A stretch of 64,000 nt of DNA from Terriglobales bacterium (lineage in GTDB: Bacteria; Acidobacteriota; Terriglobia; Terriglobales; Acidobacteriaceae), in contig JAOAPE010000010.1 in the NCBI GenBank assembly GCA_025462725.1, forward strand, positions 62,001 through 126,000, in the 5' to 3' direction. The translations under genes were made by a program, and so were the position numbers. Below the pieces are notes generated by a model. The model did no database searches. It was not told the origin of the DNA and was given only the letters and a program-made list of their open reading frames with translations. Numbering within the stretch: the first letter of the stretch is position 1; the number at the start of each line of letters is the position of its first letter. Positions 1 through 64,000 of the stretch are shown piece after piece.

Positions 1-72
1 ACACTGGTCCGCAAAATCACCGCGCAACGCGTTCGTGAAAGCATCGAACAAGATGGGAAATGGAGAAGGTGA
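1..72 (+). CDS. 3' end of an unidentified coding region (partial)
   Basis: The first frame is open from the window edge to a TGA at 70-72 and gives a basic, helical-looking tail (TLVRKITAQRVRES...). It could be the C-terminus of a gene that begins outside the window. It is too short to identify, and chance openness cannot be excluded. Confidence 0.3.
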   Translation, partial: TLVRKITAQRVRESIEQDGKWRR

Positions 73-94
73 AACGCTTGAACTCTTATTTTTT

Positions 95-134
95 TCTGTG
101 TTCATCCGTGTCTTCCGTGTAATCCGTGGCAAGG
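95..134. repeat. Dispersed 'TTCATCCGTGTCTTCCGTGTAATCCGTGG' type repeat
   Basis: A pyrimidine/GTG-rich intergenic element just upstream of the methyltransferase. A near-identical copy lies at 13688-13727. It belongs to a loose family of TCC-GTG/TGCG phrases at gene ends throughout the window (1200-1235, 3936-3988, 8063-8115, 10510-10570, 10697-10750, 11710-11760, and in inverted orientation at 18009-18050, 21450-21495 and 28800-28845). Confidence 0.7.
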
Positions 135-167
135 ACTTGCCTTTCAATTACAAATTACAATTCACAA

Positions 168-923
168 ATGTCCCACCCCACCACCCGCTTCTCCTCCCGC
201 GTCAACGACTACATCCAATACCGCCCCAACTACCCCGCCGACGTCCTTCAACTCTTGAAAGACGAATGCCTTCTCGCGAATGACTCCGTCATAGCGGAGA
301 TCGGCTCCGGCACAGGCATCCTCACTCAACATTTTCTTGAAAACGGAAACACAGTCTTCGCCGTCGAGCCGAACAATGAAATGCGTGCCGCAGCCGAACA
401 GGAATTTTCAGGAAGGAAAAACTTTCACAGCATCGCGGCCACAGCCGAAGGAACCACACTTGCGCCGCACTTTTGCGACCTGATCGTCGCCGCGCAATCC
501 GCTCACTGGTTCAACGGAGAACTCGCCCGACGCGAATTCATCCGTATCGGCAAACCCAGCGCGTTTACAGCTCTCATCTGGAACGAGCGCAGCATCGAAT
601 CAAGCGCATTCCTGCGCGAATACGAACAACTGCTGCGCACCTTCGGTACCGACTACATGGAAGTCCGCGCCAAAGTCTCTGAGGCAGTGCACGGCATTTT
701 CGCCGCCGCTCCATTCCGCACGAAGGTCTTTCCGAACCACCAGCAGTTCGATCTCACGTCCCTCACCGGACGCCTGCTCTCGTCCTCATACACTCCGAAA
801 TCAACTGACCCGCGACATGCCCCCATGCTCACCGAACTCCGCCGCCTCTTCGAAACCCACCAATCGAACGGCCAAGTGACCTTCGAATACGAAACCCGCA
901 TCTACTACGGACAACTCTCGTAG
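168..923 (+). CDS. class I SAM-dependent methyltransferase
   Basis: This 251-residue protein has the Rossmann-fold methyltransferase signature. Motif I is AEIGSGTGILTQ near residue 45, and the acidic end of strand beta2 is FAVEPNNEM. This resembles Methyltransf_11/UbiE-type enzymes that transfer the methyl group of SAM to small molecules. I chose the ATG at 168 (MSHPTTRFSS), although the frame is open upstream to 126, because the upstream stretch is the dispersed repeat at 95-134 and its translation does not look like protein. No strong ribosome binding site is visible. The substrate cannot be deduced, and no neighbouring gene suggests a pathway. Confidence 0.75.
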   Translation: MSHPTTRFSSRVNDYIQYRPNYPADVLQLLKDECLLANDSVIAEIGSGTGILTQHFLENGNTVFAVEPNNEMRAAAEQEFSGRKNFHSIAATAEGTTLAPHFCDLIVAAQSAHWFNGELARREFIRIGKPSAFTALIWNERSIESSAFLREYEQLLRTFGTDYMEVRAKVSEAVHGIFAAAPFRTKVFPNHQQFDLTSLTGRLLSSSYTPKSTDPRHAPMLTELRRLFETHQSNGQVTFEYETRIYYGQLS

Positions 924-1276
924 TTCTCGCTTTAAAGAGATCCCGAGCGAGCACCGCAAGCGCGACGAGAGATCCCAATCGTTCTGCAGCTCATTCTGGC
1001 TGTTCTCTGCAAACTGCTAGAGACTTGTCATCCAGAGCGCCTTGTTTCTGGCGCGAAGGATCTTGCGCTTAGCAACACGAGAATACTCGCCAAAACCAAC
1101 TCAGTTGACTTGTCATCCTGAGCGGAGCGCAGCATTGTCGAAGGACCTCATCAATCCGCAGACTGTTTGATCTACTAACGCCCAAACCTGCGTTTTCCTT
1201 CCGTCTTCTTTGTGTCCTTTGTAATTCAAGGTTTTGCTTTTGATTCTGGCTAACAGCTAAAGGCTAAGAGCTAACC
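924..1276. repeat. Intergenic region filled with dispersed repeats
   Basis: No gene is seen in these 353 bases. They hold two copies of the TGTCATCCTGAGCGGAGCG element (1023-1063, degenerate; 1107-1148), a fragment of the TCCTTTGT-type element at 1200-1235, and a heptamer-like run (GGCTAACAGCTAAAGGCTAAG) at 1247-1275. The methyltransferase and the minus-strand permease converge here. Confidence 0.7.
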
Positions 1277-2899
1277 TCACCCCAGTTCCGCCAGCAACTT
1301 ATCCAACCCCTTCTCCGCAATTCGCGGCACCTTCGCCAGCGAGAATTGATAAAACACCGCGCCCAGCACCAACAAACTCGCAGCCACCGCAAACGGCAAC
1401 CACGGCATGTGTAGTCCCGTTGCAATCACCGTCACCAGGAACCACGAGCCTCCAAGCGCAGCCAGCAGCAGCATCGACGAGATTCCCGACGCCTCTGACA
1501 CGTTCTTGCGCGTCATCTTCGTCGGATCCACTCTCTTCGGGAACCACACGGAAAAGAAATTTCCTGCCCCGAACATGAATAGTCCCACGTAGGCCGAGCA
1601 CAAAAGTGTCAATGCAAGTTGCGTCATCTGGATCGGCCCGCGCAATCTAGCGATCCCCGTTATCACAACCATATTGATCGCCACCAGCACCGCCACTGAG
1701 ATGTTCTTTGCAGCGATGATCTGTCGCGTCGGTATCGGCGACAGCAGCCACCGCTGGAATCCCGTCGCATCTGACCAGAACATATTGAAGACCTGCGGCG
1801 ATATCACCAGGAACGAATACCCCATCGTGAACGGCAGTACATAGGTGCTGTTTTGCAGATTGAATTTGAACGCATTCTTCATGAATTGAGAACCTGTCGT
1901 CATCAGAAAGCAAACTGCCCAGATCATGATGACGTTCATCACCAGTTTGGGATCTTTCATCATGTAACGCAGTTCTTTCTCCACCACGGCAGAAGTCGTC
2001 TCGCTCAGTCCCGGCAACTTCCATCCCGGTTGCACCTGCACTGCGCCGCTCCGCTTTGACCCCTCTGATCCGATCTCGCCACAGTACGTTCTCCACAACT
2101 GTCGGAAGAGCACCACACCCAACAAAATGATGACTCCCGCAAGACCGGCGACTACTGCAGTCGTCGCCGCGACCCAGCCTTTGCTGATGATTGCCTGCGC
2201 CATCCCCGCAGGTGAGAATGTGTGCACGTTCGTGAAAAAAGTCAGCAACATGCGCGCGCGAGTTTGGCTTACTCCGCCACGCGGTTGGTAATACACCATG
2301 AACTGTGACATTACAGCGCACAGCATTCCGAACATCACCAGTCGCTCGCGGCCTTTGCGCGTCTGCATGATTCGTGACACCCACGCAAACACAACCCGGT
2401 TCATCAGCAGATTCAGCAGGATAAAGAGAGCAAACGCCAGCGCCGCTCGCAAAGCCCATTCGGGCTTCCGCAAGGTTATTGCCAACCACGTGCACAGCGA
2501 CCAGAACACCGCTGTCGCCGCCGCAGGATCGAAAAATCCGTACGCCAAGCTCATCAGGTAATAAAGTTTGAATGTGATCGGATAACGCGCAATCTCGCGG
2601 AAGTCCACCGCCGGCGATTGCCCTTCCAGCACCACTGGCACAAACTGCCACACTAGGAACAATATCCAGAAGACCACGCCCAGCATGGCCGTGCTCTTCG
2701 GCAACAGAAAAAATGTTGCCGCAAAAAACAACGCTCCACCGCCGAGGAAAATACCCAATCCGCCCAGCCAGTACATCACGGTGAATACCAACTCGTACTG
2801 TTTCTGTTTTCGGCGCAGCGAATTCCTGAACGCCTGCCAGCGCGCCAGTGCCAGCACTGAAAATTGGTCGGTGATCCCGCCCGGCGATGTCATAGCCAT
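1277..2899 (-). CDS. ABC transporter, membrane permease subunit
   Basis: A 540-residue polytopic membrane protein with many hydrophobic segments (for example VMYWLGGLGIFLGGG near residue 42 and FAVAASLLVLGAVFYQF near the C-terminus) and short hydrophilic loops, as expected for a large exporter permease. Its start overlaps the stop of the ATPase gene by 10 bases (ATGGCTATGA), so the two are almost certainly translationally coupled and form one transporter. The substrate is unknown. ABC-2-like export of a lipid or peptide is an inference from the split ATPase/permease arrangement without a binding protein. Confidence 0.75.
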   Translation of the reverse strand: MAMTSPGGITDQFSVLALARWQAFRNSLRRKQKQYELVFTVMYWLGGLGIFLGGGALFFAATFFLLPKSTAMLGVVFWILFLVWQFVPVVLEGQSPAVDFREIARYPITFKLYYLMSLAYGFFDPAAATAVFWSLCTWLAITLRKPEWALRAALAFALFILLNLLMNRVVFAWVSRIMQTRKGRERLVMFGMLCAVMSQFMVYYQPRGGVSQTRARMLLTFFTNVHTFSPAGMAQAIISKGWVAATTAVVAGLAGVIILLGVVLFRQLWRTYCGEIGSEGSKRSGAVQVQPGWKLPGLSETTSAVVEKELRYMMKDPKLVMNVIMIWAVCFLMTTGSQFMKNAFKFNLQNSTYVLPFTMGYSFLVISPQVFNMFWSDATGFQRWLLSPIPTRQIIAAKNISVAVLVAINMVVITGIARLRGPIQMTQLALTLLCSAYVGLFMFGAGNFFSVWFPKRVDPTKMTRKNVSEASGISSMLLLAALGGSWFLVTVIATGLHMPWLPFAVAASLLVLGAVFYQFSLAKVPRIAEKGLDKLLAELG

Positions 2900-3702
2900 G
2901 ACAACTCCTGCGAGTCACTCTTCGGCACGCCCACCACGCGCAAGAAAATATTTTCCAAAGTAAGCGCGCTTTCATTTGAATCACTCGACAACCGCACACC
3001 CGCGCGCAACTCCTCGATTGAACCTGACACCACTAGTTTTCCGTTCTGGATGATCGCGATGTGGGAACACAGCCGCTCCACAACCTCCAGCACATGCGAC
3101 GTCAAAAATATCGTTCCGCCATGTGCGATGAACCGGCTCAGCATCTCCTTTAATGTCCGCGCTGCAACGGCGTCAACACCTTCAAACGGCTCATCCAGAA
3201 ACAGAATCTCCGGACGATGTATCACCGCCGCAGCCAGCGCAATCTTTTTCTTCATGCCATGCGAGTAGTCCGCCACCAACTGTTCCGCCGCGGACGACAA
3301 CTCCATAAAGTCCAGCAACTCCGCCGCACGCGAAGCCGCAGTATCGCGATCAAGCCCGTACATTCGCCCGACGAAATTCAGCAACTGGTTTCCCGTGAGC
3401 CGCTCAAACAGCGCCAACCCTTCCGGCACCACCCCAATCCTGCGCTTCACTTCAACGCTGTTGCTCTCCAGGTCCATGCCAAGAATGCGGATGCTCCCGC
3501 CGGAAGGCCGCAGCAATCCCGTAAGCATCTTGATGGTCGTGGATTTCCCCGCCCCGTTCGGCCCGAGGAATCCCAGGAACTGTGCGCGCCGCACTTGCAG
3601 GTTCAGCCCGTCCACTGCGACTAGCTGTCCAAACTCCCGACGCAGGTCATTGACCTCCACCACCCAATCCGCAAACGCCTTAGCCACTTCCGCCAATGTC
3701 AT
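2890..3702 (-). CDS. ABC transporter ATP-binding protein
   Basis: A 270-residue nucleotide-binding subunit. Walker A is GPNGAGKST near residue 49 and Walker B is ILFLDEPFEGVD. The signature loop is degenerate (YSHGMKKK instead of LSGGQ), as in several ABC-2 exporter ATPases. It drives the permease encoded immediately downstream with a 10-base overlap. Together they form a two-gene exporter operon on the minus strand. The transported compound cannot be inferred. Confidence 0.88.
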   Translation of the reverse strand: MTLAEVAKAFADWVVEVNDLRREFGQLVAVDGLNLQVRRAQFLGFLGPNGAGKSTTIKMLTGLLRPSGGSIRILGMDLESNSVEVKRRIGVVPEGLALFERLTGNQLLNFVGRMYGLDRDTAASRAAELLDFMELSSAAEQLVADYSHGMKKKIALAAAVIHRPEILFLDEPFEGVDAVAARTLKEMLSRFIAHGGTIFLTSHVLEVVERLCSHIAIIQNGKLVVSGSIEELRAGVRLSSDSNESALTLENIFLRVVGVPKSDSQELSWL

Positions 3703-4136
3703 CTCCCTCTAGAAAACGCTTTAGCATACTCCTATGGCTGGAGTTATCATCCCCAGCGAAGTCGAAACCGGGGCCGCCCGACAACTCCGCTGGCGGGATG
3801 GGATGGACTCCTATCACCCTGCAATCTGTCGGCATTCACCACGACTTGTCATCCTGAGCGGAGCGCAGCGAAGTCGAAGGATCTATGCATTTGCCTTTGC
3901 TTGTGTCACAGCCAACCTTAGTTCTTGGTTCTCTTCGTCTTCCTTTGCGCCCCTCCGCGTACTTTGCGGTTAATGCTTTTGGTTTTGCTCTTGACCTAGC
4001 CGACAGCTGCTCCCCTGCTACAATCCTCCCCTCCGTTAGAATTCAACGGGAACTCCCTCCCCTTCGCATCCGTAACTCCACCTGAAGCCTGGGTTTTGGC
4101 GGAGACGCCTCTAGGGGAGAAGTTCAGGAGCTTCGG
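3703..4136. other. Intergenic region with repeats and the leader of the sigma-factor operon
   Basis: No gene is seen. A full TGTCATCCTGAGCGGAGCGCAG element lies at 3843-3884, a partial relative near 3757, and a TTTGCG...CTTTGCGG element at 3936-3988. The last 110 bases are the probable leader of the ECF sigma operon. Confidence 0.6.
4016..4024 (+). promoter_or_regulatory. Candidate extended -10 promoter of the ECF sigma operon
   Basis: TGCTACAAT matches an extended -10 (TGnTATAAT, one mismatch) about 113 bases before the TTG start. No good -35 stands at 17 bases; TTGACC at 3991-3996 is 22 bases away. It is a candidate only. Confidence 0.3.
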
Positions 4137-4748
4137 TTGGCGATAACCGCAGAAGAGAGTCAACAAACAGCATCTCTCATCAAGCGCTGCCTTGGCGGCG
4201 ACGCTGCTGCATGGGAAGAGATTGTTCGCTCTCACAATCGCCGTATCTACAACATTTGTTATAGGTTTACCGGCTCCCAGGACGACGCTGAAGACCTCAC
4301 CCAGGAAGTATTCATCCGCATCTATCGCACCCTCAAAAGCTACGATCTCGAGCGCGGCGCTTTCACCACTTGGGTCACCACCATGACCCGGAACCTGCTG
4401 GTGGATCACTTCCGCAAATCCAAGCAGGACAGGGTCACTGATTCCATGGACGCCTCCCCCTCCGGCGAGGAGGACGCCCCCACCCTTGGCGACCAGATTA
4501 AGGACGACAAACCTACTCCCGATGCCACAGTCGCCACCAAGGAGACCCAGGTTTTGGTGCAACAAGCCCTTCAGAAGCTCTCCCCGGAACTGCGGGAAGC
4601 CGTGATTCTACGGGACATACAGGACATGGACTACCGCGACATAGCCGCCGCCCTCAAGGTCCCTGAGGGTACGGTCAAGTCCCGAATTAATCGGGGAAGA
4701 ACGGAACTAGGACGCATATTATCTCGTAACTATAGGCAGGTGAATTGA
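4137..4748 (+). CDS. RNA polymerase sigma factor, ECF subfamily
   Basis: A 203-residue ECF (sigma-70 group 4) factor. Region 2 spans about residues 27-92 (RIYNICYRFTGSQDDAEDLTQEVFIRIY) and region 4 about 142-195 (LSPELREAVILRD...GTVKSRINRGR, the helix-turn-helix that reads the -35). A charged, variable linker separates them. The start is TTG, supported by AGGAG at 4126-4130 with a six-base spacer. It heads a five-gene operon, and its stop overlaps the anti-sigma start (ATGA), which is typical of sigma/anti-sigma pairs. It presumably directs transcription of envelope-stress functions and its own operon. Confidence 0.92.
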   Translation: MAITAEESQQTASLIKRCLGGDAAAWEEIVRSHNRRIYNICYRFTGSQDDAEDLTQEVFIRIYRTLKSYDLERGAFTTWVTTMTRNLLVDHFRKSKQDRVTDSMDASPSGEEDAPTLGDQIKDDKPTPDATVATKETQVLVQQALQKLSPELREAVILRDIQDMDYRDIAAALKVPEGTVKSRINRGRTELGRILSRNYRQVN

Positions 4749-5527
4749 TGACTGAACCAACCAAAAACGGCATGAAATGTGCGGATTTCGACTCCCGCCT
4801 GGCCGACGCCCTAGATGGGTTAGATGGCGTCATGTCCGGTGCGGAACTCGAAGCCTTCCGCGCACACGCCGAATCTTGCAGTGATTGTGGCCCTCTATTC
4901 ACCCAGGCCGAATCCGGAAAGGATTGGCTGCGGTCTTTGGCTGTCGTCGAGCCTCCCGCCAATCTTGTCCATAACATTCTCGCCCGCACCAGCATGATCG
5001 ATCCGGCCATGGCTCCGGCTCTCGCCACCAGACAAGCTTCCGATTCATGGCTTGCCCGCGCGCGCGATTTTGCTTCGCCCGTGCTCACGCCGGTGCTCGG
5101 CTTCATGGCTCAGCCCCGCTTGGCAATGACTGCCGCAATGGCTTTCTTCTCTGTCGCCCTGGTCATGAACTTGGCCGGCGTACACGTCAGCGACCTGAAG
5201 AATGTTGACCTGCGGCCCAGCGCCATTACCACCAACGCCTCGCTTCGCTACAACCAGACCACGGCGCGTGTAGTGAAGTACTACGAAAACATCCGCTTCG
5301 TTTATGAATTGGAATCGCGGATGAAGGAGTTGAAGAAGGATTCCGGAAAGCCTTCCGATCAGGACCAGAACCAGAACAACGATCGCAAGCAGCAGCATGA
5401 CCGTGATAACACCACGCGCAATCCGGAAACCAATCACAATGAGAACTACAGTTTTGAAAAAGGACAAGATGTGATCGCGGTGCTGAAGCTTGAACGATCA
5501 GCATCGTTAGACGGGAGACAGATATGA
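4748..5527 (+). CDS. anti-sigma factor with N-terminal zinc finger (zf-HC2 type)
   Basis: A 259-residue protein whose N-terminus has the HxxxCxxC arrangement (HAESCSDC, about residue 38) of zinc-binding anti-sigma domains. One membrane span follows (AMAFFSVALVMNLAGVHV, about 130-147), then a polar C-terminal part rich in Asp, Asn, Gln and Lys. It should hold the upstream ECF factor at the membrane and release it on an envelope signal. Start ATG 4748 overlaps the sigma stop; a TTG three bases earlier is also possible. Its own stop overlaps the next ATG in the same ATGA way. Confidence 0.85.
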   Translation: MTEPTKNGMKCADFDSRLADALDGLDGVMSGAELEAFRAHAESCSDCGPLFTQAESGKDWLRSLAVVEPPANLVHNILARTSMIDPAMAPALATRQASDSWLARARDFASPVLTPVLGFMAQPRLAMTAAMAFFSVALVMNLAGVHVSDLKNVDLRPSAITTNASLRYNQTTARVVKYYENIRFVYELESRMKELKKDSGKPSDQDQNQNNDRKQQHDRDNTTRNPETNHNENYSFEKGQDVIAVLKLERSASLDGRQI

Positions 5528-6231
5528 CCGCTTGTGCGTACCATGCCGGGACTCCGGCCGCGGCTTATTGCCGCACCTGCGGCAAACCGCTTTGTGACAA
5601 CTGTCGGCGTGATGTCCGTGGCGTCGTGTATTGCGAAGCCTGCATCGCCGCCCGGCTCGAGGGCACTGCACCTCCGGCGACTTACGTTGCGCCATCAGGC
5701 GCAGTCGTCGCCCCGCCCGGAGTTCCGAACCCGACTCTCGCCGCCATACTCGGCATAATCCCCGGCGTCGGCGCGTTCTATAACGGCCAATACCAGAAGG
5801 GCGTGCTCCACGTCCTGATGTTCCCTGCTCTCATCATGCTGGCAAACATCAATGACGGATTCGGGGTGCTCTTCCCGTTCTACTTCTTCTACATGTCGTG
5901 GGACGCCTACAAGACCGCGAAGTCGCGCATTACTGGCGAGCCCGTACCCGATCCGCTCGGCATCAACAACCTCTTCGGATTGGAAGAAAAAGCTCCGCCG
6001 ATGACTGCAAGCACAGACCCTAATGTTGCGTCCGAAAACATTGCCGCTAAATCGATGCCGGCATTTGGAAACGCTCCGATAGGCGCGTTCGTACTTATCG
6101 GCTTGGGTTTATTGTTCTTGCTCGGCGACATTAACCGGCGCTTAGTAGAAAATTTCTTGCCTATTCTCCTTATTGGGATTGGCTTGTGGAAAGGCTATAC
6201 CCGCTGGAACGTGAGCGCGCAGAGAGGTTAA
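5524..6231 (+). CDS. B-box zinc-finger membrane protein
   Basis: A 235-residue protein. Residues 4-42 form a B-box-like zinc finger (CAYHAGTPAAAYCRTCGKPL...CDNC...CEAC). A membrane region with a TM2-like loop GVGAFYNGQYQKG follows (about 75-135), and then a C-terminal two-helix segment (FVLIGLGLLFLLGD...FLPILLIGIGLW) resembling DUF5668/LiaI-LiaF membrane regions. It overlaps the anti-sigma gene by four bases and lies three bases before the next gene. A role in membrane sensing together with the sigma/anti-sigma pair is inferred from the operon only. Confidence 0.75.
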   Translation: MTACAYHAGTPAAAYCRTCGKPLCDNCRRDVRGVVYCEACIAARLEGTAPPATYVAPSGAVVAPPGVPNPTLAAILGIIPGVGAFYNGQYQKGVLHVLMFPALIMLANINDGFGVLFPFYFFYMSWDAYKTAKSRITGEPVPDPLGINNLFGLEEKAPPMTASTDPNVASENIAAKSMPAFGNAPIGAFVLIGLGLLFLLGDINRRLVENFLPILLIGIGLWKGYTRWNVSAQRG

Positions 6232-6234
6232 GAC

Positions 6235-6534
6235 ATGGAAAACTATTATAAAAATAAATTTTGCCCCTGCATGCGGTGTCGCATGAACTGCATGATGGGT
6301 CCAGCGATGCTGGTGACCGTCGGTGTGCTTTGGTTGCTCCACAATCTTCATGTCACACGCGACCTGACATTCCTCGCCGTCATCCTCATCGTCATCGGCG
6401 GAGTCAAATTGCTGCAAAGCAGCGCCTCCACTGACGGACACATTCAGCCGACATTCGCTTATCCCGACATGCCGGCCGCTCCGCCTCCACCCGCACCTCC
6501 AACTCAAGCACCAGGACAGGTGAACAATGGCTAG
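6235..6534 (+). CDS. small DUF5668/LiaF-like membrane protein
   Basis: A 99-residue protein. A Cys-rich N-terminus (CPCMRCRMNC) is followed by two hydrophobic helices (PAMLVTVGVLWLL and FLAVILIVIGGVKLL) and a Pro-rich tail. The helix pair is like the LiaI/LiaF membrane domain found in the proteins encoded on both sides. Its stop overlaps the next start by eight bases (AATGGCTAG). Function unknown; the operon suggests an envelope-stress sensor component. Confidence 0.7.
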   Translation: MENYYKNKFCPCMRCRMNCMMGPAMLVTVGVLWLLHNLHVTRDLTFLAVILIVIGGVKLLQSSASTDGHIQPTFAYPDMPAAPPPPAPPTQAPGQVNNG

Positions 6535-7945
6535 TCCAACTCAAATGCCGCCGCCTCCAGTCAACCCGCAGTGGGTTCGTCCTCCGCGACGTCGCTCCAT
6601 CTTCGGCCCCATCATTTTGATCACGATCGGCGTTCTCTTTTTGCTGGTCAACATCGGCAAAGTTTCGCCGCGCGCGCTCTTTGTCACGTTCGCGCAATGG
6701 TGGCCGGCACTCTTGATTCTCTGGGGCGTGGTCAAACTGTTTGAGTACATGCAAGCCAAGCGCGACGGATACCCGCCTCCCGGCATCGGCGCCGGCGGAA
6801 TCGTGCTGCTCATTTTCATCCTGCTCTTCGGCTCCGCGATATCCGCTACCCATCGCGTCGCCGACAAAGTCGACTGGAACAACTTCGGCGATCACGTTCA
6901 ACTCGGCGATGAAGATTTCAATAGCATCTTCACTGACGGAAAGAAATTCGAATTCAGTGACACCGTCGACCACGCCTTCCCTGCGAACGCTTCTCTGAAG
7001 GTCGCCGTCGATCGTGGCGACATCAAAATCTCGCCCAGCTCTGACGACAAGCTCCACATCGCTCTCCACAAAGTCGTCTACTCGGAAAATGATCTCGACG
7101 CCAAGAAGATCAGCGACAACGCCATGCCCGTCATCACCGTCGTCGACAACCTCATCAATGTCGAAGCTCTTCCTCGCAGCGACTCCAAGCCCAGCATCAT
7201 CAACATGGAGATTTTCGTTCCCCGCAAAGCCGCCGTGGACCTCATGACTCTGCGCGGTGCGCTCAGCGTCATCGGACGCGACGGCGACATCAAAGCTCAC
7301 AACTCTCGCGGGGATGTCACTCTCGAAGACGTCACCGGCAACACTGATGTCCACCTTCGCTCCGGCGATTTCAGGGGTCAAAACATCAAGGGCGACGTCA
7401 ACCTCGAAGGCCGGATGAACAACGCCAGCGTCTCTGACGTCACTGGACGCCTCTCGATGCAAGGCGACTACGATGAGATTCAACTCTCAAAGATCGCGAA
7501 GGGACTCAGGTTCAATTCCACTCGCACCGATCTCGATTTCCCGCGCCTCGACGGCAGCCTCAACATGACTCGTGGCGATCTCCGTGCCGATGGCGTCTTC
7601 GGCCCCGTTCGTCTCACTACCAAAAACAAGGACATCAATCTCGATAACGTCACCGGTGACGTTCATCTGGAAAACACCAACGCCGCAGTCGAACTCAGCG
7701 CCAAAGCCCCTCTCGGAAATATCGACATCTCCAATCACCGCGGAGAAGTCACTCTCGTTCTCCCCGGCAATGGCAACTTCACCGTCGATGCTGCTTCGCA
7801 ACGCGGAGAAATCTCTTCCGATTTCGAACAACTGAAGCAAACAGACGAGAACCACGAAGCCAAAGCCACAGGAACCATCAATAAAGGTGGCCCTCGCATC
7901 CAAGTCCGCAACGACAACGGAACCATTAACTTCCGCAAACAATAA
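6527..7945 (+). CDS. membrane-anchored DUF4097-like beta-repeat protein
   Basis: A 472-residue protein. A short Pro-rich cytosolic start is followed by two or three membrane helices (FGPIILITIGVLFLLVNIG; WWPALLILWGVVKLF; GGIVLLIFILLFG; about residues 25-105). A long region of short beta-repeat units follows (DVTLEDVTGNTDVHLRSGD, DINLDNVTGDVHLENTN), typical of DUF4097/putative-adhesin folds. It is the last gene of the sigma operon and is followed 20 bases later by a strong terminator. The extracytoplasmic beta-repeat domain may be the sensor or effector of the regulon; that is inference. Confidence 0.75.
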   Translation: MASPTQMPPPPVNPQWVRPPRRRSIFGPIILITIGVLFLLVNIGKVSPRALFVTFAQWWPALLILWGVVKLFEYMQAKRDGYPPPGIGAGGIVLLIFILLFGSAISATHRVADKVDWNNFGDHVQLGDEDFNSIFTDGKKFEFSDTVDHAFPANASLKVAVDRGDIKISPSSDDKLHIALHKVVYSENDLDAKKISDNAMPVITVVDNLINVEALPRSDSKPSIINMEIFVPRKAAVDLMTLRGALSVIGRDGDIKAHNSRGDVTLEDVTGNTDVHLRSGDFRGQNIKGDVNLEGRMNNASVSDVTGRLSMQGDYDEIQLSKIAKGLRFNSTRTDLDFPRLDGSLNMTRGDLRADGVFGPVRLTTKNKDINLDNVTGDVHLENTNAAVELSAKAPLGNIDISNHRGEVTLVLPGNGNFTVDAASQRGEISSDFEQLKQTDENHEAKATGTINKGGPRIQVRNDNGTINFRKQ

Positions 7946-7964
7946 CGCGGGAAATGAAAAATGA

Positions 7965-7994
7965 AAAAGGCACAGCGATTTAGCTGTGCCTTTT
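7965..7994 (+). terminator. Rho-independent terminator of the ECF sigma operon
   Basis: A perfect stem AAAGGCACAGC/GCTGTGCCTTT with a six-base loop and flanking A and T runs, 20 bases after the DUF4097-like gene. The symmetric A/T flanks would also let it act on minus-strand transcripts arriving from 8140. Confidence 0.85.
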
Positions 7995-8139
7995 CTGTTG
8001 CTCTTGACTACTGAAAGCTACAAACCAGAACTTCTTCCTGCATCCGCCAACGCTCCGACCTTTGTCTTTCTTTGCGATCCTCTGCGTCCTTTGCGGTTCA
8101 AGCTTTTTCTTTTTCTGACTACGACTACTAACTATCGCC

Positions 8140-10434
8140 TCACGGTCTATACTCCCTCTCCACATGCCCCTTCAACTGTTCCGGATAGAAATAAATTTCC
8201 CGCAGATTTCCAGTGCTGTATCGCAGCGCCTCATCATTAAAGTGCTTTGACTCCGGATGCCCACTCTCTCCACCCGCAGTCACCGCCATCGCGCGCACCT
8301 TCGGTCCAAACTCCACCACGGCCACAAAGCTATTACCACTCGTGCCATACCATTTCTTCGTATTGGGATACGCTTTCGCTCCAAACGACGCCAGTGATCC
8401 CCACACCGCCGACGTGAATCCCACCGGGATACTCGGCCCCGCATCATTGAACGGTTGCACAATGTCGGATGTCAGCCGCTGAAACCGGTTGATCTCGCCC
8501 CACGGCGTCTTCCAGCTTCCAAAATCCGCAGCCAGTTTGTCTGTAGCCGACGCCAGCGATTGCAACAACTCCTGCCGAGTCGCTTTGCTGCTCACGTAAT
8601 CTTCCAGCGGGAGTTCCGCTTTCTTCGCATCGCGTCCCAACGTGCGCATCAAGTCCGTGCCCCAGAAGACAGCCACTGACGTCGGCACCGATGAAACACT
8701 CCATCGCAAATCCCATGCGCGCAGTAATGCTATCTGGTCTGCAAGCTTTGCCTTCATCGGATCATTCGCCGGTGTCCCATCCCACGCCTTCACCAGCGCC
8801 GGAATCGTCTTCTCAAACCACGGCAGATAACTGTCATACGCAGCGTCTCTCAATGACTCCATCGTGAAATCTTTCTTGTCCTTCAACACGCGGAGCGCAT
8901 GGAACCCACGCGCCGATTCGCTCCTTCCCTCCTCCACATACACCGGAAAATCTTCGCGCTTGCCGCTGCTCTCCCCCGCCGCCGACCACGGCCAATTGTT
9001 GCTGTTGTACAACCACCCGCTCTTCGGATTCAGCAGATTCGGCGCCTGGTCCACTTCCAGCAGTCCCTTCCAATCCGTCGCCGGATTGCTCCCGTCCACC
9101 GGCTTCGTGAAATCGAAATGAGTGTCACGCTTCGGAATAAAGTTTCCGTGGAAGTACGCAATGTCGCCATCGGCGTCGGCAAAGATTGTGTTGTTTGACG
9201 AGTTCGCCTTCAACTCCATCGTCTCTTTGAATTGCTTGTAATCTCTTGCTTTCGTGCGAATGAACGACTGCGTCAATTGCTTCACCGGCCGCTGCATCAG
9301 GCTCACGCTCACCCAATGTCCATCGGCCTCGCGCACGATCGGCCCATGGTGCGTGCGATACACCGTGAACTTCTTTTGCACCATTCCCTTATCCGTCTTG
9401 TACGGCACCACAATCTCAGTCGCCGTCACCGGACGCTCTTCGTTCCCGTACTTGTAAAAAAGCTTGTCCCCGCGTTTCGTGACCGTCTCCAAGTATTCAT
9501 CCACCGCATCTACGCCGCTCGACGTATGCATCCAGCCCACGCGGTCATTGAATCCCTGGTAGATGAAGAACTGTCCCCAAGTGACCGCCCCATACGCATG
9601 CAGTCCTTCATCGCTTGTCACTTGCAACTCCGAACGGAAGAAAAATGAAGTATGCGGATTGATCAGCAACAACGAGTGATGCCCCGCAGTGTTCGACGGC
9701 GCAATAGCCATCCCATTCGATCCGCTCGGCTCGCGCACTCCGTCGCCCTCTAGATACTTGTCTTCAACGCGCGATTGCGTCACGAGCTCTTTTCCGTAAA
9801 ACGACTGCAACTGCTTGATGTCTACTCCCTCAATGTCGCCGCCGATGCTCCCTTCAGGAAACGTCAGCGCCATCCACGGCTCAAAGCGCGTGATCACTCT
9901 TGGCTTTACCTCCGGATGTTTCGATAAGAAATAATTCAGTCCATCCGCATAAGCATCCATCAAATTCTTCAACCACGCCGGACTCGCCTCGTACTGCTTC
10001 TTCATCTCCTCCGGCGATACGAATAGCTTCATTCGCAGGTCTTGATAGATCTTCGATTCGCCTTCCGCTTCGGCAAGCCTTCCCATGGAGTTGATGTAAT
10101 TCGTCTCCACGCGATTGAAATCGTCTTCGGCCTGCGTATACATCATCCCGAACACCGCATCGGCATCAGTCTTGCCCTTAATGTGTGCAATGCCCCAATC
10201 ATCCCTCGTGATTTGCACGTTCTGCGCCTGCACTTGCCACTTCGCAATCTCTTGCTTGCTGGGGGATTGAGCGGCAAAACACGTTGCTGCCAGGATTAGG
10301 AGAGAAGAAAAAAAGAATTTCTTTGCGGAACTAAGGAGAGAAGAAAGAAAGAGTTTCTTTGCGGAATTCGAGATGTTCAAGAGAGCGCTCGCAGTTTCAG
10401 ATTTGAGAACGCGAGTAGTGTAATTCACAACCAC
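8140..10434 (-). CDS. penicillin acylase family protein (Ntn hydrolase)
   Basis: A 764-residue secreted N-terminal-nucleophile hydrolase precursor. Ser239 in EPSGSNGMAIAPSNT fits the nucleophile exposed by autocatalytic cleavage into alpha and beta chains, followed by INPHTSFFF and later QRPVKQL/KANSSNNTIFADADGDIAYFHGNF, as in acylases acting on amide bonds (beta-lactams, acyl-homoserine lactones). The natural substrate is unknown. The start is GTG with no clear ribosome binding site, so the exact start is uncertain. The N-terminal hydrophobic segment contains a tandem duplication (SAKKLFLSSLL / SAKKFFFSSLL) and is followed by LAATCFAAQS, a signal-peptide end. Confidence 0.85.
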   Translation of the reverse strand: MVVNYTTRVLKSETASALLNISNSAKKLFLSSLLSSAKKFFFSSLLILAATCFAAQSPSKQEIAKWQVQAQNVQITRDDWGIAHIKGKTDADAVFGMMYTQAEDDFNRVETNYINSMGRLAEAEGESKIYQDLRMKLFVSPEEMKKQYEASPAWLKNLMDAYADGLNYFLSKHPEVKPRVITRFEPWMALTFPEGSIGGDIEGVDIKQLQSFYGKELVTQSRVEDKYLEGDGVREPSGSNGMAIAPSNTAGHHSLLLINPHTSFFFRSELQVTSDEGLHAYGAVTWGQFFIYQGFNDRVGWMHTSSGVDAVDEYLETVTKRGDKLFYKYGNEERPVTATEIVVPYKTDKGMVQKKFTVYRTHHGPIVREADGHWVSVSLMQRPVKQLTQSFIRTKARDYKQFKETMELKANSSNNTIFADADGDIAYFHGNFIPKRDTHFDFTKPVDGSNPATDWKGLLEVDQAPNLLNPKSGWLYNSNNWPWSAAGESSGKREDFPVYVEEGRSESARGFHALRVLKDKKDFTMESLRDAAYDSYLPWFEKTIPALVKAWDGTPANDPMKAKLADQIALLRAWDLRWSVSSVPTSVAVFWGTDLMRTLGRDAKKAELPLEDYVSSKATRQELLQSLASATDKLAADFGSWKTPWGEINRFQRLTSDIVQPFNDAGPSIPVGFTSAVWGSLASFGAKAYPNTKKWYGTSGNSFVAVVEFGPKVRAMAVTAGGESGHPESKHFNDEALRYSTGNLREIYFYPEQLKGHVEREYRP
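10298..10370. repeat. Tandem duplication inside the signal-peptide region of the acylase gene
   Basis: Two copies of about 36 bases (GGAGAGAAGAAA...TTTCTTTGCGGAA) stand head to tail within the coding region. Each encodes one S-A-K-K-hydrophobic unit, so the duplication is in frame. Confidence 0.8.
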
Positions 10435-10435
10435 T

Positions 10436-10790
10436 GATTATGAACTTGTCATCCGGAGCGAAGCGATGCCGAGCCAGACAGCTATCGAAATCACAATTCA
10501 CAGATTACGAATCAAAATGTTTTCCTTTGCGATCCTCTGCGTCCTTTGCGGTTGAACCTTTTGCTTTTTCCTCAGGCCCAACCATTCACGGCTCAATGCT
10601 GAATGCCCTTGATTATGAACTTGTCACCCGAGCGGAGCGAAGCCAATGCCGAGCCAGACAGCTACCGACATCAAAACTCACAGATTACAACTCAAATTGT
10701 TTTCCTTTGCGATCCTCTGCGTCCTTTGCGGTTGAAGCTCTTGCTTTTTCCTTAGGCCCAACCATTCACGGCTGAATGCTGAATGCCCTG
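10436..10790. repeat. Intergenic tandem duplication, period 175 bases
   Basis: 10436-10610 and 10611-10790 are two diverged copies of one block. Each begins GATTATGAACTTGTCA and contains a TGTCAyCCG-type element, a CTCTGCGTCCTTTGCGG element and the end CTGAATGCTGAATGCCC. The region between the acylase and cmk therefore has no gene; the 111-residue frame across it is only the translated repeat. Confidence 0.9.
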
Positions 10791-10826
10791 TTGCCGACTA
10801 CTGACTACTTGCTACTGACTACTTGC
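10791..10826. repeat. Heptamer-like run ACTACTGACTACTTG
   Basis: A short imprecise tandem run based on GACTACT/TGCTACT directly after the 175-base duplication. It enters the 3' end of cmk (stop at 10805). One of several such runs in the window. Confidence 0.65.
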
Positions 10827-11506
10827 CTCTCCGCAATAATCTCCTCGACCCTCGCCACCACCTCATCCAGCGTCATCTCCGTCGAATCAATCCTTATCGC
10901 ATCCGCCGCGGCCTCTAGCGGAGAATTCGCCCGGCTCCTATCCCGCTGATCGCGCTCCCGCATCTCCTGCACGATCTTCGCCTGCTCCTCCGGCGACGCG
11001 GCCTGCTGCTTGAAACGCCTATCTCCCCGGATCTCCGCCGCAGCATCGAGAAATATCTTCACATCGGCATTCGGAAAGACTTTTGTCCCGATATCGCGCC
11101 CTTCCATCACCACTCCGCCCGCTTCGCCCATCTTCCGCTGCAATGCCACCATCCACTCGCGCACCTTGGGATGCACTGACACCCGCGACGCTGCATCAGT
11201 CACATCCTTCTCCCGGATGCGCTCAGAAATATTCTCTCCGTTGAGTAATACGCGATTGCCATCCATGCGTCGCTCCAACTGAATAGAAGATTCATGCGCC
11301 AACTCCATCAACCCGGCTTCATCATCGAAAGACACATCCGACATGATCGCCTTTAGCGCCAGCGCCCGATACATCGCTCCCGTCTCAATATTCAAATAGT
11401 TGTGCTTCCGCGCAATGCGCGAAGCAATGGTGCTCTTCCCCGCTCCCGCCGGCCCATCAATGGCGATAACCAAGCCACCCGGTCGCTTTTCTTTTTGTTC
11501 ATTCAC
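10805..11506 (-). CDS. cmk: cytidylate kinase
   Basis: A 233-residue P-loop kinase that phosphorylates CMP and dCMP with ATP. Walker A is DGPAGAGKST (about residue 17). The CMP-kinase features are all present: NIETGAMYRALAL (about 35), VMEGRDIGTKVFPNADVKIFLDA (about 135) and the lid RRFKQQ...RDQRDRSR. Length is normal. It is convergent with nothing close by. The gene upstream on the same strand (11739-13649) is separated by repeats, so cmk probably has its own promoter. Confidence 0.95.
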   Translation of the reverse strand: MNEQKEKRPGGLVIAIDGPAGAGKSTIASRIARKHNYLNIETGAMYRALALKAIMSDVSFDDEAGLMELAHESSIQLERRMDGNRVLLNGENISERIREKDVTDAASRVSVHPKVREWMVALQRKMGEAGGVVMEGRDIGTKVFPNADVKIFLDAAAEIRGDRRFKQQAASPEEQAKIVQEMRERDQRDRSRANSPLEAAADAIRIDSTEMTLDEVVARVEEIIAERQVVSSK

Positions 11507-11738
11507 CTGATGTTGTCATCCTGAGAGAAGCGCAGTGTAGTCAAAGGACAACGCCTTTGCCGTTACACTTTGCTTTTGCTTTTGACTTTTGAATTTACTC
11601 GAAACTAAAAACTAGAAACCAGAAACTGCTTCTTGTCATCCTTAGCGAAGCGTAGCGAAGTCGGGCCCCTATCACTCTGCGGGCATCTGCAACACACTGA
11701 GACCTAGATACCTCTGTGATCCTCGGTGTTCTCCGTGG
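11507..11738. repeat. Intergenic dispersed repeats
   Basis: No gene. Contains TGTCATCCTGAGAGAAGCG (11513-11550), an AAACTAAAAACTAGAAACCAG heptamer-like run (11597-11628), TGTCATCCTTAGCGAAGCG (11634-11664) and a CCTCGGTGTTCTCCGTGG element (11718-11760) that reaches into the 3' end of the next gene. Confidence 0.7.
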
Positions 11739-13649
11739 TTAAGGTTTTGGTCTCGGTTTTCTCGGGCCACCAAACTTCTTCGGCCCCCCGAACGACTTCT
11801 TGAACGCCGGACGCGGCGCGAAACTTTTGCGCTCACCCTCTCCAGCAGGACGGCCTTCTCCACTCGACGATTTTCGCGGACCAAAACTCTTCCGGTCCCC
11901 AAATGACTTTCTCTCACCGAACGGCTTCCGCTCTCCACCCGCCGCTCGATCGCCGAACGGCTTTCGCGGACCGAACGACTTCCGTTCACCTGAAGGCTTA
12001 TCACCGAAGCTCTTCCGCTCGCCAAACGGCTTCCGGTCACCAAAGCTCTTCCGTTCACCCGCAGGCCTATCGCCAAAACTCTTCCGCTCACCGAAAGGTT
12101 TCCGGTCACCGAACGATTTCCTCTCTCCACCCGGCCGATCCCCGAACGGCTTCCTCGCCCCAAACGGTTTCCGATCACCAAAAGATTTTCTCTCTCCAAA
12201 ACTCTTGCGCTCGCCCGATGGCTTATCTCCAAAGCTCTTTCTTTCCCCAAACGGTTTGCGCTCGCCAGCCGGTCGATCACCGAAAGGCTTACGCGCGCCA
12301 AACGTCTTCCGTTCACCGAAAGACTTGCGCTCGCCTATTGGTTTATCTCCAAAGCTCTTTCTCTCGCCAAACGGTTTCCGATCGCCAAAGGATTTCCGCT
12401 CTCCACCCGCCGCTCGGTCTCCAAAAGGTTTCTGCGCACCGAACGGTTTCTTGTCGCCGAAGGATTTCCGTTCACCACCCGCAGCTCGGTCCCCATACGG
12501 CTTTCGATCTCCGAAAGATTTTCGCTCGCCAAAGCTCTTTCGCTCTCCCGTGGGCCTGTCACCAAAACTCTTCCGGTCTCCAAATGGCTTTTTGTCGCCG
12601 AACGGCTTCCGGTCGCCCGTTGGTCTGTCGCCGAAGCTCTTGCCTCCGGTCTTCCCGAACTTCGAGAAAGGACCACTTGCGAATCTCGCCTTCTTCTCCG
12701 CCGAAGCGATCTTCCCCTGCTCTCTCGCCTGCCACGGACGTATCTTCCTTTCGCCAGCCGCAACCGGAACCGCTTCCTCCTCGCCGCCGCGCGGGAACAG
12801 CCGCAGCATGTTCTTGCCGCTCACCAGTACGTGATCGAACTCACGCGCGGCCACTAGCGCCTTGATCACTTCCGTTACCCGCGACCGCGGCACCAGGCGC
12901 GAGAAGAATTCTTCAACATCCTTCTGCTCCGCCGCCACCACCGCCTCCAGATACTTCGACACCAATGCTGACAGCGCTTCTCCCGCCGATATCTGTTTCC
13001 CAGCATTCACCTGCTCTGGTGCCCAGCGCTGCATCACGTCCCACTGCGCTTCTACTGGCTCACCGCTCTCCAGGCCTTTGTCCACGCGCGTGATCCGCAA
13101 CTTCGACCACAACGTGTGCAGCACCTTCTCTATCGCATTAACCGTTATCTCTTTCCCCAGTCGCTGTCGCAGATCATCTTCCGTGACCGGCCCATGCTCC
13201 TGGATCACTTTGAACGTATGCGTCGTCAACGCCTTTTCACCGCGCGCTCCCGCGCTGGGCGCAGTATTCGGATTGCGCTCACCTACCAGCGCGTAGAAAT
13301 ACGGAAACTCCGCCGCCGACACCAGCAGCGAACCGTCATCACCGAATCCCACTTCAAACGCCGACTTCTCAAACAACAACCGCACGAACAACTCTGAAGC
13401 CGCACGGGCGTCATCGTCCTCGAACGCCTGCTTCGCTGTCGGCAAATCTTCTTTCGATCCCTTGTACGCGCCGATAAACGTTGGCCCCAACACCGGTGGC
13501 TTTACCGGATACGCCAATGCGATCCCCACCGAATTAAGGAACTCGCGCGCATCATCAAGCGTGCGCATCTCGCGATAGTTCTCCGGCTTCACCGCCGGCA
13601 CGCGCCACTTTTTCTGCCGTTCCTTCTGTACGTCCTGCTCAAAAATCAT
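11739..13649 (-). CDS. AlkZ-related-like winged-helix protein with a long FG-repeat basic tail
   Basis: A 636-residue two-part protein. Residues 1-310 are folded and resemble, from memory, the AlkZ-related/DNA-glycosylase-like winged-helix family (AREFLNSVGIALAYPVK, FPYFYALVGERNP, VIQEHGPVTEDDLRQRLG). Residues from about 330 to the end are low complexity, with about 35 FG motifs in units such as KSFGDR, KPFGER and PAGERK. They are strongly basic and almost without hydrophobic residues other than Phe. Such tails are known from RNA-binding proteins and condensate-forming proteins. The gene lies directly downstream of mutL on the same strand (117-base gap), which fits a nucleic-acid role. Function is unproven. 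Confidence 0.75.
   Translation of the reverse strand: MIFEQDVQKERQKKWRVPAVKPENYREMRTLDDAREFLNSVGIALAYPVKPPVLGPTFIGAYKGSKEDLPTAKQAFEDDDARAASELFVRLLFEKSAFEVGFGDDGSLLVSAAEFPYFYALVGERNPNTAPSAGARGEKALTTHTFKVIQEHGPVTEDDLRQRLGKEITVNAIEKVLHTLWSKLRITRVDKGLESGEPVEAQWDVMQRWAPEQVNAGKQISAGEALSALVSKYLEAVVAAEQKDVEEFFSRLVPRSRVTEVIKALVAAREFDHVLVSGKNMLRLFPRGGEEEAVPVAAGERKIRPWQAREQGKIASAEKKARFASGPFSKFGKTGGKSFGDRPTGDRKPFGDKKPFGDRKSFGDRPTGERKSFGERKSFGDRKPYGDRAAGGERKSFGDKKPFGAQKPFGDRAAGGERKSFGDRKPFGERKSFGDKPIGERKSFGERKTFGARKPFGDRPAGERKPFGERKSFGDKPSGERKSFGERKSFGDRKPFGARKPFGDRPGGERKSFGDRKPFGERKSFGDRPAGERKSFGDRKPFGERKSFGDKPSGERKSFGPRKPFGDRAAGGERKPFGERKSFGDRKSFGPRKSSSGEGRPAGEGERKSFAPRPAFKKSFGGPKKFGGPRKPRPKP
11765..12660. 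repeat. Coding tandem repeats of the FG tail
   Basis: Diverged 18-21-base units encode K-S/P-F-G-D/E-R/K. They stay in frame throughout and are interspersed with PAGERK/AAGGERK spacers. Codon-level divergence between units suggests selection on the protein rather than recent slippage. Confidence 0.9.
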
Positions 13650-13687
13650 TTTGTGTCACAACTCTCTTTGTTCCAAGTAAGCACTTC

Positions 13688-13727
13688 CGTGTTCATCCGT
13701 GTCTTCCATGTAATCCGTGGCAAGCTG
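13688..13727. repeat. Dispersed TTCATCCGTGTCTTCC element, second copy
   Basis: Nearly identical to 95-134. It sits between mutL and the FG-tail gene, followed by GGTTTTGCTTTTGCCGATAACCGACAGCTAG, which also recurs near 3980-4010. Confidence 0.7.
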
Positions 13728-13766
13728 TAGCATTTGGTTGGTTTTGCTTTTGCCGATAACCGACAG

Positions 13767-15809
13767 CTAGATCCTCTTGAACGCCTTCTGTATGTCCTTT
13801 AAAGAATACCTCAACACCACCGGCCTCCCATGCGGGCACGTCATCGGATAATCCGTCTTCGCCAATTCCTGCAGCAACCAATCCATCTTGTTCTGCTCCA
13901 GAGGCATGTTCACTTTGATGGCCGCATGACACGCAATGCTCGCCGCGATCCTGTGCCGAACCCTGTCCAGGTTCTCCGTCTGCTGCTCACGTTCGAACTG
14001 TTCCAGCAACTCGAACAGCATCTTCTCAATCTCCGGCGCATTCACTCCCGCTGGTGCTGTCTTCACCGCAATCGTCCGCGTGCCGAATGGCTCTACTTCA
14101 AACCCATTGGTGCGCAACTCCTCCGATATCTCCGTAAAGATCGCCTGCTGCCCCGGAGTGAGTTCAACGATCAGCGGCATCAGCAATCGCTGCCCTTGCA
14201 GCTTCTCCGTCTCCCGCTCGGCCAATATCTTTTCGAACAGCACCCGCTCATGCGCAACATGCTGATCAATGATCCACAATCCTTCATAGTTCACCGCCAG
14301 GATGAACGACTCCCGAATCTGTCCCAATGCCTTCAACGTACCCAAGCTGGTCAGATCAACAACCCCGGAATCTTCGTCACCATTGCTGACCACTCCCGCG
14401 CAGGTGTCACCAGCCGCGCCATTCGGCTGTTTACCGACACTCGCACCCCTATCCGCAGGATAGGGTGCGAGTGTCGAACTTAATGCCCTCACAATAGCCG
14501 CGTGATCGATGCGCGGCACAGCCACTGCCGCATTCCCGCCGACATCTTCCCCACCCTGAAACGCCAGCCGCCCGCTTACCTCCGTCACCATTGGTGCCTG
14601 CAAAACAAATCCATCCAGGCTTGGGGCTACGCCCGGGGCTGCCCCACTCTTGTCGCTTGCGACAGGGTGGATATTCATCGCGCCCGGCGTCAACGCCTGT
14701 CCCGCGCTCGGCTGCGCTGATATCTCGCGCGTGAATTGCGGTACCGGACGCGCGCGCATCAACGTCGCGCGAACCGTGTCGCGCACGAAATCATGTATGA
14801 ATGCCTGTTGCCGAAATCTCACTTCCGTCTTCGACGGATGCACATTCGCATCCACTTCTTCCGACGGCATCTCCAAAAACAGCAGCACCACCGGAAAAAC
14901 CGTCGGCGGAAGAATGTTGCGATACGCCTCTGTTAATGCATGCTGCACGAGCCTGTCGCGTATCAATCTGTTGTTCACAAAAATGAAAATGGAATTCCGA
15001 TTCAGCTTTTGTATCTCCGGCTTCGACACAAATCCGTGCACGCGAATCTTGCCCGGCAACGGCTTTTCGTAATCTTCATCGCGCCGCCACGGCGGCGGCT
15101 CCGGCAATCCCACCCGCTCCAGGTCAGCTTCCGCCGCCACCGGAAGAAGTTGGTCAAGGGTATCTTTTCCGAAAACTTGATATATGCGCTCCGCATGCGT
15201 CTTTACAGGTGTTGCAACAAGGATCGCGTTCGTCGCCGAATGTAATTCGAAATGTTTCTCCGGATGCGCCAACGCGTAATGCGTAACCAGCGATGCTATG
15301 TGCGACAACTCCGTCGACTCCGCCTTTAAGAATTTCTTGCGCGCCGGCGTGTTGAAGAAAAGATCTTTCACCGTCACGGACGTGCCTTTCGGCAATCCCG
15401 CCTCTTCCACTTTCAAAAACTTTCCGCCGGCAATCTCGATCAAAGATCCCGCCGGCTCATCCGCCGCGCATGTTTCTAGCGTAAGCCGCGATACGGATGC
15501 GATCGACGGCAAACCTTCGCCGCGAAAACCCAGCGTAGAAATCGTCAGCAGATCTTCCGCATTTTTTATCTTTGAAGTCGCGTGCCGCTCGAACGCAAGC
15601 ATCGCATCATCGCGCACCATGCCCGAACCGTTATCGGTGACTTGCATCAACTTTTTTCCACCGGCTTCCACCTGCACGCGAATGCGCGTCGCGCCGGCAT
15701 CTAGAGAGTTTTCCAGCAACTCTTTTACGACCGACGAGGGCCGCTCGACGACCTCGCCGGCAGCTATTTTGTTCGCGACATTTTCAGATAAAACGTGGAT
15801 GCGGCCCAT
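13767..15809 (-). CDS. mutL: DNA mismatch repair protein MutL
   Basis: A 680-residue MutL. The GHKL ATPase domain (about 1-340) has NKIAAGEVVERPSSVVKELLENSLDAGA, DNGSGM and GFRGEGLPSIASVS. The C-terminal dimerisation domain (about 490-680) carries the endonuclease motif DQHVAHERVLFE (consensus DQHAxxExxxxE, Ala replaced by Val), ACHAAIKVN and CPHGRPVV. It is therefore probably a nicking MutL of the kind found in bacteria without MutH. The linker holds two insertions that look like genomic repeat elements translated in frame (about residues 380-389 and 444-458). mutS is not in the window. Confidence 0.95.
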   Translation of the reverse strand: MGRIHVLSENVANKIAAGEVVERPSSVVKELLENSLDAGATRIRVQVEAGGKKLMQVTDNGSGMVRDDAMLAFERHATSKIKNAEDLLTISTLGFRGEGLPSIASVSRLTLETCAADEPAGSLIEIAGGKFLKVEEAGLPKGTSVTVKDLFFNTPARKKFLKAESTELSHIASLVTHYALAHPEKHFELHSATNAILVATPVKTHAERIYQVFGKDTLDQLLPVAAEADLERVGLPEPPPWRRDEDYEKPLPGKIRVHGFVSKPEIQKLNRNSIFIFVNNRLIRDRLVQHALTEAYRNILPPTVFPVVLLFLEMPSEEVDANVHPSKTEVRFRQQAFIHDFVRDTVRATLMRARPVPQFTREISAQPSAGQALTPGAMNIHPVASDKSGAAPGVAPSLDGFVLQAPMVTEVSGRLAFQGGEDVGGNAAVAVPRIDHAAIVRALSSTLAPYPADRGASVGKQPNGAAGDTCAGVVSNGDEDSGVVDLTSLGTLKALGQIRESFILAVNYEGLWIIDQHVAHERVLFEKILAERETEKLQGQRLLMPLIVELTPGQQAIFTEISEELRTNGFEVEPFGTRTIAVKTAPAGVNAPEIEKMLFELLEQFEREQQTENLDRVRHRIAASIACHAAIKVNMPLEQNKMDWLLQELAKTDYPMTCPHGRPVVLRYSLKDIQKAFKRI
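14435..14476. repeat. Long inverted repeat inside the mutL linker
   Basis: Arms CGACACTCGCACCCcTATCC and GGATAGGGTGCGAGTGTCG are perfect except for one extra C, with a three-base loop. The structure is in frame and encodes about residues 444-458 (STLAPYPADRGASVG). It looks like a REP-type palindrome fixed in a coding linker. Confidence 0.85.
14616..14670. repeat. Second repeat-like hairpin inside the mutL linker
   Basis: CCACTCTTGTCGC...GCGACAGGGTGG forms a near-palindrome preceded by GGGGCTACGCCCGGGGCTGCC. It encodes about residues 380-398 (HPVASDKSGAAPGVAPS). It resembles intergenic elements rather than a MutL domain. Confidence 0.65.
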
Positions 15810-15888
15810 GGTTTTTGCGACTGAATGTTCCCACGTGGAACGTTGTGGAAAAATGCTGTTTGTTAGAAGACAGTTATTAATTTTCTGC

Positions 15889-18003
15889 TTACTGGGTCCG
15901 TTGTGCGCCGCCCAGTGACTTCAATGCTTCCGCGATCTGCGTGGACCAGAGTGCTACTTCGTCGTCGCGCAATGTGCGGTCAGTGGACTGGAAGGTCACC
16001 CGCAAGAGCAACGAGTATTTGCCTGCGGGGACGTTCCCGCCACGGAAGATCTCTGCGGGTTCGATGCTTTGCAACTCTGCCAAGCGAAGCGCGCGGATTG
16101 CCGTGGTGATGCGGTCGAAGGTGATCGTGTCCTCGAACATGAAGGAGAAATCGCGATCGACGGCGGGATAGCGTGAGAGGCGCGTATATCGGGCGGAACG
16201 CAACGGAAGCTCGATGAGTTTGTCGAGCATAAGTTCTGCGATGTAGATATCCTGCTTCAGCTTCCGGGTGGTGGCGATGTTCGGGTGAAGCTGTCCGAAA
16301 TGTGCGACCGTGGTTCCGTCGAGCATGGCGCGAGCGCTGCGTCCGGGGTGAAAGTAGTTTGGAGTATCAGTGTCGAATGAGAGCGACTGGTGCTGGAAAG
16401 ATTCGAGAAGCGATTCAATGTCGCCCTTCAATCTCAAGAAAACTTCGGCACCGTTGGATGCTGAAGCACCAACGGTGCCGTTTTCTAAAATGGCAGCCGC
16501 AGTTGCGCCAATGCACAGCGCATCGTGTTCTTCCGTTTCGGCATTCTTCACATTCTTCAAACTGTAAACGTGACCGGATTCAAAGAGGCGGATCTTGCTC
16601 GGTTCGGTTCCGCGATTGAGGTTGTTGGAAATCATGTCCAACATACCGGGTACGAGTGATGCTCGCATGGCGGATGCCTCTTCGCTGAGCGGATTTGCGA
16701 TCTCGACGATTGCATTTCGTGAGAAAGCTTGCGAGTCTGCTTTTGCTATGAAGGTGCTGGATATGGCTTCGTTGTAGCCGAGCGAGAGTAAGATGGAACG
16801 GATCTTTTCTTTTCTCTGTGCTTCCTCGGGTTCGACGACTGCTCCGGTGAATCCGGGAAGTGTATTAGCGAATTTGTTGAAGCCGTGAATGCGCGCGAGT
16901 TCTTCTATCAGATCGATCTCGCGCTCTACGTCGAGGCGCCATGTGGGAAGTTCTACTGTGTAATCGGCGGGCGCTTCGATCACACCTGCGGCCCTTCCCG
17001 TACTCACAGTGGTGGCGACAGGAGAGATGTGGGCTGGTGTGAGTTTGAAGCCGAGACGCCGCATAATGTGCTCGACTTCATTTGAAGAAATCTCTTTGCC
17101 GAGGATGCGTTTGGCTTCCGCGTGATGAAGAGAGACGGGCTCTCGATTGAAATCGCGGGCGATAACGTCAATCTTCTCGCCTTCGAGTTCGCCGCCCGAT
17201 TCGAGGATGATCTCGGAGACCAGGTCGGTGGAGATGGGGCATGAGGCCCAATCTGCTCCGCGCTCGAAGCGATGCGATGCGTCGGTGTGGATGGCGTGGC
17301 GTCGTGCGGTGCGGCGAATGGCTGCGGGATCCCACCAAGCGGATTCAATCAGGATATTTTTCGTTTCAGCAGTGATCATGGTGTCCCATCCACCCATGAC
17401 TCCGGCGAGGGCGACTGGTTTGTTCGCGTCCGCGACGACTACATCATCGGTGTGCAGCTTTCGTTCGATGCCGTCGAGGGTCTTCAGCGTTTCGCCGGCG
17501 CGACCCATGCGGATGATGAGTTTGCTGCCTTCGAGTTTGTCGAGATCGAATGCGTGGGTGGGTTTGCCCATCTCGAGCAGGACATAGTTGGTTGCGTCGG
17601 CGGCATTGTTAATGAGCTTTTGTTCGAGTTGGGCAAAGCGCTTCCGAACGCGTCCGGTTGACTGTCCGATGTTTACGTTGCGGATGACTTGTCCTGTGAA
17701 GCGGGTGCAGAACTGCGGGACTTCGATCTCAATCGGGAAATTTGCTTTGCCTTTGGGCGCGGGCAGCTTGGCTGCGAGTGGCTTCAAATTGAGATCGTAG
17801 ATCGCGGATATCTCGCGGGCGATGCCGTAGTGGTTCATCGCGTCCACACGATTGGTGGTGATGTCCATCTCATAGATGGTGGTGTCGCCGGTGCCGGAGA
17901 CGGACTCGACGGCGATGCCGGCGAGAGTCAAGTCTTCGGCGAGTTGACGTGGGTCAACCGTGTAGGGGACTAATTCGCGGAGCCAGTGCGGGGATATCTT
18001 CAT
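15889..18003 (-). CDS. pheT: phenylalanine--tRNA ligase beta subunit
   Basis: A 704-residue PheT. B3/B4 (editing), B5, the catalytic-like core and the C-terminal anticodon-binding FDX-ACB domain (RYPAVDRDFSFMF...; TLRDDEVALWSTQI) are all recognisable. The N-terminal EMAP-II/OB tRNA-binding domain, usually at about residues 40-150, is missing. The text runs from LAGIAVESVSGTGD straight to YEMDITTNRVDAMNHYGIAREIS, which explains the length of 704 instead of about 800. With PheS it forms the (alpha-beta)2 enzyme charging tRNA-Phe. It is the third gene of the pheS operon, behind the small gene at 18108. Confidence 0.95.
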   Translation of the reverse strand: MKISPHWLRELVPYTVDPRQLAEDLTLAGIAVESVSGTGDTTIYEMDITTNRVDAMNHYGIAREISAIYDLNLKPLAAKLPAPKGKANFPIEIEVPQFCTRFTGQVIRNVNIGQSTGRVRKRFAQLEQKLINNAADATNYVLLEMGKPTHAFDLDKLEGSKLIIRMGRAGETLKTLDGIERKLHTDDVVVADANKPVALAGVMGGWDTMITAETKNILIESAWWDPAAIRRTARRHAIHTDASHRFERGADWASCPISTDLVSEIILESGGELEGEKIDVIARDFNREPVSLHHAEAKRILGKEISSNEVEHIMRRLGFKLTPAHISPVATTVSTGRAAGVIEAPADYTVELPTWRLDVEREIDLIEELARIHGFNKFANTLPGFTGAVVEPEEAQRKEKIRSILLSLGYNEAISSTFIAKADSQAFSRNAIVEIANPLSEEASAMRASLVPGMLDMISNNLNRGTEPSKIRLFESGHVYSLKNVKNAETEEHDALCIGATAAAILENGTVGASASNGAEVFLRLKGDIESLLESFQHQSLSFDTDTPNYFHPGRSARAMLDGTTVAHFGQLHPNIATTRKLKQDIYIAELMLDKLIELPLRSARYTRLSRYPAVDRDFSFMFEDTITFDRITTAIRALRLAELQSIEPAEIFRGGNVPAGKYSLLLRVTFQSTDRTLRDDEVALWSTQIAEALKSLGGAQRTQ

Positions 18004-18107
18004 TTTTCAAATAACCACAGAGAGCACAGAGGCGCACAGAGAAAACCAATATTTAACCGCGGATAAAAGCGGATCAAATCTGATCAAACAAAACCAAAAA
18101 CATTTCT

Positions 18108-18509
18108 TTACAGGTCCTTAAGCTCTGCATTCATCCCTGTAACATGAATAAACGAGTTCCAATCATTCACAAAGGCTACGTTGTAGAAAGCTCCTGGAGG
18201 GAGTGCGGCATTTATTCCCTGAACCTTTAAGGCCTCAATCTCTTTACCGCTGCTAAAAAAACCGCCAATCCTATAAGACTTCTCCGTATATGGGTAACTC
18301 GGATCTGGAGCGTCAATTGATATAAATATAAGACCGGAGACAATCAATTCTACTTTCCGATCATTCACCTCGACTGCCTCATCGGGCGCGGTCATATCCG
18401 CAGTAATAACAAACTTCGCAATCTTGGCACCGTAATCAATTTGAATCGAATGCAATTCCGCATCGTGGAATCCGTTAGGTAGCGTGTCTTCCACCTCGTC
18501 AATCGTCAT
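18108..18509 (-). CDS. uncharacterised 133-residue protein between pheS and pheT
   Basis: A small acidic, probably beta-rich protein with the pattern LPNGFHDAELHSIQIDY near its N-terminus. This recalls hypothetical and immunity-like proteins whose members share GxHDAxLxSIxIDY. Its ATG overlaps the pheS stop (ATGA), so it is translationally coupled to pheS. Base composition is visibly more AT-rich than the flanking pheS and pheT genes, suggesting later insertion into the operon. No toxin gene is adjacent. The function is not known. Confidence 0.65.
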   Translation of the reverse strand: MTIDEVEDTLPNGFHDAELHSIQIDYGAKIAKFVITADMTAPDEAVEVNDRKVELIVSGLIFISIDAPDPSYPYTEKSYRIGGFFSSGKEIEALKVQGINAALPPGAFYNVAFVNDWNSFIHVTGMNAELKDL

Positions 18510-19621
18510 GCGAACTGCTCCAGGAAGCGGACGTCGCCGTGATAGAAGAGCTGGATATCATCGATGCCGTATTTCAGCATGGCGATGCGATCGACGCCCA
18601 TACCAAACGCGAATCCGCTGATGGTCTTGGGATCGTAGCCGTTGGATTCGACGAAGCCGAAGACGTTGGGGTCGACCATGCCGCAGCCGAGAAGTTCGAT
18701 CCATCCGCTGTACTTGCACAGGCGGCAGCCTTCAGTGGCGTTGAGCTTCCCGGTTCCACCACATTTGAAGCAACTGATCTGGACGTCTGCACTTGGCTCG
18801 GTGAAGGGGAAGAACGACGGATAGAAGCGCGTCTTTACATCTGAGCCGAAGAGTTCTTTCATGGCGTGGTCGAGCGTGCCTTTGAGGTCGCTGAAGGTGA
18901 TGTTGGTGTCCACGGCAAGCCCTTCGACTTGGTGGAAGATAGGCGAGTGTGAAGCATCTGCGGCATCGTTGCGGTGAACCTTGCCGGGTATGACGACGCG
19001 CACGGGCGGCCGCTGTTTTTCCATGGTGCGAATCTGCACGGGCGAAGTGTGTGTGCGCAGAAGCAGGCGGTCGCGCTGTGGCTTGTTTTCTTGTCCGGCG
19101 ATGAAGATGGTGTCCTGCGTGTCGCGCGCGGGATGGTTAGGCGGAAAATTCAGCGACTCGAAGTTGTAGTAGTCAGTCTCGATCTCCGGGCCTTCGGCGA
19201 CGGAGTATCCCATACGCTGGAAGATGCGGACGATCTCGTTTTTTGTGCGGATGATAGGGTGCTCGGCACCGAGAGGACGCTTGATGCCGGGGAGAGTGAC
19301 GTCAATGCGTTGCGATTCGAGTGATGGGCCGGCGGTGATGCGTTTTTCGGCGGCAGCGACGATCTCTTCTACCGCGGTCTTCAGTGCGTTGACGCGAGCG
19401 CCAACGTCTTTCTTAGCTTCTTTCGGGGCAGCCTTGAGCCAGAGGTCGTTGACTTGAGTGAGGATGCCGTTCTTGCGAGCCATCCAGTGGTCGCGGAAGA
19501 TCTTGAATTCGGCGTCGTTGGTGACGGCGGAGGATTCGGTTTCAGCGGCAGCAATGAGCGCAGCAACGGCGCGGTCGAGGGCGGCGGGGGAGAAGTCGTC
19601 GAGTTTGGGAAGTGTGTACAT
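18506..19621 (-). CDS. pheS: phenylalanine--tRNA ligase alpha subunit
   Basis: A 371-residue PheS. An N-terminal coiled-coil region precedes the class II core. Motif 2 lies in RTHTSPVQIRTM...VRVVIPGKVHRND (about 195-225). Motif 3 is GFAFGMGVDRIAMLKYGIDDI near the C-terminus. A CxxC...CxxC insertion (CFKCGG...CRLCKYSGW) could bind zinc, as in several PheS lineages. The catalytic subunit activates Phe and transfers it to tRNA-Phe with PheT. pheS, the 133-residue gene and pheT form one minus-strand operon. Confidence 0.96.
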   Translation of the reverse strand: MYTLPKLDDFSPAALDRAVAALIAAAETESSAVTNDAEFKIFRDHWMARKNGILTQVNDLWLKAAPKEAKKDVGARVNALKTAVEEIVAAAEKRITAGPSLESQRIDVTLPGIKRPLGAEHPIIRTKNEIVRIFQRMGYSVAEGPEIETDYYNFESLNFPPNHPARDTQDTIFIAGQENKPQRDRLLLRTHTSPVQIRTMEKQRPPVRVVIPGKVHRNDAADASHSPIFHQVEGLAVDTNITFSDLKGTLDHAMKELFGSDVKTRFYPSFFPFTEPSADVQISCFKCGGTGKLNATEGCRLCKYSGWIELLGCGMVDPNVFGFVESNGYDPKTISGFAFGMGVDRIAMLKYGIDDIQLFYHGDVRFLEQFA

Positions 19622-19715
19622 GTCGTCCCTAAGGGACTCTGTATCTTAAACTCTTGGTTCCCAGCACACTTACGTCCTGGGCTAAATAATTCCGTCCCGG
19701 CGGGACTGGTCATCG
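19621..19715. repeat. Hairpin repeat with GTCCCTAAGGGACT and ACTTACGTCCTGGGCTAAATAAT
   Basis: Member of a four-copy family (others at 20690-20775, 31290-31386 and 38109-38204). The core is a CCCAGGAC/GTCCTGGG- or CCCACCAC/GTGGTGGG-type palindrome flanked by GTCCCTnnGGGACT palindromes. It starts at the pheS start codon side and fills the pheS-rplT gap. Confidence 0.8.
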
Positions 19716-19737
19716 CACGTGCCTAGCGTTGTGCCGT

Positions 19738-19786
19738 TGCGAAGCGCAATATCCTTCGCGCCTGAAGGCACTCAGGATGACAATTT
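19738..19786. repeat. Inverted copy of the TGTCATCCTGAGCG element
   Basis: Reads CCTTCGCGCC...CACTCAGGATGACAA on the plus strand, the reverse complement of the element seen at 1107 and 3843. Confidence 0.6.
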
Positions 19787-19847
19787 GAAATTGTTTGAAA
19801 AAGACATCTCATCTGCAGATTAAGTAAAACTGTGCACAAAGACAAAG

Positions 19848-19880
19848 AAAAAGGGATGCGGCGAGCCGCATCCCTTTCCA
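19848..19880 (-). terminator. Terminator of infC-rpmI-rplT
   Basis: AAAGGGATGCGGC/GCCGCATCCCTTT stem followed on the minus strand by TTTTTCTTTG, 16 bases beyond the rplT stop. Confidence 0.9.
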
Positions 19881-19895
19881 GTGACTGAGAGTGGC

Positions 19896-20264
19896 TTACG
19901 CTGCTGCTTTTGCGAGCGCCGCTTTCGCCTGCGACGCGAGGCTGGTAAATGCAGCCGCGTCCTTTACGGCGATGTCGGCGAGGATCTTGCGATCCAGTTC
20001 GACTCCACTCTTCTTCAATCCATTGATGAAGGTGCTGTAGCTCAAGCCGTTCAGCTTGGCCGCGGCACCGATTCGCACGATCCAGATAGAGCGGTACTGG
20101 CGCTTCTTCTGTTTGCGTCCGGAGTAGGCGAACTTGAGTGCGCGCTCGACCGACTCTTTTGCTGAGCGGTAGAGCTTTGATTTTGTGAGGTAATAACCGC
20201 TTGCGCGGTCAAGAATCTTTTTCCGCTTGGCGCGGCGTTTAGTTCCACGTTTTACGCGAGGCAT
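19896..20264 (-). CDS. rplT: 50S ribosomal protein L20
   Basis: A 122-residue protein with the conserved L20 start ([18 protein letters not shown]) and the internal block [36 protein letters not shown]. It binds 23S rRNA early in 50S assembly, and in other bacteria it represses its own operon. It is the last gene of the conserved infC-rpmI-rplT cluster and is followed by a terminator. Confidence 0.98.
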
Positions 20265-20400
20265 GTGTGCGTCCTTGTTTTTTAAATAAGCAGACCTAAA
20301 AGGTCTGGTCTATGCGGCTGGAGGTAAAGAACTGAATCTGACCTCTTCACACGCTGTTTCAGGAGAGCAAGTTCGTCAATGACGCCGCTCTCACCGTCCC

Positions 20401-20598
20401 CTAGTAGGGGATCATTCGTTTGATCTTCGGCGTATCCGCAGCACTGACTAGGCCAGGCATATCAAGCTTGCGCTTGTTTTTGGTGGTCTTTGAGGTCAGG
20501 ATGTGGCGAATAAAAGCGTGACCGCGCTTAACTTTGCCGCTGGCGGTCTTCTTGAAGCGCTTTTTCGCGCCGGAATGCGTTTTTAGTTTGTATCCCAT
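20401..20598 (-). CDS. rpmI: 50S ribosomal protein L35
   Basis: A 65-residue very basic protein with typical L35 text (MGYKLKTHSGAKKRFKKTASGKVKRGHAFIRHILTSK). It lies 137 bases before rplT. The gap has no gene and holds only short stem potential, possibly the site of L20 feedback control. Confidence 0.97.
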   Translation of the reverse strand: MGYKLKTHSGAKKRFKKTASGKVKRGHAFIRHILTSKTTKNKRKLDMPGLVSAADTPKIKRMIPY

Positions 20599-20689
20599 TG
20601 GTTAGTTATGCCTTACAGAACAAAGCGCTCACGGGTGTGAGCGCGTAGAGGGATTATAGCAAGTATGAGGCATTTCGGTAAAGGTGAGT

Positions 20690-20775
20690 GCCGTCCCTTC
20701 GGGACTCGGACTTTTTATACTTAGCTACCCAGGACTTACGTCCTGGGCTAAATAATGCCGTCCCTGCGGGACTCT
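20690..20775. repeat. Hairpin repeat inside the infC-rpmI gap
   Basis: GTCCCTTCGGGACTC, then CCCAGGACTTACGTCCTGGGCTAAATAATG, then GTCCCTGCGGGACTC. This is a full copy of the family at 19621. It lies immediately after the infC stop, within a ribosomal-protein operon, and will be transcribed. Confidence 0.85.
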
Positions 20776-20777
20776 GA

Positions 20778-21365
20778 TCAGGCCTGTTGGGCGGGCGGAG
20801 CCTGGGGTGGTGGTGCTTGGGGTGGTTTCGGCTTGGATTGTTTTACTTCGACCTTCTTTGCCGGGACCAGGATCGCGTGCATGGTATTGCCTTCCATGCG
20901 TGGCGCAAATTCCACCAGAGCCTTGTCGCCGAGTTCCTTTATGAGGCGGTCGAGGACGTCGCGGCCGAGGTTGCGGTGCGACATTTCGCGTCCTTTGAAG
21001 CGGAGGCTGGCCTTTACCTTGTCACCTTCGGCGAGGAAGCGGATGGCATGGTTCTTCTTGGTCTGGAAGTCATGCTCGTCGACGTTGATGCTGAACTTGA
21101 CCTCTTTGAGCGAAATGTTCTTCTGCGTCTTCTTTGAAGCTTTGTCCTTCTTGCCTTGCTCGTAGAGGAACTTTCCGTAGTCCTGAATGCGGCAGACAGG
21201 GGGAACGGCGGTGGGAGAGATCTCCACCAGGTCAAGACCTTTTTCTTTGGCAGCTTTGATTGCTTCGAAGATTGGCAGGACGCCGATCTGTTCACCTTCG
21301 GCACCGATCACGCGGACTTCGCGTGCCCGAATACGGTCATTTATGCGGATAAAACGCTTATCGAT
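20778..21365 (-). CDS. infC: translation initiation factor IF-3, ATC start
   Basis: IF-3 keeps 30S and 50S subunits apart and proofreads start codons. The N-domain (RINDRIRAREVRVIGAEGEQ) and C-domain (KEVKFSINVDEHDFQTKKNHAIRFL, VLDRLIKELGD) are complete, with a Pro-rich tail. An AUG/GUG-based start gives only 177 residues and cuts off the conserved INxRIR block. Reading from ATC at 21365-21363, five bases after GGAGG (21375-21371), gives 195 residues with DKRFIRINDRIR. Rare AUU/AUC starts are the known basis of IF-3 autoregulation. Confidence 0.93.
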   Translation of the reverse strand: MDKRFIRINDRIRAREVRVIGAEGEQIGVLPIFEAIKAAKEKGLDLVEISPTAVPPVCRIQDYGKFLYEQGKKDKASKKTQKNISLKEVKFSINVDEHDFQTKKNHAIRFLAEGDKVKASLRFKGREMSHRNLGRDVLDRLIKELGDKALVEFAPRMEGNTMHAILVPAKKVEVKQSKPKPPQAPPPQAPPAQQA

Positions 21366-21370
21366 TGGAT

Positions 21371-21375
21371 CCTCC
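21371..21375 (-). promoter_or_regulatory. Shine-Dalgarno that sets the infC ATC start
   Basis: GGAGG on the minus strand, five bases before ATC at 21363-21365. No ATG, GTG or TTG stands at a suitable distance, so the non-canonical codon is the best start. Confidence 0.75.
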
Positions 21376-21502
21376 GTGCACTATGAAACTAAGGGGAAAG
21401 TATAGCAGAAGGGCGAGAAGCAGTTTCGAGTCGAAGGCAAAAACAAAAGCTTTCACCACGGAGAGCACGGAGAACACGGAGGGACGCGGACAAAAGCCAA
21501 GG

Positions 21503-23017
21503 TCAAGCCGAAACGAGACCTTCTGTCGTACGCGAGTTTTCGCTGCAATCATTCTCAATCGAACCGCGTAAGCCATCTTGCGAGAGTTCGGTGATGCTGC
21601 CCTGAAAGATCTGATTTGCAGCGTGAATGCCTTCGAGCTGCAGTTTAATGAAGTTGTTGGTGAGAGCTTCAGTTGTGCCGTCCTGGCGTGAATGCAAAGT
21701 GATGGCTTCGAGGGAATGTCCGACGAAGCTCTGGCGGAAAGCGGCGTTCTTTTCTGCGATGAGGTCACGGAGAATCTTGTTTCGCTCGCGGGCAATGTGC
21801 ACGGGGACGTGGTCCAGCATAGTGGCGGAGGCCGTGCCGGGGCGCGACGAATACGTGAAGACGTGCAGATAGGTGAAGGGGAGATCGGCAATGAAGGCGC
21901 GGTTCTCTTCGAAGAGTTCTTCAGTCTCGCCCGGGAATCCGACCATGACGTCTGCGCCGATAGCGGCGGTGGGCATGGCGGCGCGGATGCGGTTGATGCG
22001 GTCAGCGTAATGCCACGGGCGATACTTGCGGTGCATCATGCGGAGGATGCGGTCACTGCCGGATTGCAGCGGAACGTGCGCGTGCTTGCAGATGCGCGGC
22101 GAAGTTGCGACGAGTTCGATGAGTTCTTGCGACCAATCCATGGGTTCGACGGAACTGATGCGGAGTCGCTCGAGCGATGTGCGCTCGAGGATTGCGCGGA
22201 CGAGGTCTTCGAAGCGTGTGGCTGGAGAAAGATCGCGGCCCCAGCGTCCGAGATTGATGCCGGAGATAACAACTTCGCGGTATCCGGCGGCGACGAGGGC
22301 GTCGACTTCGTAAATGGCGCTGTCGAGATTGAGCGAACGGCTTTGTCCGCGGACGAATGGGATTATGCAGAAGCTGCATCGGTTGTCGCATCCGTCTTGG
22401 ACTTTGAGGTTGGGGCGGGTCTTTGCTTGAGCACCGTGTTCGAAGACGGGTGCGGCCATGAGCTCGGTGTGCGCGAAGATGTCGCCAGTGAGTGTGACGG
22501 CGGAATCGGATTGCGTAGCTTTCGACCAGAGGTCCGCGAGCGACACAAAATCGGCTGATTGAGCGCGATGAAAATGCGGAGTCTCGAAAAAACCAGTCTC
22601 TAGTTTCTCGTTTCTAGTTTCTAGTCCCAAACCTACCTGCAAAGGCGAAGGCGCTTCTGCGGGAATGACAGAATTTTTCAACGCGGAGGCGGCGACTTTG
22701 GCGACGTTATGTTTTTGGGAGTTGTCGACGACCCATGTGACTCCGGGGAGCGCGGCTACTTCTTCAGGAGCGCGTTGCGCGTAGCATCCGGTGACAAGGA
22801 TCTTGCAGGATGGATTCTCGCGATGGATGCGGCGGACCGTGGAGCGAAGGTCAGCGTCAGCAGCGGCGGTGACCGTGCAGCTATTCAATACGACAACTTG
22901 CGCCACATTGAGTGCCGGAGCGCGAGAAAAGCCGCGAACTATAAGATTCTGCTCAATGGAAGCACCATCGGCCTGCGTTGCGCGGCAGCCAAAATTCTCG
23001 ACAATGTATCCGGACAC
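21503..23017 (-). CDS. mtaB: MtaB-type tRNA methylthiotransferase (radical SAM)
   Basis: A 504-residue enzyme of the MiaB/MtaB family, probably adding the 2-methylthio group to t6A37 of tRNA. An N-terminal UPF0004 domain is followed by a radical-SAM core with CDNRCSFC (CxxxCxxC) and the MtaB-like YLHVFTYSSRPGTASA; a TRAM-like end follows. I chose GTG 23017, not the farther TTG 23095. VSGYIVENFGC then begins like other family members, and a perfect extended -10 sits 6 bases upstream, which implies a leaderless mRNA. About residues 112-143 are an unusual insertion built from intergenic-type repeats. Confidence 0.85.
   Translation of the reverse strand: MSGYIVENFGCRATQADGASIEQNLIVRGFSRAPALNVAQVVVLNSCTVTAAADADLRSTVRRIHRENPSCKILVTGCYAQRAPEEVAALPGVTWVVDNSQKHNVAKVAASALKNSVIPAEAPSPLQVGLGLETRNEKLETGFFETPHFHRAQSADFVSLADLWSKATQSDSAVTLTGDIFAHTELMAAPVFEHGAQAKTRPNLKVQDGCDNRCSFCIIPFVRGQSRSLNLDSAIYEVDALVAAGYREVVISGINLGRWGRDLSPATRFEDLVRAILERTSLERLRISSVEPMDWSQELIELVATSPRICKHAHVPLQSGSDRILRMMHRKYRPWHYADRINRIRAAMPTAAIGADVMVGFPGETEELFEENRAFIADLPFTYLHVFTYSSRPGTASATMLDHVPVHIARERNKILRDLIAEKNAAFRQSFVGHSLEAITLHSRQDGTTEALTNNFIKLQLEGIHAANQIFQGSITELSQDGLRGSIENDCSENSRTTEGLVSA
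22588..22680. repeat. Intergenic-type repeats inside mtaB
   Basis: CTCTAGTTTCTCGTTTCTAG (a heptamer run based on TTTCTAG) and GCTTCTGCGGGAATGACAG stand side by side within the coding region and encode ...VIPAEAPSPLQ...ETRNEKLETGFF. Similar TTTCTAG runs are intergenic at 36808-36838 and 55956-55990. Confidence 0.8.
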
Positions 23018-23023
23018 GGGAGT

Positions 23024-23032
23024 ATTATAGCA
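23024..23032 (-). promoter_or_regulatory. Extended -10 promoter of mtaB
   Basis: TGCTATAAT on the minus strand is a perfect extended -10 element. Initiation seven bases downstream would fall on the G of GTG 23017. No strong -35 is visible. Confidence 0.6.
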
Positions 23033-23150
23033 ATCGACAGCGGAGGGTTTTCCATGCGAGACGGCGGCAACCAGAGTAGCTGCTCGAGCATCCAACCTGA
23101 CTCTACTGCTAAGTGTTTTTCCGTTCTGATCAGTTAAACAAGGAGCTCAT

Positions 23151-23600
23151 ATGAAACGACGCATCCTGCTTGTTGACGACGAACTCGCAATCCTACTTAC
23201 ATTGAAAGCAATCCTAGAGATGAACGGCTTCGAAGTAGAAACGGCCGCGTCCGCAAAGGAAGCAATCGGCAAGCTGAAAGCGAACACGTACAACATGGTC
23301 ATTACCGACATGCGCATGGAGACTGACACTGCGGGCTATGACGTGGTGCGCGCGGCGAAGAAGGCGGACACTCCGCCGGCGGTTGCGCTGTTGACGGCGT
23401 ATCCGCTGCTGGGTTCGGATTGGAAAGACGAAGGCGCGAATTCGATGCTGGTGAAGCCGATGAATACTTCAGACCTGCTGAGGCAGATCGAAGCGCTGCT
23501 GGTGTCGCATGAGGACAAGAATGGCAGACAGAAGAATGTGGCGTCGGCGGCAGCGAGCGCTCCAAAGGCGCGAAACGGTGGAGCGAGAAAACACGCTTAG
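23151..23600 (+). CDS. response regulator receiver-domain protein
   Basis: A 149-residue stand-alone REC domain. The acidic pair is D9/D10, the phospho-acceptor is D53 in MVITDMRM, T82 is the switch residue and K102 lies in LVKPM. A 25-residue Ala/Lys-rich tail follows, with no output domain. AAGGAG lies at a good distance before the ATG. No histidine kinase is near, so it probably acts through protein interaction with a distant partner. It diverges from mtaB and ends with its own terminator. Confidence 0.9.
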   Translation: MKRRILLVDDELAILLTLKAILEMNGFEVETAASAKEAIGKLKANTYNMVITDMRMETDTAGYDVVRAAKKADTPPAVALLTAYPLLGSDWKDEGANSMLVKPMNTSDLLRQIEALLVSHEDKNGRQKNVASAAASAPKARNGGARKHA

Positions 23601-23624
23601 TCGTCAGGAAATAGGAATCATGGA

Positions 23625-23652
23625 ACCGGCTCCGAGCGAGCCGGTTTTTTAT
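23625..23652 (+). terminator. Terminator of the response-regulator gene
   Basis: ACCGGCTC/GAGCCGGT stem, five-base loop, then TTTTTT, 25 bases beyond the stop at 23600. Confidence 0.88.
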
Positions 23653-23763
23653 TGCGCGCTGCGACGAGAATATATACGGACGAGATTCCGCGCGAATGAA
23701 TCCGGATTCATTTTGGGAAGCGAGAATCGGCGCAATCGTGTGCTCCAAGAGCCTCAGTTCGGA

Positions 23764-24084
23764 CTAGGCCGTAGCTGCGGAAGAACGTTTCCCCTGGAAA
23801 CATTCGCGGCACAGTACCGGACGACCTTGCGTAGGCTTGAAAGGGACAGTGGTTTCTTTGCCGCATCCGGAACAGGTTGTGCGCGTTTCCACTTTCTGGT
23901 GGAAATTGCCCCCGCCTCCGCCGGCACGATGTCCCATATTGGCTGCGCGTTGCGACTTGCAGTTCTTGCAACGCTTAGGCTCGTTTTTGAATTGTTTATC
24001 GTGGAAGAAGAGTTGTTCGCCTGCGGTAAAAACGAAATCGTTACCGCAATCCACGCACTTCAGGCTTCTGTCTTGGAATTCCAT
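23764..24084 (-). CDS. zinc-ribbon protein
   Basis: A 106-residue protein with CVDCG...CKNC and a second pair CSGCG...CREC, giving two zinc knuckles. MEFQDRSLKCVDCGNDFVFT...GEQLFFHDKQF is the text of the 'probable zinc-ribbon' (zf-trcl-like) family. ATG 24084 is the conserved start; a GTG at 24096 is also in frame. A Gly-rich hinge joins the two ribbons. The role is unknown, and a nucleic-acid or protein-binding function is likely. Confidence 0.8.
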   Translation of the reverse strand: MEFQDRSLKCVDCGNDFVFTAGEQLFFHDKQFKNEPKRCKNCKSQRAANMGHRAGGGGGNFHQKVETRTTCSGCGKETTVPFKPTQGRPVLCRECFQGKRSSAATA

Positions 24085-24385
24085 TTTCCCCACCACCCCG
24101 TGGCCTGGCTTTATCCTTTGCGGGAGGATGTGGAAGCATGAAGGATCGGAGCCTACTCCGGCGCCGCCGTCGCGATTCCCCGCGGAAGAACTCAGCAGGT
24201 TGTCTTTGTTCCCTGTTAGGTTCGGCCCTCCACGGCTGGAGTGTTAAACCAGACGTGGATACAACAAAAACTTGGTATGACTCGACAGAATCCTGTCGCT
24301 ATAAAACCCATGTGGGGGGAACGCTTGTTGCTTCTTTTTTCAAGCAGGACCGCTGGTTGGCAGCGGCCCCGCCTGAGGTAATCAG
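24085..24385. other. Intergenic region between rpsU and the zinc-ribbon gene
   Basis: No gene is seen. A branched hairpin (CAGGACCGCTG/CAGCGGCCCCGCCTG) at 24344-24376 follows the rpsU stop and may end its transcript, but it lacks a clear T run. Confidence 0.4.
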
Positions 24386-24583
24386 TTAGTCCTGCTCTTT
24401 ACGAGCCTTTTTCCGGTTACGCTTGCGCGCGAGTGCAGCTTTCACACGCTTCTTTTCGCCGGGCTTCAGGTAAAAGGAGTGTCTTTTCACTTCCTTGATG
24501 ATGTCCTCGGTCTGGACCTTTCTCTTGAAACGACGCAGGGCATTTTCTAACGGTTCGCCCTCTTGCACCTTTACTTCTGCCAA
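24386..24583 (-). CDS. rpsU: 30S ribosomal protein S21
   Basis: A 65-residue basic protein with S21 features (VKVQEGEPLENALRRFKRKV, then a C-terminal Lys/Arg-rich helix RKRNRKKARKEQ). It belongs to the small subunit and helps in base-pairing of mRNA with 16S rRNA. The start codon is TTG at 24583; upstream GGGGGTG is a weak binding site. It is transcribed alone. Confidence 0.95.
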   Translation of the reverse strand: MAEVKVQEGEPLENALRRFKRKVQTEDIIKEVKRHSFYLKPGEKKRVKAALARKRNRKKARKEQD

Positions 24584-24698
24584 CTAACAACACCCCCAAC
24601 CCAATCCTGTAGGACTGTGGAAAGTTTTGCAGCCTTTACGGGGCAAGTCAAGTTTTATCTGGGAAATGGCGTATGTAGACGCAGAGTTTACTGCTTCT

Positions 24699-25472
24699 TC
24701 AACGCGTTTGCGTCAATGGCACTAAAGTGGCACCCAGGATTTGGCGGGTTTTTGCGTCCTGGACGAAGACGATGACATGGAGGTCAGGGCGCTTCCAGTC
24801 GGGGTGGAGTTTGAGCTTTGATTCGGCGGTGAAGGTGGTGCCTTCGATCGGGCCGAGCAGGCGTAGTTCACGGACGACTCCGGTGTGGGTGAGGGTGCGG
24901 CCGTCGTTTTCTCCACGTTTGATGCTCGATTGGAGGTTGGACTCGGTAATGGCGAGTAGGACTTGGGCGTTCTTGGCGGATACGGGGATGGAGTCGATGT
25001 TGATCTCGAGGATTTGGTCGGGGGCGAGCGTCAGGGCGATGTTGGCTTTAGGTTTGTTTGCAGCGGCGGCGAGCGCGGTGCGGGCAGCGGAGTCGTCTGC
25101 GCCGTTGAATTCGGTCTTGCCGTCTACGATCATCTGCGGAGTGTAAACGGAGTCGAGGTTGAAGCTGTCGCCGTATTGGCGCTGGCGTTCGGTCAGTTCT
25201 TTCGAGGAGAAGCGGTCCGTCCATCCGAGGTGGTTCCAATAGTCCACGTGCTGGCCGAGGACGATGATGTCGGCGTTGGGGACGGGCTGCGTTTCTTCGA
25301 GCTTTTTCAGGAGCGCGTCGGCGGGAGGACAGGAGGAGCAGCCCTCAGAGGTGAAGAGTTCGACGATGACGGGGGTGCGTTTGGGGGTGGCAGAGGCGGA
25401 GGTGCGCTTGAGGGTGCCTAGCGCTGCAATGCCGATGATGAGAAGAATCGTGAAGAGCCAGAAGCGAGGCAT
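24699..25472 (-). CDS. DUF1223 thioredoxin-like secreted protein
   Basis: A 257-residue protein with an N-terminal hydrophobic anchor or signal (FWLFTILLIIGIAALGTL) and the DUF1223 signature VELFTSEGCSSCPPADALL, a thioredoxin-like fold with CxxC. QHVDYWNHLGWTDRFSS and YTPQMIVDG are further family blocks. It acts outside the cytoplasm, probably in redox or metal handling, although the family is uncharacterised. It lies downstream of the TonB receptor on the same strand (100-base gap). Confidence 0.85.
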   Translation of the reverse strand: MPRFWLFTILLIIGIAALGTLKRTSASATPKRTPVIVELFTSEGCSSCPPADALLKKLEETQPVPNADIIVLGQHVDYWNHLGWTDRFSSKELTERQRQYGDSFNLDSVYTPQMIVDGKTEFNGADDSAARTALAAAANKPKANIALTLAPDQILEINIDSIPVSAKNAQVLLAITESNLQSSIKRGENDGRTLTHTGVVRELRLLGPIEGTTFTAESKLKLHPDWKRPDLHVIVFVQDAKTRQILGATLVPLTQTR

Positions 25473-25571
25473 AGCTGTGGGTTAGATTACGCGGGCGTGG
25501 GGAAGTTACAAAGTTTTCGGGACCCAAGATGACAATTGAGCGGCGATGTGGGCGGGACGCCAGCGCTACGA

Positions 25572-28500
25572 TCAAAATTTTAGTCGCAGTGAGAATTGGA
25601 TCTGGCGGGGGGCGTAGGCGTTTGTGGGCGTTAAGAATGTTCTGGATTTAGTGAAGTAGGCGGGGTATTTGTTGGCGCCGATAGTGCGGTCTAACAGGAA
25701 AAATTCTGCGGCGGTGTTGGCGAAGCCGTCGTCGTTCACGTTCATGCGCTTGTTCTGGTGATTGAAGGTGTTAAAGCTTTCGGCGCTGGCTTCCATGCGG
25801 AAGCGGTCATTGAGTTGGAAGAGGCGTGTGATGCGCATGTCGCCGGAGATGTAGTTGGGGCCGACGGAGGAGTTGCGTCCTACGCCGGGGAGGCGGTCGT
25901 TCTCGGTATTGCCGTCGCGATTGGCGTCGCCGTTCACGTGGGCGTTGACCGGGCGTCCGCTGCCGGCGGTGAGGATGCCCGAGAGTCGCCAGTCATTGAA
26001 TATGTTTCGCAGCACGGCGTGGTCGCGATGGAATGGATGCGGGTCGGAGGTCCACGCGAGCGCGAGACGATGACGCTGGTCGGTGACGCTGGGTGCGCGC
26101 TCGGCGCTGGTGGAGGTAGTGTCCTGCACCTGTGATCCGGTGGTGAGGAGAGCGTCTTGTCCGTCATCTACGGCATGAGCGTATGTGTAGGCGAGGCGGA
26201 AGTAGAGGCCGTTGTTCATGCGTCGCTTGGCGGAGAGGGTGAAGCCGTTGTACTGGCTGCCAGCGGCACTTTCGAAGACATTGATCGCACCGAGATTGCT
26301 GATCGGACGTCGCAAATCGTTGATGCACGGCGGAAACGGACAGGTGAGGCTCTTTGCGAACTGCCACGTGGAAAATGAATTCAGTGTGTAGAAGTCTCCG
26401 GTGAAAGTGTTCCCTGTTTCGTCATAAATGGGATACGTCTCTGAAATGGGAGTCGGGAGATTCTTGTCGCGCGCGCGGATCAGGTGCTTGCCAGTGACAA
26501 AGAGATAGGCAACACCAATGGCAGTCTTCTTTGCGACTTCTTTTTCGACAGTGACGCTGACCTGTTGCACATACGGGGTTTGAAAATCTTTGGAGAAACT
26601 GGAAATCTCGCTAGTTAGAAAACTGGCGAGGCTGGCAGGCGCGGCGCAATTGGCCAGCGAGCCGCATTGAACGAGGGGCTTTGGGTACGTGGGAAAGACC
26701 TGGCGGTCGAAAAAGTTTGCGTAGTCGAGAAACAAGTGCGATTGCGCCAGCCCGTTATTGAGTTCGACGGCTGACGTGTATATCTGCGGGATTCGGGTAT
26801 AGAAGAGGCCGTATCCGCCGCGAATGACGAAAGGGCGATTCTCGCCGCCAAGCGATGCTGCGAAGCCGAGACGTGGAGAGATGTTGTTGGTGTCGAGTGG
26901 GACTTTGCCTGATTCCGGCCATGCGGGATTGTTGACGAGTCCTGCGGAGCGGAATGATTGCAGATCGTAGCGGACGCCCGCGCTGAGCGAGAGATGATTG
27001 CCAATACGGGCGGTGTCCTGAAGAAAGAGCGCGTATTCGTTGGTATCCGGTCGTGATGTGGCTTGTCCGAAATTCTGGATGTAGTAGCGCGGGACCTGAT
27101 GCGCGTAGGCGCGTAGTGGCGTGAGTGGAAGTCCGCCGACCTGCGGGACAAAGGTGAATGGATTCACTTTGATGCCTGAATAAATGTATTCGCCGCCGAA
27201 GAGGCTGGGGAAGAAGTTGTTGTCGCGAGTGAGGCTGAGGTCACCGCCAAACTTGATGGCGTGGCGATGGTTGGTGATGCTGATAGTGTCGGCAATGTTA
27301 AGGCGGTGCTCGCGGGTGCGTCGCGGAAGGACGCTGGAGCGGCCGAATCCGCTGATGAGGTCTGTGATCTTGGTCTGCGGGTCAGTTGAGTTTGCGTCCG
27401 AACTTTGCAGGTCACGCGAGAACTGCACACGCAGATGGCTAGTGGTGCGAGCGCCGAGCGCGCTGGTCAGCGATATGTTGGCGCTCTCCGTGCTAACGCG
27501 CTCTTCCCCATTTTCACTTGTGGCGAAATTGGTGATTGGGCTCGCGGGATCGAAAAAGACATTATTTTGTCCGTAATAGCGCGAGATGTTCAGCTTGGCG
27601 CTGAGGTACTGGTGCGGATTGATGGCAATGTCAGTCTTGAAGAATCCGGTATTGCCGAGGAGCGCAGAGCGAAACTCTCCACCGAGCAGCGAGAGTTTAT
27701 CGGCAGCGGCGGTGACAAGGGCTTTGTCGGTGGCTTCATAGTCATTCGTGGTGGGAGTGACTTGCGAAGTGCCATTTGCGAACTGCACGACTGTCGGAAT
27801 GTGAAAGATGTGCTGGTCGAATCCGGCGAAGTAGAAAATCTTATTGCGCTTGAGGGGCCCACCGATGGTGAATCCGAATTGGTCTTGCTTGTCAGGATAC
27901 TTCTTGCGCACGAAGGGATGCGTAGCGGCTGTGCGGCCATCACGCAAATAATAAAACGCGCTGCCGTGCGTGTGATTGGAGCCGGATTTTGTAACGACGT
28001 TTACGACGGCCCCGCCGGAGCGTCCTAGCTCCGCGCCGTAGGTGTTCGAGGAGACGCGAAACTCCTGCACTACTTCATTGCTGAACTGGTAGGGCGCGCG
28101 ATATCGCCCGCGGGCCTGTCCGAAGAACCCGTTGTTGTTGTCTGCGCCGTCGACGAGGTAGCTGGAGTTGTATCCGCGAACGCCGCCGAAGGAGAGGTCT
28201 CCGTTGGAGGATGATGTGAGTCCGCGCGGATCTTGCGTGACTCCGGGCGTGAGCAGGACGAGATCAGTGAATCGCCGTCCGTTGATGGGAAGTTCGGCGA
28301 TGGCGCGCTCGTCAATGACATCTGAGATGGCGCCAGGTTGAGTTTCCACGACGGGCGTGTCGGCTGAAACAGAGACAGACTCCTGCGCTCCAGCGATTCG
28401 CATGGAGATAGTGAGCGATGCAACACCGCCGACTTCGGCTTTGATCGCGGTGGCGGAATAGGGTGCAAAGTTTTTGGCGGTAATAGCGATGGTGTAGTCG

Positions 28501-28712
28501 CCGGGGGGAAGGAGGTCGAAAGAGAATCTGCCTTCAGTTCCGGTGGATGCTGTGCGAGTGATATCGGTGGCGGAATTCGTCAGCACAACGCTGGCGTTTG
28601 CGATGGCTGCTCCGGAGGCGTCAACTACACTGCCGCGGACGGCAGAGGTGGATGCCTCCTGCGCGAAAGCGGTTGCGGAGAATGCAAGCACGAAGAGAAT
28701 CCGTTTGAGCAT
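25572..28712 (-). CDS. TonB-dependent receptor, Oar-like, with carboxypeptidase-regulatory domain
   Basis: A 1046-residue outer-membrane protein. Signal peptide MLKRILFVLAFSATAFAQ is followed by a carboxypeptidase regulatory-like domain (about 25-105, GSVVDASGAAIANASVVLTN), then a plug (about 120-230, with LPINGRRFTDLVLLTPGV and YLVDGADNNNG) and a long beta-barrel ending in the aromatic IQFSLRLKF. Such Oar-like receptors are highly expanded in Acidobacteria and probably import polymers or other large substrates. No tonB, exbB or SusD-like gene is adjacent, so the ligand is unknown. Confidence 0.92.
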   Translation of the reverse strand: MLKRILFVLAFSATAFAQEASTSAVRGSVVDASGAAIANASVVLTNSATDITRTASTGTEGRFSFDLLPPGDYTIAITAKNFAPYSATAIKAEVGGVASLTISMRIAGAQESVSVSADTPVVETQPGAISDVIDERAIAELPINGRRFTDLVLLTPGVTQDPRGLTSSSNGDLSFGGVRGYNSSYLVDGADNNNGFFGQARGRYRAPYQFSNEVVQEFRVSSNTYGAELGRSGGAVVNVVTKSGSNHTHGSAFYYLRDGRTAATHPFVRKKYPDKQDQFGFTIGGPLKRNKIFYFAGFDQHIFHIPTVVQFANGTSQVTPTTNDYEATDKALVTAAADKLSLLGGEFRSALLGNTGFFKTDIAINPHQYLSAKLNISRYYGQNNVFFDPASPITNFATSENGEERVSTESANISLTSALGARTTSHLRVQFSRDLQSSDANSTDPQTKITDLISGFGRSSVLPRRTREHRLNIADTISITNHRHAIKFGGDLSLTRDNNFFPSLFGGEYIYSGIKVNPFTFVPQVGGLPLTPLRAYAHQVPRYYIQNFGQATSRPDTNEYALFLQDTARIGNHLSLSAGVRYDLQSFRSAGLVNNPAWPESGKVPLDTNNISPRLGFAASLGGENRPFVIRGGYGLFYTRIPQIYTSAVELNNGLAQSHLFLDYANFFDRQVFPTYPKPLVQCGSLANCAAPASLASFLTSEISSFSKDFQTPYVQQVSVTVEKEVAKKTAIGVAYLFVTGKHLIRARDKNLPTPISETYPIYDETGNTFTGDFYTLNSFSTWQFAKSLTCPFPPCINDLRRPISNLGAINVFESAAGSQYNGFTLSAKRRMNNGLYFRLAYTYAHAVDDGQDALLTTGSQVQDTTSTSAERAPSVTDQRHRLALAWTSDPHPFHRDHAVLRNIFNDWRLSGILTAGSGRPVNAHVNGDANRDGNTENDRLPGVGRNSSVGPNYISGDMRITRLFQLNDRFRMEASAESFNTFNHQNKRMNVNDDGFANTAAEFFLLDRTIGANKYPAYFTKSRTFLTPTNAYAPRQIQFSLRLKF

Positions 28713-28947
28713 GAGTGGGGAGTTGTAGCATTCGAGTTCCGTTTTGGGATGGCGAGATTGGGAAATTTACGAAATCCGGAATTAAGTCAGAAATCAAAAT
28801 CTTGAACCACAGAGGACACAAAGGGTTCACAAAGAAAACAAAAGAGGGCGGGATTGGAGTGCTGAGTGGCTTGGGAGGTGGTTGCAAACGTGGTATTTTC
28901 AATAGATTGCAAGGATTTGAAGTTCGTACCTGTACGGTTCCCTATAA
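28713..28947. repeat. Divergent intergenic region
   Basis: No gene. Contains an inverted CTTTGTG-type dispersed element (AACCACAGAGGACACAAAGG) at 28803-28840, shared with 18009 and 21455. It should hold promoters of both the TonB receptor and the carbonic-anhydrase gene, but none is clear. Confidence 0.5.
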
Positions 28948-29469
28948 ATGATACGACCATATAAAGGTGTGTCGCCGACGATAGCGGCGGGTTGCTACAT
29001 TGACGCTTCGGCGCAGGTGATTGGCGACGTTGAGATCGGCGAGCGGTCGAGCGTGTGGATGAATGCCGTGGTGCGCGGCGACGTGAACTCGATCCGCATT
29101 GGGGCGAATTCGAACATCCAGGATTGCAGCGTGCTGCATGGCATGCTGAACAAGTACAAAGTCATCGTCGGCGATTGGGTGACGGTGGGACATTCGGTCA
29201 CGCTGCATGGATGCACCGTGGAAGACCGCTGCCTCATCGGCATGGGCGTGGTGATATTGAATAATGCGCGGATCGGCGCGGGAAGTATTATCGCCGCGGG
29301 CACGGTGATCCCGGAGAACACGGTGGTGGAGCCGGGGTCATTGTGGATGGGGACTCCGGGGAAATTCCAGCGCACGCTGGATGAGGCCGCGCAAGAGAGC
29401 ATCATGACGTATGCGAGGAATTATTTGGGGTATACGGAGCAGTATTTAGAGGAAATTGGCAATTTGTGA
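28948..29469 (+). CDS. gamma-carbonic anhydrase family protein
   Basis: A 173-residue left-handed beta-helix protein of hexapeptide repeats (ASAQVIGDVEIGERSSVWMNAVVRGDVNSIRIG). The His ligands of the trimer-interface metal site are in SVLHG and VTVGHSVTLHGC. The length and NIQD block fit YrdA/CaiE-type gamma-carbonic anhydrases. It may hydrate CO2 or act as a metal-dependent acyl-type enzyme; activity is not assured in this family. No ribosome binding site is visible before the ATG. Confidence 0.9.
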   Translation: MIRPYKGVSPTIAAGCYIDASAQVIGDVEIGERSSVWMNAVVRGDVNSIRIGANSNIQDCSVLHGMLNKYKVIVGDWVTVGHSVTLHGCTVEDRCLIGMGVVILNNARIGAGSIIAAGTVIPENTVVEPGSLWMGTPGKFQRTLDEAAQESIMTYARNYLGYTEQYLEEIGNL

Positions 29470-29479
29470 TTTGACTCTG

Positions 29480-30004
29480 ATGATCCCTTTAGACAGTCCG
29501 AAGTGGAAAGATCTGAAGCAAGCATACGGCTCGGCTGAAAACATCCCCGCGCTGTTACGAGCTTTGTCAGCTCCGGGTTCCGCAGTTGAACAGAAGAAAG
29601 TTTGGCATGAAATATGGAGTTGCTTGTGCCATCAAACTGACGTTTATGACGGCACCTATGCAGCGATTCCTCATTTCCTAGCGATATTGAAGACGAAAGA
29701 AGGACGGGAGAGAGCAGCGTTTTATCACTTCATTGGGTACTCGTTCATGTGCGCCAACATGCCCGACGCAGTGACTTTTCCGATCGAGTTAGCGCATGAA
29801 GTGAAACAGTCCGTCACGGAGACTCTTTCGCTACTTTTGGCAGACTTGAAATTAGAATGGCCGAACAACGAACTTCGCATGCTTACTTCAATGTTGCTTG
29901 CATTGAAGGGTGATTTTGCCGGGAGTTCACTTTTATTGAATTGGGAATCCCTGGAAAAAGATTGCATTGTCGAAGCAGTCGATCCCTTCGAGATGACACG
30001 ATGA
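29480..30004 (+). CDS. HEAT-like uncharacterised protein coupled to hisS
   Basis: A 174-residue helical protein. SAENIPALLRALSAPGSAVEQKKVWHEIWSCLCHQTDVYDGTYAAIPHFLAIL matches, from memory, a widespread HEAT-like family (IPxLLxxL...HQGxVYxATxxAVPFLxxL) often annotated as hypothetical and sometimes found as a toxin-immunity-like protein. The ATG at 29480 is the best start (a TTG at 29456 is in frame). Its stop overlaps hisS (ATGA). It is less GC-rich than hisS, suggesting insertion. No toxin is adjacent; function unknown. Confidence 0.6.
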   Translation: MIPLDSPKWKDLKQAYGSAENIPALLRALSAPGSAVEQKKVWHEIWSCLCHQTDVYDGTYAAIPHFLAILKTKEGRERAAFYHFIGYSFMCANMPDAVTFPIELAHEVKQSVTETLSLLLADLKLEWPNNELRMLTSMLLALKGDFAGSSLLLNWESLEKDCIVEAVDPFEMTR

Positions 30005-31287
30005 TCAAGGCCGTTCGAGGAACACGCGACATATTGCCGCCGGATTCGGCGCTCTTCCAGTTTGTGGAAGCTCAGGCGCGCGAAGTGTTCCGTCTTTACA
30101 ACTTCCAGGAAGTGCGCACGCCGATATTCGAGGACACGCAGTTGTTCTCTCGCAGCGTTGGCGAAGAGACGGACATTGTCGGAAAAGAGATGTTCACGTG
30201 GGAAGACAAGGCGCGGGCCCAGAGTGAGAAGGCGCAGTCGCTGACGCTGAGGCCGGAGAACACGGCTGGCGTGGTACGCGCGTACATCGAACACGGGCTG
30301 GGCGACAAAGGGCAGCTGCAAAAGCTTTATTACATGGGGCCGCAGTTTCGCCGGGAGCGGCCGCAGAAGGGGCGGTATCGGCAGTTTTATCAGATAGGCG
30401 CGGAAGTGATTGGGCCGGCGAGTGCGGGAAGCGAATCTCCGGCGCGCGATGCGGAAGTGATCGAGATGTTGGCGATGCTGCTCGACCGCGTGGGCATTAA
30501 AGGTTGGACGCTGCTGCTGAACTCCGTCGGATGCGCTAATGATCGCGGGAAGTACAACGAGGCACTGCGCGCGGCGCTGAAGGATGTTGTGGGACAGATG
30601 TGTGCGGATTGTCAGCGGCGGGCCGAGACGAATCCATTGCGCGTGCTGGATTGCAAAGTTCCGGAAGACCAGCCGACGATCGAGAAGCTGCCGAAGATAT
30701 CGGAGTACTTGGACGAGCCGTGTCGCGAAAATTTTGCGGAAGTGAAAAAGATTCTGGATGCGGTCGGCGTGAAGTACGAATTGAATGAGCGGATGGTGCG
30801 CGGGCTCGATTACTACACGCGCACGACATTTGAATTCACGCACGGTGGACTAGGCGCACAGAGTGCATTGCTTGGCGGCGGCAGGTATGACGGATTGTCC
30901 GAAATGTTAGGCGGACCGAAGGCACCGGGGATTGGATTCGCGCTGGGGCTGGATAGGTTTGTGTTGGCGTTGCAGAGCGAAGCTTCAGGTGCGCAGGTTC
31001 AGAGCGCGGTTTCCGCGTACATTGCGCCACTTGGTGCAGGAATGAACGCCGCTGCGGCGAAGCTGGCGCGGGAGTTGCGCGCGCAGGGTGTCGCGCTGGA
31101 GTTGGGCGACGAGAGCTTCCGCTTGAAGAAATCATTTGAAGCTGCGGAGAGAACTGGAGCGAAGTTCGTGGTGATTGTCGGCGAGAATGAAGTGAAGGCC
31201 GACACGTTCGCGGTGAAGGACATTAAGAGTGGCGAGCAGAAGACCATTCCACGCTCGGAGTTGGCGAAAACGCTAGGCGGGAGATGA
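30001..31287 (+). CDS. hisS: histidine--tRNA ligase
   Basis: A 428-residue class II synthetase. Motif 1 and the HisRS start (AVRGTRDILPPDSALF), motif 2 (LTLRPENTAGVVRAY...YMGPQFRRERPQKGRYRQFYQIGAE) and the HisA motif LNERMVRGLDYYTRTTFEF are present, then a C-terminal anticodon-binding domain (AYIAPLGAGMNAAAAKLARELR). ATG 30001 gives the family start. It charges tRNA-His. The HEAT-like gene upstream overlaps by four bases. Confidence 0.96.
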   Translation: MIKAVRGTRDILPPDSALFQFVEAQAREVFRLYNFQEVRTPIFEDTQLFSRSVGEETDIVGKEMFTWEDKARAQSEKAQSLTLRPENTAGVVRAYIEHGLGDKGQLQKLYYMGPQFRRERPQKGRYRQFYQIGAEVIGPASAGSESPARDAEVIEMLAMLLDRVGIKGWTLLLNSVGCANDRGKYNEALRAALKDVVGQMCADCQRRAETNPLRVLDCKVPEDQPTIEKLPKISEYLDEPCRENFAEVKKILDAVGVKYELNERMVRGLDYYTRTTFEFTHGGLGAQSALLGGGRYDGLSEMLGGPKAPGIGFALGLDRFVLALQSEASGAQVQSAVSAYIAPLGAGMNAAAAKLARELRAQGVALELGDESFRLKKSFEAAERTGAKFVVIVGENEVKADTFAVKDIKSGEQKTIPRSELAKTLGGR

Positions 31288-31391
31288 GGCTGCCGTCCCT
31301 ACGGGACTCGATCCGCCTTTGCTCGACAACCCACCACTTCCGTGGTGGGCTAAGCGCTTCCGCTTTCCGCACCTACGGCGCTTGTCCCTGA
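31288..31391. repeat. Hairpin repeat between hisS and aspS
   Basis: GCCGTCCCTACGGGACTCG, CCCACCACTTCCGTGGTGGG and TTTCCGCACCTACGGCGC, a near-copy of the element at 38109-38204. Confidence 0.85.
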
Positions 31392-31478
31392 TTGGACGCG
31401 CTGGGAACATTCACGCTGTTATTCTTAGAGGCTAATAAGCCTGCGGTCATCCGCATGAATCCGCGGCTAGAAAGAATT

Positions 31479-33320
31479 ATGCAATTGGATTTTTTAGGCG
31501 ATCTGAAACGAACTCATACCTGCGGGGCGCTACGTGCGTCCGATGCAGGCAACACTGTTGTTGTGATGGGCTGGGTCAACCGTCGACGCGACCTGGGTAA
31601 CCTGATCTTTGTTGACTTGCGCGATCGTAGCGGGCTGACGCAGGTGGTATTCAATGCGGAGCAGAGTCGGGCGATCCACGAGAAGGCGAGCGCGTTGCGC
31701 ACGGAGTATGTGATCGCGGTGACGGGCACGGTGAAGAAGCGCGAGCCGAACACTGTGAACAAGAACATTCCGACAGGTGAGATCGATGTTGTCGCCACCG
31801 AGTTGCGGTTGCTGAACGAGGCGAAGACTCCGCCGTTCTCACCCAGTGATGATGCGAACTCGACTGTTGCGAATGATGAGACGCGCCTGAAGTATCGATA
31901 CATTGACCTGCGGCGTCCGCAGATGCAGGCGAACATTGAGCTGCGGCATAAGGTGGCGTTGGCTATTCGCAATGAATTGTCAGGGCGCGGATTTCTTGAG
32001 ATTGAGACGCCTTTCATGACACGCAGCACGCCGGAGGGCGCGCGCGATTATCTGGTGCCGAGCAGGGTGCATCCGGGACAGTTCTATGCGCTGCCGCAGT
32101 CTCCGCAGTTGTTCAAGCAGATACTGATGATCTCCGGGTTCGATAAATATTTTCAGATCGTGCGCTGCTTCCGCGACGAAGACCTGCGCGCGGACCGCCA
32201 GCCGGAGTTCACGCAGATTGATCTGGAGATGACGTTTCCGCAACAGGAGCGCGTGTTCGAAGTAGTGGAAGGATTCCTAACAGCCGCGTTCAAGGCGGCG
32301 GGACACGAGTTGAAGACTCCGTTCCCGCGGATGTCGTATGACGAGGCGATCCAGCAGTACGGCAGTGACAAACCGGATTTGCGATTGCCGGCGATGACCG
32401 ATGTGCGCGATGCATTCTCAGCGGAAGAGTTGGGAACGTTGCAGATCGAGGCGCAACTTCCGGTGATGTGTGTGCGAATCCCGGGCGTGGGCGAGTTGTC
32501 GCGAAAAGAGCGCGATGAGATCAAGACGCTGACGTCGGGAAAAAACGGCGCGAAGATTCTGGAGGATTTCAAGCGATTGGAGAAATCGTTTCCTGAGTCA
32601 GTCGCGAAGATCCGCGCGAAGTGCGGTGCGCAGGCAGACGATTTGCTTGTGCTGGTTGCGGGCGGAGCGAAACCGGCGGCGCATCCTTCGGAGGGCGGAG
32701 TGAAGCCCGAAGTGAAGCAGCATGATCACGCGGTGTTCACGGCCGCGGGCGCACTACGATTGGCGCTGGCGCAGAAGTATGCGGAGCGACACAAACTTTT
32801 CGAGCGCAGCGGCGACACGGCAAAAGATTTCCGTTGGATCTGGGTGACGGACTTCCCAATGTTCGAGTATGACGAAGAAGGCAAGCGGTGGGCGGCAGCG
32901 CACCATCCGTTTACCTCTCCGCATGAGCAGGATTTGATCGCGGGCAGGTTGGAATCGGATCCGGGAGCGGTGCGCGCGCTGGCCTATGACGTGGTGCTGA
33001 ACGGCACGGAGTTGGGGTCAGGCAGCATACGAATCCATCAGCAAGAGATTCAGAAGCAGATCTTCCGCGCGCTGGGGATGACGGACGAAGAGGCACGATC
33101 GCGATTCGGATTCTTCCTGGAAGCGCTGGAATATGGGACTCCTCCGCATGGGGGTATCGCCCTGGGATTGGATCGTATTGTGATGATCCTGGCGGACGGC
33201 GACAGTTTGCGTGAAGTGATTCCCTTCCCCAAGACAGCGCAAGCGAAAGACCTGATGGTGGATGCGCCGACTCCGGTGAGCGAAGCACAGTTGAAAGAGT
33301 TGGGAATCAAGGTGAAATAG
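31479..33320 (+). CDS. aspS: aspartate--tRNA ligase
   Basis: A 613-residue class IIb synthetase. The OB anticodon-binding domain has RTHTCGALRASDAGNTVVVMGWVNRRRDLG. The core has RYRYIDLRRPQMQ, motif 2 (RCFRDEDLRADRQPEFTQIDLEM), a bacterial GAD insertion (about 290-420) and motif 3 (GGIALGLDRIVMILADGDSLREVIPFPK). ATG 31479 (MQLDFLGDLKRTHTCG) is preferred over the frame-start upstream, which lies in the repeat. Whether it also misacylates tRNA-Asn cannot be told; no gatCAB in the window. Confidence 0.95.
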   Translation: MQLDFLGDLKRTHTCGALRASDAGNTVVVMGWVNRRRDLGNLIFVDLRDRSGLTQVVFNAEQSRAIHEKASALRTEYVIAVTGTVKKREPNTVNKNIPTGEIDVVATELRLLNEAKTPPFSPSDDANSTVANDETRLKYRYIDLRRPQMQANIELRHKVALAIRNELSGRGFLEIETPFMTRSTPEGARDYLVPSRVHPGQFYALPQSPQLFKQILMISGFDKYFQIVRCFRDEDLRADRQPEFTQIDLEMTFPQQERVFEVVEGFLTAAFKAAGHELKTPFPRMSYDEAIQQYGSDKPDLRLPAMTDVRDAFSAEELGTLQIEAQLPVMCVRIPGVGELSRKERDEIKTLTSGKNGAKILEDFKRLEKSFPESVAKIRAKCGAQADDLLVLVAGGAKPAAHPSEGGVKPEVKQHDHAVFTAAGALRLALAQKYAERHKLFERSGDTAKDFRWIWVTDFPMFEYDEEGKRWAAAHHPFTSPHEQDLIAGRLESDPGAVRALAYDVVLNGTELGSGSIRIHQQEIQKQIFRALGMTDEEARSRFGFFLEALEYGTPPHGGIALGLDRIVMILADGDSLREVIPFPKTAQAKDLMVDAPTPVSEAQLKELGIKVK

Positions 33321-33333
33321 ATTCGAGCTCGCG

Positions 33334-33366
33334 AGAAAAGCCCTCCATTGTGGAGGGCTTTTTGTT
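33334..33366 (+). terminator. Bidirectional terminator between aspS and the HAF lipoprotein
   Basis: AAAAGCCCTCCA/TGGAGGGCTTTTT stem-loop with A and T flanks between the two convergent genes. Confidence 0.9.
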
Positions 33367-33377
33367 TGCCGGGCAGA

Positions 33378-34700
33378 CTATCGCGGGCGGGCGATGAAGC
33401 CGTGGTCTCCTGCAGCGCTTCCTTCTACAGTTGAGAAAATTCCTACGACTACTCCAGTGTTGTTTGTGTCCTGCGCTTGGACATTCGTCGAGTCAGGGAC
33501 CACGACGTCGAAGAATGTACTGCCACTCTTGAAGAATCCGGAGAGAGGCTTGTTCGACGAGGTCCACAGGCCCGTGATCTGCTGAGTGTCATTGACGCCA
33601 TTGGCTTCGGTGTCGCCGGAGGTGGGCACGTTGAAGGTGGTGAAGCTAGTACCGCCGGTTGCAATATACCCAACGACATTGCCTCCGACCACGCCGACGA
33701 TGTCGCCATTATTGTTGATGTCTTTCGCGAAGTTGCCGCCAGTGATGGAGTTTGGGGCGTCGAAGAGGCGGAAGGTGCCGTTCGGATCGCGAACGTATCC
33801 GTGGGCGGTGCTGTTGGTGAAGTTGGCGCGTCCGACGATGGTGCCAGCGGTGTTGATGCCGTTGGCTTCGGTGGCGAAAACGTTGGGATCAGGGAAGGCG
33901 ATGCTGGTGAAGGTGCCGGCGTGGAGCAGGAATCCGGTAAGGACTCCGTTGGGAGCGGCGTACTCGCCGACAATGTCGCCATTGTCATTGATCTTGTTTG
34001 CGCGGGTAAATTTGTTCGCGCCAGGGAAATCAATGGTGGTAAAAACTCCGTTCGTCAGCAAGTAACCGTGTGTGCCGTTGGCGTCGGCGAATTCTCCCAC
34101 GACATCACCGAGGTTGTTGATGCCGAATGCATTCGTGTGGCTTGCCCCGGGGACATCGATCTGTGTGTAGCTGGCAGAGTATGCGGGGATGACTTCGTTG
34201 CAAGGGCCGGTGCTGAAGCTCCAGGTGAATGGGCCGCCGGAGAACCCGTTGATGGTGGCAGTGTATGTGGTGACCGCGCCGAAGGCCTCTGGAGTTTGTC
34301 GTCCGCCGGGGCCGACAATAAAGGTGGCGGTGTTGGTGGCGGTATCAAAGGTGGCTGCGCCACTAACATTTCCATTCGGACCGGTGACGGTGAAATTGCT
34401 CGCTGTGAAGTTACTCGGCCCGGCGCCAGCGTTGAACCGCACCGTTAGTGTCGAGAATTGCGGGACGCAGGTTGCACCGGCCATAGGAGTGACGGATTGT
34501 ACGGCTGCAGGTTGCGGAGTGGGTGACGGAGTTGGAGTCGGCGATGGCGTTGGAGTGGGCGATGGCGTTGGGGTGGGAGCAGGCGCGGGAGTGCCAGCAA
34601 TCTTCTGAGGCGTGGGCGTCGTTGGAGTGGAGTTGTCGCCGCCTCCGCATCCTGAAATGGTTAATGCAAGCAACAGGAGAAAAGCAGAGACAATCCGCAT
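33378..34700 (-). CDS. HAF-repeat lipoprotein
   Basis: A 440-residue secreted lipoprotein. The signal MRIVSAFLLLLALTISGC ends in a lipobox (SGC). A Pro-Thr-Ser linker (about 35-65) leads to a beta-sandwich-like domain (about 75-170). Tandem HAF-type repeats (about 180-440) follow, with GINNLGDVVGEF, KINDNGDIVGEY and DINNNGDIVGVV, which are extracellular beta units known in Acidobacteria. The start chosen is ATG 34700 (GGGG before it). The role is unknown; it is probably surface exposed. It diverges from the Tat-type gene. Confidence 0.85.
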   Translation of the reverse strand: MRIVSAFLLLLALTISGCGGGDNSTPTTPTPQKIAGTPAPAPTPTPSPTPTPSPTPTPSPTPQPAAVQSVTPMAGATCVPQFSTLTVRFNAGAGPSNFTASNFTVTGPNGNVSGAATFDTATNTATFIVGPGGRQTPEAFGAVTTYTATINGFSGGPFTWSFSTGPCNEVIPAYSASYTQIDVPGASHTNAFGINNLGDVVGEFADANGTHGYLLTNGVFTTIDFPGANKFTRANKINDNGDIVGEYAAPNGVLTGFLLHAGTFTSIAFPDPNVFATEANGINTAGTIVGRANFTNSTAHGYVRDPNGTFRLFDAPNSITGGNFAKDINNNGDIVGVVGGNVVGYIATGGTSFTTFNVPTSGDTEANGVNDTQQITGLWTSSNKPLSGFFKSGSTFFDVVVPDSTNVQAQDTNNTGVVVGIFSTVEGSAAGDHGFIARPR

Positions 34701-34839
34701 AAAGGCCCCGAAACGTGAACTGAGTGTTGTTGATTTGGATGGGCTGGGGTTGCTGCGAGTTTGCCGGATTTCTGGCGCTGTACCCTGCTTAGGCATACAA
34801 TCCTGCGGAGCAAGTTCCTCAGCACAGGAGGCCACACCA

Positions 34840-36015
34840 GTGCAGATCTCCCGCAGAAATTTCTTTCGCACAACTTTGTCCGCGACGGCTATCGGAGCGG
34901 TTTCAATGGCGGCCAATGCACTTCCCTTTCCAATGGAGGCGTTCGGAGAGCCGCGACGCGACTTTTGGCCCGATCCGCAAGCTGCTCCGGCGACGGGAGG
35001 CCCGGTGCTGCTGAACAGCAATGAGAATCCCTATGGGCCGTGGCCGAGCCTGAAGGAGAAGATGCGGGCGGCATTGGAGTTGGGGCATCGGTATCCCGAT
35101 GCGCAGTATGAGCAACTGACGGCGAAGATCGCGGAGCTGCATCGCGTGAAGGACGAGCAGGTGATGCTGGCGTGCGGCTCGAGCGAGATATTGCGGGTGA
35201 GTGCGGAATTGTTTTGCGGGCCGGGAAAGACGCTGGTGCAGGCGTCACCGACTTTTGAGTCACTGGGACACTATGCGCAAATGCGCGGCGCGACCGTTCG
35301 GGCAGTGCGCGTGAATGACAAGTACGAACACGACTTGCAGAAGATGTTGCCGGCGGGCGAAGAAAAAGTTGGGCTGGTCTATATCTGCAATCCGAATAAT
35401 CCGACGGCGAGCATCACTCCGCGAAAAGCGATCGAGGCGTATGTGAAGACGCTGCCGCAGGATACTTACGTCCTGATCGATGAGGCATACCACCACTTCG
35501 CGCTGAGTTCGCCGGACTATGTCTCGTTCTTGGATCAGCCGGTAAACGATCCGCGAATCATCGTCGCGAGAACGTTTTCGAAGATCTATGGGCTGGCGGG
35601 AATCCGCTTGGGATACGCGGTGGCCGCCCCGGAGACGGCGAAGAAGATGCGGGCGTTCTCCTCTTACGACAACGTGAACATCGTCGCTGCGAAATGCGGA
35701 ATCGCTGCGCTAAATGACGCGTCCGGATTAGCTGCGGCGATCAAGCGCACGGAAGCAGACCGCGCGGAGTTCATCAATCAAGCGAACAAACGCAAGATCG
35801 CGATCGTTCCGTCGCAAGGAAACTTCGTGATGATCGAGACAGGGAAACCTGTTCGGCAAGTGATTGATTATTTCAAATCTAAGAACGTGATGATCGGGCG
35901 TCCGTTCCCGCCGCTGGATACTCATGCCCGCGTCACGCTGGGAACTCCGCCGGAGATGCAGGCATTTTGGAAAGCGTTGGATGGGATGGGACGCGCGTCG
36001 CGCTCCAGCAGTTAG
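34840..36015 (+). CDS. Tat-exported HisC-like PLP aminotransferase
   Basis: A 391-residue class I/II aminotransferase similar to histidinol-phosphate aminotransferase (LNSNENPYGPWPSL; NPNNPT; TFSKIYGLAGIRLGY with the PLP-binding Lys; GRPF, RVTLGTPPEM). Unlike normal HisC it begins with a twin-arginine signal, ISRRNFFRTTLSATAIG, followed by AANALPFP. The GTG start at 34840 is supported by AGGAG nine bases upstream. Export of a PLP enzyme suggests a periplasmic amino-acid or amine reaction. No other his genes are near. Confidence 0.8.
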   Translation: MQISRRNFFRTTLSATAIGAVSMAANALPFPMEAFGEPRRDFWPDPQAAPATGGPVLLNSNENPYGPWPSLKEKMRAALELGHRYPDAQYEQLTAKIAELHRVKDEQVMLACGSSEILRVSAELFCGPGKTLVQASPTFESLGHYAQMRGATVRAVRVNDKYEHDLQKMLPAGEEKVGLVYICNPNNPTASITPRKAIEAYVKTLPQDTYVLIDEAYHHFALSSPDYVSFLDQPVNDPRIIVARTFSKIYGLAGIRLGYAVAAPETAKKMRAFSSYDNVNIVAAKCGIAALNDASGLAAAIKRTEADRAEFINQANKRKIAIVPSQGNFVMIETGKPVRQVIDYFKSKNVMIGRPFPPLDTHARVTLGTPPEMQAFWKALDGMGRASRSSS

Positions 36016-36043
36016 CAGTTAGCAGTCAGCACTTAGCAGTAAA
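36003..36043. repeat. Heptamer run AGCAGTT/AGCAGTC
   Basis: CAGCAGTTAGCAGTTAGCAG, then TCAGCACTTAGCAGT: about five imperfect 7-base units overlapping the aminotransferase stop. It is intergenic, in line with similar runs at 10791, 36808 and 55956. Confidence 0.8.
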
Positions 36044-36183
36044 TGGTTCAGCTGCTTACAAGGAGCGGTAGCAGCGGAAAGAAATCTGCCAGAATCAGCG
36101 GAAACCGCGGCAAAGTTTTTTTGTTTCGCGTTATACTGCGACAGCAACACGCAATCATCTCCCTCGAAGGAACATCTGCAATT

Positions 36184-36480
36184 ATGTCTGTAAAGGCACT
36201 TGAGAAGCCTGAAGCTGAAGTATCCGCCAGCGAATTCCACTCCCTTGAAGAAAAAATCTACCGCACGATCGAACTGCTGAAGACCGCGCGCGAAGCGAAA
36301 GCCAATGCGGAGCGCGATGTGAAGCGTGTCCGCGAACAACTTGAAGAGCGCGAAGAAGAAAACGAGCAGATGCGGACGCAGTTGGTGGCTCTCCGAAAAG
36401 AGCGCGAGGACGTGCGTACCAGAGTAGAAAAGATGCTGAAGCAAATTGATGCATTGACCGCGTCGGAATCTGAGGCATAA
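36184..36480 (+). CDS. ZapB-like coiled-coil protein
   Basis: A 98-residue nearly all-helical charged protein (KIYRTIELLKTAREAKANAE, VREQLEEREEENEQMR) predicted to form a coiled coil. ATG 36184 was chosen because the frame upstream crosses the region with TATACT (36132-36137), a possible -10. It lies nine bases before zapA, and similar small coiled-coil proteins precede zapA in other genomes, so a division (Z-ring) role is likely. ZapB identity is by context, not sequence. Confidence 0.7.
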   Translation: MSVKALEKPEAEVSASEFHSLEEKIYRTIELLKTAREAKANAERDVKRVREQLEEREEENEQMRTQLVALRKEREDVRTRVEKMLKQIDALTASESEA

Positions 36481-36488
36481 TCAGAGGC

Positions 36489-36800
36489 ATGAGCAAACCA
36501 GCTGTGAGCAACAGCGTTCGCGTTGAGATCTACGACCAGTCTTACAACCTGCGTGGCACCGATCCGGAATACATCTTCAAGTTGGCAGAATTTGTTGACC
36601 TGAAGATGCGATCAGTTGCAGAGCAGACACAGACGGTGGACTCATTGCGTCTCGCGGTGCTGGCGGCGCTCAATATCGCGGATGAGTATCACGTGCTAAA
36701 GCGGAAATACGATGCCATCGCAAGCGAGACGCAGCAGAATACGAGCAGGCTTTCCGGCGCGTTGAATGAGGCGTTGGATGAGATATTGAAGGTAGGGTGA
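36489..36800 (+). CDS. zapA: cell division protein ZapA
   Basis: A 103-residue protein with the ZapA pattern: an N-terminal domain (VRVEIYDQSYNLRGTDPEYIFKLAEFVDLKMR), then a coiled coil (DSLRLAVLAALNIADEYHVLKRKYD). ZapA bundles FtsZ filaments. It is separated from the coiled-coil gene by eight bases and followed by a terminator and then 6S RNA, the same order (zapA-ssrS) as in Escherichia coli. Confidence 0.92.
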   Translation: MSKPAVSNSVRVEIYDQSYNLRGTDPEYIFKLAEFVDLKMRSVAEQTQTVDSLRLAVLAALNIADEYHVLKRKYDAIASETQQNTSRLSGALNEALDEILKVG

Positions 36801-36807
36801 AAGACCC

Positions 36808-36838
36808 GTTTCTAGTTTTTAGTTTTTAGTTTCTAAAA
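36808..36838. repeat. TTTCTAG/TTTTTAG heptamer run
   Basis: TTTCTAGTTTTTAGTTTTTAG, then TTTCTAA, just after zapA. Four imperfect 7-base units. Confidence 0.8.
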
Positions 36839-36874
36839 GACTCCCAGGGGCTAAGCCCGCTGGGAGTTTTTTTG
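36838..36874 (+). terminator. Terminator of zapA
   Basis: ACTCCCAGGGG/CCCGCTGGGAGT stem with TTTTTTT after it. Confidence 0.88.
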
Positions 36875-36934
36875 CGCCCGTTCAGGCGAAACAGGGTTCC
36901 TGATTATTTTTTCCAGATATTCACATCCTGGCGC

Positions 36935-36963
36935 TTGCGTTATCGCGCAATTTTCCTTAGCAT
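36935..36963 (+). promoter_or_regulatory. Candidate promoter of 6S RNA
   Basis: TTGCGT at 36935-36940 and TAGCAT at 36958-36963, 17 bases apart. Moderate matches to sigma-70 boxes, placed about 7 bases before the likely RNA 5' end. Confidence 0.45.
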
Positions 36964-36969
36964 CGATTT

Positions 36970-37170
36970 CGGAGACCGACCTGCAAAGTTTGTGTAGGTG
37001 GACACCGTTTATTGAACCAATATCTATAAACCGGGAGCATGACTCGAATGAACGGTCCGGTGTGCTATGTTCCGCCAGTCGGAAAAGCCTAAAGGACCTC
37101 GGCGTGTTCCCACTGTCTAACGACAGGTTCATAAACGGCCCAACTCACGGCCCCGTGGGTCGGCCTTTCT
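36970..37170 (+). ncRNA. ssrS: 6S RNA
   Basis: This region folds as the long interrupted hairpin of 6S RNA. CCGTTTATTGAACC (37006-37019) pairs with GGTTCATAAACGG (37126-37138). A large bubble follows, then GGGAGCA with TGTTCCC, GGTCC with GGACC, and the apical TTCCG/CGGAA. The text GGAAAAGCCTAAAGGACC resembles the conserved AGAAGCCTTAAAACTG part of enterobacterial 6S RNA. The position immediately after zapA supports it strongly. It is expected to bind RNA polymerase holoenzyme and reduce housekeeping transcription in stationary phase. A GC hairpin plus TTTCTTT near 37150-37170 ends it. Confidence 0.85.
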
Positions 37171-37309
37171 TTAACCTTCATAAAAGGGCTCCGCGGCAAG
37201 CCGCTTTTGCCCTCGTTGTCTGCTCGCGCTTTACGGCGCTCGCTCCCTTCCTCACCCCCGTTCCTTATGTCCCGTGCTGGTAAACTGAAATTGAACGAAT
37301 AACTTCTCT
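37171..37309. other. Gap between 6S RNA and lgt
   Basis: No gene. Contains CCGCGGCAAGCCGCTTTTGC and CGCTTTACGGCGC small palindromes of the intergenic-repeat kind (37188-37265). Confidence 0.5.
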
Positions 37310-38107
37310 TTGTTTCCCCACCTCTTTGAATTCGGACGATTCGCGCTGCCTACTTACGGCGTGCTCGCGGCCATTGGCTTGGTTGTCGGGCTGATCATCA
37401 ATGTCAATCTGGCGAAGCGCGATGGTATCGATGAGGACTTCTCGTGGAATCTAGGAGTGATATCGATCATCTGCGGGGTGATCGGCGCGAAGGTACTGCT
37501 GGTCATCAATGACTGGGGATACTATTCGGCGCATCGCGGCGAGATTTTCAGCTTGAACATCTTGCAGGCGGGTGGCGTCTGGTATGGCGGTTTCATTGCC
37601 GCAGTGTTGGGCGGGCTGGCATATGTCGCGGTGCAGAAAAAGCCGTTGCTGAAGACGCTGGATGCATTTGTGCCGGGTATCGCGTTCGGACACGCGGTCG
37701 GCAGACTCGGATGTTTCGCCGCAGGATGCTGCTACGGCAAAGCCACTGACAAACCGTGGGGCGTGGTGTTTACGAATCCGCTGGCACATTCGCTCGTCGG
37801 GACGCCGCTGGGAATCAGGATGCATCCGACGCAGATTTATGAATTCCTGGCGGAGATGACCATCTTTGCCATTGTGCTGTGGACGTGGCGGCACAAGAAA
37901 TTCTCCGGACAGGTATTTGGGACTTACGCGTTTCTCTACGGTATCGCGCGATTCTGGCTGGAGTTTTACCGCGACGATCCGGAACGCGGATCTGTCTTCA
38001 ATGGCCTGATGAGCGGGACACAGTTGATATCGATCGTGCTAGTGATCATGGGCGGGTTGATGTTCATTCAATGGCGGGGTGAGAGTAAATCGGCGGTTGC
38101 GGTTTAG
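37310..38107 (+). CDS. lgt: prolipoprotein diacylglyceryl transferase
   Basis: A 265-residue integral membrane enzyme that transfers diacylglycerol to the lipobox Cys of preprolipoproteins. The Lgt signature HAVGRLGCFAAGCCYG (with the essential HGR-like motif and Arg), HPTQIYE and the terminal FIQWR are present, with about seven membrane helices. The start is a TTG (MFPHLFEFGRFALPTYG); no ribosome binding site is seen. It is needed for the several lipoproteins in this window. Confidence 0.95.
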   Translation: MFPHLFEFGRFALPTYGVLAAIGLVVGLIINVNLAKRDGIDEDFSWNLGVISIICGVIGAKVLLVINDWGYYSAHRGEIFSLNILQAGGVWYGGFIAAVLGGLAYVAVQKKPLLKTLDAFVPGIAFGHAVGRLGCFAAGCCYGKATDKPWGVVFTNPLAHSLVGTPLGIRMHPTQIYEFLAEMTIFAIVLWTWRHKKFSGQVFGTYAFLYGIARFWLEFYRDDPERGSVFNGLMSGTQLISIVLVIMGGLMFIQWRGESKSAVAV

Positions 38108-38108
38108 A

Positions 38109-38204
38109 GCTGCCGTCCCTACGGGATTCGGTTTCGATTTGTCCGACTACCCACCACTTACGTGGTGGGCTAAGCACTTCGCTTTCCGCGCCTACGGCGC
38201 TGTT
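38109..38204. repeat. Hairpin repeat after lgt
   Basis: GCCGTCCCTACGGGATTCG, CCCACCACTTACGTGGTGGG and TTTCCGCGCCTACGGCGC. Over 80 percent alike by eye to 31288-31391. Confidence 0.88.
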
Positions 38205-38261
38205 TCAGGGATCGCATCTTGTTCCGTTCATTTCTCGCCGTCCGTAGTGGACGGCAAAAAT

Positions 38262-38500
38262 CCCCACGTTAGCTTCGCGAAGGTGAGCACCGCTTTCGAG
38301 GACCCAGAAGTTCCGCCCCATGCGGGAAATTGAATACTTCCGCGTTGGCTTCGCGAATGCGGGGCACCCGCTTCCGACAATCGATCAGTTCGGACCCAAG
38401 CGGGCATTGTGGCAGATGGAAAAAGCCCACGTTAGCTTCGCGAACGCGGGACACCTACTTCTGGCAGCTTGGGTTCTCAGAGCCCGCCATATTGCGGAGT
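38262..38500. repeat. Three imperfect direct repeats of about 75-85 bases
   Basis: Each copy has CACGTTAGCTTCGCGAA (or CGCGTTGGCTTCGCGAA) followed by GCGGGxCACC and GxACCCA/GGGTTC-type ends: 38268, 38338 and 38427. No coding potential is convincing. The third copy is followed by an inverted TGTCATCCTAAGCGGAG element (38503-38536). Confidence 0.7.
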
Positions 38501-38559
38501 CGTAGTGATCCTTCTCTCCGCTTAGGATGACAATCTCTCTAGCAGTTACAATGGAATGA

Positions 38560-39732
38560 ATGTCTCCGAAGAAATCCAATGAATTTCAAGCTTCCGCAGA
38601 GGATGTGGGAAAGCGGCTGGACCAGTTTCTGGTGTCGCAGCTTGACGATGTAAGCCGCGCGCGCGTGCAGCAGTTGATCGAGCAGGAAAAGATCAGCGTC
38701 AACGGCAAGTCAGAGAAGGCTTCATATCGCATGCAGGAAGGCGATGATGTCGCTCTGCTGGGGCCAGCAGTGCCTCCACCGCTAAAGGCGACTCCGGAAA
38801 ATATTCCCCTTGATGTTGTCTATGAGGACGATTCGCTGGCGGTGATCAACAAGCCAGCGGGGATGATGGTGCATGCGGGCGCGGGGCAAGCGGCCGAGGA
38901 TCACGAGGAAGATGATCCGCGCACGCGGGGCACGCTGGTGAATGCGCTGCTGTATCGGTTCAATAAGCTGTCGCAAGAGGGCGGCCAGTTGCGGCCGGGG
39001 ATCGTGCATCGGCTGGACAAGGATACGAGCGGGCTGATCATCGTTGCGAAGAACGATTCCGCGCACCGGAAACTGGCGGAACAGTTTTCGAGTCGTGTCG
39101 TAAAAAAGACATACATTGCCCTGGTGCATGGCTGGCCTAAGCAACCGAAAGGCACGATCAATGCGGCGATCGGGCGCGATAGGTCGCGGCGGCACAGGAT
39201 GTCAACGCGCGCACGCGAAGGCCGAGATGCCATCACGCATTACAAAGTGCTGGGCGAGTACACGACTCCGTACGGAAAGTTTGCGCTGCTGGAAGTGACT
39301 ATCGAGACGGGACGCACGCATCAGATCCGCGTGCATCTGGCGTCGCTGGGACACACCGTCGTAGGCGACACGCTGTATGGGTCGCCGCGGGAGATTGCTC
39401 CGCTGAGCAGTGCGTACAATCGGGCGAAACCGGCGGACACCAAAGCGACACGTGATCGCGCATCATCCGAACTTGCGCGGACGCTGACAGAACAAGCGAC
39501 GGGAGACGGAGTCGCAAAGAAAAAAGCTGTGAAGAAGAAGGCGAGCAAAGACTCGGCTCCGGTGGAAACGCAGGCTGTAAAGGCGATCACTCCGCTGACG
39601 TTGTCGCGAAACTTCCTGCATGCGGCGGCGGTGGAGTTTGTACATCCGAAATCGGGCAAGCCATTGAGTTTCGAGCGCAAACTTCCAGCAGAGCTGGACG
39701 GCTTTCTGGCCCAGTTGCGGCATCAAACCTAG
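38560..39732 (+). CDS. RluD-family 23S rRNA pseudouridine synthase
   Basis: A 390-residue enzyme. An S4 RNA-binding domain (about 10-65, GKRLDQFLVSQLDDVSRARVQQLIEQ) is followed by the RluA/RluD catalytic domain with the active-site motif HRLDKDTSGLII (Asp) and later GRTHQIRVHLASLGHTVVGDTLYG. A non-conserved Lys/Ala-rich insertion of about 70 residues (AKKKAVKKKASK) separates GDTLYG from the final strand LSRNFLHAAAVEFVHPKSGKPLSFERKLP. The ATG at 38560 is clear. Target base not determined; RluD is the nearest type. Confidence 0.9.
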   Translation: MSPKKSNEFQASAEDVGKRLDQFLVSQLDDVSRARVQQLIEQEKISVNGKSEKASYRMQEGDDVALLGPAVPPPLKATPENIPLDVVYEDDSLAVINKPAGMMVHAGAGQAAEDHEEDDPRTRGTLVNALLYRFNKLSQEGGQLRPGIVHRLDKDTSGLIIVAKNDSAHRKLAEQFSSRVVKKTYIALVHGWPKQPKGTINAAIGRDRSRRHRMSTRAREGRDAITHYKVLGEYTTPYGKFALLEVTIETGRTHQIRVHLASLGHTVVGDTLYGSPREIAPLSSAYNRAKPADTKATRDRASSELARTLTEQATGDGVAKKKAVKKKASKDSAPVETQAVKAITPLTLSRNFLHAAAVEFVHPKSGKPLSFERKLPAELDGFLAQLRHQT

Positions 39733-39750
39733 CACCAACCGGAATATATA

Positions 39751-40965
39751 ATGAATGTGCTGATGAGAAACGTTCGCATACTTGTACTTGCAGGCGCGGC
39801 GATGATGATGTCGAGCGCGATGGCACAAACGACGGGATCGACAGGACAAGAGCTGCCGTCGGCACCTTCGGCGACGAGTGCGCCGGCAAAGAAACCGGCG
39901 CCTCCAGCTTCCGCACAGACTACACCAGCACCTACGCCGAAGACTGATGCCCAGGCGACGCAGCCAGTATTGCAATCTCTTGGCGACGGCAAGAAGAAAC
40001 CTACGTCCACTCCGGCGCAAGATCCGCAGACGAACAAGGGGAACCAGGATCCGTCATCGGCGCTCCCGCCACCGGATGCGGATAACCCTGCGTCAGACAA
40101 ACCGTTGGGCGCGAAAGATTCAGCGAATCCGGATGACTTCACCGTTAAGAAAAAAGTGGAAGAGGTCAACGTCATCTTTACCGTGACGGACAAACACGGG
40201 CGATTCATCAAGAACCTGCAGAAGGATGAATTCAGCGTGATGGACGATAAGCGTCCGGCGGAGGCGATCAGAAGTTTTGTCGCTGAGACCAATCTTCCGC
40301 TGCGCGTAGGGCTGCTAGTGGATGCGAGCAACTCTATCCGCGACCGTTTCAAGTTCGAGCAGGAAGCGGCGATCGAATTCCTCAACCAGATCATTCGTCC
40401 CGTGGACGAAGGATTTGTGCTGGGTTTTGACACAACGCCTGAAGTCACGCAGGACTTCACCAGCCGCACGGAAAAACTGTCGGCGGGCGTGAGAATGCTT
40501 CGCCCGGGTGGAGGCACTGCGCTTTTCGATGCGCTTTATTATGCGTGCCGGGATAAGTTGCTGGCGCATCCTGACAAGCAGACTGTGCGCAAGGCGATCA
40601 TCTTGCTCTCTGATGGAGATGACAACCAAAGCCGCGTGACCCGCGAAGAAGCCATCGAAATGGCGCAGCGCGCGGAGGTGGTGGTTTACACGATCAGCAC
40701 AAACCTCGCCGATAAAGGCCGCGGAGATAAAGTGCTGGAGCGGATATCCGAGGCGACAGGCGGGCGCGCATTCTTCCCGTTCAAGATTCAAGACGTGTCA
40801 AATGCGTTTTTGGAAATCCAGGAAGAGCTGCGCAGTCAGTACGCGCTCGCGTACAAGCCTGCAGACTTCAACTCAGATGGGCGTTACAGGTCAATCGACA
40901 TTACCGCGCATAACAACAAGCTGAAAGTGCGAGCGCGTAAGGGATACTTCGCGCCTAAAGGCTGA
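39751..40965 (+). CDS. secreted VWFA-related (acidobacterial type) protein 1
   Basis: A 404-residue protein with signal peptide (LVLAGAAMMMSSAMA) and a Pro/Ala/Thr-rich linker. A VWFA-related domain follows (about 150-400): VNVIFTVTDKHGRFIKNLQKDEFSVMDD, then the MIDAS strand VGLLVDASNS (DxSxS intact), GGGTALFDALYYA, AIILLSDGDDNQS, and the end YRSIDITAHNNKLKVRARKGYFAP. This is the VWFA-related acidobacterial domain (TIGR03436-like), which probably binds a divalent ion and a protein ligand outside the cytoplasm. It is one of three neighbouring copies. Confidence 0.9.
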   Translation: MNVLMRNVRILVLAGAAMMMSSAMAQTTGSTGQELPSAPSATSAPAKKPAPPASAQTTPAPTPKTDAQATQPVLQSLGDGKKKPTSTPAQDPQTNKGNQDPSSALPPPDADNPASDKPLGAKDSANPDDFTVKKKVEEVNVIFTVTDKHGRFIKNLQKDEFSVMDDKRPAEAIRSFVAETNLPLRVGLLVDASNSIRDRFKFEQEAAIEFLNQIIRPVDEGFVLGFDTTPEVTQDFTSRTEKLSAGVRMLRPGGGTALFDALYYACRDKLLAHPDKQTVRKAIILLSDGDDNQSRVTREEAIEMAQRAEVVVYTISTNLADKGRGDKVLERISEATGGRAFFPFKIQDVSNAFLEIQEELRSQYALAYKPADFNSDGRYRSIDITAHNNKLKVRARKGYFAPKG

Positions 40966-41065
40966 GAGACAGTGGGTAGTGGCTAGTGTCTAGTTTGAAA
41001 CAAAACCTGGAAAGAACTTCATGAAGCCAGTTTCTAATAGCGAAGGTGCTTGTGCCAAGAGCTGG

Positions 41066-42127
41066 TTACTTCCTTGGCGCGTAATAGCCTTTTCGCGCCT
41101 GAACCTTGCCTGATTTCGTGTGAATCTCGATTTGGCGGAATTTTCCGTCACGGGCTTGATTAGTCGGTGAGTATCCGATGCTGTACTGGCTGCGGAGTTC
41201 GGCGGCCACCTGATCGAAAGCTTCCTTCAGTTTGTCCGGACGTGAGCCAACGTCAATCACGCGGCCGCCGGTCTCTTCCGTAAGCTTGTGCATGGCGCGG
41301 TCGCCGCCGTATCCCATCTGGCCGTAGAACTGACGGTCGGCGATGAGCAGTACGTAGCAGATGGTGTCGGCTTTCTGCGCGGCTTCGATAGCGTCCTGAA
41401 TCTTGAGCTTGCTGCCAACATCTTCGCCGTCGGTGAGGATGATCATGGCCTTGCGTCCGACTTCGCGAGCGAGCTTTTCATCCGATGCGAGGAAAACTGC
41501 GTCGTAGAGTGCAGTGCCGCGCGGCATGCTGCTGGTGGGAATTGGGCCGCCACCCATCCCGGGAACGCCGGTGCTGGCGCCGCCGGTGTTGATGCGGACA
41601 CTGTTCATCGCCGTGCGCAATTCTTTGGAAGAGTTGGTGAAGTCCTGAACGAGTTCAACGTTCACGTCGAAATTGATGACGAAGGCGAGGTCCTTGGGAC
41701 GCAGCACCTCGTTGAGGAACTGTCCGCCGACCTCCTGCTCCATGGGAAGAACGCGTTGCTGGCTGCCACTGGTGTCAATCAGCATGCCGAGCGTGAGCGG
41801 CAGGTTGGTATCGCCGGTGAAGTACTTAATGTTCTGCGGCTGGCCTTCTTCGAGGATCTGGAAGTCTTCCTTCTTCAAGTTCGGAATCAACATGCCGTGC
41901 TTGTCTTTTACGTTGAAGAAAATGTTGACGACGCTGACGTCCACGCGAAAAGTATCATTCTGGCCCTGTTCGGCATTTGAAGGAGTCTTCTGCGCGGGAG
42001 GCGATGCCTGCTGCGGCGATTGCGCGAAAGAATGGCCGGCATAGATCGACATGGCGCAAACGGCCACAGTGAGGACGAGAATCACTGCGCGTAGCCGACG
42101 GGAACCACTTGCCATGTTTGTGTTCAT
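41066..42127 (-). CDS. secreted VWFA-related protein 2
   Basis: A 353-residue homologue of the gene at 39751. Signal segment LRAVILVLTVAVCAMSIYAGHSFAQS, then FRVDVSVVNIFFNVKDKHGMLIPNLKKEDFQILEE, MIDAS LGMLIDTSGSQQ intact, RGTALYDAVFLASDEKLA, AMIILTDGEDVGS, and the end YRQIEIHTKSGKVQARKGYYAPRK-like block. ATG 42127 (MNTNMASGSRR) is preferred over the longer frame. It is transcribed divergently from protein 3, sharing a 105-base region. Confidence 0.88.
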   Translation of the reverse strand: MNTNMASGSRRLRAVILVLTVAVCAMSIYAGHSFAQSPQQASPPAQKTPSNAEQGQNDTFRVDVSVVNIFFNVKDKHGMLIPNLKKEDFQILEEGQPQNIKYFTGDTNLPLTLGMLIDTSGSQQRVLPMEQEVGGQFLNEVLRPKDLAFVINFDVNVELVQDFTNSSKELRTAMNSVRINTGGASTGVPGMGGGPIPTSSMPRGTALYDAVFLASDEKLAREVGRKAMIILTDGEDVGSKLKIQDAIEAAQKADTICYVLLIADRQFYGQMGYGGDRAMHKLTEETGGRVIDVGSRPDKLKEAFDQVAAELRSQYSIGYSPTNQARDGKFRQIEIHTKSGKVQARKGYYAPRK

Positions 42128-42232
42128 CTTTTTTGGTAGTCTAAAGCTTACAACTTTACTAGTAGAACCCAGTCTATAGGGAATAGACGCGAAAAACTGA
42201 CAGAGGGTGCAACAGAGTTGCAAAGAGGGGCA

Positions 42233-43555
42233 ATGCGCAAATCTATTAGCGGCAGGATGTTAGCTGCGGTCGTGGTTGTGGCGTCCTTTTTCAGCTGGAC
42301 TGTCACAAGCGCTCAGGGACAGCAACAGCAGATTCCGGATGCCCCTTCAGCGACGCGTCCAGTGCCGCAGACGTTTCCGGCGGGAACGAAGACCGCGCCG
42401 GCAAATCAGCCTGCGCGAGATGGAGCGTCGTCAGGCGACTCATCCTCCTCATCATCATCTTCTTCTGACCCCAACACTCCGCAACCCGCGACAGATGCCA
42501 GTTCCACAGGCACAGCTCCTGCCGATGCGAGGCGCATGCCACGTCCGGCAACCAGAACTGCGGATGACGACGGTCGCGACCAGTTCAAGATCAATGTGGC
42601 CGTGAGTTTCGTCACCGTTCCGGTCAACGTAAAAGATTCTGACGGACGCATGGTCGCCGGGCTTCAACGTCGCGATTTCTCCGTCTATGAAGATGGCGTC
42701 CTGCAACCGCTCAAGCTGTTTACCAGCGACCCATTTCCGTTGTCTGCGGCTTTGATCATCGATCAGGGCATGTCTGACACGGCGATGAAGAAAGTGAATG
42801 ACAGCCTTCCCGCCATCACAGGCGCGTTCAGCCAGTTCGACGAAGTGGCGCTCTACACGTATGGAGATTCTGTCCACAAAGTCACGGATTTCAATGCGGT
42901 AAGCGATGCGCTGACCGGGGCGTTGCGTCGGGTGAAGCGAAGCGGACAGACAGGCGGAGTGCCGGTTGTGTCCGGGCCAATGGCAGGCGGCCCGACAGTG
43001 AATAACCGCCCATTCGATCCGGGAACGCCGCAAGTACAGACGCCGACGAAGGAGTCGCACACTCTGAATGATGCGATCTTGCGCGCGGCTGCGGATCTGA
43101 GCAGGCATAAGAGTGATAATCCCACACGCAAGATTATCTTCATCATCTCCGACGGCAAAGAGCAAGGCAGCACCGCAAGCTATGCGGACGTATTGAAAGT
43201 GCTGCTGACACACGAGATCGCTGTCTATGGTATTGGCGTGGACACTGCCGCTATTCCCGTATACAACACCGCCTCGAAATTGCATCTGCCATTTACGGGA
43301 TACGGGAACATTCTGCCTAAGTATGTTTCGGCAACCGGCGGTGAGTACTTTGCGGAGTTTTCACGAAACGCGATTGAAGGCGCTTATGCCAATCTCACCG
43401 AAGTGGCGCGTAACCAGTACACCCTGGGTTACAGCACGCGGGCGACGGTTGCGGGCAATTACCGGTCGATCGAGGTCAAGGTGAAGCGTCTGGGGTTGCG
43501 CGTGTACGCCAGGGATGGGTATTATCCACTTCCGCCGCCACGGGCAAACCAGTAG
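42233..43555 (+). CDS. secreted VWFA-related protein 3 (degenerate MIDAS)
   Basis: A 440-residue homologue. The N-terminus has a signal peptide and a Ser/Pro/Gln-rich linker with SSSSSSSS. The domain has VNVAVSFVTVPVNVKDSDGRMVAGLQRRDFSVYEDG, but the MIDAS strand reads ALIIDQGMSD (DxGxS; the first Ser is replaced by Gly). SHTLNDAILRAAADLSRH and YRSIEVKVKRLGLRVYARDGYYP close it. The metal site is therefore doubtful. ATG 42233 follows AGAGGGG at close range. Confidence 0.88.
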   Translation: MRKSISGRMLAAVVVVASFFSWTVTSAQGQQQQIPDAPSATRPVPQTFPAGTKTAPANQPARDGASSGDSSSSSSSSSDPNTPQPATDASSTGTAPADARRMPRPATRTADDDGRDQFKINVAVSFVTVPVNVKDSDGRMVAGLQRRDFSVYEDGVLQPLKLFTSDPFPLSAALIIDQGMSDTAMKKVNDSLPAITGAFSQFDEVALYTYGDSVHKVTDFNAVSDALTGALRRVKRSGQTGGVPVVSGPMAGGPTVNNRPFDPGTPQVQTPTKESHTLNDAILRAAADLSRHKSDNPTRKIIFIISDGKEQGSTASYADVLKVLLTHEIAVYGIGVDTAAIPVYNTASKLHLPFTGYGNILPKYVSATGGEYFAEFSRNAIEGAYANLTEVARNQYTLGYSTRATVAGNYRSIEVKVKRLGLRVYARDGYYPLPPPRANQ

Positions 43556-43763
43556 CAGAGGCAGATCTCCACCGGTACAGGTCACTTTAGTAAGCATCTC
43601 GATGTGAGATTGCTGTCCGATGTGGTGGTTTCAGGCATTAGAATCAGTAGTAGCTCTCCTGTGATATAAGAATAAGCATACTCAGCAGAGTTTCTGTTTC
43701 GGCATCCCCATCGCAAAGACATAGATAAGAGCAGTGTCCGCGCGACCCGATTGAGGCAAGGTC

Positions 43764-44348
43764 TTGAGTTTCATCAACTTCGCGGCAAGAGAAATAAACT
43801 GCAAAATCGTGTATTACGGCGCTGGCCTTGGTGGAAAAACCACCAACTTGCAGGTTATTTTCGACAAGACCGGAGACAAACAAAAAGGCAAGATGATCTC
43901 GCTTGCCACCGAGAGTGACCGTACACTTTTCTTCGATTTCCTTCCCCTTGACCTGGGCACCGTCCGCGGATTCAAGACGCGGTTCCACCTTTACACCGTC
44001 CCCGGGCAGGTCTTCTACGATGCCAGCCGCAAACTGATCTTGCGCGGCGTGGATGGCGTGGTGTTCGTTGCCGACTCACAAGAAGAGCGAATGGACGCCA
44101 ACTTGGAAGCGCTGGACAACCTGCAAGACAACCTCAAAGAACACAACTACGAACTGGCGAAAATCCCTTACGTGCTGCAACTGAACAAGCGCGATCTTCC
44201 CAACGTGATGCCCGTAGACGCCCTGAAGAAAGAACTCCTGAAAAAAGGCGAACCCGTCTTTGAAGCCGTAGCCTACAACGGCACCGGAGTTTTTGAGACG
44301 CTGAAAGAAGTGGCACGGCAGGTTCTGGTTGAATTGAAAAAAGGGTAG
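43764..44348 (+). CDS. MglA-like small GTPase
   Basis: A 194-residue Ras-like GTPase of the MglA family. The P-loop is [10 protein letters not shown] (about 19-28), with TVPGQVFYD instead of the usual DTAGQ, and the guanine motif NKRDLP. MglA-type GTPases control polarity, motility or cell organisation. No mglB (roadblock-domain GAP) is adjacent. The start codon is TTG with GAGGCAAGG before it, and the upstream 200 bases hold no gene. Confidence 0.88.
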
Positions 44349-44436
44349 AGTCAGTGGTTGGTAGTTTGTGCAATTGAAAAAAGGTTAGCCCCGCAATACA
44401 CTTCCTCCTCTCATCTCTGAGATTGAGGAGTCTCCA

Positions 44437-44892
44437 ATGTCTAACTCCGGTTCCATCAGTCTCCCTCCTATGGCTTTCGGGGGCGTCAACCCCATCTTCC
44501 GCGTTGCCGATCTGAAGAAGAGTCTTGACTATTACATCAATGTGCTCGGCTTCAAGGTGAACTGGGAGTATCCGTATATTGCATCAGTGTCGCGCGGGCG
44601 TTGCGGAATTTTTCTGAGCGAAGGCGATCAGGGGAATCCCGGCGCATGGGTGTGGATCGGCGTTGAAGATTGCGAGACTGTCTTTCAGGAACTTAGTGCC
44701 AAAGGCGCGAAGGTGCGCAATCCACCTTCGAACTATCCGTGGGCGCTTGAGATGCAAGTGGAAGACCTCGATGGAAACGTGATGCGGATCGGGTCTGATA
44801 CCAAGCCTAATGAGCCGATTGGACAGTGGGTGGATATGTACGGCACCCGATGGCAATCAGTAAAGGATGGGTGGAAGCGAGTAGGAAAGTAG
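44437..44892 (+). CDS. VOC-family (glyoxalase/bleomycin-resistance-like) protein
   Basis: A 151-residue single vicinal-oxygen-chelate domain (FRVADLKKSLDYYINVLGFKV, GRCGIFLSEG, VEDLDGNVMRIG). Such proteins bind metal or sequester small molecules; the reaction is unknown. GAGGAG before the ATG gives a firm start. Confidence 0.85.
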   Translation: MSNSGSISLPPMAFGGVNPIFRVADLKKSLDYYINVLGFKVNWEYPYIASVSRGRCGIFLSEGDQGNPGAWVWIGVEDCETVFQELSAKGAKVRNPPSNYPWALEMQVEDLDGNVMRIGSDTKPNEPIGQWVDMYGTRWQSVKDGWKRVGK

Positions 44893-44982
44893 ATTTATTC
44901 GAGCGTAGCTCGAATTGCGGGTAAACACTTCCGGCTACTCGCGGCTTCTAAATGGAGAAACCACCTTCTCCAGAGGCCCCGC

Positions 44983-45894
44983 ATGTTTCGCCCACCTTCT
45001 TCACTCCTTTTTGCTTGCTCTCTCTCGATCGGATTAGTCCTTGGTTGCGGTGGAGGTGGAAATCCGACACCGACGGTCGCGTCCACTCCGACAACTCCCA
45101 ACCCGAGCGGAGGCGGCAGCGCAAGTCCTACGCCTTCGCCAGCACCCACTCCAACGCCAACACCGACGCCCGGGGGGCAAAGCGCGAATCCCACTACCTA
45201 TCAGGTGCAATTGGTTTCGACTCAGCACAGCCAAGTCGCGGTAGGACAGGTCACGGTTGATGCTGTCTCAAACAACGGCGCCACTGAGGTGAAACTAAAT
45301 CAGACGACTCCTAACATGCAGTTCTTCGTTAAATTTTGCAGCTTTGGCACAGTGAACCAGAACTGCGTTTCATTGGGAAGTTTCACAACCGACCCAGGGG
45401 GCAATGCGGATGCGACACTCATGTTCCCCAGCAAGGGAACTTGGGCTGGAGTTTTCTTTCTTGGCAATAGCAGTACGTTTGATGCGTCATCGCAAGCAGT
45501 ATTCCAAACCGAACCGGCAGCGCTCAGCGGGAATTTCGGCACCGCTCAGACTTATCGCGTGGCGTTGCAACCGCAGAACAACGTAACCAACGGACTGAAT
45601 GGAATCCCGACTGAACCGACCACGCTTACCAGTGGATTCATCAGCGAAGTGGGCGACACGGTGCACGCAGAAGTCCAGGGAGCGAAGCCGAACACGATGT
45701 ACGACGTGGGCTTCTGCCCGAATACTATCTTTGGATCCGGATGCAACCAGTTCCTGAACAACACAGTTACAACGGATGCTTCAGGAAACGGCAGTGTCGA
45801 TATGAAAGAGACCGGCGCACCAGCGGAAGTCTTCTTCGTTGACGTACACAACACCCGCGGGCAGGGATACGTGACTGCGTTTGTCGTGCAGTGA
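44983..45894 (+). CDS. putative lipoprotein with Pro-Thr linker
   Basis: A 303-residue exported protein. Signal with lipobox LVLGC (about residues 18-22), GGGG, then a Pro/Thr/Ser linker (about 28-70). Two beta-rich repeats follow, each with a CxxxxxxxxC-type pair and the phrase VTTDASGNGS/FTTDPGGNAD. It shares its linker style with the HAF protein at 33378. Not otherwise recognised. Confidence 0.65.
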   Translation: MFRPPSSLLFACSLSIGLVLGCGGGGNPTPTVASTPTTPNPSGGGSASPTPSPAPTPTPTPTPGGQSANPTTYQVQLVSTQHSQVAVGQVTVDAVSNNGATEVKLNQTTPNMQFFVKFCSFGTVNQNCVSLGSFTTDPGGNADATLMFPSKGTWAGVFFLGNSSTFDASSQAVFQTEPAALSGNFGTAQTYRVALQPQNNVTNGLNGIPTEPTTLTSGFISEVGDTVHAEVQGAKPNTMYDVGFCPNTIFGSGCNQFLNNTVTTDASGNGSVDMKETGAPAEVFFVDVHNTRGQGYVTAFVVQ

Positions 45895-45913
45895 TCTCAC
45901 AGACGCATCCGGA

Positions 45914-47068
45914 TCAAACGACCATCTTGCCGAATCGTTTGGCTGCGAGCAGAAGCACGACAACTCCCATGAAGAACAATACAGCCGCGTTTTCCCAAAG
46001 TTGAAAGAATCCGGCGCCGCGCAGAATCACTCCGCGAAACGTATCAATCATGTAAGTTGCAGGGACGAAGTTGCTCAGCCAGTAAAAGATCGCGGGCATG
46101 TTGTCGCGGGGGAAGACGTATCCCGAAAGAAAGATGCTGGGCAGCAGAATGCCCATTGATGATTGCATCGCTTCCGCCTGCGAGTTTGCTTTGACTGAGA
46201 TCAACATTCCCAGCGCGAGATTGACGAAGAGATATGACAGCGAAAGCAAGACCAACAGAAACACGTTCCCGCTGATGGCAACCTTGAATAGGAACCGCAT
46301 GAAACTGAGCAGGATGACGAGTTCCACCAGCGCCAGCGCGAAGTAAGGCATCATCTTGCCCATCATCAATCCCAACGGCTTGACGGGCGTGACCATGAGT
46401 TGTTCGAGCGTGCCGCGTTCTTTTTCGCGCACCACTGAGAATGCAGTGAGCATGGTGGTGATCATCAACAGCATCACTGCGATGAGTCCGGGCAAAAAGA
46501 AGTTGGGCGAGCGCGAATCGGGATTGAACATCACCTTGGGGCGAACGTCGATCGCGGGTAGCGCATCAGCGGGAATCATGCGCCGCAGTGATTCGTCGAG
46601 TCCGATGGCGCTGGCGACGTTCAATGCCTGCCCGGCAACTGCGGATTCTGAGCCGTCAACCATGACCATGATCTGCGCACTGCGATGCGCGAGCAGGTCG
46701 CGATCGAAATCTACAGGGACCTCTACTCCCACACGAGCGCGCCCGGCGATCAACTCTTCGTTCAACTCTTTTTCCGAATGGACGTACTTGTAGATGCGAA
46801 AGGTGTCGGAGTTACGGAAGCGGTCAAGCAATGCGCGTGTCTGCGAACTTCCGGGCGCGGGATTTGTACCTTCCATGATCCCGGTCTGGTCATAGACGAC
46901 GGTCTTTACCTGCCTGACATTTGTATCAATAGCAGCGCCGAGGATGATCATCTCCATCAGCGGCACGATGAGCGCGAACATGATCGCCATGGAATCGCGG
47001 CGCATGTGCAGCGCTTCTTTGTAGAAGACGGCGAGGAATCCGCGGAAGGGCGCGAACAGGCTAGACAT
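45914..47068 (-). CDS. ABC-2 type transporter permease
   Basis: A 384-residue membrane protein with an N-terminal helix (MAIMFALIVPLMEMIILGAAI), a large extracytoplasmic domain, and a C-terminal bundle with VREKERGTLEQLMVTPVKPLGLMMGKMMPY and PRDNMPAIFYWLSNFVPATYMIDTFRGVILRGAG, the ABC2-membrane pattern of YbhS/YbhR-like exporters. Its start overlaps the ATPase stop. Together with the HlyD-like and ATPase genes it forms a drug/toxic-compound exporter. Only one permease is present (YbhRS uses two), so a homodimer is likely. Confidence 0.88.
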   Translation of the reverse strand: MSSLFAPFRGFLAVFYKEALHMRRDSMAIMFALIVPLMEMIILGAAIDTNVRQVKTVVYDQTGIMEGTNPAPGSSQTRALLDRFRNSDTFRIYKYVHSEKELNEELIAGRARVGVEVPVDFDRDLLAHRSAQIMVMVDGSESAVAGQALNVASAIGLDESLRRMIPADALPAIDVRPKVMFNPDSRSPNFFLPGLIAVMLLMITTMLTAFSVVREKERGTLEQLMVTPVKPLGLMMGKMMPYFALALVELVILLSFMRFLFKVAISGNVFLLVLLSLSYLFVNLALGMLISVKANSQAEAMQSSMGILLPSIFLSGYVFPRDNMPAIFYWLSNFVPATYMIDTFRGVILRGAGFFQLWENAAVLFFMGVVVLLLAAKRFGKMVV

Positions 47069-48020
47069 TGACGACCTCTCCGATCTCGCGCTGACGCTGC
47101 ACTGTCAGCTCGACAAAAACGTCTTCGAGGTCTGCAACGAGTGGGCGGATCTCTTCGACTTGAACGCCTTTGGATGCCATATCGGCGACGATCTGGTCGG
47201 CTTGCACGTGATCATCCACAAGCGCGTGGATGGAGCGTCCGAAGATGGTTGCGCTTTTCAGGTACGGAAGCTGCCGCGCTTTGCGCAGCGCGGAGGTGAC
47301 TTCGCGCGAGCTGATCTCGAAACGATGCGTACCCGCAGGAGACGCTTCCGGCAATTCGCGCAGGCTGTCAGGAGTGCCATCCGCAATGAGCTTGCCATAA
47401 TACACATACGCGAGGTGGCTGCAGCGCTCGGCTTCGTCCATGTAATGAGTGGTCACGAAGAACGTGATGCCCTGCCCCGAAAGATCGAAGAGCAGGTCCC
47501 AGAGTCGGCGGCGCGCAACCGGATCGATGCCCGCAGTGGGCTCGTCAAGAAACATGATCTTGGGATCGTGCAGCATGGCGCAGCCCAGCGCGAGGCGCTG
47601 CTTCCAACCGCCGGAGAGGCGCGCGGCCTGGCGATCGATGTACGGCTGCAGCGCGTTGCGCTCAATCGTGGTGGCGATTTTTTCTTCGAGTACTTTTCCG
47701 GTGAGCCCGTAAACCCGCCCGTAGAAGCGCAGATTCTCGAGCACGGTGAGATCGTCATACAGGCTGAACTTCTGGCTCATGTATCCAATGCGCAAGCGGA
47801 CGTCTTCGGGCGATTTGCGAACATCGAGTCCGTCAACGAAAGCTTCGCCATCGGAGAGCGCGAGAATCCCGGTGAGCATTTTGATAATTGTGGTTTTGCC
47901 GCTGCCGTTGGGGCCAAGCAGCCCGAAGACTTCGCCTTTTTCAACACTGAAGGTGACGTGATCGACTGCGGTGAAGTCACCGAAATTACGCGTCAGATCT
48001 TTTGTAATGATGGCCGGCAT
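47061..48020 (-). CDS. ABC exporter ATP-binding protein
   Basis: A 319-residue ATPase with Walker A GPNGSGKTT, signature LSGGWKQRL and Walker B IMFLDEPTAGID, plus a long C-terminal part. It is YbhF-like but with a single NBD. It overlaps the permease gene by eight bases; its ATG overlaps the HlyD stop (TAATG). Confidence 0.92.
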   Translation of the reverse strand: MPAIITKDLTRNFGDFTAVDHVTFSVEKGEVFGLLGPNGSGKTTIIKMLTGILALSDGEAFVDGLDVRKSPEDVRLRIGYMSQKFSLYDDLTVLENLRFYGRVYGLTGKVLEEKIATTIERNALQPYIDRQAARLSGGWKQRLALGCAMLHDPKIMFLDEPTAGIDPVARRRLWDLLFDLSGQGITFFVTTHYMDEAERCSHLAYVYYGKLIADGTPDSLRELPEASPAGTHRFEISSREVTSALRKARQLPYLKSATIFGRSIHALVDDHVQADQIVADMASKGVQVEEIRPLVADLEDVFVELTVQRQREIGEVVNV

Positions 48021-49084
48021 TAGTTTGCCTCCGCGAATCTCACATCCGCGTGGATACCAGCACGGAGCTTGTTCTCGTGGTTGTCAACACGCAGCTTCAC
48101 GCCAATGACCTGGTGCTCGCGCTCTTCGGCCGTTTGCACGTTGCGCGGCAGGAATTCCGCTTTTTGGCGGATCTGTTCGATAGTGGCTGAGAATGTCGTC
48201 TTGGGAAATGCGTCGACGGTAAGATTGGCTTTCTGTCCGACACGAACTTGTCCGATGCGATCTTGCGGGACGTAGACCATCACGAAGAGTTGGTCGGCCT
48301 CAAGCAGGCGAGCGATGCGGGTATCAGCGGCGACGAGATTGCCGGGACGGATGTCCATGGCTTCGATCACCGCAGTCGCAGGCGACCGCACCTCGCGCTC
48401 CGCAAATTGCGCTTCCGCTTCCTTCAGTTCCCCTTCGGAGCGGGTGAGTTCGGCTTTGGCGGCGGCGATCTCTTCGACGCGGAATCCCTTTTCTGTTCGT
48501 TGCTGCACGGCGGCGGATGCCTGCATTAATTTTTCGGCGGCATGGATGCTATGTTCGGCGCTCTCGACCGCTGCTTTCGCAGCATCACGGCGCATGGAAG
48601 CGTCGTCAAGCTGTTGGCGGGAGACAACGCCGTCATCGGCCAGTTTCTTGTATCGCGCATAGTTGCTTTCGGCATTGACGGACTCCGCCTTTGCGCGATC
48701 AAGTTCGGAACGGGCGCGGGAAAGCTCAGCGGCGCGGTCTTGCGTCCCGGCGCGGGCTTCCATAACTTCTTCGGGCCGATTTCCGCGAAGCAGCTTGTCA
48801 TAGTTGGCTTTGGCTGCGGCGTAGTGTCCACGGGCTTGAAGCAGGCGGCCTTCCAATTGGTCAGAGTCGAAGAGGACGAGCAATTGATTCGGTTGGACAA
48901 GGTCGCCCTCTTGCGCGAGCACGCGCAGGATGCGTCCGCCGACTTTGGAACCGACCTCGATGTTGCGCGCTTCGAGCGTGCCGGAGGCGGTCAGTTGTTT
49001 GCTGTCGGCGCGCCACCACTTGGCGGCGATGAGGATTCCGCCGGCGATGAGGATGAGAGGAATGAAGATCAGTCTGCGATTCAT
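48020..49084 (-). CDS. HlyD-family membrane-fusion protein
   Basis: A 354-residue periplasmic adaptor. An N-terminal membrane anchor (LIFIPLILIAGGILIAAKWW) is followed by the lipoyl half (VGSKVGGRILRVLAQEGDLVQPNQLLVLFD), a long coiled-coil hairpin (about 85-230), and the second half (AVIEAMDIRPGNLVAADTRIARLL...VPQDRIGQVRVGQKANLTVDAFP). It links the ABC exporter to an outer-membrane channel. It lies one base after the TetR gene. Confidence 0.92.
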   Translation of the reverse strand: MNRRLIFIPLILIAGGILIAAKWWRADSKQLTASGTLEARNIEVGSKVGGRILRVLAQEGDLVQPNQLLVLFDSDQLEGRLLQARGHYAAAKANYDKLLRGNRPEEVMEARAGTQDRAAELSRARSELDRAKAESVNAESNYARYKKLADDGVVSRQQLDDASMRRDAAKAAVESAEHSIHAAEKLMQASAAVQQRTEKGFRVEEIAAAKAELTRSEGELKEAEAQFAEREVRSPATAVIEAMDIRPGNLVAADTRIARLLEADQLFVMVYVPQDRIGQVRVGQKANLTVDAFPKTTFSATIEQIRQKAEFLPRNVQTAEEREHQVIGVKLRVDNHENKLRAGIHADVRFAEAN

Positions 49085-49085
49085 A

Positions 49086-49775
49086 TCAGTGCTTCACTTT
49101 CTTTTTCGTGCTTCGTTTCGGTTTACCGACACTTGCGGACCTCGCGCCCGTTTTTGCCGGCGCCGCGCCGCTCCAGAAAATCTCAAACATGGTGTCGAGC
49201 CATTGCTGCAGGTCATTGCCGCCGCTGACGCTGTACACGATCTCCGTTCCAAGGATGAATTGTTGAAATGTTCGCGCAAGCAAGAGGGCCGAAATGTCCG
49301 TGCGCACCTGCCCGAGTTTCTGGCCGCGTTCGAAAACGCGAGACACAGCAGCGCGTGCCTTTAATAGAGTGGTCTGGAATGCCTCGCCGATAAGCGGCTC
49401 CGTTACGGCGAGGCCAATGACGTTCCTGACAATGTTGGTCCGCGATGGAGAGGCTAGAAAATTACGGGCGAAGCCGCGGAGATGCGCGCGAACGTCGGTG
49501 GCCGTTGGGGCTTCTTTTTCCAGGCGCTCGAATTCCAGGCGAACCAGCGCGAAGACGTTCAGCAGCAAATGCTCTTTGCTGGGGAAATAGTTGAAGAACG
49601 TCCCTTTGGCGACGTCGGCGGCTTCAGTGATCTGTTCGACGGTGGTGGGCGTGTATCCGTTTTTCTCAAATAGCCGAACGGCGGAAGAGAGAATGCGCTG
49701 CGCGGTCTCTTCACGGCGGCGCTGGCGTCGGCCGGGAACTTCAGGGCCGGGGAGATGGAGAGAATCTAGACTCAT
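49086..49775 (-). CDS. TetR/AcrR-family repressor of the exporter
   Basis: A 229-residue regulator. The N-terminal helix-turn-helix (AQRILSSAVRLFEKNGYTPTTVEQITEAADVAKGTFFNYFPSKEHL, about 24-68) is canonical. The C-terminal part is the ligand domain. It should bind the palindrome at 49774-49791, which overlaps its own -10 box and start codon, and repress the whole four-gene operon until an effector binds. ATG 49775 was chosen; TTG 49781 in frame is possible. The order TetR-HlyD-ABC-ABC mirrors the CecR/YbhGFSR system. Confidence 0.9.
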   Translation of the reverse strand: MSLDSLHLPGPEVPGRRQRRREETAQRILSSAVRLFEKNGYTPTTVEQITEAADVAKGTFFNYFPSKEHLLLNVFALVRLEFERLEKEAPTATDVRAHLRGFARNFLASPSRTNIVRNVIGLAVTEPLIGEAFQTTLLKARAAVSRVFERGQKLGQVRTDISALLLARTFQQFILGTEIVYSVSGGNDLQQWLDTMFEIFWSGAAPAKTGARSASVGKPKRSTKKKVKH

Positions 49776-49791
49776 AGTCAAATATGACTAT
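49774..49791. promoter_or_regulatory. TetR operator palindrome
   Basis: ATAGTCA-AATA-TGACTAT, perfect 7-base arms with a four-base centre. It overlaps the -10 box and the ATG of tetR, as expected for autorepression. Confidence 0.75.
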
Positions 49792-49816
49792 AGGTCAGAT
49801 TTGTTATGTCGGTCAA
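49787..49816 (-). promoter_or_regulatory. Promoter of the tetR-exporter operon
   Basis: On the minus strand TTGACC (49816-49811) is 18 bases before TATAGT (49792-49787), five of six matches at each box. Initiation would fall about five bases before ATG 49775, leaving almost no leader. Confidence 0.7.
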
Positions 49817-49832
49817 GAATTATCGAGAGCAC

Positions 49833-49858
49833 AAAAAGCCGCCTCGTCCGGCGGCTTT
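49833..49858 (-). terminator. Terminator of the M48 protease gene
   Basis: AAAGCCGCC/GGCGGCTTT stem; the minus-strand transcript ends in TTTTTG. It is 23 bases beyond the protease stop and just upstream of the tetR promoter. Confidence 0.85.
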
Positions 49859-49880
49859 CCTTCTTGCTTAGGTACGACGA

Positions 49881-51284
49881 CTACCTGCTTCTTAGGCTGC
49901 CTAACATCTTGTTGAATGCGGGCTGTAGCTGCGCAAAGTCCTGATCGGGCGCGATGAATACGAGATACACGACTGAGCCGTCGGGACGTTGCGTGACCAC
50001 GAGCCAATCGCGCTCCCGCTCCGGTTGGTTGTTGCTAGTTTTGAGTGGAGATGGCCCAAGCATCATCACGGATTTCGCATTTCTGCCGTTCACGGTCACA
50101 TTTTGATCGTTGCCGATTTGGCGCAAATCCGGATTCGATTGCCGCAATTGAGCGAGCAGTTGATGAGTTGCATTGTCCAGCGAGTTGGCATTCGCGCTGC
50201 CGTTGTTCTCAGGATCGAAGCCGCTGATGATGGTTCCGTAAGCGACTGCGTCGTTGGCGATTCCGCTTTTTGGAGCGATGGTGACTTCCGAGTTCGCGTC
50301 ACCGAAGACCTGCCAGTTTGACGGATACGAGACCGAATACGCGGAGTGATTGAAGGTTTGATATTGGCCGGTGGGCATAATGTCCGAGCCGCGCGAGATC
50401 TGCTGATTGCCTGCGGTCCCCTGCCCTTGCTGCTGGTTCTGAATTTCCTGCGCAGTGAGCGCCTTCATGCCGCCAACACGCTGTTTGATCTGGCGAAACT
50501 CGGCGCTGTCTTGCTGATATGAGATGGGCGTGAGCGTGCGAATCTCATTCGTGACTGACTGCGCGCGATTGCCCGGATTCGGGTGGTCGCTCATGAACTG
50601 CGGGCCGGCTGCTCCGCCTGTGGATTCAAGCTTTCGGAAAAAATCCACCATGGCCTGCGGATTGTACCCGGCGTCATGCATGATGCCGGTGCCAACGAGG
50701 TCAGCCTGATTCTCCGCGTCACGGGAATACTTGAGAAAAATCGAGCCCACGCCTATCGAGCCAACCATTTGGGCGATCTGCGCGCCGCGTCCATTGCCCA
50801 TCAATCCACCGAGTATTGCGAGTGGGGCTTGCGCCATCATCTGCTGGCTGGCCATGTGGGTGCTGTGCCGCATGATGACGTGTCCCATCTCATGGGCCAT
50901 CACTCCGGCGAGTTGGGCTTCATTGTCCGCGGCTTGAATGGTTCCCAGGTTGATGTGGATAGGGCCGCCGGGAAGGGCGAAGGCATTGATGTCCTTCTGG
51001 TTGACGATCTTGAAGGTATACGGATACTTCGGCCCGGGAGCCTTGGCCACCAGCCGCGCGCCAAGATTCTGGATATAGCGGTTCAGTGCCGCATCATTGA
51101 CGATGGGCATCTGCTTGTCCACTTTGGCGGCTTCCTGCTGGCCGGCTTGGACTTCCTGGTCCACGGAAAAGAAATTGGGGCTGGCCGGTTTGGGATTGAA
51201 ACGCGCATAAAGCGGTACAGAGATAGCGAACGCAAGAATTGCCGCAGTGACCCTCAGCAGCATGGGACGACGTGTGTGACTCAT
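49881..51284 (-). CDS. M48-family metalloprotease
   Basis: A 467-residue exported peptidase. After a signal segment (MLLRVTAAILAFAISVPLYA), the catalytic region has HEMGHVIMRH (HExxH zinc motif) and the third ligand Glu in SRDAENQADLVG. This is the BepA/YfgC-like arrangement. A C-terminal PsbP-like beta domain (SYPSNWQVFGD, about 300-460) is added instead of TPRs. It probably serves outer-membrane protein quality control. ATG 51284 has GGAG eight bases upstream. Confidence 0.9.
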   Translation of the reverse strand: MSHTRRPMLLRVTAAILAFAISVPLYARFNPKPASPNFFSVDQEVQAGQQEAAKVDKQMPIVNDAALNRYIQNLGARLVAKAPGPKYPYTFKIVNQKDINAFALPGGPIHINLGTIQAADNEAQLAGVMAHEMGHVIMRHSTHMASQQMMAQAPLAILGGLMGNGRGAQIAQMVGSIGVGSIFLKYSRDAENQADLVGTGIMHDAGYNPQAMVDFFRKLESTGGAAGPQFMSDHPNPGNRAQSVTNEIRTLTPISYQQDSAEFRQIKQRVGGMKALTAQEIQNQQQGQGTAGNQQISRGSDIMPTGQYQTFNHSAYSVSYPSNWQVFGDANSEVTIAPKSGIANDAVAYGTIISGFDPENNGSANANSLDNATHQLLAQLRQSNPDLRQIGNDQNVTVNGRNAKSVMMLGPSPLKTSNNQPERERDWLVVTQRPDGSVVYLVFIAPDQDFAQLQPAFNKMLGSLRSR

Positions 51285-51417
51285 AAAGAAGGCTCCGTTC
51301 GCAAATGACAAAAAGCGACGCACAAGAAACTACTCAAAATTCCGGGTATACAGGTTTGATGCAAAAACAGAGCTGGTCGGTTTCCGGCTCTCTGCCCCCG
51401 ATGGGATAATTCAGGTC

Positions 51418-51452
51418 ACGAAAAAAGGGGCACCCTGTGAGATGCCCCTTCA
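51418..51452 (-). terminator. Terminator of the AAA+ gene
   Basis: AAGGGGCA/TGCCCCTT stem with a run of T on the minus-strand side, about 19 bases beyond the stop at 51471. Confidence 0.88.
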
Positions 51453-51470
51453 ATATACCTTACCCAACGT

Positions 51471-52631
51471 CTACCCCAATTTTTCCAGCAGTGGTGAAGC
51501 GCCGAACTCTTTCGTGCGACCACGAGAGGTGCGGGCAGCTGCTGTGGCCGCCGCGCCTTCTTGTCCGTATTTCTCAAGCAGGACGGGAACCAATGCTCCT
51601 TCGGCTTCTTTGGTGAAAGTCATACGGCCGTCGGCAGTGCGATCGATGCGGATGAAGTCCCCGAGCTTTACCTGTCCGGTAGCGACAAGGTTCGCTAGCG
51701 GGAAAACTACATTCTTCTCGATGGAACGCTTCAGGTGGCGCGCGCCATATTTCGCGTCAGTGCCTTCTTCGAGCAAAAAACTTTTCACTGAAGGCGTGCA
51801 GCTGAAAACGAACTGGCTGTTCCCTGTCGCTTGCAGGATTCTCTGCTGCACCATGCCGAGTTCGATCTCAAGTATCTGTTCGAGATGCGAAGGACGGAGC
51901 ATGTTGAAGACGACCGTCTTATCAATGCGGTTCATGAACTCGGGCGAGAACTTGCGGCGCGCGGCTTCAACGGCCGTGCGGGTAAGTTTTTCGTCCATCC
52001 TGGAATCCATGTGTCCGGGCTTCTGGGCGAATCCCAAGCCGCCGTTGAGAAGCTCGTTCATCTCTCCCGCGCCCAGGTTTGAGGTCATGAAGATCATGCA
52101 CTGCGAAAGATCGACACGGCGGTTGTCGCCGAGAGTGAGCGTCGCCTTATCAAGGATTCCGAGAAGCAATTGCCAGAGCGCGTCAGAAGCTTTCTCAATC
52201 TCGTCAAAGAGCAAAAGAGAGAGTTTGAGCCGGTCAGTGTGATGTTGGTTGAGAGCTTCTTGCGTAAGCAGCGGGTGCGTCTCGCGGTGTCCCAGGTAGC
52301 CCGGAGGCGAACCGATCAGCTTTGCGATTTCATGGCTATGTTGGAACTCGGCGCAGTCAATCTTTACGACAGCGCGGGGATCGCCGAAAAGCGACTCCGC
52401 CATAGCTTCCACAACGCGCGTTTTCCCGGAGCCAGTGGGCCCAAGAAAAAGAAAGTTCCCAACAGGCCGGCTGGGTGCATTCAGCCCGGCAAGGAACATC
52501 TGGTAAATCTCAGCCACCTTCTCGATGGCAGATTCCTGTCCTACGATCTTGCGGCGCAGAGCCAGTTCAAAATTTTGGGCGTCTGTGCTGCGAAGGGTAG
52601 GATCTAAAGCGGTATTAAGACCGGTTTTCAT
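51471..52631 (-). CDS. stand-alone ClpB-D2-like AAA+ ATPase
   Basis: A 386-residue protein with one AAA+ module like the second ATPase domain of ClpA/ClpB: GNFLFLGPTGSGKTRVVEAMAES (Walker A), GSPPGYLGH (pore loop), LLLFDEIEKAS (Walker B), FMTSNLGA (sensor 1), FSPEFMNRIDKTVVF and YGARHLKRSIEKNVV (sensor 2 Arg). The N-domain and first ATPase domain of ClpB are absent, and a 40-residue tail is added. It presumably forms a hexamer that remodels proteins; no peptidase partner is near. It is the only gene of its unit. Confidence 0.85.
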   Translation of the reverse strand: MKTGLNTALDPTLRSTDAQNFELALRRKIVGQESAIEKVAEIYQMFLAGLNAPSRPVGNFLFLGPTGSGKTRVVEAMAESLFGDPRAVVKIDCAEFQHSHEIAKLIGSPPGYLGHRETHPLLTQEALNQHHTDRLKLSLLLFDEIEKASDALWQLLLGILDKATLTLGDNRRVDLSQCMIFMTSNLGAGEMNELLNGGLGFAQKPGHMDSRMDEKLTRTAVEAARRKFSPEFMNRIDKTVVFNMLRPSHLEQILEIELGMVQQRILQATGNSQFVFSCTPSVKSFLLEEGTDAKYGARHLKRSIEKNVVFPLANLVATGQVKLGDFIRIDRTADGRMTFTKEAEGALVPVLLEKYGQEGAAATAAARTSRGRTKEFGASPLLEKLG

Positions 52632-52925
52632 AATTGATTGGCCTTCTACGATTGGCCAACGCCGCGCATCAACTTACCAGAGCGGGCCTTTCAATCACAT
52701 CAGATGTGCAATGGAAGCCACAGAGTTGTAAGTTCACCGATTGTGGGCGTTTCGGAAGTAGGTTCACTGCCACGAAGCCGGTAAATATTGTGGAATGTAG
52801 GCACAACCTCTTAACGGGGGTTTTTTTCTTAGCCCGAGTAGTCCTTTAGTAACCAGGCTGCGGCGTTTCCCACAGTGAAGCATGGTAGTATCGCGCCAGA
52901 ATTGGAAATCGGGTCGCACTTTACA
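52632..52925. other. Intergenic region between the AAA+ gene and the glycoside-hydrolase-like gene
   Basis: No gene is seen. GATTGGCC occurs twice near 52637-52660. A weak stem AACCTC/GGGGTT followed by TTTTTT at 52805-52830 could end a short transcript, but no promoter is convincing. Confidence 0.35.
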
Positions 52926-54572
52926 ATGATATTTGTCGGCAAGAACACTTCTCTCTCTGCTTCAGCCCCTAGAACTGCAGTGTTTATCGCATTCGCAGCC
53001 TGCCAGATTCTTTTGGCTGCGTGCTCCGGAGCGGGCGCGAATGCCAATGCGCAGATCACGCAGGTGCAAACGGCGCAGCCAACAGCGCACGCCATCGAAC
53101 AAGCGTCGCTCTCCTCGTATACCGTGAAACGCGGCGATACAACGCTGCTGCTGGCGCGCAGATTTCTTTCGCAATCCTCTTTGATGACGGTGGCCGAACT
53201 TGACGCTGCGATTCGCGACGCCAATGGATTGAAGAAGGGCGCAGCCCTCAAGCCGGGCTCGGCGATGACGATTCCCACACTGGAGAAACAGCCCATCGTC
53301 GAGAAGCCGCGGTCCGCGCAAAAAGATGCGGACATCCGCGCGGTTTACCTGACAGGCACAATGGCGGGCAGCGTGAATGGGATGAACATTGTCCGGCGCT
53401 GGCGCGAAGTGGGCGGAAACGCCGTGGTGTTCGACATTAAGGACAGTGACGGAAGCTTGAGCATTCCGTTTTCGCATCGGTTGGCTCCGAAGAACCGGCC
53501 CAGCATCACGAACCTACCGAAGTATGTGCGCTTCCTGCACTCGCAGCACATGCACGCCATCGCCCGCATAGCGCTGTTCCGCGACGAGAACATCGCGCAG
53601 AAACATTCGGAGTTGGCCGTGAGGTCAAGGTCGAATCCACAGGAGGCGTGGCGCGAGAACGGCAAGCTCGTATGGACGGACTCGTCGAATCCTGAAGTGC
53701 AGGCCTACAACATCGAGCTGGCAAAGTTCGTAGCCGGTTCGGGAGCGGATGAGATCCAGTTCGATTACGTCCGCTTCCCTGCTGAAGGAAATCAGAAAGA
53801 CGCGAAGTTTGCGTTTGAAGCGAAGCAAGCTGCGGTTCCAGAAAAAACGGATGTTGCAGCAGGTGGCTCTGCGAAAGTGGCCGCGCACTCGCAGGCGACC
53901 GAACGCGCAGATGTCATTGCCAATTTCCTCGACAAAGCCTATTCAGAATTGCATCCGATGGGTGTTCTTGTTTCGCTCGATGTGTTTGGCATCATGGCAT
54001 GGCAGCGGCAAGTTGATCTCTCACACACCGGACAAGACATTGTGAAGATGGCAAAACACTGTGACGTGCTCTCGCCGATGATCTATCCTTCGCACTTCTT
54101 CGGCATGGACGGATACGCGATGCCGGGCGACGCTCCGGAACATTTCATCAGCACGTCAATGGCGCGGTTTGAAAAGATCACTGCCGGATCTGGCGTAGTG
54201 ATCAGGCCGTGGTTGCAGGCGTTCGCGTGGAAGACGAAAATTTATTCTCCGCAATACATTGAGACGCAGGTACTCGCGTCAAAGCAGCAAGGCGGACTCG
54301 GCTTCTTGTTGTGGAATGCGCGCAACGACTACGCCAAACCGTTCGCGGCGATGCCGACGATGGTCGCGGCTAAGGACCGATACTTCGGGAAACGCAGCAT
54401 GACTTCGCCAGCGACTCCGGTAGTAGCTGCGGATGCGGCTGCAGCCAATCCTGCTCCGTCACAAGCGATCGTGTTGCCAGAGTCATCAGCTCCGTCCGAA
54501 GCGAAACCGGAACCCAAAGCGAAGGCTGTTGCGAGCGCGCCAGCTACGGTGCCGCAAAAATCACACCACTAA
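52926..54572 (+). CDS. LysM-containing putative glycoside hydrolase (DUF4015-type) lipoprotein
   Basis: A 548-residue exported protein. Signal with lipobox (LLAAC, about residue 30), a LysM-like domain (YTVKRGDTTLLLARRFL, about 65-115), then a TIM-barrel-like region (about 135-480): RAVYLTGTMAGS, GGNAVVFDIKDSDGS, ADEIQFDYVRFPAEG, LVSLDVFGIMAWQR, HCDVLSPMIYPSHF, RPWLQAFAW. This is the 'putative glycosyl hydrolase' family. DYVRFP and MIYPSHF are its signature. A Pro/Ala/Lys tail follows. The polysaccharide acted upon is unknown. ATG 52926 was chosen over the earlier GTG 52875. Confidence 0.8.
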   Translation: MIFVGKNTSLSASAPRTAVFIAFAACQILLAACSGAGANANAQITQVQTAQPTAHAIEQASLSSYTVKRGDTTLLLARRFLSQSSLMTVAELDAAIRDANGLKKGAALKPGSAMTIPTLEKQPIVEKPRSAQKDADIRAVYLTGTMAGSVNGMNIVRRWREVGGNAVVFDIKDSDGSLSIPFSHRLAPKNRPSITNLPKYVRFLHSQHMHAIARIALFRDENIAQKHSELAVRSRSNPQEAWRENGKLVWTDSSNPEVQAYNIELAKFVAGSGADEIQFDYVRFPAEGNQKDAKFAFEAKQAAVPEKTDVAAGGSAKVAAHSQATERADVIANFLDKAYSELHPMGVLVSLDVFGIMAWQRQVDLSHTGQDIVKMAKHCDVLSPMIYPSHFFGMDGYAMPGDAPEHFISTSMARFEKITAGSGVVIRPWLQAFAWKTKIYSPQYIETQVLASKQQGGLGFLLWNARNDYAKPFAAMPTMVAAKDRYFGKRSMTSPATPVVAADAAAANPAPSQAIVLPESSAPSEAKPEPKAKAVASAPATVPQKSHH

Positions 54573-54782
54573 CGAATATTTATTCAAGGATTATTTGTAA
54601 AATCTTGCGCTGAATTCTGGCGAGAAACTCTCCTTCAGAACGCCATCTCGCGTCAGCTATAATTGTTTGTTCGCGCCCATAAAACATTTTGGTTTCAACT
54701 CGCATAGAATGTGAGGAGAGGCCGCGTGGTTTTTGTGTATCGGCGGCGCGAATGCGGTCATCTACTTGAAGGAGCCACTGCG

Positions 54783-55727
54783 ATGCCAATCAGTCCTACA
54801 GAAAAAATCTGGCACAACGGGAAACTGATTCCATGGGACGATGCCAAGGTCCACATCATGTCGCACGTGGTGAACTATGGCTCGTCCGTATTTGAAGGCG
54901 TGCGCTGCTACTTGCCGCCGAGCGGCCCGGCGATCTTCCGCGCTGCTGAACACGCGCAGAGGCTTCTCGATTCCGCAAAGATCTACCGCATAGAAACCAA
55001 GTACACACTCGACGACATCGTTAACGCCATGGTGGAAGTAGTGGGCGTGAACGGCGTCTTCCCTTGCTACATTCGTCCGCTGATCTTTCGCGGATACGGC
55101 GAAGTGGGCGTGAATCCTAAGGGGTCTCCGACAGAGGTTTACATCGCCAACTACTCATGGGGCAAGTATCTGGGACACGGGAATCCCGAAGAGGGTGTGG
55201 ATGTCTGCATCTCGTCATGGAACCGCCTGGCCCCGAACACCATGCCGGCAATGGCGAAAGCGGGCGCGAATTACATGAACTCGCAGCTCATCAAGATGGA
55301 AGCCATCGCAAACGGATACGTTGAAGGCATTGGCCTGGACGTGAACGGATACGTCAGCGAAGGCTCCGGCGAAAACCTGTTCCTGGTAAAGAATGGGACG
55401 ATCATCACTGCTCCGCTGGGCTGCTCGGTGCTCCCGGGCATCACGCGCGATTCCGTTTTGAAGCTTGCGAAAGATTTGCGCATTCCGATCGTTGAGCAAA
55501 TGATCCCCCGCGAAATGCTTTACATCGCCGACGAAGTCTTCTTTAGTGGCACCGCCGCGGAAATCACTCCCATTGGTTCAGTGGATCGCATCACCGTAGG
55601 CAATGGCAAGGCCGGTCCGATCACCCGCGCGCTGCAAAAGGACTTCTACGACATCGTCAATGGCCGCGCTGAGGACCGATACAATTGGTTCACGGCAGTG
55701 CCAGTGAAGCAGACGGTGGCGGTGTAG
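54783..55727 (+). CDS. ilvE: branched-chain amino-acid aminotransferase
   Basis: A 314-residue fold-type IV PLP enzyme that interconverts Leu/Ile/Val with their 2-oxo acids. Conserved parts: MSHVVNYGSSVFEGVRCY, RPLIFRGYGEVGVNP, AKAGANYMNSQLIKMEA (Schiff-base Lys), YVSEGSGENLFLVKNG and EVFFSGTAAEITPI. ATG 54783 follows GAAGGAG at eight bases. It ends with a strong terminator. Confidence 0.95.
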   Translation: MPISPTEKIWHNGKLIPWDDAKVHIMSHVVNYGSSVFEGVRCYLPPSGPAIFRAAEHAQRLLDSAKIYRIETKYTLDDIVNAMVEVVGVNGVFPCYIRPLIFRGYGEVGVNPKGSPTEVYIANYSWGKYLGHGNPEEGVDVCISSWNRLAPNTMPAMAKAGANYMNSQLIKMEAIANGYVEGIGLDVNGYVSEGSGENLFLVKNGTIITAPLGCSVLPGITRDSVLKLAKDLRIPIVEQMIPREMLYIADEVFFSGTAAEITPIGSVDRITVGNGKAGPITRALQKDFYDIVNGRAEDRYNWFTAVPVKQTVAV

Positions 55728-55745
55728 AAATTAATTTCCTCATCC

Positions 55746-55776
55746 AAGGCGCTGCCGATGGCGGCGCCTTTTTCTA
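55746..55776 (+). terminator. Terminator of ilvE
   Basis: AAGGCGCTGCC/GGCGGCGCCTT stem with TTTTTC behind, 19 bases after the ilvE stop. Confidence 0.88.
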
Positions 55777-55955
55777 TTCTGCACAGAGTCGATCGGAAAC
55801 CGGCCATGTACTCCAGAGTAACCTTGCGGCGGTTCCAGACAATGGCCGAAGCTGCCTAAGAAATAGGTATTAACGCCTAGTCATGCCTGTGATTCCTGCA
55901 TGATTTCCTTCATTGCCCGGCGGATATTCCCGGCATATAATCGCGGTACTCTGAA

Positions 55956-55990
55956 CGGAGTTTCTCGTTTTTAGTTTCTAGTTTCTAGTT
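55956..55990. repeat. TTTCTAG/TTTTTAG heptamer run
   Basis: GTTTCTCGTTTTTAG, then TTTCTAGTTTCTAGTTG, right before the lytic transglycosylase gene. Four to five imperfect 7-base units, like 36808 and inside mtaB. Confidence 0.8.
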
Positions 55991-56004
55991 GTGTGTCTTT
56001 CCGG

Positions 56005-56874
56005 ATGAAATCGCGAGTCCAACCCGTCTTTCGCAGCGCGAAGACCGCAATGCTATTTGTTGCGGTTGGCGTATTTGCGCATTCATCGCAGGCGTTCGCT
56101 GGCGATCGCATTGTTGCTGTCCGCGAGAATGGGCGCGTGGTCTTTGTAAACGATGAGGCAGCTGCGAAGACTGCGCCGGAACTGAATGCTTCTGTGCCGG
56201 TCAGCAGCAAGCGGCTGGTCTACTGGAGCAACGTGGAGCATCGCTGGAAGCGCGTGCCTCCGCCATCGCGAACGGCTATGCGCAACGCGCGGTCAGCGGC
56301 GCAGGAAGTAGCGCAGATAGTTTCAGTATCGCCGCGCGAGCTGACAGTATCTTCAACTCCGATCGATCCTGTCGCGCCGGATACACGGGGCCTGATGTCC
56401 GGACACAAGATTACACAGGCGGAAGTAGATGCCGCGATCGTAGCCGCCGCAGCGCGGCACAATGTAGATGTGAACCTCGTCCGCTCGATCATCAAAGTAG
56501 AATCCAACTTCAATCCGCGTGCGGTCTCACGCAAAGGCGCCATGGGCTTGATGCAGTTGATGCCCGCGACTGCGAGAGAGCTGAACGTCCGCAATCCTTT
56601 TGACGTGAATCAGAATGTGGATGGCGGCGTTCGCCACTTCAAAGGACTTCTACAGAATTTTGGTGGCGATGTCCGCAAGTCACTGGCTGCATACAACGCC
56701 GGTGCGGGCGCAGTCACGCGAAACAACGGCGTGCCGCCATACGCGGAAACGAAAGCTTATGTGAATCGGATCACGCAGCTGTACGGGCAAGACAACGCCA
56801 TTACTTCGGTGGCTGCGAATCCGATAAAGACCACGCGCGACAGCAACGGACACCTGGTGTTCAGCAATGAATAA
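56005..56874 (+). CDS. lytic murein transglycosylase
   Basis: A 289-residue exported protein. Signal peptide (AMLFVAVGVFAHSSQAFA), then a short basic domain with VVFVNDEAAA, and an SLT domain (about 160-275): RSIIKVESNFNPRAVSRKGAMGLMQLMPATARELN with the catalytic Glu in KVESNF, then NVDGGVRHFKGLLQNFGGDVRKSLAAYNAG. It cleaves peptidoglycan glycan strands. It lies 18 bases before the amidase gene, and the two are likely co-transcribed for murein turnover. Confidence 0.92.
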   Translation: MKSRVQPVFRSAKTAMLFVAVGVFAHSSQAFAGDRIVAVRENGRVVFVNDEAAAKTAPELNASVPVSSKRLVYWSNVEHRWKRVPPPSRTAMRNARSAAQEVAQIVSVSPRELTVSSTPIDPVAPDTRGLMSGHKITQAEVDAAIVAAAARHNVDVNLVRSIIKVESNFNPRAVSRKGAMGLMQLMPATARELNVRNPFDVNQNVDGGVRHFKGLLQNFGGDVRKSLAAYNAGAGAVTRNNGVPPYAETKAYVNRITQLYGQDNAITSVAANPIKTTRDSNGHLVFSNE

Positions 56875-56892
56875 GGCAGCAACAACCCGCGA

Positions 56893-59148
56893 ATGAAAAA
56901 AAACTTCCTTCGACGATTACTGATTCTGGCTGGAACAGTAATCGCATTTGCGTCGGTGCTGTCGAATCCCCTTCCCGCTTTCGCGAAACGGTCAGTCGCC
57001 CAAAAAAAGCAGATCGCGCGTACGCAGTTTGAGACGGCGGAACGGCTGCGAGAGGCGCTGTCCGGCAAGTCTGGGAAATCCCGCACGAAACGCGATTACA
57101 CCCGTGTCATGGATGCGTATCGTAAGGTCTATTACACCGCTCCCAACTCCAGCAAAGCGGATGCCAGCGCGCTGGCAGTGGGCGAGTTGATGGTGGAGTA
57201 CGGGCGCGCATTCAATGACGAGAAATCATTTCGCGACGCCATTGGGCAGTATGAGTTTCTGCGACGTGAATATCCGGGGAGCAAGCGACGGTTCGAGGCG
57301 CTGTTCACTGAAGGCGAGATTTATCGGCAGGACTTGAACGACAGCAAGCAAGCCAAACAAATTTTTGAGGAATTCCTGAAGCGGTATCCGCGACATGAAT
57401 TGGCGGACCAAGCAAAGGACGCCATTAACGAAATGGCAGCGGAAGCGAAAGGTGGCAAGGCTGCGACGAAGAAGTCCGCGAAAAACAAAGTAGCGGAGCC
57501 GGAACCGAAGACGGCGAAAGCAACGAAGCAGCGCAAGGCTGAACCCGCTGACGACGAAGAGACCGCCGCCGCAGAGACCACGAAGAGCGTTGCGCAGCCG
57601 GTCAGCGCGAACACTACTCCGCGGCATGGCAAGCTGCCGCTGGTGACGAGTATCCGCCACTGGTCAACGCCAGATTACACGCGCATCGCCATCGATCTGG
57701 AAGAAGAAGTGAAGTATGAAGCGGGACGAGTTCCCTCGCCCGACCGCATCTTCTTTGACCTGCATGACACGAAGCTGGCTTCGGAACTGGTCGGCAAGAC
57801 ATTCGAAGTGGGCGACGGAATGCTTCGCAAGATCCGCATCGCGCAATTCAGCCAAGACCTCACGCGGGTAGTGCTCGAAGTGGATGATGTGGCCGAGTAC
57901 TCGGCGTTCCTTCTGCCCAACCCTTATCGGCTCATAATCGATATTCACGGGAAGCAACCGGCGAAGACTGTGCTTGCGAAGAACACTGCGCCGGATGTCG
58001 CGACAGAAAAGCCTGCGGATGTTCCACCGGCGAAAGCCGAACCGACGAAGCCAGCAAAGAAGGCCCCGGATAAGCCGACCACCGCAGACACCCCTGCTGA
58101 TCTGGGTGAATCACCTGCTAAGAGCGATCCTGCGAAGCGTGATTCCGGCAAACCCGTTTCCTCTGCTGTCGCAAAGAAAATTGCCTCAGACAAGGCAGAC
58201 GCTACCAAAGAGCTGACCGAAGAGGCGGCGATCGACAACAAAGACATCACCAGCAAAGAAGTGAAGGCTACGGCTGCGCCGACTTCGTCTCCTACATTCG
58301 AAGCTGTGGCGCCGCGCAAGAGCGGCAAGTCATCGAAGAAAGATAAAGCCAAAGACGCGGAACAGGTCGCGACGGTGCGCACTGCCGAACCTACCGCATC
58401 GGGTGAGCGTTCACTGATCCGCGCGCTTGGACTGAAGATCGGACGTATCGTCATCGACGCCGGCCACGGCGGACATGATACCGGAACAATTGGCCCCCAT
58501 GGATTGATGGAAAAAGACCTTGTACTTGACGTTGCTCTGCGTTTAGGCAAATTGCTGGAGTCGAAGCTCGGTGCGGAAGTGGTCTATACCCGCGATGACG
58601 ACACGTTCATCCCGCTGGAGACTCGGACGGCAATTGCGAACAAGCATCAGGCGGATTTGTTTATCTCTGTCCACGCAAATTCCAGCCGCGATGCCAGCGC
58701 GCGGGGTGTCGAGACGTATTACCTGAACTTCACATCGAACGCCGATGCGCTCGAAGTGGCAGCGCGTGAGAATGCCGTCTCGCAGAAGTCGGTGTTCGAG
58801 TTGCAAGACCTGGTGAAGAAGATCGCGCTCAAGGAAAAGATTGAGGAGTCCCGCGAGTTCGCCACAGACGTGCAAAGAGCACTCCATGCGGGGCTGACCA
58901 CAAAGAGTTCTGCCATGCGCGACCGCGGCGTGAAAAAGGCACCGTTCGTTGTGCTTATCGGCGCGAACATGCCCAGCATCCTGGCAGAGATATCGTTTGT
59001 GAGCAATCCTGGAGACGAGAAGCGGCTGCAAACGCCGGAGCATCGGCAGAAGATCGCTGATTCTCTGTTCAAAGGCGTTTCTCGTTATGCAGATGGCCTC
59101 AGCGGGATCAAAGTAGCAAGCACCAGCAGCGACTCCGCAGCGCAGTAG
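56893..59148 (+). CDS. N-acetylmuramoyl-L-alanine amidase with TPR and AMIN domains
   Basis: A 751-residue exported amidase (AmiC-type). Signal (ILAGTVIAFASVLSNPLPAFA), TPR-like repeats (about 60-175), AMIN domain (about 250-352: TSIRHWSTPDYTRIAIDLEE...RLIIDIHG), a Lys/Ala/Pro-rich linker of about 150 residues, then Amidase_3 (about 516-735): VIDAGHGGHDTG (His ligand), GLMEKDLVL (Glu), FISVHANSS (His) and ILAEISFVSNPGDE. It splits the MurNAc-Ala bond, and the AMIN domain anchors it to the septum or outer membrane. Confidence 0.95.
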   Translation: MKKNFLRRLLILAGTVIAFASVLSNPLPAFAKRSVAQKKQIARTQFETAERLREALSGKSGKSRTKRDYTRVMDAYRKVYYTAPNSSKADASALAVGELMVEYGRAFNDEKSFRDAIGQYEFLRREYPGSKRRFEALFTEGEIYRQDLNDSKQAKQIFEEFLKRYPRHELADQAKDAINEMAAEAKGGKAATKKSAKNKVAEPEPKTAKATKQRKAEPADDEETAAAETTKSVAQPVSANTTPRHGKLPLVTSIRHWSTPDYTRIAIDLEEEVKYEAGRVPSPDRIFFDLHDTKLASELVGKTFEVGDGMLRKIRIAQFSQDLTRVVLEVDDVAEYSAFLLPNPYRLIIDIHGKQPAKTVLAKNTAPDVATEKPADVPPAKAEPTKPAKKAPDKPTTADTPADLGESPAKSDPAKRDSGKPVSSAVAKKIASDKADATKELTEEAAIDNKDITSKEVKATAAPTSSPTFEAVAPRKSGKSSKKDKAKDAEQVATVRTAEPTASGERSLIRALGLKIGRIVIDAGHGGHDTGTIGPHGLMEKDLVLDVALRLGKLLESKLGAEVVYTRDDDTFIPLETRTAIANKHQADLFISVHANSSRDASARGVETYYLNFTSNADALEVAARENAVSQKSVFELQDLVKKIALKEKIEESREFATDVQRALHAGLTTKSSAMRDRGVKKAPFVVLIGANMPSILAEISFVSNPGDEKRLQTPEHRQKIADSLFKGVSRYADGLSGIKVASTSSDSAAQ

Positions 59149-59249
59149 CCCTCCGAAGACCCTCCTCACCCGAATCTTTCACTCAATAAATGGAGTCTAA
59201 GTATTAGGCCGGGTGTCGGTCTGTCATAATTGACCCTGTATCACTTCAA

Positions 59250-60377
59250 ATGAAACCTTCTTCATACATTTTTATTGGATTGCTTGCTTGCGCGCTTTCA
59301 ACGGGTGCTCTGGCGCAATCGCAAGCGTCGGCGCCGAAATCCACCACCTTGGTCACGCTGCCGGGCAAGAGCTCTGATTCAGCGCTTCCCGCGAGCTTTG
59401 CAGGATGGCAAAAAGTTGCGGGCTCTCGGGCGGCTACATCGCCGGGGCAGGCTGATCCCGCGAATGCCGACCTGCTCAAAGAGTACGGATTCGTCGATTC
59501 CGAAAATGCCACCTACGAACGTGGCGACCGCAAGCTCACGGTCAAGGCCGAGCGGTTTTCCGACACCACTGGCGCGTACGGCGCGTTCAGTTTTTATCGG
59601 CAGCCGTCGATGGCCAAAGAGAAACTGTGCGACCAGGGGGCGTCTGACGGCACGCACGTGCTCTTCTATTGCACCAACGTCTTTCTTGATATCAATCTGG
59701 ACAAAGTAACCGCGATGTCCGCCTCAGAGCTGCGCGAACTGGCGAAAGCCATTCCCAAAGTCGCGGGGAATCTGGCTGAGGCACCGAAGATCGCGCTGTA
59801 TCTGCCCGCTGCGGTCCGAGAGAATGCGAAGTATGTCGCCGGCCCCATCGGGCTCGACAAGCTCGACGCGCCGCTCAAGTCATCGCAGGTGGACTACTCG
59901 CTTAGTCCCGAAGTGGTAATCGGTAAAGTGCGCTCGGTGGACGGAATCGCCAACGTGGCGCTCATCCAATATCCCACGCCGAAGATCGCACAAGCGCAAC
60001 TGCAGAAGCTTGAGCAATGGGGCAAGTCATTCAAGCCGGTAGAAGGCGGGATGAACGAGTTCGTCAGCAAACGCAGCGGCCCCATTATCGCGCTGGTCAT
60101 GGGCGAGATCGCCGACACGGGTGCGAAGGCGCTGCTCTCAGACATCAACTACGACGCGGAGATCACGTGGAGCGAGCCCACTTTCAACGGAGCGAAAGAC
60201 AATATCGGCAACCTGGTCTACAACGACATGGTGCTGGCGTTCATGATCGTGGCCTTCATGTTCGTGGTGGGAATCGCCTTCGGGGGCTTCCGCGTGTTCA
60301 TGAAGAAGTTCTTCCCAGGAAGGCTGGTTGACCGCCCTGAGGACATAGAATTCATTAAGCTTGATTTGAAAGAATAA
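59250..60377 (+). CDS. DUF6599-like secreted protein with C-terminal membrane helix
   Basis: A 375-residue protein. Signal peptide ending ALAQSQ, then a mixed domain (YGFVDSENATYERGDRKLTVKAERFSDTTGAYGAFSFYRQPSM) typical of a DUF6599-like family known mainly from Acidobacteria, and one transmembrane helix (MVLAFMIVAFMFVVGIAFGGF, about 335) followed by a short basic tail. Function unknown. Confidence 0.75.
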   Translation: MKPSSYIFIGLLACALSTGALAQSQASAPKSTTLVTLPGKSSDSALPASFAGWQKVAGSRAATSPGQADPANADLLKEYGFVDSENATYERGDRKLTVKAERFSDTTGAYGAFSFYRQPSMAKEKLCDQGASDGTHVLFYCTNVFLDINLDKVTAMSASELRELAKAIPKVAGNLAEAPKIALYLPAAVRENAKYVAGPIGLDKLDAPLKSSQVDYSLSPEVVIGKVRSVDGIANVALIQYPTPKIAQAQLQKLEQWGKSFKPVEGGMNEFVSKRSGPIIALVMGEIADTGAKALLSDINYDAEITWSEPTFNGAKDNIGNLVYNDMVLAFMIVAFMFVVGIAFGGFRVFMKKFFPGRLVDRPEDIEFIKLDLKE

Positions 60378-60519
60378 GGCAGCTCGGATTACAAGTTACT
60401 GATTAGGCGTTACTTAGCCGAATTACGGTCGCGAAATGACGTATTTTGTCATTCATTGTGAATAGTATTTCATTGAGCTATATTGTTGAAAACAAAGACA
60501 TTTAAGTTAGAAAAATCGC

Positions 60520-60548
60520 TTGACACCCCCTGTTCTGGCTCATAAGAT
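60520..60548 (+). promoter_or_regulatory. Near-consensus sigma-70 promoter
   Basis: TTGACA at 60520-60525, a 17-base spacer, TAAGAT at 60543-60548. This is the best promoter seen in the window. Expected start near 60555. Confidence 0.8.
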
Positions 60549-60554
60549 TTTCCC

Positions 60555-60641
60555 AGAAAGTTTTGATGGTGAAATTTCCGTTAGAACTATTCTCCCTTGA
60601 AGAGAAGGCCGCCCGAGTTGCCCGGGCGGCCTTTTCGTTTT
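60555..60641 (+). ncRNA. Candidate small RNA or attenuated leader
   Basis: The transcript from the promoter at 60520 would run about 85 bases to a terminator, with only 30-40 bases before a stable 11-bp stem. It could be a free small RNA or a leader that attenuates the oxygenase gene. No known RNA family is recognised. Confidence 0.55.
60605..60641 (+). terminator. Intrinsic terminator or attenuator before the oxygenase gene
   Basis: Perfect AAGGCCGCCCG/CGGGCGGCCTT stem with a seven-base loop, then TTTTCGTTTT. It lies upstream of the start at 60699, so transcripts must either stop here or read through. Confidence 0.88.
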
Positions 60642-60698
60642 GCATCGACTCGAGCGAGTATTCTTGTTGCTCCATCCATTATTGGAAAGCGAGAGCAC

Positions 60699-61637
60699 GT
60701 GGCACTGATCACCATAGAGAGTTCACCGGAGGCATTGAAGTCGGGAACGCGGCCATCAGATGCAGCCGCCCGCGACTACTGCCGGCACTTGGAACTCGGC
60801 GACATCCTCTTCATCCCCGGCATTCCCTTCGACATCCCGCAAGATGATCTCAATTTTCTCTTACAGCAAGAACAATCGGGCGGTGCCTTCCACAAGAATG
60901 TTGCGTATCGCACGAACGAAGACCGCCTCACGGGATTCGCAGGAGACAACGCGGTAGACGCGGACCGCACTCGCTCTATCATGCGGGCATATTCGCAGAG
61001 CGCGACCAAGCTCCTCTCAATGCTGCTGGCCCCTTACACGGAGCGATGGAAGCTGGATTACGCGAGCTATCGGCCGCTCGAAGAAGACGGTCGCGATCTC
61101 AGCTTGCACAAGCGCAATGACCTGCTGCATACGGATGCGTTCCCTTCGCGTCCTACCAATGGCGACCGCATTCTGCGATTCTTCACCAATATCAATCCGG
61201 CGGTGCCGCGTAAGTGGATGACGACTTCTCCGTTCGACGCACTTGCCCAGCAATTCGCCGGAAAGGCCGGCGGATGCGCGCTGCCCAAGCCGCTCGGCGG
61301 TTTCGCGTTGGACAACGCTGTGCGCGGAATCAAGCAGACCTTCCGCTCGATAGGAATTCCTGTGACTGTGCGCTCGCCGTATGACGACTTCATGCTGCGC
61401 TTCCACAACTTTCTCAAGGAGAATGGCGAGTTTCAGAAGAACTGTCCTAAAGAGTATTGGGACTTCCCTCCTAACAGTTGCTGGATGGTCTATACCGACA
61501 TGACCAGCCATGCTGTCCTCAGCGGACAGTACGCGTTGGAGCAAACTTACATCGTTTCAAAGGACGCGATGGTCACGCCGGAGAAGGCGCCCGTGCGCAT
61601 TCTCGAAAAGATGGTCGGGGCTCCGCTGGTAAGCTAG
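60699..61637 (+). CDS. Kdo 3-hydroxylase-like Fe(II)/2-oxoglutarate oxygenase
   Basis: A 312-residue protein. LLHTDAFPSRPTNGDRILRFFTNINPAVPRKW holds the HxD metal pair and matches the KdoO family (3-deoxy-D-manno-oct-2-ulosonic acid 3-hydroxylase), as do HNVAYRTNEDRLTG, FHNFLKENGEFQ and MVYTDMTSHAVLSGQYALEQTYIV. It would modify the lipopolysaccharide inner core. The GTG start at 60699 gives a normal length; the frame is open further up but crosses the terminator. No LPS genes adjoin. Confidence 0.85.
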   Translation: MALITIESSPEALKSGTRPSDAAARDYCRHLELGDILFIPGIPFDIPQDDLNFLLQQEQSGGAFHKNVAYRTNEDRLTGFAGDNAVDADRTRSIMRAYSQSATKLLSMLLAPYTERWKLDYASYRPLEEDGRDLSLHKRNDLLHTDAFPSRPTNGDRILRFFTNINPAVPRKWMTTSPFDALAQQFAGKAGGCALPKPLGGFALDNAVRGIKQTFRSIGIPVTVRSPYDDFMLRFHNFLKENGEFQKNCPKEYWDFPPNSCWMVYTDMTSHAVLSGQYALEQTYIVSKDAMVTPEKAPVRILEKMVGAPLVS

Positions 61638-61671
61638 TAACAAATAGTGACAGTATTGAACGAGTGCTACT

Positions 61672-61863
61672 TTGCCCCAATCCAAATCAACCCAGTTGGC
61701 CAGTGCAAGGCGAAACCTCAAGCGGATCCAAGAGGATGAAGCCGCGTTCCGAGTGCGTATACAAGGGATGTCCAAATCAGGACAGGAGAAGGCACTTGAA
61801 TGGTTTTACTCCGTCCTGAAACAACACGAAGACTTCGTTCGAAAGCTTGAGGAACCCGACTAG
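61672..61863 (+). CDS. small uncharacterised protein
   Basis: A 63-residue helical charged frame (ARRNLKRIQEDEAAFRVRIQ; FYSVLKQHEDFVRKLEEPD) that starts with TTG. Codon use is protein-like, but no good ribosome binding site is seen. It could be a real small gene in the gap between the oxygenase and the cyclase-kinase. Confidence 0.4.
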   Translation: MPQSKSTQLASARRNLKRIQEDEAAFRVRIQGMSKSGQEKALEWFYSVLKQHEDFVRKLEEPD

Positions 61864-61965
61864 ATTTGTTTGACGCTGCTGCGATTGCAGCCTAAGCTAC
61901 TTGCCATCCAGTATCAAACGCCTGAAATCGGCACCTGAACCCCCATCCGAGGTAGATCCTTAGCA

Positions 61966-64000
61966 ATGTCCATTGGGCTAGATGCGTTACTTGCAAACCG
62001 GACAGAGATAGACGCCGAGCTTCAGAAACACAAGAGCCCCATAACCGTGATGTTCACGGACCTGGCGGGCTCCACTTCCTTCTTTGAACATTTTGGTGAC
62101 ACCGTCGGCATTCAATGGCTTGAGGAACACAATGAAATTGTGATCCCCAAAGTGAAGAAGTATGACGGCGTGCTGGTGAAGACCATCGGCGATTCCGTCA
62201 TGGCCTACTTCACTGACGCGAAGCAAGCCGTTCGCGCCGCCGCCGATATCCAAAGAGGACTGCTCGAAGCCAATGCCAAGCGCAAGGAATCCGAGCAGAT
62301 GAACGTGCGCGTGGCGCTGCATCACGGCCTGGGATATCTCAAGGGTGGCGACATCTTCGGCGACGTGGTTAATGTGGCTGCGCGTATCGCCAAAGCTTGC
62401 CTGCCCGCACAGATACTGGTCTCTGAAGCCGTGTACATCAGCACCCATGAAGGCATTGATATGAAATGCCAGGCAGTGGGAGCGATGCAGTTCCATGGGA
62501 AGTCCGGCAAAGAGAATCTTTTCGAGTTCATCTGGACAGACGAGATCACCTACCAGAACCTACGGCAGAAATTTCCGCCGAAGCAAGCCACCGCCGAGGA
62601 CATCACCGGCGGCCGATACATGATGATGAACGAACTTGGCCGCGGAGCCATGGGCGTCGTCTATAAAGCCTATGACCGTCTCATCGGACGCTTGGTGGCC
62701 CTCAAGACGATTCCACTCGAGGTTCCTGAATCAGAGCGTGTTGCGTTGATCGAGCGGCTCAAGACGGAAGCGCGGACTGCGGGAGTCCTTGACCATCCGA
62801 ACATTGTTACCGTCTTCGATGTCGGCGAAGAAGCTGGTCTTTTTTATTTCACCATGCAGCACGTTGAGGGCAGGACTCTGGCGCAGGTGAAAGAGAGCAA
62901 AGATCTGCTGCCGCTGGACCAGCTCTTCCACATGGCCGACGAGATCTGTGCGGCCATGTCATTCGCCCACGCAAGCGGCGTGATCCATCGCGACCTGAAG
63001 CCTTCAAACCTCATGCTGACCAATCAAGGCATGATCAAGGTGATGGACTTTGGAATCGCCAAGTTGGGTGATTCCGGACTCACCAAAGCGGGAATGGTGC
63101 TGGGCACTCCGAGTTATCTTGCGCCGGAGCAGGCTGCGGGACGAAGGATCGATCACCGGGCTGACATTTTTTCCCTTGGCGCTGTGCTGTACGAGATATT
63201 CACTGGCGAGAAGGCGTTCACAGGGGAGAGCGCGACCACCATCATCTACAAGGTGATGAACGACGAACCGATTCCGCCGAAGATCATTGAGCCATCGCTT
63301 CCCGCGGGATTGGACGCCATCATTCACAAAGCGCTAGCGAAAAATCCTGACCTGCGATACCAGAATTGCGATGAGCTTCGCGAAGCGTTAAAGCAGTGCC
63401 GCGCGAATCCGAATGCACGGGCAGTCGCTCCGGTGTTGGACAAGACCGTAAAGATGTCTTCGCGAGGACAACAACCATCGGCAGCTGAACAGACACAGTA
63501 CATGGCGCAGGGTTCGCAAGCTACGCCGTGGATTGCTGCGGGGGCAGCTGTTCTAGTCTTGGGAGCGGGATTCCTGCTCTGGCAAAAAACGCAGACGACA
63601 CCGCGGCAGGAAGTGCCAATCGCTGCGAGCACTTCAGAACAATCCACGGCGAAGCCGTCGGGAAATCAGAGCGCCGCCCCGAATGCGACGGCTCCCGAAG
63701 AAGCGCCCGCCGCGACTCAACGCGCGGTGGCGCGGACTAAAACCGTCGCTGCACAACACCATGCAAACCCAGGCGAGACGCCCGCGCCGCCTCCGGCTGC
63801 ACCAGTCGCGGCGGCTGAAGCGGGCGGACAGATGTGGAATTTGTCGGACGTCCCCAACCTGATGGGCAAAGCCGATGGGTACGCAGGAAAAGGCGACTAC
63901 CAGAAGGCCATCTTCCTCTACGAGCAGATTCTGCGGGTGGATCCGCAGAGCCGCGCGGCGAAAGAAGGCCTGCAGCGCGCGAAAGATGCGCGCAACCTGA
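61966..64000 (+). CDS. adenylate cyclase-Ser/Thr protein kinase fusion with TPR (partial)
   Basis: At least 678 residues; the frame is open at the window end. Residues about 25-190 are a class III nucleotide cyclase: VMFTDLAGST (metal D32), LVKTIGDSVMAYF (D76, substrate Lys) and GDVVNVAARI (Asp, Asn and Arg of the transition state), so all the key residues are present. Residues about 222-480 are a Hanks-type kinase: GRGAMGVVYKA, VALKTI, HRDLKPSNLM (D343), DFGIAK (D361) and APEQ. Then a Pro/Ala linker, a membrane helix (WIAAGAAVLVLGAGFLLW, about 521-540) and a TPR-like tail (GDYQKAIFLYEQILRVDPQSRAAKEGL). A cytosolic sensor-effector joined to an external TPR is the likely topology. Confidence 0.9.
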   Translation, partial: MSIGLDALLANRTEIDAELQKHKSPITVMFTDLAGSTSFFEHFGDTVGIQWLEEHNEIVIPKVKKYDGVLVKTIGDSVMAYFTDAKQAVRAAADIQRGLLEANAKRKESEQMNVRVALHHGLGYLKGGDIFGDVVNVAARIAKACLPAQILVSEAVYISTHEGIDMKCQAVGAMQFHGKSGKENLFEFIWTDEITYQNLRQKFPPKQATAEDITGGRYMMMNELGRGAMGVVYKAYDRLIGRLVALKTIPLEVPESERVALIERLKTEARTAGVLDHPNIVTVFDVGEEAGLFYFTMQHVEGRTLAQVKESKDLLPLDQLFHMADEICAAMSFAHASGVIHRDLKPSNLMLTNQGMIKVMDFGIAKLGDSGLTKAGMVLGTPSYLAPEQAAGRRIDHRADIFSLGAVLYEIFTGEKAFTGESATTIIYKVMNDEPIPPKIIEPSLPAGLDAIIHKALAKNPDLRYQNCDELREALKQCRANPNARAVAPVLDKTVKMSSRGQQPSAAEQTQYMAQGSQATPWIAAGAAVLVLGAGFLLWQKTQTTPRQEVPIAASTSEQSTAKPSGNQSAAPNATAPEEAPAATQRAVARTKTVAAQHHANPGETPAPPPAAPVAAAEAGGQMWNLSDVPNLMGKADGYAGKGDYQKAIFLYEQILRVDPQSRAAKEGLQRAKDARNL

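Follow-up and report, generated by a model that had tools for sequence, protein, structure and literature searches.

A mutL-linked, non-canonical AlkZ-related protein with an FG-hexad tail in Acidobacteriota

Introduction

What should be expected of a protein that joins a domain related to AlkZ-type DNA glycosylases to a long array of FG-containing repeats, and whose gene stands directly behind mutL? The question is raised by a gene of a Terriglobales bacterium, found in the window (the whole stretch of DNA that was analyzed, 64,000 nucleotides long). It concerns more than a single genome: throughout its family the gene is an uncharacterized neighbor of mutL, and the phylum, Acidobacteriota, is abundant in soil.

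According to PMC7367128 and PMC9040887, the glycosylases AlkZ, YcaQ and AZL2 use the motifs (Q/H)PhiQ, QPhiD or HPhi(S/T)(D/E), and AlkZ/YcaQ members act on alkyl adducts and crosslinks. The C-terminal part of Lhr (Lhr-CTD), as described in PMC10953399, is AlkZ-like and lacks QxQ, has a catalytic Asp, and is reported to remove uracil. Disordered protein parts are also discussed in bacterial genome maintenance, where SSB is presented as a protein whose disordered part drives condensation (PMC9312465, PMC11947617).

Results

Gene and protein architecture

The open reading frame at 11739..13649 (minus strand) encodes one protein of 636 aa with an ATG start, in which an AlkZ-related domain part (residues 1-290; 12780..13649, minus strand) precedes a repeat tail (residues 337-636; 11742..12641, minus strand). 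Long plus-strand frames over the gene, such as 11800..12834, are read as shadows of the repeat. Upstream, after a gap of 117 bp, lies mutL (13767..15809, minus strand; MutL_C 5e-37, DNA_mis_repair 1.4e-33), and downstream lies cmk, encoding cytidylate kinase (10805..11506, minus strand; PF02224, 4.2e-71). The initial annotation had described a single protein with an AlkZ-related N-terminus, a tail of about 35 FG and mutL adjoining it, and this description was confirmed by the 636-aa frame, the Pfam matches and a count of 35 FG.

The tail consists of six-residue basic units, K-[SP]-F-G-[DE]-[RK], with PAGE-type spacers between some of them. Residues 337-636 (300 aa) contain 34 FG, in agreement with the annotated tail of about 300 residues in K-S/P-F-G-D/E-R units. 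Over residues 314-636 we counted 35 FG, whereas 2000 shuffles averaged 7.1 and never exceeded 14; the same residues hold 35 hexads of the form [KR]x[FY]G[DEAGP][RKQP], and [DE][RK]K[SPT]FG occurs there 27 times. Successive FG are mostly 6 residues apart, with distances of 11 or 12 at the PAGE-type spacers, 18 once and 31 once; correspondingly, TRF reports a 69-nt (23-aa) period in part of the array and periods of 18, 33, 36 or 72 nt elsewhere. Residues 314-636 are hydrophilic and net positive (K/R 29%, D/E 13%; f+ 0.29, f- 0.13), a mean H of 0.328 against a boundary of 0.470 places them in the disordered region of the Uversky plot, and their charges are more mixed than in 500 of 500 shuffles. 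By these sequence measures the window tail is presumably disordered. It had been likened to FG- or RG-rich tails, and the likeness stands for FG set in K/R-rich units and falls for RG, of which the tail contains none.

Relation of the domain to AlkZ

Two curated Pfam families bear out the annotated AlkZ relation of the N-terminal part, both above their cut-offs: AlkZ-like (PF06224) matches residues 89-284 (12798-13385, minus strand) at 2.1e-13 and 51.1 bits against a cut-off of 25.9, and AlkZ-rel (PF24741) matches residues 107-249 with 28 bits against 26.5. Across the 52 family members, PF06224 is matched by 15 and PF24741 by 30 (E<=0.01). When the 52-row alignment of the family was compared locally by hhalign with canonical AlkZ relatives, the probability was 86 and the pairwise E 5e-6; the canonical set consisted of 7 rows recovered from 30 loci and included a 94-aa stray.

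The relation is partial in two respects. The PF06224 match covers only positions 32-227 of the 329 in the profile, whereas canonical relatives match 1-329. Because the match ends at 227 and the tail-less orthologues of the same family themselves stop at about 286-320 residues, the C-terminal third is absent family-wide and not simply replaced by the tail. The second respect is the catalytic motif. Six acidobacterial canonical relatives carry QAQ one or two residues after a conserved G, and this G is present in 48 of the 52 rows of the window-protein family, the other 4 being gapped. The window protein has GIALAYP (residues 42-48; 13506..13526, minus strand) at the site of the G-x(1-2)-Q-Phi-Q/D of AlkZ/YcaQ-type proteins, and the triplet is absent. 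None of the 52 rows (4 of them gapped there) has, beginning in columns 42-48, a Q or H followed two columns on by Q, D, S or T. Scattered Q/H-x-Q/D/S/T triplets begin at columns 49-53 in 5 of the 52 rows, the gapped hhalign register puts P-V-K at the catalytic-motif position, and a [QH]Phi[QDST] triplet occurs somewhere in the first 80 residues of 19 of 53 proteins, often at residue 5. Judged by its sequence, the window protein departs from canonical AlkZ, with no QPhiQ or QPhiD in the equivalent columns and an unmatched C-terminal third.

Other polar residues are well conserved. The family alignment contains the motif [YF]xLxG[DE][RK]xx[KR]xxP (residues 117-131; 13257..13301, minus strand), with D/E at residue 124 in 48 of 52 rows and K/R at residue 125 in 49 of 52; residue 128 is K/R in 49 of 51 rows and N in the window protein. 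Near the domain end it contains RS[RK]xx[ED], represented in the window protein by RSRVTE (residues 255-260; 12870..12887, minus strand). A profile search of PDB sequences returned no relative at E<=10, and an AlphaFold model of the window domain and three relatives (a 4-sequence alignment) reached a mean pLDDT of 43, so that an AlkZ-type fold is presumed from the sequence profiles. NCBIfam and PADLOC gave no match at E<=0.01 in the window protein or in any of the 52 members. The description "glycosylase-like" is accordingly narrowed: the profile relation stands, and the term applies at profile level only, since the catalytic QPhiQ/QPhiD is absent from the equivalent columns of the 52 aligned members and the C-terminal third is unmatched.

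The mutL-cmk neighborhood

Of 300 genomes of the window's family, 284 carry the domain, and among the 207 good ones 205 do; it also occurs in 38 of 41 relatives and in 58 of 200 genomes of the class. The nearest named records are metagenome-assembled genomes labeled Candidatus Angelobacter, Acidobacteriaceae and Acidobacteriales. We assembled a locus sample of the window and 60 fetched stretches, of which 57 contain the domain by tblastn and 50 of these also mutL; all 50 belong to the window's family (f1) and a sister family (f2). In every one of the 50, mutL lies upstream of the domain gene on the same strand, so the annotated place directly behind mutL, measured here at 117 bp on the same strand, turned out to be an order kept across two families. 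The gap is below 200 bp in 36 of the 50, and the genes overlap in 4 (in L110 through start choice); mutL lies 2270 bp off in L093 and 4652 bp off in L092. Downstream, 41 of the 50 have cmk next, in the same orientation, and the Pfam families around the gene are MutL, Cmk, PheT and a penicillin-amidase-family protein. Among 13 further same-family loci, mutL adjoins in 12 and the remaining one is cut.

Seven domain loci are without mutL: four end at a contig end (L064, L065, L073, L116), and L104, L108 and L121 have no mutL within a flank of about 6 kb. No mutL was found in 11 distant-relative loci outside the two families (L113-L116 and L228-L234, one of them cut), and the link is therefore old within the two families and, as seen here, no older. 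Gene order can persist without functional coupling.

Several other features of the window and its genome were recorded. The MutL sequence (13767-15809) contains DQHVAHE in its C-terminal part, which we take to resemble the endonuclease motif carried by MutL proteins that are not of the E. coli type. A dispersed, intergenic-looking element with the core CATCCTGAGCGAAGCGNAG occurs at 68 places in the window genome with up to 2 mismatches (41 forward, 27 reverse; control 0), and GTCATCCTGAGCGAAGCG has 6 matches in the window against 0.09 expected, at 1112, 3848, 10448, 11515, 11635 and 38514. Between the penicillin-amidase-family gene and cmk, 10435-10789 holds two 180-bp direct copies that match at 90% and contain one match to this first dispersed element. 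A second dispersed motif, CTCNGTGNTCTCYGTGGTTAA, is found 4 times in the window with up to 3 mismatches against 0.02 expected (11722-11742, 18011-18031, 21452-21472 and 28803-28823), its first copy covering the stop codon of the domain gene. Farther away, at 34516-34593, lies a tandem array of 18-nt units (GGAGTGGGCGATGGCGTT) in 3-4 copies.

Distribution of the tail and its tryptophan motif

A tail, defined as at least 100 residues after the domain and scored in the 57 loci, is present in 33: all 5 of the window's genus, G017 of its group, and 27 of a divergent clade, in which every uncut member has one (27/27, two of them short, with 123 and 130 residues). The 24 tail-less entries comprise 17 of the same family, with 40-53% identity to the window domain, 4 of the sister family f2, 1 of a distant family, and 2 cut by contig ends. 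Further same-family genomes, checked because of their long open frames, gave 10-65 residues after the domain in 9 genomes on the window's side, the longest being a basic mini-tail (G520), and 432-506 residues in 4 of the other clade. Hexads like those of the window recur in some divergent-clade tails, for example in G145 (PSYGDRKPFGERKSFGDRKPF), and tails poor in FG (0-3 FG) occur in the genus groups g3, g9, g13, g17, g18 and g37. Whether orthologues keep the tail thus has a divided answer, with retention in 5 of 5 same-genus and 27 of 27 uncut divergent-clade members and absence from 17 of the same family. This pattern marks the tail as a lineage trait, and since tail-less orthologues share the same gene order, the tail appears dispensable for the core function.

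The tail of the window protein contains a single Trp, within RPWQ (residues 304-307; 12729..12740, minus strand). The corresponding pattern, [RK]PW[DEQNA], is found in 19 of the 33 tails, where shuffling each tail gives an expectation of 0.31 that serves as a guide and not as a test, the pattern having been defined after inspection of the tails. In 16 of these 19 it holds the tail's sole Trp. The other 14 tails lack it, 6 of them being without any Trp, and so do all 24 tail-less entries. It spans five genus groups (g1, g20, g30, g32 and g34), with related rows counted repeatedly. In the window genus 15 residues separate it from the domain boundary; among the 14 others the distance is 70-127 residues for 13 and 441 for L087, and such a variable position may be compatible with a short linear motif.

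The MutL tree and the domain tree each imply 3 changes of tail state. A single clade of all tail-bearers was not rejected by either (p-AU 0.143 for MutL, 0.245 for the domain; 0.524 for the domain with G017, G011 and G022 dropped), and the proposal of three independent tail gains was withdrawn for this reason. The Trp motif, which occurs both in the window genus and in the other clade, would be more in keeping with common descent followed by losses.

Selection on the tail

Within the window, the 35 units compared in the sense frame have pS 0.89 and pN 0.21, a pN/pS of 0.23 that is biased downward because the units were anchored on FG; among the other frames, four gave 1.36-2.18 and antisense +2 gave 0.48. 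In three tails of the other clade (L099, L100 and L085), the sense ratios of 0.47-0.50 hardly differ from the 0.53-0.59 of antisense +2. Six orthologue pairs, compared without FG anchoring, gave tail pN/pS values of 0.16, 0.27, 0.28, 0.41, 0.08 and 0.11; the corresponding domain values, in the same order, are 0.05, 0.22, 0.20, 0.19, 0.07 and 0.06. This indicates protein-level constraint on the tail, somewhat weaker than on the domain.

These values bear on whether the tail could be functionless low-complexity sequence produced by repeat slippage. Orthologue tails do vary in length and make-up, and 17 same-family loci lack one, as slippage would allow; against it, synonymous sites among the window units are near saturation while the amino acids are retained, and tail pN/pS stays at 0.08-0.41 between orthologues. 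Neutral repeat expansion in its simple form is refuted for the pairs tested, and we regard a functionless tail in general as very improbable.

Similar tails elsewhere

A search of the window genome with the tail (E<=10) returned nothing beyond this gene and three stretches antisense to its own array. The same genome has 11 DEAD-type matches; the 6 whose C-terminus lies within the fetched sequence lack such a tail, and 5 are cut. When 149 genomes of the phylum were searched, 14 had matches. In five other same-family genomes the match is the tail behind the same AlkZ-related domain. Eight matched genomes lie outside the family, and six of them were inspected (G239 and G363 were left out). One locus, from another family of the phylum (L239:1-1830), encodes a DEAD-box helicase that has a DbpA domain and ends in FGxKK[ED] repeats; because of this helicase, a tail of this type can be said to go with nucleic acid. 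Five further frames, from other acidobacterial families (L240, L244, L252, L250 and L241), are subtilase-like as named by eye and end in long WGD-type repeats (WGDTA, LWGDG, ILWADG); as relatives of the tail they were rejected, the matches being taken as due to chance and partly antisense.

Discussion

We tentatively favor, at somewhat less than an even chance, the reading that the window protein is produced along with MutL and acts in repair as a DNA-binding accessory, not as a standard AlkZ glycosylase. Within the AlkZ-like/HTH_42 group it would be a non-canonical member, short at its C-terminus, and its tail would provide multivalent nucleic-acid contact. The winged-helix-type domain would contact DNA, the K/R residues of the tail would bind the phosphate backbone, and its regularly spaced Phe residues could act as weak stickers; the protein would thereby gain multivalent contact with DNA (or RNA) and a raised local concentration near MutL, with the single RPWQ motif as a candidate docking peptide. 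We infer DNA binding, co-expression with and a functional link to MutL, and nucleic-acid binding by the tail; condensate formation by the tail would be speculative, if plausible from the analogy with SSB. A bolder form makes the protein a mismatch-repair scaffold, in which an enzymatically inactive AlkZ-fold domain would read lesions or DNA structure, RPW would dock a partner (MutL, a clamp or another), and the FG tail would gather MutL into a repair condensate in these Acidobacteriota; this we consider quite improbable as a whole.

The protein might instead be an active glycosylase with a different active site, as in the C-terminal part of E. coli Lhr, its tail helping it to slide along or stay on DNA. 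Activity is compatible with the missing QxQ, since Lhr-CTD without QxQ is reported in PMC10953399 as a uracil glycosylase, and the conserved polar motifs G[DE][RK] and RS[RK]xx[ED] could form a site. Yet no catalytic residue could be placed, the match to the AlkZ-like profile (32-227 of 329) leaves out its C-terminal third, and the segment around G42 is missing in 4 of 52 rows, which leaves this alternative rather unlikely. About equally doubtful is an RNA-associated protein, acting through its tail as an RNA binder or as a component of an RNP body, for which the mutL neighborhood would be historical. Basic tails of the FG/RG type are characteristic of RNA-binding proteins, and the only similar tail on another protein class is that of the DEAD-box/DbpA helicase; but the place behind mutL is kept in members only about 25-30% identical to the window protein, the tail search of the window genome gave only this gene and its antisense shadows, and six uncut C-termini among the DEAD-type matches there are without such a tail.

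That the protein is an AZL glycosylase conferring self-resistance to a genotoxic natural product seems to us extremely improbable. Streptomyces AZL proteins have that role according to PMC9040887, the closest named relative is labeled Candidatus Angelobacter, and this name occurs in a paper on a soil acidobacterial genus rich in biosynthetic gene clusters (PMC9723581); set against this are the absent catalytic motif, the presence of the gene in 284 of 300 family genomes, and its place between mutL and cmk. The family itself offers a natural series on one domain and in one gene order: the tail may be absent, short and basic, or long, and long tails may have or lack FG units and the Trp motif. 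Such a series would allow testing what a bacterial DNA-binding protein gains from a long sticker tail.

The domain belongs to a known group. In the open-licence papers searched, no counterpart turned up of the combined missing catalytic residues, mutL neighborhood, selected FG-hexad tail and Trp motif, and for Acidobacteria none dealt with disordered tails, FG repeats, HTH_42 or a mutL/cmk operon. With AlkZ/YcaQ (AlkX; HTH_42, PF06224) the window protein shares the profile match over residues 89-284 and a presumed winged-helix DNA-binding fold, and it differs in lacking QPhiQ/QPhiD and the C-terminal third, in its linkage to mutL and in its long tail. Its likeness to Lhr-CTD is an AlkZ-like segment without QxQ, as described for Lhr in PMC10953399; unlike Lhr-CTD, it has no helicase fusion and no catalytic Asp could be placed (the middle of PF06224 is matched by some frames about 1400-1700 aa long, which we take to be Lhr from their size). 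SSB resembles it in joining a folded DNA-binding domain to a disordered part in a genome-maintenance protein, the window tail being presumed disordered, but the low-complexity part of SSB is Gly-rich according to PMC9312465, whereas the window tail is rich in K, R, F and G and net positive. The DEAD-box/DbpA-type helicase of L239 is alike in its C-terminal FGxKK[ED] repeats and different in its folded part and its family.
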